A stretch of DNA of 38,589 nucleotides, from NCBI GenBank assembly GCA_040756475.1, contig JBFLZB010000001.1, positions 1 through 38,589 on the forward strand. The letters run 5' to 3'. Origin of the DNA: Thermodesulfobacteriota bacterium. GTDB lineage: Bacteria; Desulfobacterota; Deferrisomatia; Deferrisomatales; JACRMM01. The first letter of the stretch is position 1; the number at the start of each line of letters is the position of its first letter. The translations under genes were made by a program, and so were the position numbers. Positions 1-38,589 of the stretch are shown in pieces. The notes beneath the pieces were generated by a model. It saw nothing but the letters and a program-made list of their open reading frames with translations. It was not told the DNA's origin and searched no databases.

Positions 1-212
1 CGATGTTCGGAGGCCGCGTAGCCGAGGGAGCCGGCGCGCCGAACCTCACCGCTTTCGGCCTCGCTGCCGCGGTTCGGTCGAGGCGGTACGGGGCTGCGCT
101 CCAGGACTCCCGGACCCCGCCCAAAAAGTTTGGTGGTGGATTCTGGCCTCCAGGCCGGCTTGCCCCGCGGGGCCCCGATTGAGTACCCTCGGGCCATGGA
201 CGAGGGCATGGC
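1..212. other. Upstream non-coding stretch, no gene recognised
   Basis: I see no convincing reading frame here. The stretch is GC-rich and has short inverted repeats (GGCCT/AGGCC near 145-156 and CCCCG/CGGGG near 163-175) shortly before the cardiolipin synthase start. It may hold that gene's leader or the end of an upstream unit outside the window. No promoter stands out. Confidence 0.4.
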
Positions 213-1595
213 ATGAGCGCGCTGGAGATCTGGGGACTCGTCGTCCAGTACCTGGGCAACGTGGTCTCGGTGGTGCTGGTGCTCGCCATCCTCTCGGGGC
301 GCAAGGAGGCCAGGGCGACCCTGGGGTGGGTGCTCCTGGTGGTGTTCCTCCCCTATTTCGGGGCGGTGGCCTACCTGGTGTTCGGGCGCCGCATGCCCAT
401 CCGCCTCCCCGCCGGCCTTCCCGAGCTGCCGGTGTGTCCCCTGCCCCCGGAGGGGCTCCCCGAGCCCATGGAGCGCACGGCCAAGCTCACCGCCCTGGCC
501 CCGGCCCGGTGCCGGAACCTGGAGCTCCTGCCCGGCGCCGCGGAGAAGTACCGGCGCCTGGAGGCCGACATCGCCGCCGCGGAGAAGCGGGTGTACCTGT
601 GCTACTACGTCTTCCGCCGCGACCCCACGGGCCGCCGGATCTTGGAGGCGCTGGCGCGCAAGGCGTCGGAGGGGGTGGACGTGCGCCTCCTCTACGACGG
701 GTGGGGGGGCTTCGGCCTGGAGCTCCCCGGGTTCCTCACCCCCTACCGGCAGCGGGGCTTGCAGGCGCGGGCGTTTCATCCCGTGACGGATCCCCTCCAG
801 ATGTCCCGCATCAACTTTCGCAACCACCGCAAGGTGGTGGTCATCGACGGCACCGTGGGGTACACGGGGTCGACCAACGTGGGAGACGAGTACCTGGGTC
901 TCCACCCGCGCTTCGGCTCCTGGAAGGACGTGCACCTGCGGCTCGAGGGGGCGGCCGCGTCCGTCCTGGAACAGGTCTTTCGGGAGGACTGGCACATCGC
1001 CACCGGGGAGGTCCTGCCGCCGAGCCCGCCCCCCGCGGACCCGGGGGATACCTGGGTCCAGGTGATCCCCTCGGGGCCCAACCAGCGCCACGACAGCCTG
1101 CTGCCGCTCCTCTTCGCCCAGTTCGCCGCGGCCCGGGAGAGCCTGGACCTGCTCACCCCGTACCTGGTGCCCGACTACGGGCTGGTCGCGGCTCTGCGCA
1201 TCGCCGCACGCCAGGGGGTGCGGGTGCGGATCATCGTGCCGGGCCGGAGCAACCACCCCATGGTGGCCGCCGCCGGGCGATCGTACTACGATGAGCTCCT
1301 GGAAGGCGGGGTGGCGCTCTACGAGACCCCCCAGGGGATGCTCCACGCCAAGGGCGTGCTGGTGGACGGCCGCTGGGCCATGGTGGGCTCGGCGAACCTG
1401 GACAACCGCTCCTTCCACCTGAACTTCGAGCTCAACCTGGCCACCTCGGACCCGGCCTTCTGCGGGGCCCTGGGGCGCCTGGTGGAGAGCTGGGTGGGGG
1501 AGTCGGTTCCCGTCACCGCCGAGGAGCTGGGGCGGCGCTCCCTGCCGCGCCGGCTGCTCGAAGGGGCGTGCCGCACCCTCTCTCCCGTGCTGTAA
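213..1595 (+). CDS. cls: Cardiolipin synthase (phospholipase D superfamily)
   Basis: The protein has 460 aa and probably joins two phosphatidylglycerol molecules, or PG and another phospholipid, into cardiolipin at the inner membrane. The first 58 residues form two hydrophobic segments (about 5-27 and 37-57), the usual bacterial Cls anchor. Two HxK(x4)D catalytic motifs are visible: H205/K207/D212 in HRKVVVID, and H378/K380/D385 in HAKGVLVD. Each is followed by the family GS.N element (GSTN, GSAN). Length and layout fit ClsA-type enzymes. An upstream GTG/ATG frame exists, but the ATG at 213 gives the proper membrane start and follows a GAGGGC-like site. It is followed after 45 nt by the DsbC-like gene, without sign of a functional link. 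Confidence 0.93.
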   Translation: MSALEIWGLVVQYLGNVVSVVLVLAILSGRKEARATLGWVLLVVFLPYFGAVAYLVFGRRMPIRLPAGLPELPVCPLPPEGLPEPMERTAKLTALAPARCRNLELLPGAAEKYRRLEADIAAAEKRVYLCYYVFRRDPTGRRILEALARKASEGVDVRLLYDGWGGFGLELPGFLTPYRQRGLQARAFHPVTDPLQMSRINFRNHRKVVVIDGTVGYTGSTNVGDEYLGLHPRFGSWKDVHLRLEGAAASVLEQVFREDWHIATGEVLPPSPPPADPGDTWVQVIPSGPNQRHDSLLPLLFAQFAAARESLDLLTPYLVPDYGLVAALRIAARQGVRVRIIVPGRSNHPMVAAAGRSYYDELLEGGVALYETPQGMLHAKGVLVDGRWAMVGSANLDNRSFHLNFELNLATSDPAFCGALGRLVESWVGESVPVTAEELGRRSLPRRLLEGACRTLSPVL

Positions 1596-1640
1596 CCGAG
1601 ACGTCAGACAAGACGCCAACCCGATCCGGAGGAAACCCCC

Positions 1641-2447
1641 ATGGTCCGTCTCGCAACCGCCGCCGCAGCCGCGTGCCTCGTCCTGGCCGCGGGAGCTCCC
1701 GCCGCCCTGGCCTTTCCCGGGGGAACCGGCGAGGCCCCCAACTGCGCCACCTGCCACAAGCTCACCCTCGACGAGGCGCGGCAGGTCCTCGCGCCCCTGG
1801 TGGACGGGGTGCTGGCCGTGCGCCCGAGCCGGGTGCCGGGCTTCTGGGACGTGGACGTGGAGAAGCAGGGGAGGAAGATCCCGGTTTCCCTCGACGTGGG
1901 GCTGCGCTACCTGGTCACGGGGGAGGTCATCGACATCCGCACGATGGAGAGCCTGACCCGGGACCGGATGATCGGCCTCAACCGCGTCGACGCCTCCCTG
2001 ATTCCCCTGGACGACGCCATCGTCATCGGCGACCCCAAGGCCCCAGTGAAGATCGTGGTGTTCGACGACCCGGAGTGCCCCTTCTGCCAGAAGATCCACC
2101 CCGAGATGAAGGCCGCTGTGGCCCAGCGCCCCGACGTGGCGTTCTTCATCAAGATGCTGCCCCTCAAGATGCACCCCGACGCCGCCCGCAAGTCGCGCTC
2201 GATCATTTGCGCCAGGTCGGCCCAGATGCTCGAGGACAGCCTGGCCGGCAAGCCCATTCCCGACCCTACCTGCGAGACCGACCAGGTGGAGAAGAACGAG
2301 GCCTTGGCGCAGCGCCTGGGCATCGGCTCGACCCCCACCCTGGTCTACCCCGACGGCCGCGTGGTGCCCGGGTACCGGACGGCGGACAAGATTCTGGCCC
2401 TGGTGGACGAGGCCAAGCCCCAGAGTGCCGGGAAGGCGCAGAAGTAG
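1641..2447 (+). CDS. DsbC-like periplasmic thiol-disulfide protein with N-terminal CxxCH
   Basis: The 268-aa protein has a signal peptide (about 1-24, ALA-F cleavage) and a thioredoxin fold in its C-terminal half. The redox motif is CPFC (146-149) and the cis-proline lies in STPT (about P232). A second cysteine pair, C190 and C211, fits the structural disulfide of DsbC/DsbG. Between the signal and the DsbC-type dimerisation region lies CATCH (35-39). This is a possible haem c site or simply a redox CxxC, and similar N-termini occur in DsbC-like proteins of cytochrome-rich anaerobes. It likely isomerises or reduces disulfides in exported proteins, perhaps apocytochromes. GGAGGAAA lies 5 nt before the ATG. 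It precedes the DUF4197 gene by 54 nt in the same direction. Confidence 0.85.
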   Translation: MVRLATAAAAACLVLAAGAPAALAFPGGTGEAPNCATCHKLTLDEARQVLAPLVDGVLAVRPSRVPGFWDVDVEKQGRKIPVSLDVGLRYLVTGEVIDIRTMESLTRDRMIGLNRVDASLIPLDDAIVIGDPKAPVKIVVFDDPECPFCQKIHPEMKAAVAQRPDVAFFIKMLPLKMHPDAARKSRSIICARSAQMLEDSLAGKPIPDPTCETDQVEKNEALAQRLGIGSTPTLVYPDGRVVPGYRTADKILALVDEAKPQSAGKAQK

Positions 2448-2501
2448 TCTGTCCCGCAAGGAAACCGGAGCGGGGCCAACCGAGAGAGGAGGGGGCGACC
2501 C

Positions 2502-3263
2502 ATGAACCGATTCTTGCGCGTTCTCCCAGGGCTGCTGGCGGTTGCGGTCGTCGGGACCCTCGCTCCCGCCACCGGGGCTCGGGCAGGGTTCTGGGACAGC
2601 GTGAAGCAGGTGATGGGGACCCTGGGGGGGCAGCCCGGGGGCGCGCCGGGGGTCTCGGCCCTGGGTTCGGAGCAGGTGGCCGCGGGGGTGCGGGAGGCGC
2701 TCCGGATCGGGGCCGAGCGGGCCGTGGGCCTGGCGTCGCGGACCGGGGGGTTCCTGGATAACCCGGACATCCGCATCCCCCTTCCGGAGCGGCTGCGCAC
2801 CGCCGGAAGGACGCTGCGCACTTTGGGGATGGGGGCCCAGGTGGAGGCCTTCGAGGAGACCCTGAACCGCGCGGCGGAGCGGGCCGCCGGAAAGTCCCTG
2901 CCGATCTTCGGCGAAGCGGTGGCCGCGCTCACCTTCGACGACGTGAACCGCATCTGGAAGGGCGAAGACACGGCGGCCACCGAGTACCTGGACCGGACGA
3001 CCCGCCCGCGCCTGGCCGCCGAGTTTCAGCCCGTGGTGCACGCCGCCGCCCAGGAGGTGGGGGTGACCCAGGCCTACCAGCGCCTCACGGGCCGGCCCGA
3101 GGTGGCGGCCCTGGTGGCCGGCACCGACCTGGACCTCGACCACTACGTGACCACCCGGGCCCTCGACGGGGTCTTCGCGCTCCTGGCTGCCGAGGAGAAG
3201 AAGATCCGTACCGACCCCCTGGCCCGGACCACGGACCTGCTTCGAACCGTGTTCTCACAGTAG
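2502..3263 (+). CDS. DUF4197 family exported protein
   Basis: The 253-aa protein has a signal peptide ending near residue 28 (ATGARA-G). The rest matches the DUF4197 pattern: an N-terminal VREALRIGAERAVG element, the IRIPLPERLR element, a mid-region NRAAE helix, DTAATEYLDR, and a C-terminal YVTTRALDGVFALLAAEE block with RTDPLART. The family is helical, periplasmic and has no established function. The start follows GAGAGGAGGG. It probably shares a transcript with the DsbC-like gene upstream. Nothing in the sequence shows an active site. Confidence 0.85.
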   Translation: MNRFLRVLPGLLAVAVVGTLAPATGARAGFWDSVKQVMGTLGGQPGGAPGVSALGSEQVAAGVREALRIGAERAVGLASRTGGFLDNPDIRIPLPERLRTAGRTLRTLGMGAQVEAFEETLNRAAERAAGKSLPIFGEAVAALTFDDVNRIWKGEDTAATEYLDRTTRPRLAAEFQPVVHAAAQEVGVTQAYQRLTGRPEVAALVAGTDLDLDHYVTTRALDGVFALLAAEEKKIRTDPLARTTDLLRTVFSQ

Positions 3264-3332
3264 GCAGGGCTCGGCCCCGGGCCGCCGGGGACCGGCCGCG
3301 GCGCGCTCGCCTGCTGCCCCGAGGGGAAGTCC

Positions 3333-5552
3333 ATGGTCCAGAGCGTGTCCCGCTGGTTCGCCGACCGGCCGATCCGCCACAAGCTCTTCCTGGTCTACGC
3401 CGGGGCCTTTTCCGCCCTGCTCGCGGCGGGGGCCGCGGCGGCGTATTCCCTCGTGCGCACGTCCCTCGAAGAGCGCATCGAGGCGGAGCTGCGGGAGTCC
3501 ACGTCCGCCATCCTCCAGTTGGTGAAGACCTCGGTGCGCGGCACGATTCGCAACTACCTGCGGGCCGTGGCCGAGCGCAACCTGGAGCTGGTGGCCTACT
3601 TCCACGGCCGCTACCTGAGCGGTGAGCTCACCGAGGCCGAGGCGCGTCAGGGTGCGGCGGCGGCCATGCTCGCCCAGACCATCGGCAAGACCGGGTACGT
3701 GTGTACCCTGGACAGCGCCGGGGTGATGCTGATCCACCCGGACCCGCAGCTCGTGTCGCGCAACCTCTCGGAGTACGCCTTCGTGCAGGACCTGAGCGCG
3801 CGCCGCGCCGGATACCTGGAGTACGCGTGGCAAAACCCCTGGGAGGACGCCCCCCGGGGCAAGGCCACCTACATGGCCCATTTCGCGCCCTGGGACTGGA
3901 TCATCCTGGCGTCGGCCTATCGGGACGAGTTTGCCGAGCTGGTGCGCCCCGAGGACTTTCGCGACGCCGTGCTCTCCCTGAGGTTCGGGCGGACCGGGTA
4001 CGCGCTGGTCCTCGACGCCGAGGGCAACCTGGTGCTCCACCCCACCATCGAGGGGGAGAACATCCTCGACCAGCCGGACCTGCCCCCCGACTTCTTCCAG
4101 GAGATGCGCCGGTCGCTGGCCGGAAGGTCCACATACTCCTGGCGAAACCCCGGCGAGTCCGCGCCCCGCGAGAAGGTCGTGATCTACGACACCATCCCCG
4201 AGACCGGGTGGATCGTGGCTTCGTCGGGCTACATGGACGAGGTGTACGCGCCGCTGCGCACGGTGAGAAATCTATTCCTCGCAGCTGCCCTGGGTTCGCT
4301 CTTGCTCATGCTGCCCCTGACGCTTCGCCTGAGCGCCTCCATCGCGAGCCCGCTCCGGGAGCTCATGGACCGCTTCTCCCGGGGGGCCACGGGGGACTTC
4401 AGCGTCCGCGCCGCCCCGCGCGGGCGAGACGAGGTGGGCCAGCTCGCGGCCTACTTCAACACCTTCATGGAGCGCCTCGAGGCCTACGGGTCGAGCCTGC
4501 GGGCCGAGATCGCGGAGCGCCGGCAGGCGGAGAAGGCCCTGCGGCTCTCGGAGGAGATGTTCTCCAAGGCGTTTCGCTCCAGCCCCAGCGGCATGGCCTT
4601 GCTGACGCTCAAGGATCGGCGGTTTCTGGACGTGAACGACGCGTTCCTGCGGCTCACCGGGCGCAGCCGGGAGGAGATCCTGGGGCGGGCCCCGGGCGAG
4701 CTCGGCCTCCTGGCAGACCCCGGCGAAGAGGAGGAGGCGCTTCGGGACCTGGAGGCGCGCGGGCACCTGCTGGCCCGGGAGCTCGGGTTCTTCGCCCGCT
4801 CGGGGGAGCGTCGCCTGGGAATGGTCTCGGCCGAGGTCATCGAGATCTGGGACGAGCCCTGCGCCCTCGCGGCCATCCAGGACGTGACGGAGTGGCGGCG
4901 CCTGGAGCGGGACGTGATCGAGACCGGCGATCGGGAGCGCACCCGGATCGGCCAGGAGCTCCACGACGATCTCGCGCCCCACCTGATCGGGATCGACGCC
5001 CTGGGGATGATCCTGCAACGCAAGCTTCCCCCTTCCGGGGAAGAGGCCAAGTACGCCGCCGAGATCCGGGAGCTCATCGGGGAGGCGATCGCGAAGACCC
5101 GTGCCCTGGCCCGGGGGCTGTGCCCGGTGCACCTGGTGGAGAGCGGGATCGGCGTGGCACTGGAGGAGCTGGCCTCCGGCACCGAGGCCATCCACGGCGT
5201 GGCCTGCGATTTGCGCGCCGGGGGGGACCTGCGCCTGGCCGACCCCTCGGTGGCGACCCAGCTCTACTACATCGCGCGCGAAGCGGTCCACAACGCGGTC
5301 AAGCACGCCCGGGCGGGGCGAATCACCGTGGAGCTCTCCCAGGAGGAGGGCAGGGTACGCCTGCGGGTGGCGGACGACGGCCGAGGCGTGGACGGCGCTG
5401 CCCGGGGGCAGGGCATGGGCTTGCGGATCATGGAGTACCGGGCGCGCACCATCGGCGCGGCGCTGGTGCTTGCGAGCCGCCCGGGCGAGGGAACTTCGGT
5501 GACGGTCACCTTGCCCGAACAGGGCCCGGCGGCACGGGAGGAGGAGCGATGA
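3333..5552 (+). CDS. Sensor histidine kinase: tandem Cache, HAMP, PAS, HisKA_3, HATPase
   Basis: This 739-aa membrane sensor has TM1 at about 17-42 and TM2 at about 311-333. The periplasmic region between them contains two Cache-like repeats, each with a Y..xLD..G..xxHP element (122-135 and 223-237), so a small ligand is probably sensed outside the membrane. HAMP lies at about 334-388 and a PAS domain at about 405-525. The NarL-type dimerisation domain carries the phospho-accepting H544 in QELHDD. HATPase motifs are HNAVKHA (653-659) and DDGRG (681-685). The stop overlaps the response regulator start as ATGA, so the two are translationally coupled partners. The ligand cannot be told from sequence. 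Confidence 0.93.
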   Translation: MVQSVSRWFADRPIRHKLFLVYAGAFSALLAAGAAAAYSLVRTSLEERIEAELRESTSAILQLVKTSVRGTIRNYLRAVAERNLELVAYFHGRYLSGELTEAEARQGAAAAMLAQTIGKTGYVCTLDSAGVMLIHPDPQLVSRNLSEYAFVQDLSARRAGYLEYAWQNPWEDAPRGKATYMAHFAPWDWIILASAYRDEFAELVRPEDFRDAVLSLRFGRTGYALVLDAEGNLVLHPTIEGENILDQPDLPPDFFQEMRRSLAGRSTYSWRNPGESAPREKVVIYDTIPETGWIVASSGYMDEVYAPLRTVRNLFLAAALGSLLLMLPLTLRLSASIASPLRELMDRFSRGATGDFSVRAAPRGRDEVGQLAAYFNTFMERLEAYGSSLRAEIAERRQAEKALRLSEEMFSKAFRSSPSGMALLTLKDRRFLDVNDAFLRLTGRSREEILGRAPGELGLLADPGEEEEALRDLEARGHLLARELGFFARSGERRLGMVSAEVIEIWDEPCALAAIQDVTEWRRLERDVIETGDRERTRIGQELHDDLAPHLIGIDALGMILQRKLPPSGEEAKYAAEIRELIGEAIAKTRALARGLCPVHLVESGIGVALEELASGTEAIHGVACDLRAGGDLRLADPSVATQLYYIAREAVHNAVKHARAGRITVELSQEEGRVRLRVADDGRGVDGAARGQGMGLRIMEYRARTIGAALVLASRPGEGTSVTVTLPEQGPAAREEER

Positions 5553-6220
5553 ACGCGCGGCGCGTCTTCCTGGTGGAGGACCACCCGGTGTTTCGGCGAG
5601 GCCTCCGGGAGATCATCGGGCAGGAGCCGGACCTCGAAGTGTGCGGGGAAGCCGAGGACGTGGCCCAGGCGGCCGCCGCCATCGCCAAGTGCCTCCCGGA
5701 CCTGGTGATCGTCGACATCTCGCTCCACGGCCGAAGCGGCCTGGACCTCATCCGGGAGCTTCGGGAGCGCCACCCGGGGCTCACCGTGCTCGTGGTGTCC
5801 ATGTACGACGAGTCCCTCTACGCCGAGCGGGCCCTCACCGCTGGCGCCCTGGGCTACGTGATGAAGCAGGAGGCGCCCGAGTCCATCGTCCGCGCAGCGC
5901 GCTCCGTGCTCGAAGGGCGCCCCCACCTGAGCGAGCGGCTCACCGCCGCGCTGATCGGCAAGTTCGTGGGCGCCGGCGTCGCGGGGGAAAAGGCCCCCCA
6001 CGAGCGGCTCTCGGACCGGGAGCTCGAGGTGCTCCAGCTCATCGGGCAGGGCCTCACCACCGGAGAGATCGCCGCCCGCCTCGCCATCAGCGTCAAGACC
6101 GTGGGCACCCACCGGGAGAAGCTAAAGGAAAAGCTCAACTTAAAGACCGCCACCGAGCTCAACCGCTACGCCACCCTCTGGTACAGCAAGGGGCAGAGCA
6201 AGGACGAAGCCCCAGGCTAG
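5549..6220 (+). CDS. NarL/FixJ-family response regulator
   Basis: The 223-aa regulator has a receiver domain with the acidic pair E10/D11, phospho-acceptor D56 and K106. A LuxR-type helix-turn-helix lies at about 150-210 (LSDRELEVLQLIGQG, then the IAARLAISVKTVGTHR recognition region). The ATG at 5549 overlaps the kinase stop (ATGA) and follows GGAGGAG, which fixes the start; the frame is open far upstream but out of context there. It should be phosphorylated by the kinase before it and control unknown promoters. The hexamer-repeat region follows directly. Confidence 0.94.
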   Translation: MNARRVFLVEDHPVFRRGLREIIGQEPDLEVCGEAEDVAQAAAAIAKCLPDLVIVDISLHGRSGLDLIRELRERHPGLTVLVVSMYDESLYAERALTAGALGYVMKQEAPESIVRAARSVLEGRPHLSERLTAALIGKFVGAGVAGEKAPHERLSDRELEVLQLIGQGLTTGEIAARLAISVKTVGTHREKLKEKLNLKTATELNRYATLWYSKGQSKDEAPG

Positions 6221-6258
6221 CCCCACCTCGACCCCCACCCGCCGCCCCGGTCGTCAAA

Positions 6259-6346
6259 ATCGGTATCGCTATCGGTATCGCTATCGGTATCGAAATCGAA
6301 ATCGGCGCCCCCCCCGCTGCAAGTCCGATACCGATACCGATACCGA
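6259..6346. repeat. Hexamer-based inverted repeat (TATCGG / CCGATA units)
   Basis: Positions 6259-6305 hold alternating TATCGG, TATCGC and AAATCG units. Positions 6325-6342 hold three exact CCGATA units, the reverse complement of TATCGG. The arms can fold into a hairpin over a C-rich loop. It sits 39 nt after the response regulator stop and could end that transcript or be a simple-sequence repeat. A shorter relative with ATTTCGATTTTGATTTCG-type units lies near 27190-27210. Confidence 0.75.
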
Positions 6347-6576
6347 GCTCCCGCCCCAGGGGCTTCGTCGGTTCCGCCTCTTCTTGCCTCCGCCACCGGC
6401 CGAGGTTGGTGCGCACTTCCCCCTTCGCCCATGACCCCTTGTCGGCAAATGGTGTTCTGAACAGCGGCGTCCAGGAGACCGGAAGGAGCGATCATGCCTC
6501 CCTTCCCGGGCTTGCACGGCGCGCGGCGCGAGCGCTCGGGCCGGACCTGTCGCAAACCGCGTTACAAACTTGACGC

Positions 6577-6606
6577 TTGACAGGGCGGGGCGGGCGCGGG
6601 TAGAGA
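6577..6606 (+). promoter_or_regulatory. Putative sigma-70 promoter of operon A
   Basis: A perfect TTGACA lies at 6577-6582 and TAGAGA at 6601-6606 after an 18-nt spacer. It is 76 nt upstream of the first operon A start. The -10 overlaps the palindromic operator at 6602-6623, the arrangement expected for repression. Confidence 0.55.
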
Positions 6607-6623
6607 ACAGGCGTACGTTCTGT
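6602..6623. promoter_or_regulatory. Operator copy 1 (AGAAC-N8-GTTCT palindrome)
   Basis: The core AGAAC (6604-6608) and GTTCT (6617-6621) are exact reverse complements eight bases apart, and AACAG/CTGTT add an overlapping symmetry. The 22-bp stretch is matched at 20 of 22 positions by 12407-12428, upstream of operon B. Size and symmetry fit a TetR-family site. The tetR gene at 26.2 kb is a candidate regulator, by inference. Confidence 0.7.
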
Positions 6624-6681
6624 TGCGCCCCGACGGTCGAGGCGCGCCCGGGGCGGCGCGGGACCCGTGAGGAATGTTGGA

Positions 6682-7356
6682 ATGTCCGAGCTGTACTTCG
6701 TTCGCCACGGGCAGGCGGCGTTCGGCACCGAGAACTACGATCGGCTGACCGACCTGGGCCTCCAGCAGTCCCGGTGGCTCGGGGACTATTTTGCGGAGCG
6801 CCGGCTACGGTTCGATCGCGTCGTCACGGGCGGACTCGTGCGCCACCGGGAGACGCTGAACGCGATGGCGGGTGCCGGGGGGTTGGGGGCCGAGGCCCAC
6901 GTGGACGCGCGGCTGGACGAGTACGCCCATCAGGCCCTTCAGGAGGCCTACGCGGGCCGCATGGGGGCGGCGCCGGGGGAGGAAGCGGAGGATCCGCGCC
7001 GGCGCTTCTACGGCCGCCTCGAGCGCGCGCTTCACGCGTGGGCTGCCGGAGATCTCGGCCCGGGCGCCGGGGAGACGTGGAACGGGTTCGGCGCCCGGGT
7101 GGTTGCCGCGGTCGCGACGGCGTGCGTGGGCCGGGGCACGCGCGTCCTGGTGATCAGCTCGGGCGGGCCCATGGCCGTTACGCTCGGCCAGGTGCTCGAG
7201 CTCTCCAGCGCCCGGGCCATCGAGCTCAACATGCAGATCCGAAACAGCGCGTTTACCCACTTCTACTTCGACGACCAGCGCATGAAGCTCGCAAGCTTCA
7301 ACAACGTTCCCCACCTCGATCGCCGGGAACGGTGGCACGCGATCACGTTGACGTGA
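6682..7356 (+). CDS. Histidine phosphatase superfamily protein lacking the second catalytic His
   Basis: The 224-aa protein has the branch-defining RHG at 8-10 (H9 would be the phospho-accepting histidine) and a conserved RHRET element at 54-58. The second catalytic histidine, normally in a SHGG motif near the C-terminus, is replaced: the sequence there is VISSGGP, with S160 in place of His. The fold is clear, but a classical phosphatase mechanism is in doubt. I chose the ATG at 6682 over the in-frame GTG at 6667 because GAGGA lies at the right distance before it. It is the first gene after the operon A promoter and operator and lies 21 nt before the ACAD10/11-like gene, so it probably acts on a phosphorylated intermediate or binds one. 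The substrate is unknown. Confidence 0.85.
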   Translation: MSELYFVRHGQAAFGTENYDRLTDLGLQQSRWLGDYFAERRLRFDRVVTGGLVRHRETLNAMAGAGGLGAEAHVDARLDEYAHQALQEAYAGRMGAAPGEEAEDPRRRFYGRLERALHAWAAGDLGPGAGETWNGFGARVVAAVATACVGRGTRVLVISSGGPMAVTLGQVLELSSARAIELNMQIRNSAFTHFYFDDQRMKLASFNNVPHLDRRERWHAITLT

Positions 7357-7377
7357 GCGCTGCGGGAGGATGCCCCC

Positions 7378-8601
7378 ATGAAGTTCGAGCATGCCGACAA
7401 GGTGGAGAGACTGCGGACCCGCCTCGCCCGGTTCATGGACGAGCACGTCTATTCCGCGGAGGAGGCTTGTCGGGGCTACGTGGAGCGGGGCAACGACCCC
7501 TGGTCGGTCCCGCCTGTGATCGACGAGCTCAAGGCCAAGGCGCAGGCGCAGGGGCTCTGGAACCTCTTTCTGGCCGACTCCGACCACGGCCCCGGGCTCA
7601 CCAACCTCGAGTACGCCCCCCTGGCGGAGATCATGGGCCGGTCCCTGATCGGCCCGGAGATCTTCAACTGCAACGCACCCGACACGGGAAACATGGAGGT
7701 GTTGGCCCGCTTCGGCACCGCCGAGCAGAAGGAGCAGTGGCTGGAGCCCCTGCTGGCCGGGAAGATCCGCTCCGGGTTCGCCATGACCGAGCCCGCGGTG
7801 GCCTCGAGCGACGCAACCAACATTCAGGCCTCGATCGTCCGGGACGGCGACGAGTATGTCATCAACGGCCACAAGTGGTGGACGAGCGGCGGCAATGACC
7901 CCCGCTGCCGGATTCTGATCGTCATGGGCAAGACGGACCCGAGCGCCCCCCCCTATCGGCAGCAGTCCCAGATCCTGGTTCCCATCGACGCCCCGGGGGT
8001 CCGGGTGGTCCGGGCGCTGAAGGTGTTCGGGGCCGACCACGCGCCCCACGGCCACGCCGAGATTCTCCTCACCCAGGTGCGCGTGCCGGCGACGAACCGG
8101 ATCGGCGAGGAGGGGCAGGGCTTCGAGATTGCCCAGGCGCGCCTGGGGCCCGGGCGGATCCACCACTGCATGCGGCTCATCGGCTGTGCCCAGCGGGCCC
8201 TGGAGATGATGTGCCGGCGGGTGGAGAGCCGGGTCGCGTTCGGCAAGAAGCTTAGCGAGCAGGGGTCGATCCGCGAGGACATCGCGCGCTCGGCCTGTGA
8301 GATCGAGCAAGCGCGCCTGCTCACGCTGCGCGCCGCTGCCCGGATGGACCAGTGCTCCTACAAGGCGGCGCGCGACCTGATCGCCATGATCAAGATCGTC
8401 GCCCCCCTGATGGCGCAACAGGTCATCGACCGCGCCATCCAGGCCCACGGGGGTGCCGGGCTGTGTCAGGATCTCTTCCTGGCTGGCGCGTTCGGGTACG
8501 CACGCTACTGCCGCATCGCCGACGGGCCGGACCAGGTCCACATGATGTCGCTCGGCAAGCAGCTCATCCGACGGTACGCGCAGCCGGGGGAGCGCCCATG
8601 A
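7378..8601 (+). CDS. Acyl-CoA dehydrogenase, ACAD10/11 (LvaC-like) type
   Basis: The 407-aa flavoprotein has the acyl-CoA dehydrogenase layout: N-terminal helices, a middle beta domain with [12 protein letters not shown] and KWWTSGG, and a C-terminal helical domain. Where ordinary family members have YEGTNE, this one has ADGPDQVH (381-388), with D382 at the place of the catalytic Glu. That signature is typical of ACAD10/11 and of LvaC from levulinate catabolism. Those enzymes act with an APH-fold kinase on 4-hydroxyacyl-CoA via a 4-phospho intermediate. The next gene is exactly such a kinase and overlaps it by ATGA. By inference it desaturates and eliminates phosphate from a phospho-hydroxyacyl-CoA; electrons would go to ETF. 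The chain length is unknown. Confidence 0.9.
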
Positions 8602-9623
8602 GCGGAAACGTGCACGCGTTCGACGAGAGGCTCCTGGCCGGCTACCTGGAACGGCACGTGGAAGGCTTCCGCGGGCCCCTGCGCGCCGTGAAATTCCCCG
8701 GCGGCCAATCCAATCCGACCTTTCGCCTGGAGGCAGCTTCCGGCGACTACGTATTGCGACGCAAGCCGCCCGGGCAACTGCTCAAGTCGGCTCACGCCGT
8801 CGAGCGGGAGTACCGGGTGATGCATGCCCTTCGCGACACCGGGGTGCCGGTGCCGCGGGTGTTTCACCTGTGCGAGGACGAAGCGATCCTCGGGAGCACC
8901 TTCTTCCTCATGGAGTTCGTGCCCGGTCGGGTTTTCTGGAACGCTGCCCTCCCCGAGTTGGAGCCGGCGGCTCGCGGCGCGTGTTACGACGAGATGAACC
9001 GGGTCCTGGCAGCGATACACCGTGTGGACGTTTCGGCGGCCGGGCTGGCCGACTACGGGAAGGCAGGCAGCTACTACCAGCGCCAGATCGGGCGGTGGAG
9101 CCAGCAGTATCGGGCCTCGGAGACCGAGGCGATCGAAGCCATGGAAGCGCTCATGGGCTGGCTTCCCACGCACCCTCCGAAGGAAGACGAACGCGTAAGT
9201 CTGACCCACGGCGACTACCGGCTCGACAACTTCATCTTCCACCCGGAGCGGGCGCGCATCGTCGCCGTCGTGGACTGGGAGCTCTCCACCCTGGGCCACC
9301 CGCTGGCGGACCTGGCCTACCAGTGCATGCAGTGGCGCATCGCCGCCGAGGGCCCGCTGCCGGGGCTGGGCGACCTGGATCGGGCCAGCCTCGGGCTTCC
9401 CACCGAGGAACAGTACGTGGCCGCCTACTGTCGCCGCATGGGCATCGCGTCGATCCCCGACTGGGGCTTCTACCTCGCCTTCAGCTTCTTCCGGTTTGCC
9501 GCCATCCTCCAGGGAGTTCTCAAGAGGAGCCTGGAGGGGAACGCCTCGAGCGACCGCGCGCTCCAGATGGGAACGCTGGTGCGGCCCTTGGCGGCGCTGG
9601 GGTGCAGGGCGGCGGGGCTGTAA
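8598..9623 (+). CDS. APH-fold phosphotransferase, ACAD10/11-associated (LvaA-like)
   Basis: The 341-aa protein has an aminoglycoside-phosphotransferase-like kinase fold. A glycine-rich loop is at 33-42 ([10 protein letters not shown]), the catalytic HGDYRLDN at 204-211 (D206 as base), and the metal-binding VVDWE at 225-229 (D226). In animals this domain is fused to the ACAD of ACAD11; here it is a separate gene overlapping the dehydrogenase by ATGA. Known relatives phosphorylate 4-hydroxyacyl-CoA, so antibiotic modification is unlikely. I chose the ATG at 8598 because it starts the conserved region and is translationally coupled. No LvaB-like small partner is seen next to it. Confidence 0.88.
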
Positions 9624-9711
9624 CGGTGTGACGCCAAGCCACGGGCCTACTCGAAAGAGCCGCGGCGCGAGGGGGAGTTGGGCTTTCCAACCTCTGGCCA
9701 TCCAGGATTCC

Positions 9712-10710
9712 ATGCCGACCATCGACGAAGTCCTCCCGGATCTCTTCCGGATCGAAGTGCCGCTGCCCGACAACCCGTTGCGGTCCATCAACGTGTACGT
9801 GGCCAGGGGCGAAGAGCGCTCCCTGATCGTGGACACGGGGATGAACCGCGCGGAGTGCCGGGCGGCTCTGGGGGAGGGGCTGCGTGCACTCGGCATCGAC
9901 ACGGGCTCGGCCGATTTCTTCATTACCCACCTGCACGCCGATCACATCGGGCTCGCCAAGGTCTTTGCCAGGCCAGGGGCGAGGGTCTTCCTGAATCGCC
10001 CGGATGCCCTCTGGCTCGAAACCTGGAGCGGGTGGGAGCCCTTCTTCCCCGTGGCGGAAGCGCACGGGGTGCCCGTGCGGGCGCTTCGGGCGGAGGTCTC
10101 GTCCAATCCCAGCCTCGCCTTCGAGCGAGACTGGCTTCCCGAGGTGACCCCGGCCGACGAAGGACGGATCTTTGCGGTTGGCGCCTACCGGTTCGAGTGC
10201 ATCTCGACGCCCGGGCACACCGCGGGGCACATGTGCCTCTATGAGGCGCGCGAGAGGGTGCTCCTTTCCGGCGATCACATTCTGGGCGACATCAGCCCCA
10301 ACATCACGAGCTGGCTTCCGGGTCGAGACCCCCTGAAGGAGTATCTCTCGAGCCTACGCAAGGCCTGCACCCTGGAGGTCGACCTGGTCCTCCCCGGGCA
10401 TCGGCGCCTCTTTCGGGGCCACAAGGACCGCATCCAAGCGTTGGAGCGGCACCACCAGGCGAGGCTCGCCGAAGTGCTCTCCCTGCTATCGGAGCGCCCT
10501 CTCACCGCCTTTGAGCTCGCCTCACACATGACCTGGGATCTGAAGGGAACCTGGGCATCCTGGCCCCTGGCACAAAAATGGTTCGCGACGGGGGAGGCGA
10601 TCGCCCACCTGGTCTACCTGGAAGGAGCCGGGGCCGTGACGAGGGACGAAGGGGACCGCGTGGTGTTCCACCTGCACCAACCCAGTGCCCGTGTGCAGGG
10701 TTGGGCCTAG
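9712..10710 (+). CDS. MBL-fold metallo-hydrolase with C-terminal helical/winged region
   Basis: The 332-aa protein carries the metallo-beta-lactamase metal motif HLHADH (73-78). Further ligands lie in the GHTAGH element, in SGDH and in PGHRRLF. After about residue 245 comes a helical region resembling the winged-helix extension of LACTB2-like hydrolases. It probably hydrolyses an ester or thioester in the cytoplasm; no signal peptide is present. The frame is open upstream, but the first residue of homology-like sequence is at the ATG at 9712. The ribosome site is weak (CAGGA). It lies 88 nt after the kinase and may be the last gene of operon A's catabolic part. The substrate is unknown. Confidence 0.87.
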   Translation: MPTIDEVLPDLFRIEVPLPDNPLRSINVYVARGEERSLIVDTGMNRAECRAALGEGLRALGIDTGSADFFITHLHADHIGLAKVFARPGARVFLNRPDALWLETWSGWEPFFPVAEAHGVPVRALRAEVSSNPSLAFERDWLPEVTPADEGRIFAVGAYRFECISTPGHTAGHMCLYEARERVLLSGDHILGDISPNITSWLPGRDPLKEYLSSLRKACTLEVDLVLPGHRRLFRGHKDRIQALERHHQARLAEVLSLLSERPLTAFELASHMTWDLKGTWASWPLAQKWFATGEAIAHLVYLEGAGAVTRDEGDRVVFHLHQPSARVQGWA

Positions 10711-10781
10711 CGGGGCGCCGAAACCCCAGCGCCCTACCCCGTGCGCGGCTCGGAGCGTGCCGCAAGACGTCGCCTCGGGAA

Positions 10782-10800
10782 GAGGGGCGGAAAGCCGCCC
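10782..10800. terminator. Short GC hairpin before the channel gene
   Basis: GGGCGG and CCGCCC face each other across AAAG within this stretch, about 75-90 nt after the MBL stop and about 35 nt before the next start. There is no U-tract. It may be a weak terminator or attenuator separating the enzyme genes from the channel gene. Confidence 0.3.
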
Positions 10801-10833
10801 ACCTACCACCCCCCCAGAAGGAGGAGGAAGACG

Positions 10834-11693
10834 ATGAGAAGACCGTGCCTGACCGCCGTAGCGTTCCTCTGCCTCGTTTTGCCGACGCTCTCGTCGGCAG
10901 ACAACCTCGCGAGGGACTACATCCCGGCCCCGCCGGGGACCGCTCTCATGATGTTCTACGACTACCACGTCTCTGCCCACACCATCTATCACAAGGGTGA
11001 CAAGGTTACGAAAGACGCCTCGATCAGCGGCGATGTCTATATCTTCCGCCCGGTCTACTATACTACCACAGCTACTTTGGCCTCGTCGAAGGAGCATCCC
11101 AGGTTCTCTTCTTCGCCAAGGATGTTCAGATCGACGGCGTCGGCTCGATTTCCGGGCTTTCGGACATGCTCTACAGCCCGGCCTTCTTCGTCTGGAACAA
11201 CCCTGCGTCCAAGAGCTACCTCGGTTTCATTCCCCATATCACCATTCCCATCGGTCAGTACGACAAGAACCGGCCGGGCTTGAGCCCGGGCGAGAACCGA
11301 TGGAAGATCCAGCCGGAGCTCAATTTCACGCAGGGCATCGGCGACAAGCTCTTTGTCGAGCTCACGGCGGCCGCGCAGTTCTTCCAGAAGAACAAGGACT
11401 TTGGCGACTCCGAGCTGAAAACGGACCCACTATTTACGATCGAGGCGCATGCGAGCTACGACGTCGCCAAGTTCCTGGCGGTTGCCGCGAACTACTGGTG
11501 GCACGGCGGGGGAGAAAACGAGATCGACGGCGTAAAGCTAGATGACAAGCTGGACAACCACAGCCTGGGCGCCTCGCTGCACTTCGGCCTGTCGCCGAGC
11601 AACCAGTTGCTGGTGTCGTATCAATATGACGTCAAGGTCGAAGAGGGCCCGCAGTACCAGACGTTTGCCCTGCGTTTCTTGCATGCCTTCTGA
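10834..11693 (+). pseudogene. Outer-membrane transporter (Phenol_MetA_deg-like), frameshifted
   Basis: The first part starts at the ATG at 10834 after GGAGGAGGAAG. It has a signal peptide (about 1-22) and the family-like APPGTALMMFYDYH and GDVYIFRPVYY elements. Near 11050-11062 the frame is lost. The downstream frame reads on as YYHSYFGLVEGASQ, then DMLYSPAFFVWN and beta-strand-rich sequence to the stop at 11693 (terminal LRFLHAF, the aromatic end typical of outer-membrane barrels). Removing one TA from the TACTATACTACC tract restores a single frame of about 286 codons. The family is named for the meta-pathway phenol degradation gene cluster, and its members are predicted beta-barrel channels. 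Its place after operon A suggests substrate uptake. It could be a true pseudogene, a phase-variable gene or a sequencing error. Confidence 0.75.
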
Positions 11694-11840
11694 ACGGAGG
11701 GAAGCTGTACACGACGTGATGCAGAACTCGAGGAACCCAGGAGACAGAAGGGTTATCTGGCATCGTAGGCTGGCGTTCCACCAACACTCATTGGCTGGAT
11801 GGGAGAGGTCGAACATACGACTACCCGAAAGGAGCGTGAC

Positions 11841-12248
11841 ATGAACGCGACGTCTAGGTTCTTGCTGGCAGCAATGGTCGCGGCTTTCTTGCCTTTTACC
11901 GCGATTGGCGAGGAGAAGAAGATCGAGGGCAACGTCCTTGGATACAACTGCGTCGTGAACAACATCGGATGCCCTGCAGATATGGAAGACCCAGTCGTAG
12001 CAAACGAGAGGATTTTCGTGGTCAGCATATCAGACAAGGAATTCGTATTCGTCCCCAATATCGACCGAGCGGTCTTGGCACGGTACATCACGAAGACCGT
12101 GCGCGTCTCGGGGGATTTCAACGAAAAGTACAACGCGATCCAGGCGAACACGCTTGAGGTGAAGACCGCTGGAACATGGAAGACGGTGTGGACGCTGGCG
12201 TGGGAAGAGGAGTTCCGGGCAAAGTTCAACATCCCACGGGGGCAGTGA
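11841..12248 (+). CDS. Small exported protein, possible OB-fold, unknown function
   Basis: The 135-aa protein has a signal peptide of about 23 residues (ending FTAIG) and a mature domain rich in beta-strands: IEGNVLGYNC, RIFVVSIS, EFVFVPN, KTVRVSGDF. The KTVRVSGDF strand followed by a short LEVK strand recalls periplasmic OB-fold proteins. Two cysteines (in YNC and IGC) may form a disulfide. AAGGAG precedes the ATG at 11841; an earlier in-frame ATG at 11799 would disrupt the signal peptide. It lies between the broken channel gene and a strong terminator, so it is probably the last gene of this unit. I do not recognise a function. Confidence 0.75.
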   Translation: MNATSRFLLAAMVAAFLPFTAIGEEKKIEGNVLGYNCVVNNIGCPADMEDPVVANERIFVVSISDKEFVFVPNIDRAVLARYITKTVRVSGDFNEKYNAIQANTLEVKTAGTWKTVWTLAWEEEFRAKFNIPRGQ

Positions 12249-12253
12249 AGCCA

Positions 12254-12296
12254 AGAGGCCGCTGCAACCCCCGCGGAAGGGGGAGCAGCGGCCTCT
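12254..12296 (+). terminator. Strong hairpin terminator after the small exported protein
   Basis: A 12-bp perfect stem pairs AGAGGCCGCTGC (12254-12265) with its complement at 12285-12296, and CCCCC/GGGGG pair inside it. It starts 6 nt after the stop at 12248. The tail (GCTTCTGT) is only partly U-rich. It separates this unit from the operon B promoter 70 nt further on. Confidence 0.72.
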
Positions 12297-12365
12297 GCTT
12301 CTGTGGCCGGCCGTTGGCGACGGACGGCCTTCGAATTCCGCTACGTTTCTTGTCGCCATTTCTTG

Positions 12366-12394
12366 TTGACATGCTGAAACGGGGAGGGTAAATG
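12366..12394 (+). promoter_or_regulatory. Putative sigma-70 promoter of operon B
   Basis: TTGACA at 12366-12371 and TAAATG at 12389-12394 are separated by 17 nt. The operator follows at 12407-12428, where the transcript would begin. The leader to the ThDP enzyme start would be about 220 nt, and I see no riboswitch-like structure in it. Confidence 0.6.
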
Positions 12395-12406
12395 TAGGCC
12401 CTCGGC

Positions 12407-12428
12407 AGAGAACGGGCGTTCGTTCTGT
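12407..12428. promoter_or_regulatory. Operator copy 2 (AGAAC-N8-GTTCT palindrome)
   Basis: AGAAC (12409-12413) and GTTCT (12422-12426) are exact complements eight bases apart. GAACG-GG-CGTTC adds an inner symmetry. It differs from the operon A copy at two internal positions only. It sits just downstream of the predicted -10, where a bound repressor would block initiation or escape. Confidence 0.7.
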
Positions 12429-12625
12429 GTTGGCCTCTCGCGGCTTGCATGGGGGGATGTGGAGAGGAACCGCTCCGGGACGGGGTGCGATCTTGCGGGA
12501 GTCCAGCCGACCGTCCGCGGCAGGGGGTTGGGGCGTCAGCGGGTGGTCCCCTCCCGGTCGTGAGCCGCCCGCTCGTCGTCAGCCGGCGTTAGACCACCGA
12601 ACTTCAAGAGAAGAGAGGACGCGTC

Positions 12626-14587
12626 ATGGGAGCAAAAGTCTGGGGACCGCAGATCCTGGTGCGCGCGCTGATGGAGGAGGGGATCCACACCAACTTCGGC
12701 ATCTCCGGCGGGCACATGAACAGCTTCGACGACTACTGGAGCATGTACGGCAACAAGCTCATCCACTGCCGGCACGAGTCCTCGGCCGGGTTTGCCGCCG
12801 AGGCCTACGCCAAGGTGACCGGGAAGATCGGCCTCACCCAGGCGACGGTAGGGCCGGGCGTCGCAAACCTCGTCCCCGCGATCAACCAGGCGTTTTTGAG
12901 CAACACGCCCCTCATCTGCATCCTGGGACAGACCCCGTTGGCGGACCGGTACCGAAACCCCTTTCAGCCCCTCGACGGCAAGTCCCTGTATCGGGACATC
13001 ACCCGGTGGGCCCGTGAGGTCATCGAGCCGAGCACGCTCGCGACGCTCGTGCAGCAGGCGGCCCGGGACTGCATGGGGTATCCGCCGCTCCCCGTAGCAC
13101 TGGAAGTCCCCCTGAACTTCCTGGAGTTCGCCCCCCAGTCCCTGCACGACCCCATGGGGCAGGCGAACTACCGAATTGACAGAACCCACAAGCGGCCCTG
13201 GGAACAGCCCCAACCGGTGCCGAGCGACGACGAGGTCGACGCGATCATCGGGTGGCTCTTGGAAGCCGAGCGACCCGTCGTCGTCATTGGCCACGGGGGA
13301 CGGTGGCCGGACTGCGGTGCCGCCCTGGCGGAGTTCGTGGGGCTCACCCAGGTTCCCATCCATCAGCGGCGCGTGTGCCGCGGGACGGTGCCCGAGAACC
13401 ACCCGCTCCACGTCGCCGGAGAGGCGCGGGGGGCCGCGTTCGCCAAGGCTGACCGCTTCCTCACCCTGGGGCTTCGTTTCGACGTGCTCGAGGCCTACGG
13501 GCAGTGGGGCAAGGACAAGCGCTTCGTCCAGGTGACGGAGGCGCCCTCGGAGATCTGGCCGGAGATCACCACCGACATCGAGGCGATCGGCAACGTGAAC
13601 GCGACCCTGCGCAAGCTCAGCCGGCGCATTCGGGAGAGTTATGCCGATCGCTTTCGGGGGAAGACCGCCTGGCGCGACGAGATCCTCGAGATCAAGATCC
13701 AGGCCCACGGGAAGATGCTCAAGCGCATGGACGACCTGAAGGGCCGGTACACCCTGCCGAACCAGATCAACCCCGACGTCTCCTCCACGTTGATCGCCGA
13801 ATACCTTCACCAAGCGGCCCCGGAGACCACGGTCATCCTGGACTCTTTCACCCTGTCCCCTTACATGAGCGAGAAGTTCCAGGCAGGCGTGACCGGCGGG
13901 GTCCTCGACGCGGGGATCAACGGCGGGATCGGCCACGGCATCGGGATGGGGATCGGTGCCCAGGTCGGCCGGCCCGGCAAGCCCGTCGTCTCGATCATGG
14001 GCGACGCGGGCATGGGCGCGCTCGGGGGGGACATCGAGACCGCCGTACGGGAGCGGCTGCCGGTCGTCTACGTGGTGCACAACAACGGGGCCTGGATCGG
14101 CGGCTGGAACGCCATGTACGGCCGGGACTGGCACGGGGCCCAGAATCCCCACGCCCGCGACACCGACAACGGCATGGGGACCCTGGACGGGCGAACCCCC
14201 TACGCGAAGATGTACGGGCTCATCGGGTGCCACGCCGAGACGGTGACCACCCACGACGGGATTGCCCCGGCCTTGGAGCGGGCGCTTCACTCGGGAAAAC
14301 CGGCGGTGGTGGATCTCTACAGCGATCCAAACTCGTACCACACCCTGTGGGACCGGGGCACCTACGAGGGCCTCTTCTTCGTCATGCTCCACCACCTCCC
14401 CGAAGAGCTGTGGACCGGGATGGAGAGCTTCAAGGAGAGGACCCGCAAGATCATGAACGCGCTGGGGTACCCGCAGTGGCCGAAGGCGCCTCGCCTCTTC
14501 CCGCCCTTCGACGAGAAGGAGGACTTCGAGTGGGTGTCCGGGCCCCCGCCGAAGTACTACAAGAAGAAGGAAGGCGAGGGCAAGTGA
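12626..14587 (+). CDS. ThDP-dependent enzyme, 2-hydroxyacyl-CoA lyase / acetolactate synthase-like
   Basis: The 653-aa enzyme has three domains of the acetolactate synthase/oxalyl-CoA decarboxylase superfamily: the Pyr domain (about 1-165) with catalytic E51 in RHESSAGFAAEAYAK, a central domain (about 200-320), and the ThDP-binding PP domain with GDAGMGALGG (about 459) and HNN (about 486) bracketing the Mg/ThDP motif. The C-terminal tail of about 80 residues is longer than in acetolactate synthase. It recalls the tail that closes over CoA substrates in 2-hydroxyacyl-CoA lyases and oxalyl-CoA decarboxylase. As the first gene of a CoA-thioester operon, a lyase or condensation role (carbonyl plus formyl-CoA to or from 2-hydroxyacyl-CoA) is the best inference. 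A 2-oxoacid decarboxylase or acyloin-forming enzyme is the alternative. Confidence 0.82.
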   Translation: MGAKVWGPQILVRALMEEGIHTNFGISGGHMNSFDDYWSMYGNKLIHCRHESSAGFAAEAYAKVTGKIGLTQATVGPGVANLVPAINQAFLSNTPLICILGQTPLADRYRNPFQPLDGKSLYRDITRWAREVIEPSTLATLVQQAARDCMGYPPLPVALEVPLNFLEFAPQSLHDPMGQANYRIDRTHKRPWEQPQPVPSDDEVDAIIGWLLEAERPVVVIGHGGRWPDCGAALAEFVGLTQVPIHQRRVCRGTVPENHPLHVAGEARGAAFAKADRFLTLGLRFDVLEAYGQWGKDKRFVQVTEAPSEIWPEITTDIEAIGNVNATLRKLSRRIRESYADRFRGKTAWRDEILEIKIQAHGKMLKRMDDLKGRYTLPNQINPDVSSTLIAEYLHQAAPETTVILDSFTLSPYMSEKFQAGVTGGVLDAGINGGIGHGIGMGIGAQVGRPGKPVVSIMGDAGMGALGGDIETAVRERLPVVYVVHNNGAWIGGWNAMYGRDWHGAQNPHARDTDNGMGTLDGRTPYAKMYGLIGCHAETVTTHDGIAPALERALHSGKPAVVDLYSDPNSYHTLWDRGTYEGLFFVMLHHLPEELWTGMESFKERTRKIMNALGYPQWPKAPRLFPPFDEKEDFEWVSGPPPKYYKKKEGEGK

Positions 14588-14636
14588 CCCGAGGCGTTGA
14601 TGATTTGACCTATCGTTCGCGACAGGAGTAGATCAA

Positions 14637-14864
14637 ATGCCGAAATTTCACTGCGATACGTGCAATATCAACGCAGACGTCCCCTACGGGGGTTGGCACT
14701 GGGTCGGCAAGGAGGCGGGGAAGGAACACTTTGCCCACCGGGGATACGTCGTCCCCGATCCGAAGAACCCTCTCCGGCTCATCTGCAAGGATGGGTATGA
14801 TCCGAAGCTGCTGATGCCCATCCACTGGGAGTGCGGCGAAGTCTTCCGGTACGTGGACGACTAG
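14637..14864 (+). CDS. Small four-cysteine protein, likely metal-binding, unknown function
   Basis: The 75-aa protein has C6 and C9 (HCDTC), C50 and C66, an arrangement suited to one zinc or iron. It is rich in aromatic residues and His and has no signal peptide or membrane segment. CAGGAG lies 10 nt before the ATG, so it is properly translated. It is placed between the ThDP enzyme (50 nt away) and the dehydratase subunit, which suggests a small subunit or electron carrier for one of them. I do not recognise the family; it is not a rubredoxin, which has two CxxC pairs. Confidence 0.72.
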   Translation: MPKFHCDTCNINADVPYGGWHWVGKEAGKEHFAHRGYVVPDPKNPLRLICKDGYDPKLLMPIHWECGEVFRYVDD

Positions 14865-14870
14865 GGCGAT

Positions 14871-14901
14871 GGCGCTTCGGGAGCGGGGCTCCCGGAGCGC
14901 C
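14871..14901 (+). terminator. Strong 14-bp intercistronic hairpin
   Basis: Positions 14871-14884 pair with 14888-14901 over a GGG loop, with one G-U pair in an otherwise perfect stem. It begins 7 nt after the small protein's stop and ends about 130 nt before the dehydratase start. There is no U-tract, so it may be a partial terminator, an RNase-processing site or a 3'-end stabiliser. Confidence 0.5.
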
Positions 14902-15028
14902 ACTTGGAGCAGCCGCCCAGGACCTGGTGGCTCCGCGCTGCAGGGTCGCAGAACCCTCTCGCCGGGGAGGGGAGCACGAAGCCGCAGCCGGGGGCGAACG
15001 ACCGCCACACGTCGAGGAGGACGAACTC

Positions 15029-16372
15029 GTGAACGAGGTCAAGAAGCCCAGGGCCATTGCCAGCCTGAAGAGCGCGGGAGCCCTGCGAGCGATGGTCGAC
15101 GAGGCGTACCGGGAAACCGTGGCCGCCATGGCCGAGGGCCGGCCCACCGCCTGGGCCATGGCGAACTGGTGGCAGGGGTCGCCGATCCTCAAGGCCATGG
15201 GGATCGAGGCCGTGTATCCGGAGAACTACGGGGCCGTCTGTGCGGCCACCGGCATGGCCCAGCGCTACCTGGAGATCTCGGACGCCGCGGGCTTTCCCAC
15301 GCACCTGTGCGGCTACATGCGGGTGAACTTCGGGTACACCCACCGGATGATGAGGGAGCTCGGGGGCCAGATCCCGCCGGAGGCGCCCATGGGAGGGATG
15401 CCCAAACCTGTTCTCCTGCTCGGCTCCGGCATCGTCTGCGACCCGAGGTACAAGTGGTTTCAGGCGCTCGGCCGCTATCTGGATGCACCGGTCTACAACC
15501 TCGAGATGCCCAACCCCGGCACGAAGGAATTCTTTCGGGAAGGGGTCGCCGAGCAGTCGGTGAAGCTGGCCGTCCAGGGGATCCGCGACTTCATCGCCTT
15601 CCTCGAGAAGCTCGTCGGAAGGCGCATGGACTACGCCGTGCTCGAAGAGACGGTGGACGACATGCTCGGGATGCTCCGCGTCTGGCACGACGTCAACGAG
15701 CTGCGCAAGGCAAGGCCCTGTCCCATGCACGCCAGGCACTTCTGGACGTGCATGCCGCCGGCGCTCTTTGTGCTCGGCGACATCAAGAAGTCGATCGCCA
15801 GCTACCGGGCCCTTCACGAAGAGCTCCGCGGACTGGTCGCGAGCGGGGCGTGCGCCGTCGCCCGGGAGACGTACAGGTTGGGCTGGGGCGAGCTGCCCCC
15901 GTGGCACAGCCTGGGCTTTTTCGATGCGCTGGCCGAGCGGGGTTGGAACTTCGTCACGGAGAGTGTGAGCTACCATCCGCCCATCCCCATCGACCTCGAC
16001 CACGTGGCCGATCCCGTGGAGAAGATCGCGAGAAACACGCTCCAGTGGTACACGGGCTACTACGAGTACGCCAAGGAGACGGGGGGGCAGATGGGCTTCC
16101 TCGGCGACCCCTACGTGCAGTTGGCGCAGGAGTACCGGCTCGACGGATTGGTGATGCACCAGCTGCTCACGTGCCGCACTGCCTCCAATCACCTCGCCTA
16201 CGCCCGCGAGGCGGCGATGAAGAGGCTCAGCGTGCCGTCCATCATGGTCGAGGGGGACATCGTCGACTTCACGCTTTTCGACCCGGAGGACACCCTGCGG
16301 AAGGCCGAGGCCTTCGAAGAGGTGATGGAACATCACCGAGCGGAGCGCCGCAAGGCGGGCTACGACTGGTAG
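15029..16372 (+). CDS. 2-Hydroxyacyl-CoA dehydratase / benzoyl-CoA reductase subunit (HgdB/BcrB-like), subunit 1
   Basis: The 447-aa protein belongs to the family of HgdA/HgdB and BcrB/BcrC, which hold a 4Fe-4S cluster and perform low-potential one-electron chemistry on CoA thioesters in the cytoplasm. It has the characteristic YPENYGA element (63-69). Cysteines at C71, C94, C137 and C382 (LTCRT) are candidates for cluster ligands. The start is the GTG at 15029, with GAGGAGG 8 nt upstream; the longer open frame is not supported. The partner subunit probably lies at 21001. In this family an ATP-dependent activator injects the electron, but none is seen in the window. Dehydration of a 2-hydroxyacyl-CoA fits the operon better than ring reduction, though both remain possible. 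Confidence 0.85.
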   Translation: MNEVKKPRAIASLKSAGALRAMVDEAYRETVAAMAEGRPTAWAMANWWQGSPILKAMGIEAVYPENYGAVCAATGMAQRYLEISDAAGFPTHLCGYMRVNFGYTHRMMRELGGQIPPEAPMGGMPKPVLLLGSGIVCDPRYKWFQALGRYLDAPVYNLEMPNPGTKEFFREGVAEQSVKLAVQGIRDFIAFLEKLVGRRMDYAVLEETVDDMLGMLRVWHDVNELRKARPCPMHARHFWTCMPPALFVLGDIKKSIASYRALHEELRGLVASGACAVARETYRLGWGELPPWHSLGFFDALAERGWNFVTESVSYHPPIPIDLDHVADPVEKIARNTLQWYTGYYEYAKETGGQMGFLGDPYVQLAQEYRLDGLVMHQLLTCRTASNHLAYAREAAMKRLSVPSIMVEGDIVDFTLFDPEDTLRKAEAFEEVMEHHRAERRKAGYDW

Positions 16373-16434
16373 GCGGCCGGCGCCCCGGGGGCGCGCGAGC
16401 CGGAACTGGCTTCGCCGAGGAGAGAGGGCACGAA

Positions 16435-17778
16435 ATGGGAAATCCGATCGTCGCAATTGCAAAATTTCACGACGCCTACGAGTCCGTCTCCCGGGTCCTG
16501 GAGCTCTCCGGCGGGCTCGCCGGCTTCCACCCCGGCGACAAGATCCTCATCAAACCCAACCTCGTCGAGTGGGACCTCGACCTGCCCTACGCCCCGTGGG
16601 GCGTGGTCACCACGAGCGCGGTCATGGGTGCGCTCGTTCGGTGTCTCGCCGAGAGGGGCTTTCGAAAGCTCACGATCGGCGAGGGAACGCCCTTGCCCCG
16701 GGCGAAGGGGAAGGGCCGGAAGGTGCTCCGACTCCTCGGCTACGAGCGGCTGCGCGAGCGGTACGGCGTGGAGCTCGTCGACTTCGACGAGGAGCGTTTC
16801 GAAGACGTCGATCTTGGCGGAATCCACCTGTCCGTGGCGCGAAGGGCGCTGGAGGCCGACAAGATCATCACCGTCCCCACCCTGAAGACCCACGGCATCT
16901 GCCAGGTTTCGCTGGGCATCAAGAACCTGAAGGGGTGCATCGACCGGAGGTCGAAGAAGTTCTGCCACGACCCGGAGGTGACCCTCGACCACACGTTTCC
17001 CCTTCTGCTCACCAAACTTCCGGTGGCATTGAACCTGATCGACGGCGTGTACGGTCTGGAGCGGGGTCCGACGAGCAACGGCCGGGCCTATCGGCGAGAC
17101 CTCCTCGTCGCCTCGACCGACGTGCTCGCGGGGGACGTGGTCGGAGCCAGGCTCATGGGGCACGAGCTCGCCGAGGTGCCCCACCTGCAGCACTACGCGA
17201 ACCTTCAGGGCCGGCTGGCGGACGTGGACCGTATCGAGACCCGCGGCGAACCGATCGAGGTGCACCGGCTCCGGTTCGAGTGGGATACGCCCTGGAGGGA
17301 AGATGGGAGCGGCCCGACGGCATTCGACAAGGTGGGCATCTCCGGACTCGCGTTCCGAAAGCCCGACGCCACCGTCTGCACCAACTGCGTGTGCGTCCTG
17401 GCGCCTGCCCTCGTCATGCTGATGGCCGCCTACAACAACGAGACTTCGGACACGATCGAGGTCATCAACGGAAAGAAGACGCGCGCCAGCGCAGGTTTCG
17501 AGACGACGGTGCTGCTGGGGCGGTGCGCGACGGCGCTGAACAAGGACAACCCGAACATCGCGCGGCGCATCGAGCTCAAGACCTGTCCTCCCGACCTGGA
17601 CCAGATGATCGAACGTCTGCGGGAGGCGGGTGTGGAGTGTGACTACGCGGTCTACGAGCAATTTCGACGACGGGCTGTCGGTCGGTACAAAGAGGAGGAC
17701 GGATTTACGCTGTCGATGTACAGCGTGGCGCCTGAGAGCGCTCCGGCAGGCGCCGACGCCCGAGCAGCAGGGTCCTGA
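16435..17778 (+). CDS. DUF362 domain protein
   Basis: The 447-aa protein has the DUF362 pattern: an early HPGDKILIKPNLV element (about 34-46), a TTSAVM/LVRCL segment, and the conserved PTLKTHG...GIKNLKGCI block (about 150-180). The later CTNCVC element may bind metal, but there is no ferredoxin-type CxxCxxC cluster. It is cytoplasmic, and the family's function is unknown. GAGGAGAGAG precedes the ATG at 16435. It follows dehydratase subunit 1 by 62 nt. Co-transcription hints at a role in cluster supply or electron delivery to the dehydratase; that is inference only. Confidence 0.82.
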   Translation: MGNPIVAIAKFHDAYESVSRVLELSGGLAGFHPGDKILIKPNLVEWDLDLPYAPWGVVTTSAVMGALVRCLAERGFRKLTIGEGTPLPRAKGKGRKVLRLLGYERLRERYGVELVDFDEERFEDVDLGGIHLSVARRALEADKIITVPTLKTHGICQVSLGIKNLKGCIDRRSKKFCHDPEVTLDHTFPLLLTKLPVALNLIDGVYGLERGPTSNGRAYRRDLLVASTDVLAGDVVGARLMGHELAEVPHLQHYANLQGRLADVDRIETRGEPIEVHRLRFEWDTPWREDGSGPTAFDKVGISGLAFRKPDATVCTNCVCVLAPALVMLMAAYNNETSDTIEVINGKKTRASAGFETTVLLGRCATALNKDNPNIARRIELKTCPPDLDQMIERLREAGVECDYAVYEQFRRRAVGRYKEEDGFTLSMYSVAPESAPAGADARAAGS

Positions 17779-17787
17779 GGCGCGTTT

Positions 17788-17837
17788 GCAACGGTGCGTC
17801 CTGTCCCGTTGCGGAGTCCCCCGGGGTCACCCCGGGG
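17788..17837 (+). repeat. Two intercistronic inverted repeats
   Basis: GCAACGG (17788-17794) pairs with 17806-17812. A 19-nt palindrome of CCCC/GGGG blocks centred on 17828 follows at 17819-17837. Both lie between DUF362 and the first thiolase. No U-tract follows. They may set transcript stability or partial termination within operon B. Confidence 0.45.
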
Positions 17838-17889
17838 CGGGTCCGTCTCCCGGGAGGACATCAAAAGGAGCTCAAGAGGAGGCGCGGGT

Positions 17890-19101
17890 ATGGAGAACAA
17901 CGACGTCGTCATCGTTTCGGCAGTCAGGACCCCGGTCGGGAAGTTCGGGGGGGCACTGAAGGACTTTCGCAGCATCGATCTCGGCGCACTCGTCATCAAG
18001 GAGTGCCTGGGCCGTGTGAACGTGGCTTCGAAGGACGTCGAGGAGGTGAACTACGGCCTCTCGATCCTGGTCGAGGCCGCGCTCGAGACGGATGTTCCCG
18101 GCCGCCAGGCCACGCTCTTCGCCGGCTTCCCGCCCGAGAGCATCTCTCTCACCGTAAACCGCGCCTGCTGCTCGTCGCTGTCGGCGCTGCGGCTCGGGTA
18201 CCGGGCCATCCGCGCGGGAGAGATCGACGTCGCCCTGGCGGTCGGGTCGGACAACATGGGGCGCGCGCCGCACATCGCTCCCGACGCACGCTGGGGCACC
18301 CGGCTGGGTCACGTGACACTCAAGGACCCCCTGTTCGCCCTCGGGTACCCCGACTTCGCGCCCGTGGCGCGCGACGCCGGAGAGGTGGCGGTGGAGCAGG
18401 GCATCACCCGCCAGGAGCAGGACGAGTGGGCGCTTCGCAGCCACGAGCTTTACTTTCAGGCGCACCGCCAGGGGAAGCTCGCCGTCGGGGAGGAGCTCAT
18501 GGCGGTGGACATTCCGCAGAAGAAGGGTCCGGCCGTTGCCTTCGTCCAAGACGAGTCCCCTCGGGAGGGGCTCACCCTCGAGCAGCTCTCCCGGCTGACC
18601 CCGGTCTACGGAAGCCCCACCGTCACCGCCGGGAATGCGCCGGGCCTGTGCACGGGGGCCACCTGCGTCCTGCTGATGAGCGCCCGCAAGGCCAAGGCGC
18701 TTGGCCTAAAGCCTCTGGGCACGATCCTGTCTTCCGTCGCCACGGCCACGGAAGCGCGGATGATCGCCACGATCCCGGCGCCCACCGTCACCAAGGCGGT
18801 GGAGAAGGCCGGCCTCGCCCTGGAGGACATGGATCTCATCGAAATCAACGAGGCCTTCGCGGCCATGCCCCTGGTGAGCACCAAGCTCCTCGCCGCGGGC
18901 GACGCCCGCCGCCTGGAGCAGCTTCGCAGCAAGACGAACGTGAACGGCGGCTCCATCGCCATCGGCCACCCGGTCGGCGCCTCCGCCCTGCGCATCACCA
19001 TGACCCTGATGTACGAGCTCGGAAGGCGGGGCGGCGGTATCGGGGTCGCCTCCATCTGCGGAGGCCTGGCCCAGGGCGAGGGTGTCGTGATCAAGGTCTG
19101 A
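17890..19101 (+). CDS. Thiolase (acetyl-CoA acyltransferase), first copy
   Basis: The 403-aa protein is a degradative-type thiolase. The nucleophile is probably C93 in NRACCSSL, followed by an unusual second cysteine, C94, where most have Ser or Gly. The NEAFA, GHPVG and CGGLAQG motifs supply the oxyanion site, catalytic His and second catalytic Cys. It should cleave a 3-oxoacyl-CoA with CoA to acetyl-CoA (or another acyl-CoA) and a shortened acyl-CoA. The ATG at 17890 starts the conserved VIVSAVRTP region; the ribosome site is GAGGAGGCG. It precedes the 3-hydroxyacyl-CoA dehydrogenase by about 100 nt. Confidence 0.92.
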   Translation: MENNDVVIVSAVRTPVGKFGGALKDFRSIDLGALVIKECLGRVNVASKDVEEVNYGLSILVEAALETDVPGRQATLFAGFPPESISLTVNRACCSSLSALRLGYRAIRAGEIDVALAVGSDNMGRAPHIAPDARWGTRLGHVTLKDPLFALGYPDFAPVARDAGEVAVEQGITRQEQDEWALRSHELYFQAHRQGKLAVGEELMAVDIPQKKGPAVAFVQDESPREGLTLEQLSRLTPVYGSPTVTAGNAPGLCTGATCVLLMSARKAKALGLKPLGTILSSVATATEARMIATIPAPTVTKAVEKAGLALEDMDLIEINEAFAAMPLVSTKLLAAGDARRLEQLRSKTNVNGGSIAIGHPVGASALRITMTLMYELGRRGGGIGVASICGGLAQGEGVVIKV

Positions 19102-19198
19102 CCCAGCGCCGAGAGGCGCGAGGCATGCTGTAGGCGGTTGATCTGCCCGGACCGCGGATCATCGACCCGGAACGGGCCCTGGAGAGGAGGAGGAGACG

Positions 19199-20053
19199 AT
19201 GGGGATCGAGCGCGTGGCAGTTCTCGGCGCGGGCATCATGGGAAACGGCATTGCCCAGGTGAGCGCCGCCGCCGGCTACGAGGTGCGCCTGAGGGACGTG
19301 GAGCAGGGCTTCCTGGAGCGGGGGCTGGGGACCATGCGCAAGAGCCTCGAGCGCATGGCGAAGAAGGGGAATGTCGCCCCCGACGCGGTGGAGCAGATCC
19401 TCGGGCGGGTGAAACCCACCACGGACCTGCGGGAGGCCGTCGACGGTGCAGACCTCGTGATCGAGGCGATCCCCGAGGACCTGCAGCTCAAGAGGAATAC
19501 CTTTCGGGAGTTGGGAGAGATCTGCCGGCCCGGAGCGATCCTGGCTTCCAACACCTCCAACTTCAGCATTACGAACATCGCTTCGGCGAGCGGGCGCCCA
19601 GAGCAGGTCATCGGCATGCACTACTTCAACCCGCCGGCGCTGATGAACCTGATCGAGGTGGTGCGAGGGCTCGAAACGTCGGAGGAGACGCTGCAGTCGG
19701 TCTTGGGGTTTGCCGCCTCTTGCGGCAAGAAGACGGTGGTGTGCAAGGACTCCCAGGGCTTCATCACCAGCCGAATGATCGCCGTCTGGTTGGTGGAGGC
19801 GGAACGCATCCTCGAGGAAGGGATCGCATCCCGGGAAGACATCGACACGGCGTGCCGCCTCGCGTTCAATCATCCCATGGGCCCCTTCGAGCTGGCGGAC
19901 TTCTCGGGTCTCGACACCAAGCTCGCGGTCTCCGACGCCATGGCCCAGATGTTCGGGGAGCGGTTCCGCTCCCCCCAGACCGTACGCAACCTGGTGGCTG
20001 CGGGGCACGTGGGCAGAAAGTCCGGAAGAGGCTGGTACGACTACTCCAGGTGA
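19199..20053 (+). CDS. 3-Hydroxyacyl-CoA dehydrogenase (3-hydroxybutyryl-CoA type)
   Basis: The 284-aa cytoplasmic protein has the NAD-binding GAGIMGNGIA at 10-19 and the catalytic His in GMHYFNP (H141). SNTSNFSI (118-125) and the C-terminal HPMGPFELADF dimerisation segment complete the family layout. Length matches monofunctional Hbd/PaaH enzymes. It oxidises a 3-hydroxyacyl-CoA to the 3-oxo form for the neighbouring thiolase. The start is supported by a purine-rich GGAGGAGGAG. The product between enoyl-CoA hydratase and thiolase completes a beta-oxidation module. Confidence 0.94.
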   Translation: MGIERVAVLGAGIMGNGIAQVSAAAGYEVRLRDVEQGFLERGLGTMRKSLERMAKKGNVAPDAVEQILGRVKPTTDLREAVDGADLVIEAIPEDLQLKRNTFRELGEICRPGAILASNTSNFSITNIASASGRPEQVIGMHYFNPPALMNLIEVVRGLETSEETLQSVLGFAASCGKKTVVCKDSQGFITSRMIAVWLVEAERILEEGIASREDIDTACRLAFNHPMGPFELADFSGLDTKLAVSDAMAQMFGERFRSPQTVRNLVAAGHVGRKSGRGWYDYSR

Positions 20054-20060
20054 TGGCCGG

Positions 20061-20078
20061 GGGGCTTGCCCAAGCCCC
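20061..20078 (+). repeat. Intercistronic hairpin
   Basis: GGGGCTT (20061-20067) pairs with AAGCCCC (20072-20078) over a four-base loop, 8 nt after the dehydrogenase stop. No U-tract follows. It is another of several hairpins between operon B genes. Confidence 0.45.
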
Positions 20079-20126
20079 TGGGAACGACGGCCGAGGTGCG
20101 TTTCGACGACGACAGAGGAAGGGGCC

Positions 20127-20912
20127 ATGAACTTCGAGACGATTCTCTTTGAAAGAGACGGTGGGATTGCGACCATCACGCTCCACCGGCCGGCGCAGCT
20201 CAACGCCCTGAACGCGGTGATGATCGGGGAGCTGGGAGCGGCCTTCCGGCAGGTCGACGGCGACGACGAGGTGAAGGTCCTCGTGCTCGCCGGCGGAGAG
20301 AAGGTCTTCGGCGCCGGGGCGGACCTCAAGATGATCAGCGAGCTCGACACCCCCGCGGCCGCCCATGCCTTCTTCGGCGGCCTACAGGGGGAGCCCTACC
20401 GCAGCCTCGCGGGCATCGGAAAGCCTACCATCGCGGCGGTGTCCGGGATGGCCCTGGGCGGGGTCTGCGAGATGGTGCTCGCGTGCGATCTTCGCATCGC
20501 GTCCGAGAGCGCGTCCTTCGGCCTCCCGGAGGTAAAGCTCGGCTTGCTGCCGGGGGGGGGCGGCACCCAGCGCCTGCCGCGCCTCGTGGGGGAGACCAGG
20601 GCGAAGGAGCTGCTCTTTACGGGCGAGGCCATCGACGCCCACGAGGCCTACCGCATCGGGCTGGTGAACAGGGTGGTCGCGCCCGAGAAGCTCATGGCGG
20701 AGACGCGCGCCCTTGCGCAGAAGCTGGCCGCGCGCCCTGCCGTGGCGCTCCGGATGATCAAGGCGGCCGTCCACGGCGGGTCGGGCCTCCCCCTGGACGC
20801 GGCGCTCGCGTACGAAGCCCGCTGTTTCGAGCTGCTGTTCTCCACCGAGGACCAGAAGGAGGGAGTGCGGGCTTTCGTGGAGAAGAGAAAGCCCGTGTAC
20901 AAGGGAAAGTAG
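20127..20912 (+). CDS. Enoyl-CoA hydratase (crotonase family)
   Basis: The 261-aa crotonase-fold protein keeps both catalytic glutamates of true hydratases: E115 in GGVCEM and E135 in GLPEV. The oxyanion-hole elements are AGADLKMI (63-70) and the ALGG loop (109-112). GGGGTQRLPRLVG follows, as in classical enoyl-CoA hydratases. It should add water to a 2-enoyl-CoA to give a 3-hydroxyacyl-CoA. That would be the product of the acyl-CoA dehydrogenases or of a 2-hydroxyacyl-CoA dehydratase. It sits 73 nt after the dehydrogenase with GAGGAAGGGG as ribosome site. Confidence 0.94.
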   Translation: MNFETILFERDGGIATITLHRPAQLNALNAVMIGELGAAFRQVDGDDEVKVLVLAGGEKVFGAGADLKMISELDTPAAAHAFFGGLQGEPYRSLAGIGKPTIAAVSGMALGGVCEMVLACDLRIASESASFGLPEVKLGLLPGGGGTQRLPRLVGETRAKELLFTGEAIDAHEAYRIGLVNRVVAPEKLMAETRALAQKLAARPAVALRMIKAAVHGGSGLPLDAALAYEARCFELLFSTEDQKEGVRAFVEKRKPVYKGK

Positions 20913-21000
20913 CCGCCAAGGGGAAGGTTCCCCGGCCTGTTGCGAAGGTGGCGCAGTGGCCAGACTTCCGGGGCATCCAGAACGTGTGGAGGAGACGGGC

Positions 21001-22155
21001 ATGCAGGGTCTCGCCAGGGCACGGGCGGTTCTCGCCGATCGAGAGGAGGTCGCGCGGGAGGCGCAAAGACAGGGAAGACCGGTTCTCGGATATCTCTCGG
21101 TTCAAGTCCCCCTCGAGATCCTGACCGCGCTCGACGTTTCCCCCTGGCGAGTCTTCGGGGACATACGGGAGCCCATCACCGAGGCCGATCGGGGACTTCC
21201 GGCCGCTTTCTGCCCCTACTTGCGGAGCGTGCTCGACCTGGCCCTCAAGGGAAGGCTCTCGTTTCTCGACGGCTTCATCGGGTGTCACTCCTGCGATGCC
21301 CAGGAGAAGACGGTGAGGATCGTGCCCTCCCTGGTCGCGTTCCCCTATACCCACTACCTCGACCTGCCCTCCAATATCAACGAGTCCTCCATCGAGTACT
21401 TCCGAAGCCAGATCATCGACTTCACCGCGAGCCTGGAGAAGCTTACGGGCAGAGCACTGACTCAGAGCCGGCTCCTCGAGGCGATCGATGAGCACAACGA
21501 GCAGCGGGCGCTGCTGCGAGCTCTCTATGAGCGGAACCGCTCCGATCCCCCTGTGATTTCCGGGCGCGAGATGCTGGAGGTCGTCACCGCCCTCCAGACG
21601 CTGCCGGTGGGCGAGGGTACCAGCCTCTTGCGGGAGGTGTCGGCGGAGATCGGGGCCCGAGCGAATCGGGGCTTCGGGAGGCCGAGAGTTCTCGTGTGGG
21701 GCGGCGTGCTCCACGACCCGGTCTACATGGATCTGATCGAGAACGCCGGGGTAGACGTGGTGATCGACGACCTGGACGAGGGGACCAAACCCTACTGGTT
21801 CGACGTGGCCGGCGGTGGCGAGCCCTATGATCAGCTCGCCCGCAAGTACCTCGTCGGCGTGTATGCCTCGAGGACGTTTCGAGAAGCGGCGGCGGGAGCG
21901 ACCGTGAAGGATCACGCGACGGACCTGGAGGCGCGCTTCGGGTACCTCGGCCGCTTCGTGCGAGACTGGAAGGTCGACGGTGCGATCTTGCAGGCGGTCC
22001 GCTACTGCGACCCCCACGCGGCCGACGTGGTTGACCTGACGGACTACCTGGACGCCCTCGGAATCCCCAGCATGTACGTGGAGCACAGCTACAGCGAGGG
22101 TGGGCTCGCGCCGCTGCGCACCCGGATCGAGGCCTTCGTCGAGACGCTTCCGTAA
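21001..22155 (+). CDS. 2-Hydroxyacyl-CoA dehydratase / benzoyl-CoA reductase subunit (HgdB/BcrC-like), subunit 2
   Basis: The 384-aa protein belongs to the same superfamily as the gene at 15029 but is clearly diverged from it. Cysteines C71 (FCPYLRS), C95 and C98 (GCHSCD) and C336 (RYCDPH) include the family's cluster ligands; FCPYLR and RYCDPH are the most typical. The ATG at 21001 has GGAGGAGA at 7 nt; the earlier GTG at 20956 has no such site. The two subunits are 4.6 kb apart in the operon, which is unusual, since they are normally adjacent. They probably form a heterodimer with one cluster each. The activator that such enzymes need is not in the window. Confidence 0.85.
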   Translation: MQGLARARAVLADREEVAREAQRQGRPVLGYLSVQVPLEILTALDVSPWRVFGDIREPITEADRGLPAAFCPYLRSVLDLALKGRLSFLDGFIGCHSCDAQEKTVRIVPSLVAFPYTHYLDLPSNINESSIEYFRSQIIDFTASLEKLTGRALTQSRLLEAIDEHNEQRALLRALYERNRSDPPVISGREMLEVVTALQTLPVGEGTSLLREVSAEIGARANRGFGRPRVLVWGGVLHDPVYMDLIENAGVDVVIDDLDEGTKPYWFDVAGGGEPYDQLARKYLVGVYASRTFREAAAGATVKDHATDLEARFGYLGRFVRDWKVDGAILQAVRYCDPHAADVVDLTDYLDALGIPSMYVEHSYSEGGLAPLRTRIEAFVETLP

Positions 22156-22188
22156 CCGGGGCCGGCCGCACACCAGGAGAGCGCGACG

Positions 22189-22959
22189 ATGCCCAAGCCA
22201 TCCCTCGCGAGCCAGGCCAAGGACGTCGCCCGCAGGGCAGGAGCCGACCTCGCGGGCGTCGTGAAGGTGGCAGACCTTCCGGAGCACGGGGAGGCCATCG
22301 AGGCAGTGCTTCCCGGCGCCGAGAGCGTGCTCGTCCTCGCGGTGCGCCACAGCCTCGCCTCGCTCCGGTCCGCTCACAACCCGGCCGCCCAGTTCGACAC
22401 GATGTTCGCCTACGACGAGTGCTTGCGCTCCGCCGCCCGGGTGAGCCGCTTCCTCGAGGGGAAGGGCCATCCGTCGGTGGCGATGCCCGCGTTCATCCCC
22501 CTCGACATGGGCGACGCCAAGAAGGGCATGCGGGGCGAGATATGCTGGCGCAGGGCCGGCGTTCGGGCAGGGCTCGGCTCCTACGGGGAAAACGGGCTTC
22601 TGGTGACCCGGCGGTTCGGGTCCGCGGTGCGCCTGGCCGGGGTGGTGACGACCGCCATTCTGGACGCCGACGAACCCCTCGCGGACGACTGTTGCGACCA
22701 CTGCCAGCGCTGCGTGCGAGCGTGCCCGTCGGGGGCCCTGTCCGGAGCCGGCCGCATCGACAAGAAGGCCTGCGGCGACCGGATCTTCCGCTTTGGCTTT
22801 CGGTTCTTCGAGACCTTCGCGCGGGGGCTGGGCCATGGCCCAGAGGTGCACCCCGTGGGCGGGTATGAGCTGCGCGAACTGTGGCAGACGTTCATGACCG
22901 GAAACTACTACTACTGCTTCGCCTGCCAGGCGCAGTGCCCCCGCTCCGATCGGCCTTGA
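22189..22959 (+). CDS. 4Fe-4S protein resembling epoxyqueuosine reductase (QueG-like)
   Basis: The 256-aa protein has an N-terminal domain like that of QueG-type reductases (AGVVKVADLPEHG, then GLGSYGENGLLVT at 128-140). Two ferredoxin-like clusters follow: CDHCQRCVRACP (169-180) and YCFACQAQCP (242-251). Genuine QueG is longer (about 350 aa) and is followed by HEAT repeats, which are absent. It therefore probably serves as an electron-transfer or reductase partner in operon B, for instance delivering electrons toward the dehydratase. It lies 33 nt after subunit 2 and 56 nt before the long acyl-CoA dehydrogenase. Confidence 0.8.
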   Translation: MPKPSLASQAKDVARRAGADLAGVVKVADLPEHGEAIEAVLPGAESVLVLAVRHSLASLRSAHNPAAQFDTMFAYDECLRSAARVSRFLEGKGHPSVAMPAFIPLDMGDAKKGMRGEICWRRAGVRAGLGSYGENGLLVTRRFGSAVRLAGVVTTAILDADEPLADDCCDHCQRCVRACPSGALSGAGRIDKKACGDRIFRFGFRFFETFARGLGHGPEVHPVGGYELRELWQTFMTGNYYYCFACQAQCPRSDRP

Positions 22960-23015
22960 CGTCCTCGGCGCTCCCCGGGGATGCTGGCCCCCTTCTTCGA
23001 TCCAAGGAGCCCTCC

Positions 23016-24800
23016 ATGAGAGAGCGCGGTACATCCGATCTGCCTCCGAGCCGGGCCTACGCCCGCGGCGGCAGCTTCCTCGTTCGGGAGACCTCTCCCG
23101 CCGAAGTCTTCACGCCGGAGGACTTCGCCTCGGACGAGCTCCTGTTCGCCAAGACCGCTCGCGACTTCATGGAAAAAGAGGTGCTGTCCGTCTCCTCCCG
23201 GCTGGAGGAGACGGACCTGGAGCTCCTCGTCGGGCTCCTTCGCAAGGCGGGCGAGGTGGGGCTCCTGGCGGCGGACATCCCCGAGGAGTACGGCGGCCTG
23301 GGGCTGCCAAAGCGCGCCGCTGCCCTCGTCCTCGAAAGCCTCTCCGGCCAGATGTCGTTTCAGATTACGTACATCGTCCACACCGGGATCGGAAGCCTTC
23401 CCATTGTCTACTACGGAACGCACGAGCAGCGGCGAAGGTACCTGCCCGACATGGCCACCGGCTCGAAGCTGGGCTGCTACGCGTTGACGGAACCCACGGC
23501 CGGCTCGGATGCCTTGGCTGTCCGAACGAAGGCCGTGCTCAGCGACGACGGTACGCACTACGTCCTCAACGGCACCAAACAGTTCATCACGAACGCCCGG
23601 ATCGCGGACGTGCTGATCGTCTTCGCGAAGGTGGACGGGCAGCACTTCACGGCCTTCCTCGTCGATCGGAGAACCCCGGGGCTTTCCCTCGGCTCCGACG
23701 AGAAGAAGATGGGTCTGCACGGGTCGACCACCTGCTCGGTGTTCCTGGAGGACGCGAAGGTGCCCGTAACAGACGTGCTCGGCGAGATCGGCCGGGGGCA
23801 CAAGATCGCCTTCAACATCCTGAACATCGGCCGTTTCAAGCTCGGAGCGGTGGGGGTGGGGGCGGGCAAGCGGGCGCTCGAGCAGGCGCTGGCGTACTGC
23901 CTGGAGCGCAAGCAGTTTGGCCGGCGGCTCGCGGAGTTCGGGGCGATCCGGGAGAAGCTGGGACGGATGTACACGCGAATCTATGCCCTCGAGGCCGCCA
24001 CCTACCGCACCGTCGGGCTCATCGACGGTCTGCTCCTGTGGGGCAGCGACGACCACGGGGAGGCCGAGCTGCGCTCGATCGAGGAGTACAGCGTCGAGTG
24101 CGCCCTGGTGAAGGTGCTTGGCTCCGAGGTCCTCGACGAAGTGGTCGATGAGGCGGTCCAGTGCTTTGGCGGGTACGGCTACTGCGCGGACTACCCGGTG
24201 GAGCGCTACTACCGGGACAGCCGCATCAACCGCATCTACGAGGGAACCAACGAGATCAATCGAATGCTCGTCCCGACCATGTTGCTGCGCAAGGCCTCCG
24301 TCGGCGATCTGCCCCTGGCGGAGGCCTTCGCTGCCGTTGGCCGGCCCTCCCCGCGGGGTGGCGGGGCCAGCGCTCCGCCGCCGGCGGGATTGGGTGCGGC
24401 CGCGCGGGTCGTGGGAAACCTCAAGGAACTGTGCGTGCACGTGCTCGGGCTGGCGTCGGAGAAGTACGGCGCAGGTCTCTCGAGCCAGCAGGCGATTCAG
24501 CTGCGGGTCGCCGACCTGGTCCTGGCGGCGTTTCTCGCCGAGTCGGCCTGGCTGCGGGCGAGCAAGGCCGCCGAGAGGCGTGTGGAGTCGTCCGGGCTTG
24601 CGACGGCGGCGGCCTGCGTCGTGTGTGAGGAGGCCGCCGAGAAGGCGGAGGCGTCGGCGCGGCAGGCCCTGGTGGCCATGGGCGAGGCGGGGGCGGCCTC
24701 CCGCCTCGGCGCCCTGCTCGAGCGGGTACCTGCGGATACGGTCGCCCTGCGGGAGGTCATCGCGTCGAGGCTCGTCGAGGCCGAACGTTGGGTGGTGTGA
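23016..24800 (+). CDS. Acyl-CoA dehydrogenase, long (VLCAD/ACAD9-like layout)
   Basis: The 594-aa protein has a full acyl-CoA dehydrogenase core (about 40-425) and a C-terminal helical extension of about 170 aa, as in very-long-chain enzymes and many anaerobe homologues. Flavin/substrate motifs are CYALTEPTAGSD (154-165) and KQFITNA (188-194). The catalytic base is E409 in YEGTNE. Unlike the operon A dehydrogenase it keeps the classical glutamate, so it should catalyse ordinary alpha,beta-dehydrogenation of an acyl-CoA with ETF as acceptor. A linker of Gly/Ala/Pro (about 433-455) separates the parts. AAGGAG precedes the ATG at 23016. The chain-length preference is not readable. Confidence 0.93.
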   Translation: MRERGTSDLPPSRAYARGGSFLVRETSPAEVFTPEDFASDELLFAKTARDFMEKEVLSVSSRLEETDLELLVGLLRKAGEVGLLAADIPEEYGGLGLPKRAAALVLESLSGQMSFQITYIVHTGIGSLPIVYYGTHEQRRRYLPDMATGSKLGCYALTEPTAGSDALAVRTKAVLSDDGTHYVLNGTKQFITNARIADVLIVFAKVDGQHFTAFLVDRRTPGLSLGSDEKKMGLHGSTTCSVFLEDAKVPVTDVLGEIGRGHKIAFNILNIGRFKLGAVGVGAGKRALEQALAYCLERKQFGRRLAEFGAIREKLGRMYTRIYALEAATYRTVGLIDGLLLWGSDDHGEAELRSIEEYSVECALVKVLGSEVLDEVVDEAVQCFGGYGYCADYPVERYYRDSRINRIYEGTNEINRMLVPTMLLRKASVGDLPLAEAFAAVGRPSPRGGGASAPPPAGLGAAARVVGNLKELCVHVLGLASEKYGAGLSSQQAIQLRVADLVLAAFLAESAWLRASKAAERRVESSGLATAAACVVCEEAAEKAEASARQALVAMGEAGAASRLGALLERVPADTVALREVIASRLVEAERWVV

Positions 24801-24833
24801 GGGGCGCCGCCGCTCCGAGATGAGGAGGTTGCC

Positions 24834-26045
24834 ATGACTGCACTCGAGCAAAGGGATCGGGACGTCGTGATCGTGAGCGCCTGCCGCACGGCCATCGGGA
24901 AGTTCGGCGGAGGGCTCAAGGACCTTCGGACGCACCAGTTGGCGGGCATCGCCATGGAGGAAGCGATCCGAAGAGCGGGGGTCGACAAGGGCGCCCTCGA
25001 TGAAGTGATCGCCGGGGACTGCATCCAGTGCATCGACGAGGCCAACACGGCCCGCACCGCGGCGCTCTCCATCGGCATCCCGGTAGAGGTTCCTGCCTAC
25101 ACGGTGCAGAAGCAGTGCTCCTCCTCCATGCAGGCGCTCTCTTCGGCGCGCACGCAGATCCTGGCCGGGGATTCGGATGTGGTCCTCGTCGTGGGTGCCG
25201 AGTCCATGTCGAGTGCGCCCTACGTGCTCAAGAGCGCGCGGTGGGGCCAGCGCCTGATGCACGGAGAAATGACGGACACGATCTGGGAGTTGCTCTACTC
25301 GGGGAGCCACCTCCTCGGCCCGGGCTACATCATGGGGGAGACGGCCGAGAGGCTCGCCGACAAGTATGCGATCTCACGCCAGGAACAGGATGAGGTGGCC
25401 CTGCGCAGCCACCGGAATGCGCAAGGCGCGATCCAGGCGGGCCGGTTCCGGGACGAGATCGTTCCGGTTGTGCTGAAAGAGAAGATGGGCGAGCGGGTGG
25501 TCGACACCGACGAACACCCGCGATGGGGCCTGACGATGGAAGACCTCTCCGGCCTCAGGCCGGCGTTTCGGAAGACAGGTACGGTCACGGCGGGAAACGC
25601 CTCCGGGATCAACGACGCCGCCGCGGCCGCGGTGGTCATGTCCCGTGCCAAGGCCGGCGAGCTCGGACTCCAGCCGTTGGCCCGGGTGGTCGCCCAGGCG
25701 AGCGCGGGCGTAGCCCCGGACCTCATGGGCTATGGGCCCGTTCCCGCCACGAGGAAGCTCCTGGACAAGACGGGGGTGTCCTTGGAAGCCGTCGGCCTCA
25801 TGGAGATCAACGAGGCCTTCGCCGCACAGTATCTGGCCTGCGAGAAGGGGCTGGGGCTCGAGCGGGAAAAGGTCAACGTCAACGGGAGCGGCATCGGGCT
25901 CGGACACCCGGTGGGTTGCACGGGGCTGCGCCTGGTGGTGAGCCTGCTCTATGAGATGCGCCGAAGACAGGAGCAGTACGGGATTGCCACTCTCTGCGTC
26001 GGAGGCGGCATGGGGATGGCGACCTTGCTCGAGCTGGAGCGCTAG
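24834..26045 (+). CDS. Thiolase (acetyl-CoA acetyltransferase), second copy
   Basis: The 403-aa protein has the thiolase motifs KQCSSSM (C95 as nucleophile), NEAFA, GHPVG and CVGGGMG. It is like the first thiolase in size but clearly a different subfamily: the HGEMTD and GYIMGETAE segments are typical of acetoacetyl-CoA thiolases. It is the last gene of operon B. GAGGAGG lies before the ATG, 33 nt after the acyl-CoA dehydrogenase stop. Two thiolases in one operon suggest two different 3-oxoacyl-CoA intermediates. Confidence 0.93.
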
Positions 26046-26131
26046 AGGGGCTACCTGCCGGGGGGGCGCGCCAGGGGTAGCACGGGGTCCCGAACGCGCG
26101 CTGGGTGTTGCCGCGAAACCTGGGATGCACC

Positions 26132-26174
26132 GGGATCGCGATAGAACCCTGGACACGGCTTCCAGGGCGATCCC
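26132..26174. terminator. Hairpin between convergent thiolase and tetR
   Basis: GGGATCG (26132-26138) pairs with CGATCCC (26168-26174), and inside it CCCTGG (26147-26152) pairs with CCAGGG (26162-26167), leaving a one-sided bulge. It sits between the two converging stops. No U-tract is present on either strand, so termination strength is uncertain. Confidence 0.5.
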
Positions 26175-26223
26175 GCTCCCGCTCTGGGCTTCGCGCCCGT
26201 CCTCACGAGAATCCCACGGAATA

Positions 26224-26865
26224 TCATGCTCCGGCGGAGGGCGATGTGTCTTCCGGTACTCCGAGTGCCCTCAAAATGAAGTTCGTCACCTCTCGAATCA
26301 TGTCGTCGACCGAGTATCGCCTCTTTAAGTTCCACCACTTCATGGGCTCCACGAACATCATGTATTGAATCAGATTGGCGGTCATGAACGAATCGCGTAC
26401 GGCAAATCTTCCTTGATCAATTCCCCTCATCACCAGCTTCTCCACGCACTCCACGATGTAGGATTCCTTGGCGAGGACGAGTTTCAGCCATTCCGGCTCG
26501 AGATGTCGGGTCTCGGTCCACATGGAGCGGAGTACGAACTTGTTTTCGTGCACGATGGTAAGAATATCTCGAATGAATTCCCGCAATTGTTCGACCGCAT
26601 CCATGTCTGTAGGGTGTGCAAGTTTCTTGTATGTATCCTCGTATATTCGGCTTACGCCCTCGTAGAATATGTAAAGCACGTCGTTCTTTGACGAAACGTA
26701 TTTGTATAGATATGACAAATTGATTCCTGAGGCCTTCGCGATGTCGCGCATGCTTGTGTTGGGATAGCCGTCCTTCCCGAAGAGTTCCGCCACGGCGTTG
26801 TAAATCTGTTCGTGCCGTTTCTTGACGAGTTCTGGGTTTTCCACTTGGGCCGGTACTCGATGCAT
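26224..26865 (-). CDS. TetR-family transcriptional regulator
   Basis: The 213-aa protein has an N-terminal TetR helix-turn-helix (about 15-60: IYNAVAELFGKDGY, TSMRDIAKASGI, LSYLYKYVSSKNDVLY). The C-terminal ligand domain is diverse. It probably represses genes until a CoA thioester or related ligand binds. I chose the ATG at 26865, preceded on its strand by GGGAGAAG, because 46 upstream codons of the open frame are not TetR-like. It converges on operon B and is the only DNA-binding regulator of this type near the two shared operators. It is noticeably richer in A and T than its neighbours, which may mean separate acquisition. That it binds those operators is inference. Confidence 0.88.
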   Translation of the reverse strand: MHRVPAQVENPELVKKRHEQIYNAVAELFGKDGYPNTSMRDIAKASGINLSYLYKYVSSKNDVLYIFYEGVSRIYEDTYKKLAHPTDMDAVEQLREFIRDILTIVHENKFVLRSMWTETRHLEPEWLKLVLAKESYIVECVEKLVMRGIDQGRFAVRDSFMTANLIQYMMFVEPMKWWNLKRRYSVDDMIREVTNFILRALGVPEDTSPSAGA

Positions 26866-26943
26866 CGCAGAACTTCTCCCTCTCGCCGCGAGCAAAAGCG
26901 TCACGCGGACTCTCGTTTGTTCCAATTGCCCAGCTGCGGCTGA

Positions 26944-26972
26944 ATAGTACAACAGTTTGCGTCTAATTTGAA
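26944..26972 (-). promoter_or_regulatory. Putative promoter of tetR
   Basis: On the minus strand TTCAAA (26972-26967) and TACTAT (26949-26944) are 17 nt apart. The predicted transcript would begin about 70 nt before the tetR ATG. I see no copy of the AGAAC-N8-GTTCT operator here. Confidence 0.5.
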
Positions 26973-26996
26973 CGGAATCTCGGGGGTGGCAATTCC

Positions 26997-27167
26997 ATGG
27001 CAACTCAGCAGTTCCCGGCCGGGACCCAATCGATGCTGCATCTACGTAGCGCCCACCTCAGCGGCCTCTGGGACGAGTTCACCGCCTACCGGATCGAGCG
27101 CGAGGGCCAGCGACTCTACCCCAACGCTCCGCAGCCCGCTGACCATCCGTTGGCCAATGCTGCGTGA
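26997..27167 (+). CDS. Orphan 56-aa reading frame, possible gene remnant
   Basis: An ATG at 26997, preceded by GGGGGTGG, opens 56 codons ending at TGA 27165-27167. The peptide has a regular coding look (LHLRSAHLSGLWDEF, YRIEREGQRLYP) and ends in a Pro/Ala tail. That is what the end of a larger protein such as a transposase might look like. I cannot name the family. It lies in a gap between tetR and the cytochrome gene, where transfer scars are plausible. It may be non-functional. Confidence 0.35.
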   Translation: MATQQFPAGTQSMLHLRSAHLSGLWDEFTAYRIEREGQRLYPNAPQPADHPLANAA

Positions 27168-27287
27168 CCAGAGCGGGCGACCGGTTACGCCCATTTCGAT
27201 TTTGATTTCGACCGAGCAGAAGCGGAAGGCAACCGTCGTGCCTCGACGATCTGAGGGTCGGCCTCGCGAGCCGGTATTCCCTACGCA

Positions 27288-27316
27288 GAGAGGGGTGGCA
27301 CCGGGCCACCCCTCTC
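27288..27316. terminator. Perfect 12-bp hairpin downstream of the cytochrome gene
   Basis: Positions 27288-27299 pair exactly with 27305-27316 over a five-base loop (ACCGG). It is 44 nt beyond the cytochrome stop on the minus strand and is its likely terminator, though no U-tract follows. The rest of the 27168-27287 gap holds a short ATTTCG/GATTTCG repeat and nothing else that I recognise. Confidence 0.65.
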
Positions 27317-27359
27317 GATCGTTGCGTCGTGCGCCCACCCCCCGGAAACCTCTCGGCGG

Positions 27360-29591
27360 CTAGCGGTACGCCTCCTTCGGGAGGGTTCGGATCGTGGTGT
27401 GGGTCTGGAGGGTCTTGCGGGCCTGCTGGATCAGGTCCCGCACCCGATCGAGGAGCTCCTTCGAGAAGACCGGGTTGTGGACGGGGTTGCCCGTCTCGAA
27501 GAGCTTGAGGTTCTTCTCGGCGGCGTTGAGGAGATCCTGGGTGTCGTAGGTGTACCGGCCCTCGCGGATGGCCTGGAGGACCATGGCCTGGGTCTCGCGG
27601 TGCAGGGTGCGCAGCTCGTCGATGGGCAGTTGGGCCACGGCTGCCTTGTCCTGATCCACCATGGCGGCGTAGCTGTCGTCGTGGCACTCGACGCAGGTGA
27701 TCTTGATGGCCTCCAGGGTGGACGGCTTGTCGTCGAGCACTTCCGTGTGGCACTCCTGGCAGCTCACCGCGTCGGCCATGGGGTTCTTCTCGCCGCGCAC
27801 GTCGCAACTGACCTCGTCGCAGGCGTTCTGGCCCTGGTAGAGGTTGTGGTTGTCCACGTGGCAGTCCTGGCACTCCACGGCGCCGGCGCCCGAGCCGTGA
27901 TGGCACTCGTTGCAGTTCTTCAGGAACGTCAGGCCGTGCTGCTCCCGGGACGTGTGACAGTCGAGGCAGTCGAGGCCCTCTTCCTGGTGGATGTCGTGGG
28001 GGAACTGGACGTTGCCGAAGGGCACGGTGTCGGTCTCGATGCACTCCACGCAGGAGTGGCACAGCTGCACGCACCCGGTGGGCATGACCACGGGTTGCGC
28101 CAGGTAGCGGGGGATCACCAGCTCCTTGGCCTTCTCCGCGCGGTCGCGCACTTCGCCGAGCACCTTGAGCACGTAGTCCATGTTGTGCAGGCCCCTGCCG
28201 TCGCGGGAGAAGGTGAGGTTCTGCTCCGCCACCTCCAGGAGCTTCTTGGCGGCCGGTGCGCCCTCGGCCTTGCGGTTGCGCTCGACCTCCTTGCGGGCCT
28301 CGGCCACGGCCGCTTCGGCCTTCTGGAGCTCCTCCGTGAGGATCGTCTTCCAGTGCTTGGCCATATCGTCGTACCCGGCGCCGTGGCAGTCGGAGCAGGA
28401 CTTGATGACCTCGTCGTACGTGAGGCGCAGGGTCTGCTGCACGCCCTCGGGCGTGCGGGTGAGCGCGATGTGGCAGCTCCCGCAGTCGGCGTGGGCCAGG
28501 TACATGGGGCTGGGGACGTCGGCCACCTCGGCGGCGCCGGTGCCCATGTACAGGAGACGCTTGGCCCGGTGCTGGTCGAAGGAGTGACACTTCACGCAGT
28601 TGGTGTCGTAGTGGTAGGCGCTGAAACCTCGCGGTCCCGGCGCTCGGCCCGGCTCGCCGGCGGCGGTCTGCACCTGCAAGTGGGGGCTCGTGGGGCGGGG
28701 GATGCCGTGGTAGATCTCGCTGTGGCAGCGGAAGCACTCCACCTTGTGGTCGGTGACGTGGTCCTTGTGGATCTCGGCCGGGGTGTACTGGCCCAGGAGG
28801 ATGCGGGGCTCGGCGTGGCACTGGACGCAGATGTTGTCCTTGAGGTGCCCGTCGCCGAAGACGATGTCGAAGTGGCACTGGCCGCACAGGACGCCGCGGT
28901 CCAGGTAGTCCTGGTGGACGAAGGGCAGGCTGATGTTGGCGTCGATGTAGATCTTGGCCTTGGTCTGGACGTGGCAGGTCTCGCAGTCGGCCAGGTGCCC
29001 TGCGGTCTCCCGGTCGTAGAAGTGGCAGATGAAGCAGGTGCTCTCGGTGACCGTGAGGTGCTCGCCCTGGACGATCTGGGAGTGGCACGTCACGCAGCGC
29101 AGCTGGCTGACCCGCCGCAGGTCCCCCAGGTGGCTGCCGTGGCTGAACTTCACGCCCTTGTAGGTGAGCTCGGACTGGGCGAGCTCCTCGGTGGAGTGGC
29201 AGCCCTGGCGCAGGCAGCTCACGTCGCTGATCTGGGTGTGGGGCCGGGGCGGGGCCATGCCGGTGATCATCATGACCACGTGGCTCTGGGCCTTCCACTT
29301 GCCCCAGAGCGCGCCCTTGAGGCCCGGCTCGAAGTGGCACTCCATGCACCCCACCTGGCTGTGGGTGGACACCTCCCACGACTCGATGTAGGTGTCCATG
29401 ATGTGACACGACCCGCAGAACTTGGGCGACGCCGTCGCCTGCAGCAAGACGATGGCCAGCACGACCACCCCGACGAAGGATAGGCCGAGGAATACCAGCA
29501 ACCCCTTGCGGTTGCGGCGGGCGCCCCGGAGGGCCGCCCCGAAGAAGTCGTGGATGAAGTGGCGAAGCGCGACCCACATTTCTCGAAACAT
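27360..29591 (-). CDS. NapC/NirT-type multiheme cytochrome c, up to 18 hemes
   Basis: The 743-aa protein has an N-terminal membrane anchor (about 31-52) and then the NapC/NirT-like start (FCGSCH at 59-63, then GCMECH). It has sixteen CxxCH motifs, plus one CX4CH (CLRQGCH) and one CX3CH (CVQLCH), so up to 18 c-type hemes. A charged coiled-coil-like segment with no hemes (about 395-470) splits the heme regions. It probably takes electrons from the quinol pool and passes them to periplasmic partners. The ribosome site GGAGGGAG precedes the ATG at 29591. It is divergent from the selenoprotein candidate, and both are cytochromes. The function is inferred from the family only. Confidence 0.92.
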   Translation of the reverse strand: MFREMWVALRHFIHDFFGAALRGARRNRKGLLVFLGLSFVGVVVLAIVLLQATASPKFCGSCHIMDTYIESWEVSTHSQVGCMECHFEPGLKGALWGKWKAQSHVVMMITGMAPPRPHTQISDVSCLRQGCHSTEELAQSELTYKGVKFSHGSHLGDLRRVSQLRCVTCHSQIVQGEHLTVTESTCFICHFYDRETAGHLADCETCHVQTKAKIYIDANISLPFVHQDYLDRGVLCGQCHFDIVFGDGHLKDNICVQCHAEPRILLGQYTPAEIHKDHVTDHKVECFRCHSEIYHGIPRPTSPHLQVQTAAGEPGRAPGPRGFSAYHYDTNCVKCHSFDQHRAKRLLYMGTGAAEVADVPSPMYLAHADCGSCHIALTRTPEGVQQTLRLTYDEVIKSCSDCHGAGYDDMAKHWKTILTEELQKAEAAVAEARKEVERNRKAEGAPAAKKLLEVAEQNLTFSRDGRGLHNMDYVLKVLGEVRDRAEKAKELVIPRYLAQPVVMPTGCVQLCHSCVECIETDTVPFGNVQFPHDIHQEEGLDCLDCHTSREQHGLTFLKNCNECHHGSGAGAVECQDCHVDNHNLYQGQNACDEVSCDVRGEKNPMADAVSCQECHTEVLDDKPSTLEAIKITCVECHDDSYAAMVDQDKAAVAQLPIDELRTLHRETQAMVLQAIREGRYTYDTQDLLNAAEKNLKLFETGNPVHNPVFSKELLDRVRDLIQQARKTLQTHTTIRTLPKEAYR

Positions 29592-29728
29592 CCCTGCTCC
29601 CTCCGCAGCGGAAACCGTGGCCTAGGGTCTGAGAAACACTTGAAACGCTTGAAACAAAAGGCAAAAACCATTCTTCGTCTGCCCCCCGTTTCCGGTGGGA
29701 ACTAACATAGAAAACGGGCCGGGCGCAA

Positions 29729-29760
29729 GGGGCAATCCAGAGTCGGGGCAATCCAGAGTC
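29729..29760. repeat. Exact tandem duplication of a 16-bp unit
   Basis: The unit GGGGCAATCCAGAGTC occurs at 29729-29744 and again, without a gap, at 29745-29760. It lies between the divergent cytochrome genes, upstream of the c554-like gene, and may be a regulator site or a recent slip duplication. A shorter CTTGAAACG repeat lies near 29639-29655. Confidence 0.8.
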
Positions 29761-29885
29761 GTAGAGGAGTGGAAACCGTGAACCACGGGCGCGGCGTTGT
29801 GTCTGCGTCGGAAGGTTTGTTACAGTCGTCCCACCGGGGCGGCCGCGAGACGGCCCCTCGAGCGCTTTTCTCTTGGGAGGACCCC

Positions 29886-31286
29886 ATGCCTTGGATCCTT
29901 GCAGCACTCTTGGCGGCGGCCGCGGCCGCTCTCCTGCCCCATGCTGGGTGGGCCGCCTCCCCCGAGGGGGGGCCCGCTGCGGTGCTCGTGTACTCCGCCG
30001 ACGAGCGCGGAGAGATCAGCCCCTGCGGGTGACAGAAGTACCCGCGAGGCGGTCTGGCCAAGCGCGCGACGTATCTGGATGCCGTTCGAGGAGAGGGTTC
30101 CCCCGTCGTCTTCGTCAACGCGGGAAACGCCCTCTTCAAGCGGGAGCACCTCCCCCCCGACCGGGTGCCGGCCGCCCGGGTGACCGCCGACCTGATCCTC
30201 GCCTCCACCGGGAAGATGGGCTGCGCGGCCTTCAACGTGGGGGCCTACGACCTCTCCCTGGGGGTGGACTATCTCCTCGAGCAGCAGTCCCGGCTCCCCT
30301 TCCCGTTTGTCTCGGCGAACCTCGTCGACCCCCACGGCAGGCTTCTCTTTCGTCCCTACGTCCTGGTGCAGGCGGGGGGGATGAAGGTGGGGATCTTCGG
30401 CCTGGTCGACTCCTCCTTGAAGAAGGACAAGATCCCCGCCAGTCACAAGTTCGCGGTCAAGGACCCCCTGGAGACGGCGCGGGCCACGGTGGCCGAACTC
30501 CGGGCGAAGGGTGCCGACCTCATCGTGCTCCTCACCGACATGACCAGCCGCTCCAAGCGGCGCATGGCCATGCTCGAAGACCCGATCCACCTCATCGTCG
30601 GCAGCGACCAGCGAAACCAGATCACCCTGCCCATCACCGTGCAGAGCTCGTTTCTCACCCAGTTGGACCGGGGCGGGAGGTCCGTGGGACGGCTGGAGGT
30701 GTACCGCGGAGGGAGGGAGCCCACGGGGGTCCGGGGTACCGCGGTGGGCGAGTTCCTCTTTCGCCACGGCTTTGTGCAGCTCTTGGTGGAGATGCCGGAC
30801 CACCCGGTGGTGGGCCCCCTGGTGACCCGCACCCTGAAGGAGCTCTCGGTGCTCCAGGAGAGGCAGGCGGCCGAAGCGCCCGTGCCGGAGGACCCCGACT
30901 GCGGCAAGGAGTACGTGGGGATCGCCTCCTGCCGCACCTGCCACCCCGCCCGCTACCGGGCCTGGCTCGATACCCGCCACGCCAAGGCCTACGAGACCCT
31001 CGCCACCCGAAAGCGCCAATTCGACCCCGAGTGCGTCGTGTGTCACGCGGTGGCCTTCGAGTGCGAGGGGGACGTGATCGACTGGAAGGCCCTGGAGGGG
31101 TTCACCAACGTGCAGTGCGAGGCCTGCCACGGCCCCGGCTCCCTGCACGTCCAGTCCGAAGGGGGAGAGAAGCTCCTGGCGGGCCGGGGGCTGCTGGTCT
31201 CCTGTGCCCGGTGCCACACCCCCGAGCGGAGCACCGACCTGGATCTGGAACCCCGGTTCCGGCAGGTGTGCTCCGAGGCGGACTAG
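29886..31286 (+). CDS. Candidate selenoprotein: UshA-like domain plus four-heme cytochrome c554 domain (Sec by UGA at 30030-30032)
   Basis: One TGA interrupts an otherwise continuous frame of 467 codons from the ATG at 29886 (GGGAGGA 5 nt before). Reading it as selenocysteine gives 466 aa: a signal peptide (about 1-24), then SPCG-U49-QKYPRGGLAKRA. In the UshA-like/cytochrome c554 family I recall a PCGC..GGL.RRA motif, so U49 takes the place of the second cysteine. A SECIS-like hairpin follows the TGA. The middle resembles a 5'-nucleotidase/metallophosphoesterase domain whose metal motifs look degraded (NAGN for the GGD motif, NVGAYD for NHEFD). The C-terminus has four CxxCH motifs (CRTCH, CVVCH, CEACH, CARCH). 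It is periplasmic, probably redox-active, of unknown substrate. A nonsense-mutated pseudogene is the alternative. Confidence 0.8.
30043..30066 (+). promoter_or_regulatory. SECIS-like hairpin downstream of the in-frame UGA
   Basis: Stem CGCG (30043-30046) pairs with CGCG (30063-30066) and GGC (30048-30050) with GCC (30057-30059), with A and AAG unpaired between. The apical loop is GGUCUG (30051-30056). Eighteen nucleotides separate UGA from the loop, within the 16-37 nt range of the bacterial SECIS model. The GGUCU loop is like that of E. coli fdhF, where the spacing is 17 nt. A competing stem (GCGGGT 30025-30030 with ACCCGC 30040-30045) also exists. Confidence 0.7.
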
Positions 31287-31371
31287 GCGGGTTCCCCCTC
31301 GCCCCCGCTGCGCGTCCCGCGGGGATCGAGCTCCTGGTTCCCTCTGGATTGCAACTCCCGTTCGGTTATTG

Positions 31372-31400
31372 TTGACACCCCGGGATGGCCGTGTTATCCA
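31372..31400 (+). promoter_or_regulatory. Putative promoter of the Rrf2 regulator
   Basis: TTGACA (31372-31377) and TATCCA (31395-31400) are 17 nt apart, 38 nt before the start of the Rrf2 gene. Rrf2 regulators often repress their own promoter; no clear palindrome is visible here. Confidence 0.6.
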
Positions 31401-31438
31401 CGTTCCCCAAGTGAACCGCTACACAAAAGGGGTGGGTC

Positions 31439-31933
31439 ATGCAGGTGGGCACTCGGGTGCGCTACGCGCTTCGTGCGGTCTTCGACATGGCCTACCACGG
31501 AAACGGGCGGCCGGTGACGGTGGGAGAGATCTCCCGACGGCAGCGGATCAGCGCGCGTTACCTGGAGCAGATTCTCCACAAGCTCACCCGGGCGGGGCTC
31601 GTGGGGAGCAAGCGGGGGCCGCGGGGGGGGTACTTCCTCACCAAGGCTCCCGAGGCATGCAGCGTTCACGACCTCATGCTCGCGACGGAGGGCCCCCTGG
31701 CCCTGGTGCCGTGCCTCGAGTGCGAGGAGAGCCCCGGTGCGGGCAGCCCCGAGCCCGGCTGCCCCTCGGTAGACCGCTGTCCCGCGCGCCTGGTGTGGGC
31801 CGAGGCCGGGCGCCGGATCGGCGAGATCTTCGGCGGGGCGACTATCCAAGACCTGTGCGACCGCGCGGAGCAACGGGGCATTCCCAGGGAGGGCGCCCCG
31901 GAGGGACCGGCTCCGGGGCGCGACCCCGGCTGA
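31439..31933 (+). CDS. Rrf2/IscR-family transcriptional regulator
   Basis: The 164-aa protein has the Rrf2 winged helix at the N-terminus: YALRAVFDMA, SRRQRISARYLEQIL and the KRGPRGGYFL wing. Cysteines C92, C95, C108 and C114 lie in the ligand region. Their number and place fit an Fe-S or redox-sensing type like IscR. The extra spacing between C95 and C108 is longer than in IscR. The start follows GGGGTGGG. It probably senses Fe-S or redox status. It is followed by a G/C-rich hairpin near 32096-32117 and no target gene is certain. Confidence 0.9.
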   Translation: MQVGTRVRYALRAVFDMAYHGNGRPVTVGEISRRQRISARYLEQILHKLTRAGLVGSKRGPRGGYFLTKAPEACSVHDLMLATEGPLALVPCLECEESPGAGSPEPGCPSVDRCPARLVWAEAGRRIGEIFGGATIQDLCDRAEQRGIPREGAPEGPAPGRDPG

Positions 31934-32095
31934 GGCGCGCGGGAAACCCGACTTCTACCCTGCTCGTTCCGTCACGACGGAGACTGCGCCTCGATTTGCT
32001 CCGGGGCGCGTCGCCGCAGGCGGCTCTCGATGCCCGCTCGGGCGTGGCGCAGTTGGCGCGGCCGATCGATGGAGCGACCGGGCGATTGGGCAAGA

Positions 32096-32126
32096 GGGGG
32101 GGGCCACGGAGCCCCCCGCCCTTTCT
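32096..32126 (+). terminator. GC hairpin with pyrimidine tail after the Rrf2 gene
   Basis: GGGGGGC (32098-32104) pairs with GCCCCCC (32111-32117), and CCCTTTCTT follows. It is a plausible terminator between the Rrf2 gene and the rpmE promoter region. The rest of the 31934-32224 gap holds a possible promoter (TTGCCC near 32144, TATTCT near 32167) and no gene. Confidence 0.5.
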
Positions 32127-32224
32127 TGCACCGAACCGCATCTTGCCCCCCGAGGGACTCGGGTGCTATTCTCTGCGGTCCCGGAACATCCAGGCCCTCA
32201 AGGGGGGCTGCTCGAGGAGACGCC

Positions 32225-32428
32225 ATGAAGGACGCCATCCACCCCAAGTACGAAAAGGCAGTCGTCAACTGCACCTGCGGGAACACCTTCGAGACCCGCT
32301 CGACCCGGGCGGAGATCAAGACCGAAATCTGCGCCGAGTGCCACCCGTTCTATACCGGCAAGGAGAAGATGCTCGACACCGCGGGCCGTGTCGACCGCTT
32401 CCTGCGCAAGTACGGCAAGCAGAAGTAG
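32225..32428 (+). CDS. rpmE: Ribosomal protein bL31 (zinc-binding form)
   Basis: The 67-aa protein is bL31: MKDAIHPKY start, CTCG (C16, C18) and [11 protein letters not shown] (C36, C39). The four cysteines mark the zinc-binding (C+) form. GAGGAGAC lies before the ATG. It opens the rpmE-thyX-prfA-prmC-murA-hisG-hisD block, and the thyX start follows its stop by 8 nt. Confidence 0.97.
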
Positions 32429-32436
32429 GGGCCGCG

Positions 32437-33138
32437 ATGGGGCCCTCGGTCCGGGTGCTGGGCCACACGCCCGACCCGGAGCGCACCGTGGCCCTGGCCG
32501 CGCGGCTGTGCTACTCGCCGCGGGGGGTCGAGGAGCTCCACCAGGGACTGTCCGACGCCGAGGTGGGGGAGCTCCTCGCGAAGCTGCGGGCCATGGGGCA
32601 CCTCTCGGCCCTGGAGCACGCCCACTTCGTGCTCGGGGTGGAGGGGATCAGCCGGGCGTGCTCCCACCAGCTCGTCCGCCACCGGCTGGCGTCCTACTCC
32701 CAGCAGAGCCAGCGCTACGTGCGGCTGCGCGAGGTGCGGGCCGTGGTGCCCCCGGCCGTGGACGCCCATCCGGTGCACGGGCCCCTCTTCCGGGAGAAGC
32801 TCGAAGACCTCTGGGCGTGCTACGCCCGCATGGTGGACGACGGGGTATCCCCCGAGGACGCCCGCTACCTCCTCCCCAACGCCTGCGAGACCAAGATCGT
32901 CGTGTCGATGAACGCCCGCGAGCTGCGCCACTTCTTCGGCCTGCGGCTGTGCCGCCGGGCCCAGTGGGAGATCCGCGACCTCGCCCTGGGCATGCTCCGG
33001 GCCGTGCAGCCCCTCGCCCCGGGGCTCTTCCAGGGGGCCGGTCCCGGGTGCGTGTCCGGGAAGTGCCCCGAAGGCGCCTACTCCTGCGGCCAGCCCGACG
33101 AGGTCCGCCGGGACCTCGCCGCCGCCCTGGCGCCGTGA
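32437..33138 (+). CDS. thyX: FAD-dependent thymidylate synthase ThyX
   Basis: The 233-aa flavoenzyme makes dTMP from dUMP with methylene-tetrahydrofolate and NADPH. The ThyX signature RHR(x7)S is present as [11 protein letters not shown], followed by QRY. The conserved LLPNACETK and the C-terminal RRAQWEIR (catalytic dUMP-binding region) complete it. A cysteine-rich tail ([13 protein letters not shown]) is seen in some homologues. The ATG at 32437 starts the conserved region, 8 nt after rpmE. Using ThyX in place of ThyA is common in anaerobes. Confidence 0.95.
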
Positions 33139-33160
33139 CCGGGGCCGGCAGGTAATCCCC

Positions 33161-34228
33161 TTGGATCTCCTCTCCAAACTCTCCCAGGTGGAGGACCGCT
33201 TCGAGAAGCTCAACCGGGAGCTCTCGGACCCGACGGCCCTCTCCGACCTGGAGTCGTATCGCAGTCTCACCCGGGAGCACGCCGAGCTCCAAGAGCTGGT
33301 GGGGGAGATCCGGGCCTACCGGGGGCTCCTGGCTCGGGTGGAGGGAGCCCGCGGCCTCCTGTCGGACCCGGAATTCCGAGACCTGGCCCGGGAGGATCTG
33401 GCGGAAGCCGAGGGGCTCCTGGAGTGCTCCGAGGCCCGGCTTAAGACGTTGCTCCTGCCCAGGGATCCCCTGGACGAGAAGAACGTCATCCTCGAGATCC
33501 GCGCCGGCACCGGGGGCGAGGAGGCGGCGCTCTTCGCGGCCGACCTCTTTCGGATGTACTGCCGGTACGCCGAGTCCCGGGGGTGGCAGGTGGAGGAGCT
33601 CAGCTCCAACCCCACCGGCATCGGGGGCCTCAAGGAGGTGGTGGCCCTCATCCGGGGCGACCGGGTCTACAGCCGCCTCAAGTACGAGAGCGGGGCCCAC
33701 CGGGTGCAGCGGGTGCCGGCCACCGAGTCCTCGGGGCGCATCCACACCTCGGCGGTGACGGTGGCGGTGCTGCCCGAGGCCGACGAGGTGGACGTGGACG
33801 TGCGGCCCGAAGATCTCAAGATGGACGTCTTCCGGGCGGGGGGGGCCGGCGGCCAGCACGTGAACAAGACCGAGTCGGCGGTGCGCCTGACCCATCTGCC
33901 CACGGGGATCGTGGTGAGCTGCCAGGACGAGAAGTCCCAGCACAAGAACCGGGCGCGGGCCATGCAGATCCTGCGGGCGCGCCTCTTCGAGGCGGCCCAG
34001 CAGGAGGCGGATCGGGAGCGCAGCGACGAGCGCCGTTCCCTGGTGGGGAGCGGGGACCGCAGCGAGCGCATCCGCACCTACAACTTTCCCCAGAACCGGG
34101 TGACCGACCATCGCATCAACCTGACCCTGCACCGCCTGGAGGAGGTCCTGGAGGGGGACGTGGAACCCCTGCTGGAGGCCTTGAGCGCCGAAGCACAGGC
34201 CGAGGCCCTCTCCCGCGGCAAGGGATGA
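33161..34228 (+). CDS. prfA: Peptide chain release factor 1
   Basis: The 355-aa protein has the GGQ motif (AGGQHVNKT), which triggers peptide release, and the RF1-type PAT recognition tripeptide in [13 protein letters not shown]. The start is a TTG at 33161, which gives the normal RF1 N-terminus ([16 protein letters not shown]); the ribosome site (GGCAGG) is weak. It recognises UAG and UAA. This does not touch the UGA codon of the selenoprotein, which RF2 would compete for. The stop overlaps prmC by ATGA, so its methyltransferase is translationally coupled. Confidence 0.96.
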
Positions 34229-35094
34229 CGCCGGTGGAACACGCCCCCCTGGAGCTGGTGCGACGCTCTGCCGCGTACCTGGCGGGCAAGGGGGTCTCGA
34301 ACCCCCGGCTCGATGCCGAGGTCCTCCTGGCCCACGTGCTCGGGGTGCCGCGCATCCAGCTCTACCTCCAGTTCGACAAGCCCCTGGCCGCCGCCGAGGT
34401 GGACGCCTATCGGGAGGCCGTGCGGCGGCGGGCGCGGCGCGAACCCGTGGCCCACATCACGGGCTCGCGGGAGTTCTGGTCCCTGTCCTTTGCCGTGGAC
34501 GCGCGGGTGCTGGTGCCCCGGCCGGAGACCGAGGTGCTCGTGGAGGCCGCCCTGGCCCGGATGGGCGGCGCCGGGCGCCTGGCCGACCTGGGCACGGGCT
34601 CGGGCGCGGTGGCGGTGGCCCTCCTGGTGGAGCACCCGGGGTGGACCGGCGTGGCCGTGGACGTCTCGACGGGGGCGCTGGAGGTGGCCGCGGTCAACGC
34701 CGCACGCCACGGGGTAGGGGACCGGCTGGACCTGCGCCGGGGCGACCTCTTCGCACCCCTGGCGGGGTCGGAGGAGTCGTTCGACGCCGTGGTCGCCAAC
34801 CCTCCCTACATCCCCACCGGGGAGCTGGGCGGCCTGGAGCCGGAGGTCTCCCGCTTCGACCCCCGCCTCGCGCTCGACGGCGGCCCCGACGGCCTGGACG
34901 TCATCCGCCGCATCGCGGCCGGGGCCCGGGCGTTCCTGGCGCCCGGAGGCTTCGCGGCGGTGGAGTTCGGCGCGGGCCAGGAGGGGGCCGTGGGGCGGAT
35001 CTTCCGCGACGCCGGGGGCTACGAAGACATGACCCTCGTCCCCGACCTGGCCGGCCGCCCCCGGGTGGCCGTGGCGGAGAAGAGGGACGGGTGA
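34225..35094 (+). CDS. prmC: Release factor glutamine methyltransferase PrmC
   Basis: The 289-aa protein methylates the glutamine of the GGQ motif of release factors. The SAM site has [13 protein letters not shown], and the catalytic NPPY recognises the Gln substrate. The N-terminal helical domain is typical. It overlaps prfA by ATGA, the usual pairing. Its stop codon, TGA at 35092-35094, is part of a heptad repeat (GTGACGG) that continues into the gap. Confidence 0.96.
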
Positions 35095-35217
35095 CGGGTG
35101 ACGAGTGACGAGTGACGGGTGACGTTTCAGATCGGACCGATCGGTCGGATCCGACGGATCGGTCCGAAACTTCAACCTGCAACCCGCAACGCGCAACATG
35201 CAACCGACAGGTTCCCC
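35091..35217. repeat. Heptad and palindromic repeat array between prmC and murA
   Basis: Five GTGACGN heptads lie at 35091-35125, the first containing the prmC stop. A 34-nt palindrome follows (35133-35166) with one mismatched pair. Then come CAACC/CGCAAC-type heptads up to about 35206. The array leaves only a weak ribosome site (ACAGG) before murA. The same type of units recurs before hisG. Confidence 0.75.
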
Positions 35218-36474
<1,257 letters not shown>

Positions 36475-36478
36475 GGAG

Positions 36479-36658
36479 GTTGCACGTTGCGGGTTGCGGG
36501 TTGCACGTTGGCAGTTGGCCGCGGGCCGTTGGCCGCGGGCGGCGTGAACCGTGAGCAGTAGTGCGAGCACTCCAACGGACCACCCCCAACGAGCAACCCG
36601 CAACGAGCAACCCACATACCCCCAACCCCCAACCCACAACCCGCAACGAGCCAACCCC
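36479..36658. repeat. Inverted heptad repeat array (GTTGCGG / GCAACCC units) before hisG
   Basis: The left arm (about 36479-36530) holds GTTGC-based heptads. The right arm (about 36580-36658) holds GCAAC-based heptads, their reverse complement, so GTTGCGGGTTGC can pair with GCAACCCGCAAC. A stretch of about 50 nt lies between. The hisG start has no Shine-Dalgarno-like sequence after this array. No gene is visible. Confidence 0.75.
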
Positions 36659-37300
36659 ATGCCCCACACCTTGACTCTCGCCCTGCCCAAGGGCAGGATC
36701 TTGCGCGATACCCTGGCCCTCCTGGAGAGCTGCGGGGTGCCGTGCACCCACGTGCTCGACGACTCCCGGCGGCTCGTCTTCGACGTCCCCGGCTACCGGT
36801 TCCTGGTGGTGCGCAGTCAGGACGTGGCCACCTACGTGGAGCACGGGGCGGCCGACCTGGGCGTTGTCGGCAAGGACGTGCTCCTGGAGGAGGAGCCGGA
36901 GGTCTACGAGCCCCTGGACCTGGGGTTCGGGTACTGCCGGCTGGTGGTGGCCGAGCCCGCTGCCGCCCGGGAGCGGGGGGCCGGTGCGTGGTCTCGGGTG
37001 CGGGTGGCCACCAAGTACCCGCGGCTGGCCGAGGCCCACTTCCGGTCCCGCGGGGTGCAGGTGGAGATCATCAAGCTCTACGGCTCCATCGAGCTCGCAC
37101 CCCTGGTGGGCCTCTCGGAGCAGATCGTGGACCTGGTGAGCACCGGGGAGACCCTGCGCCAGAACGGCCTGGTGGAGGTGGAGACGATCCTGGAGTCCAC
37201 CTGCCGGCTCATCGTGAACCGGGGAAGCATGAAGACCCGCACCGACGCCGTCGCCGATTTGATCCGAGCGTTTCGGGCGCGCCTGGCGGAGCCGCGATGA
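36659..37300 (+). CDS. hisG: ATP phosphoribosyltransferase HisG, short form
   Basis: The 213-aa enzyme starts histidine synthesis by joining ATP and PRPP. LTLALPKGRI and GKDVL are conserved, as are the active-site VVGKD and the PRPP-binding VSTGETLRQNGL. The short length lacks the C-terminal regulatory domain, so a HisZ partner is expected elsewhere in the genome. The ATG at 36659 starts the conserved region; upstream codons come from repeats. No good ribosome site is visible. It overlaps hisD by ATGA. Confidence 0.95.
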   Translation: MPHTLTLALPKGRILRDTLALLESCGVPCTHVLDDSRRLVFDVPGYRFLVVRSQDVATYVEHGAADLGVVGKDVLLEEEPEVYEPLDLGFGYCRLVVAEPAAARERGAGAWSRVRVATKYPRLAEAHFRSRGVQVEIIKLYGSIELAPLVGLSEQIVDLVSTGETLRQNGLVEVETILESTCRLIVNRGSMKTRTDAVADLIRAFRARLAEPR

Positions 37301-38589
37301 AGCCCGTGTTTCGCCGGGGAGAGCCTGGGTTCGAGGACGCCTGGCGGGGGCTCGTGGACCGGGGCGCGGACGACGCCGCCTCGGCCGAGACCGCGGTGCG
37401 GGGGATCCTCGACGACGTGGCGGCCCGGGGGGACGCTGCCTTGGTGGAGTACACCGCCCGCTTCGACCGGATGGCGCTCGCTCCGGAAGAGCTGCGGGTG
37501 CGCGAGGAGGACCTGGAGCGGGCGTGGCTCTCGCTGCCCGCCGACGACCGGGAGGCGCTGGAGCTCGCGGCCCGGCGCATCCGGGCCTTCCACGAGCGCC
37601 AGCGGGAGCGCTCCTGGATCGTGGAGGAGGAGGGGGTGATCCTGGGCCAGCGGGTCACCCCTCTGGCGGCGGTGGGGCTCTATGTGCCCGGGGGCAAGGC
37701 GAGCTACCCCTCCAGCGTGCTCATGAACGCCGTCCCAGCGCTGGTGGCCGGGGTGGAGCGGCTCGCCCTGGTGAGCCCGACCCCCGGGGGCGAGGTGAAC
37801 CGCCACGTGCTGGGGACCGCCTGGCTCGCGGGCGTGCGCGAGGTGTACCGGGTGGGAGGCGCCCAGGCCGTGGCGGCGCTCGCCTTCGGCACGGCGTCGA
37901 TTCCCCGGGTGGACAAGATCGTGGGCCCGGGCAACATCTACGTGGCCACGGCCAAACGGCTGGTGTACGGTCGCGTGGATATCGACATGGTGGCGGGCCC
38001 CAGCGAGATCCTGCTGGTGAACGACGGCTCGGGGGAGCCGGCCCACCTGGCGGCGGATCTCCTGAGCCAGGCCGAGCACGACGCCATGGCCACGGCGGTG
38101 CTCGTCACCACTGACGCCGACTTCGGCGCCCGGGTGTCCCGGGAGGTGGAGCGCCAGCTCGGCCTGCTGGCCCGGGGCGACGAGGCGCGCCGGAGCTGGG
38201 AGGCCAAGGGGGGAATCCTCGCGGTGGACACCGTGGAGGAGGCCGTGGCGCTGGCCAACGAGTTCGCCCCAGAGCATCTGGAGCTCGCGGTGGAGCGTCC
38301 CTGGGACCTCCTGGGCCTCGTGCGCCACGCGGGCGCCATCTTCCTGGGGCACCACACGCCCGAGGCCCTGGGAGACTACGCGGCGGGCCCCAATCACGTT
38401 CTCCCCACGGCGGGAACCGCCCGATTCTTCTCCCCCCTGGGGGTGGAGGACTTCGTGAAGCGCTCGAGCCTGGTCTGCTTCTCGCGCGACGCCCTGGGCC
38501 GCCTGGGCCGCCCCGTGGCCCACCTCGCCCGGCTCGAGGGCCTGGAGGCGCATGCCCGGGCGGTGGAGATGAGGCTGGAGAAGGCCTAG
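37297..38589 (+). CDS. hisD: Histidinol dehydrogenase HisD
   Basis: The 430-aa enzyme oxidises histidinol to histidine in two NAD-dependent steps, using zinc. The conserved VGLYVPGGKASYPS, DKIVGPGN, GPSEIL, LSQAEHD and FAPEHLE are all visible; the His pair in the AEH and PEH segments and the zinc ligands are kept. The gene starts at the ATG overlapping the hisG stop and ends with TAG exactly at the window's last base, so it appears complete. Confidence 0.97.
   Translation: MKPVFRRGEPGFEDAWRGLVDRGADDAASAETAVRGILDDVAARGDAALVEYTARFDRMALAPEELRVREEDLERAWLSLPADDREALELAARRIRAFHERQRERSWIVEEEGVILGQRVTPLAAVGLYVPGGKASYPSSVLMNAVPALVAGVERLALVSPTPGGEVNRHVLGTAWLAGVREVYRVGGAQAVAALAFGTASIPRVDKIVGPGNIYVATAKRLVYGRVDIDMVAGPSEILLVNDGSGEPAHLAADLLSQAEHDAMATAVLVTTDADFGARVSREVERQLGLLARGDEARRSWEAKGGILAVDTVEEAVALANEFAPEHLELAVERPWDLLGLVRHAGAIFLGHHTPEALGDYAAGPNHVLPTAGTARFFSPLGVEDFVKRSSLVCFSRDALGRLGRPVAHLARLEGLEAHARAVEMRLEKA

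Follow-up and report, generated by a model that had tools for sequence, protein, structure and literature searches.

The window analyzed here, a stretch of 38,589 nucleotides from a Thermodesulfobacteriota bacterium of the order Deferrisomatales, holds a reading frame of 467 codons that contains an in-frame TGA. The locus raises the question of whether this codon ends the gene or is read as selenocysteine (Sec), and what kind of protein would result. The original prediction, made from the raw sequence, favored a selenoprotein. It described the frame as open except for one TGA, and exactly one internal stop is present, in the context SPCG-U-QKYPRGGLAKRA. GC3 is 0.81 upstream of the TGA and 0.92 downstream, and by this measure the frame resembles coding sequence both before and after it. 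The signal peptide, the four CXXCH heme motifs and a normal composition past the TGA, all named in that prediction, were likewise found intact. Without recoding, a GTG at 30165 would open the longest standard ORF, and both the export signal and the PCGU motif would be lost. The expectation that annotation would miss the selenoprotein is weakened by the existence of a curated NCBI model. The coordinates of the features are listed in the table.

Table. Features of the selenoprotein locus (positions in the window)
Feature	Position	Strand	Basis
Shine-Dalgarno GGGAGG, about 4-5 nt upstream of the ATG	29876..29881	+	Sequence
UshA-like selenoprotein gene, 466 aa with Sec49 and four c-type heme motifs	29886..31286	+	NF041198, 346.8 bits; Cytochrome_C554 (PF13435), 47.4 bits
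Likely signal peptide MPWILAALLAAAAAALLPHAGWAA, read as Sec-type, first 24 residues	29886..29957	+	Sequence alone
In-frame TGA, Sec49 in PCGU	30030..30032	+	Homologue column comparison
Putative SECIS hairpin, stem and GGUCUG apical loop (30051-30056)	30043..30066	+	Conservation; GGU 18 nt 3' of the UGA
Calcineurin-type phosphoesterase fold (UshA/SoxB), two-metal site degraded	29985..30780	+	Profile and structure comparison
Tetraheme cytochrome c554-type domain (CRTCH, CVVCH, CEACH, CARCH)	30930..31217	+	PF13435 match, CXXCH motifs
16-heme membrane-anchored NapC/NirT (NrfH-like) cytochrome, 743 aa	27360..29591	-	Divergent neighbor, conserved beside the subfamily

Reading of the UGA codon

The homologous sites were read out, and at the exact column between CG and GG[L/V/I/F] 71 carry TGA and 10 carry TGC or TGT; sites were picked by score and the Cys forms on purpose, so that 71 versus 10 is no frequency. 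The motif pattern does not cover seven members, and L070 and L101, although they match it, were left uncounted. The latter reads PCGTC rather than PCGC or PCGU, possibly a shifted-Cys variant. All 31 rows of an alignment have Cys47, and all have Sec or Cys at position 49. The homologues thus include relatives with a second Cys at the UGA column, as the original prediction had expected, beside those with Sec. A strong member occurs in 116 of the 395 genomes of the phylum sample, and members of NCBIfam family NF041198 with one TGA were found in all 12 genomes of the class. A paralogue (C72:12540, L023/L133; ICGUAQNPLGGLAKKA), 32% identical to the present protein, has TGA in the same PCG-U column; no multiheme gene was found beside it within the 10 kb examined. 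Another close homologue (L170) lies on a 3.4 kb contig labelled as a Thermoplasmata archaeon, probably a binning error. A second TGA in the homologue L090 proved to be the normal terminator of that gene.

The genome carries selA (C42, 570 bits), selB (C242, 332 bits), a tRNA-Sec (C151, 70.9 bits) with anticodon TCA according to ARAGORN, and selD (C189, 260 bits), the 3' part of which is cut by the contig end. The check for selA, selB, selC and selD that was proposed with the prediction was therefore favorable for all four. The selD gene is itself a selenoprotein gene, with a TGA in GUGAK (MSEGRPELRLTALSRASGUGAKVG; L010, C189 1-651, reverse strand). The assembly consists of 369 contigs and is 96% complete with 4% contamination. 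In the class, all 12 genomes combine TGA members with a tRNA-Sec, and selA was found in 10 of 12, so that contamination of this one assembly is an unlikely source of the machinery.

Decoding of the UGA at 30030-30032 as selenocysteine is virtually beyond doubt, and the Sec/Cys column, the sel genes and the conserved loop described below bear out the reading as a selenoprotein. The single in-frame stop and the draft state of the assembly would also agree with a true stop codon in a recent pseudogene or with a sequencing error. This explanation is highly improbable and was rejected, because the paralogue and about 70 homologues, drawn from many families, share this TGA in the same column, while the frame, the heme motifs and the codon composition stay intact past it; decay of the gene had already been judged the less likely case from the raw sequence. 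Recoding as another residue such as Trp, for which nothing speaks except the open frame, is scarcely credible given that Cys stands in for Sec in homologues, the full Sec machinery is present in the genome and the SECIS-like loop is conserved.

The hairpin downstream of the UGA

Bacterial SECIS elements are recognized here by a GGU apical loop about 16-37 nt downstream of the UGA. A hairpin had been predicted to begin 18 nt past the codon; the GGUCUG loop does begin there, within the SECIS range, but the stem already starts about 10 nt past the UGA. Of 71 Sec forms, 69 have GGU or an equivalent codon exactly 18 nt past the UGA. GGT serves as the second Gly codon in 64/71 Sec forms versus 4/10 Cys forms (Fisher p 0.0008), and the codon after GGL ends in C in 69/71 versus 5/10 (Fisher p 0.0002), both values being uncorrected for kinship. 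GGT accounts for 5% of the Gly codons in 12 genes of the window. In those 69 Sec forms the third positions in the loop and stem hardly vary (C in 89% at column 21, U in 92% at column 24 and C in 100% at column 30), compared to 35-70% at the other third codon positions of the same stretch. Stem pairing reaches 71% of cells versus 24-52% in slid registers and exceeds all 1000 column shuffles; like the other conservation statistics of this region, these values include sequence kinship and the protein constraint on GGL. The fold energy of the single sequence is -11.4 kcal/mol (z = +0.55 versus shuffles) and reveals no extra stability; the stem of the present copy contains one G.A and one A.A mismatch. 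Rfam returned two sub-threshold chance matches in the SECIS region and nothing else. The predicted hairpin is established by conservation and not by thermodynamics alone: about 70 homologues share both the column of the TGA and the spacing of the GGU. In the loop region, conservation goes further than the encoded protein would demand. In two Sec homologues (L109 and L110) the equivalent of the GGU codon lies 24 nt past the UGA and GGG replaces GGU, so that the hairpin seems shifted.

Family membership and fold

The Sec-read protein scores above the curated cut-off (275 bits) of NCBIfam NF041198 (UshA_like_PCGU, "UshA-like (seleno)protein"). The match spans profile positions 16-265 and 349-515, corresponding to an UshA-like domain followed by a c554-type tetraheme tail, and the PCG[U/C] motif of the family is present with TGA at the fourth position, where members have Sec or Cys. 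The present protein differs from the model in belonging to a PRGGLAKRA subfamily, in being shorter between the domains (466 aa versus 519 model positions) and in the pairing of its gene with a 16-heme cytochrome gene. The 2008 Global Ocean Sampling study counted "COG0737, UshA-like", with the motif CxU, as a selenoprotein (PMC2398784), the UshA-like family also appears among the selenoproteins in a 2022 review (PMC9312934), and NF041198 is tabulated as a selenoprotein family in a 2026 review (PMC13188914). The selenoprotein family is therefore already known and catalogued, and the present gene is a new member rather than a new family. The selenocysteine call made from raw sequence is thereby confirmed, and the gene is placed in a family whose function no paper was found to describe in a limited search of the open literature. 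NF049981 (UshA-like (seleno)protein family 2) is likewise an UshA-like selenocysteine family, but its motif in the published table is CxxU (PMC13188914), unlike the PCGU found here, and it gives a weak local match to the present protein (33.6 bits versus a cut-off of 140). The heme domain resembles cytochrome c554 in its four CXXCH hemes, and the c554 structure 1bvb was found by profile; here, however, it forms the C-terminal domain of a selenoprotein.

In the AlphaFold2 model, built from 31 sequences, most of residues 31-330 reach a pLDDT of about 90 or above, and confidence in the heme domain is low. In Foldseek the model groups with 5'-nucleotidases and SoxB (best match 2z1a, E 4.4e-21). 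The fold and sequence profile are thus those of the 5'-nucleotidase UshA and the thiosulfohydrolase SoxB, but the present protein is without their two-metal ligands and has gained Sec and the heme domain. Profile alignment to 2z1a together with column counts gave the replacements NDxH to ADxR, GD to GN, GNHE to GAYD, SHLG to TDMT and GGHSH to GSDQR. None of these two-metal hydrolase motifs is complete; D39 is kept, and R41, N81, A120 and Y121 stand in replaced positions. The metal motifs are degraded, as had been noted from the raw sequence, and the same applies to most family members. Directly downstream of the first metal motif lies the PCGU loop. An alternative is that the selenoprotein retains a working phosphoesterase or thiosulfohydrolase domain, in which Sec would serve as a metal ligand or regulator. 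The clear UshA/SoxB fold is in line with such an enzyme, as is the retention of the Asp of NDxH in 23 of 31 sequences and of Asp122 in all of them. It is nevertheless improbable, since in most family members other residues stand in place of the NDxH His, the GD Asp, the Asn-His pair of GNHE and the later His residues.

Neighboring genes and proposed role

The subfamily of the present protein is defined by the motif PCGUxKxPRGGLAKRA and 45-50% identity. For the contig scan for relatives the subfamily alignment worked as the query; the single protein found none and the full alignment was too diverse. A gene for a 16-heme NapC/NirT/NrfH-like cytochrome adjoins the subfamily member in 16 of 17 genomes, compared to 1 of 12 other UshA-like Sec loci (2 of 12 when one 17-heme ORF is counted). 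It is divergent in the nine genomes that belong to the order of the window and lies downstream in the rest; between the window and genome G001, of another family, the cytochrome is 60% identical. No description of this conserved partner turned up in a limited search of the open literature. On the other side, 7 of the 17 subfamily genomes have a gene for a protein that combines 9 hemes with a cytochrome b561-like part. A CbcL-like identity was considered for this protein, but no NCBIfam model confirmed it; its gene is absent from the 16 kb of the window examined.

The preferred reading is an exported Sec/tetraheme protein whose Cys-Gly-Sec site acts in redox chemistry with its own hemes and the 16-heme cytochrome; a probability of about 0.85 is given to it, a figure weighted to the Sec decoding. 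SelB and tRNA-Sec would decode the UGA at 30030-30032 with the aid of the downstream hairpin, and Sec insertion would complete a PCGU motif located in a loop of the UshA-like fold, which has lost its own metal site. In the exported protein, with the UshA-like domain fused to the tetraheme c554-like domain, Cys-Gly-Sec may form an active site in the periplasm, of redox (or soft-metal/chalcogen-binding) type, and trade electrons with the four hemes. These in turn may exchange electrons with the probably quinol-linked 16-heme NapC/NirT-type cytochrome encoded next door, a route suggested by the gene neighborhood. The most likely role is that of a periplasmic Sec/tetraheme redox protein served by the 16-heme cytochrome, with the electron-transfer role taken by itself standing at even odds. 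In this respect, the 16-heme pairing hints that the heme-bearing branch of UshA-like selenoproteins serves respiratory electron transfer and not phosphoester hydrolysis. Tentatively, and with the odds somewhat against it, evolution may have replaced the hydrolase site by a Cys-Gly-Sec redox site that is connected to four hemes and fed from the quinone pool via the 16-heme NapC/NirT-type cytochrome; this would constitute an undescribed selenium-dependent periplasmic reductase system of the Deferrisomatales and related lineages of the phylum.

A narrower form of the same explanation is doubtful: in it, a sulfur, selenium or metal species would be bound or reduced at Cys-Gly-Sec as part of sulfur respiration, and the hemes would donate the electrons. 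SoxB is among the related families, and in genome G001 the cluster adjoins DsrJ/O/P-like genes (L138 9510-12256) for a triheme cytochrome, an Fe-S protein and an NrfD-type protein, the last scoring above the DsrP cut-off. However, Dsr-type neighborhoods were seen in a single genus (G001 and G002), and no sulfur gene was recognized beside the selenoprotein gene in the window. Sulfur compounds as the substrate are accordingly a guess from the SoxB kinship and the one Dsr-type neighborhood. Directly downstream of the selenoprotein gene (31439-31933, forward strand) lies a regulator of the Rrf2 family (IscR/CymR-like), which might control it.
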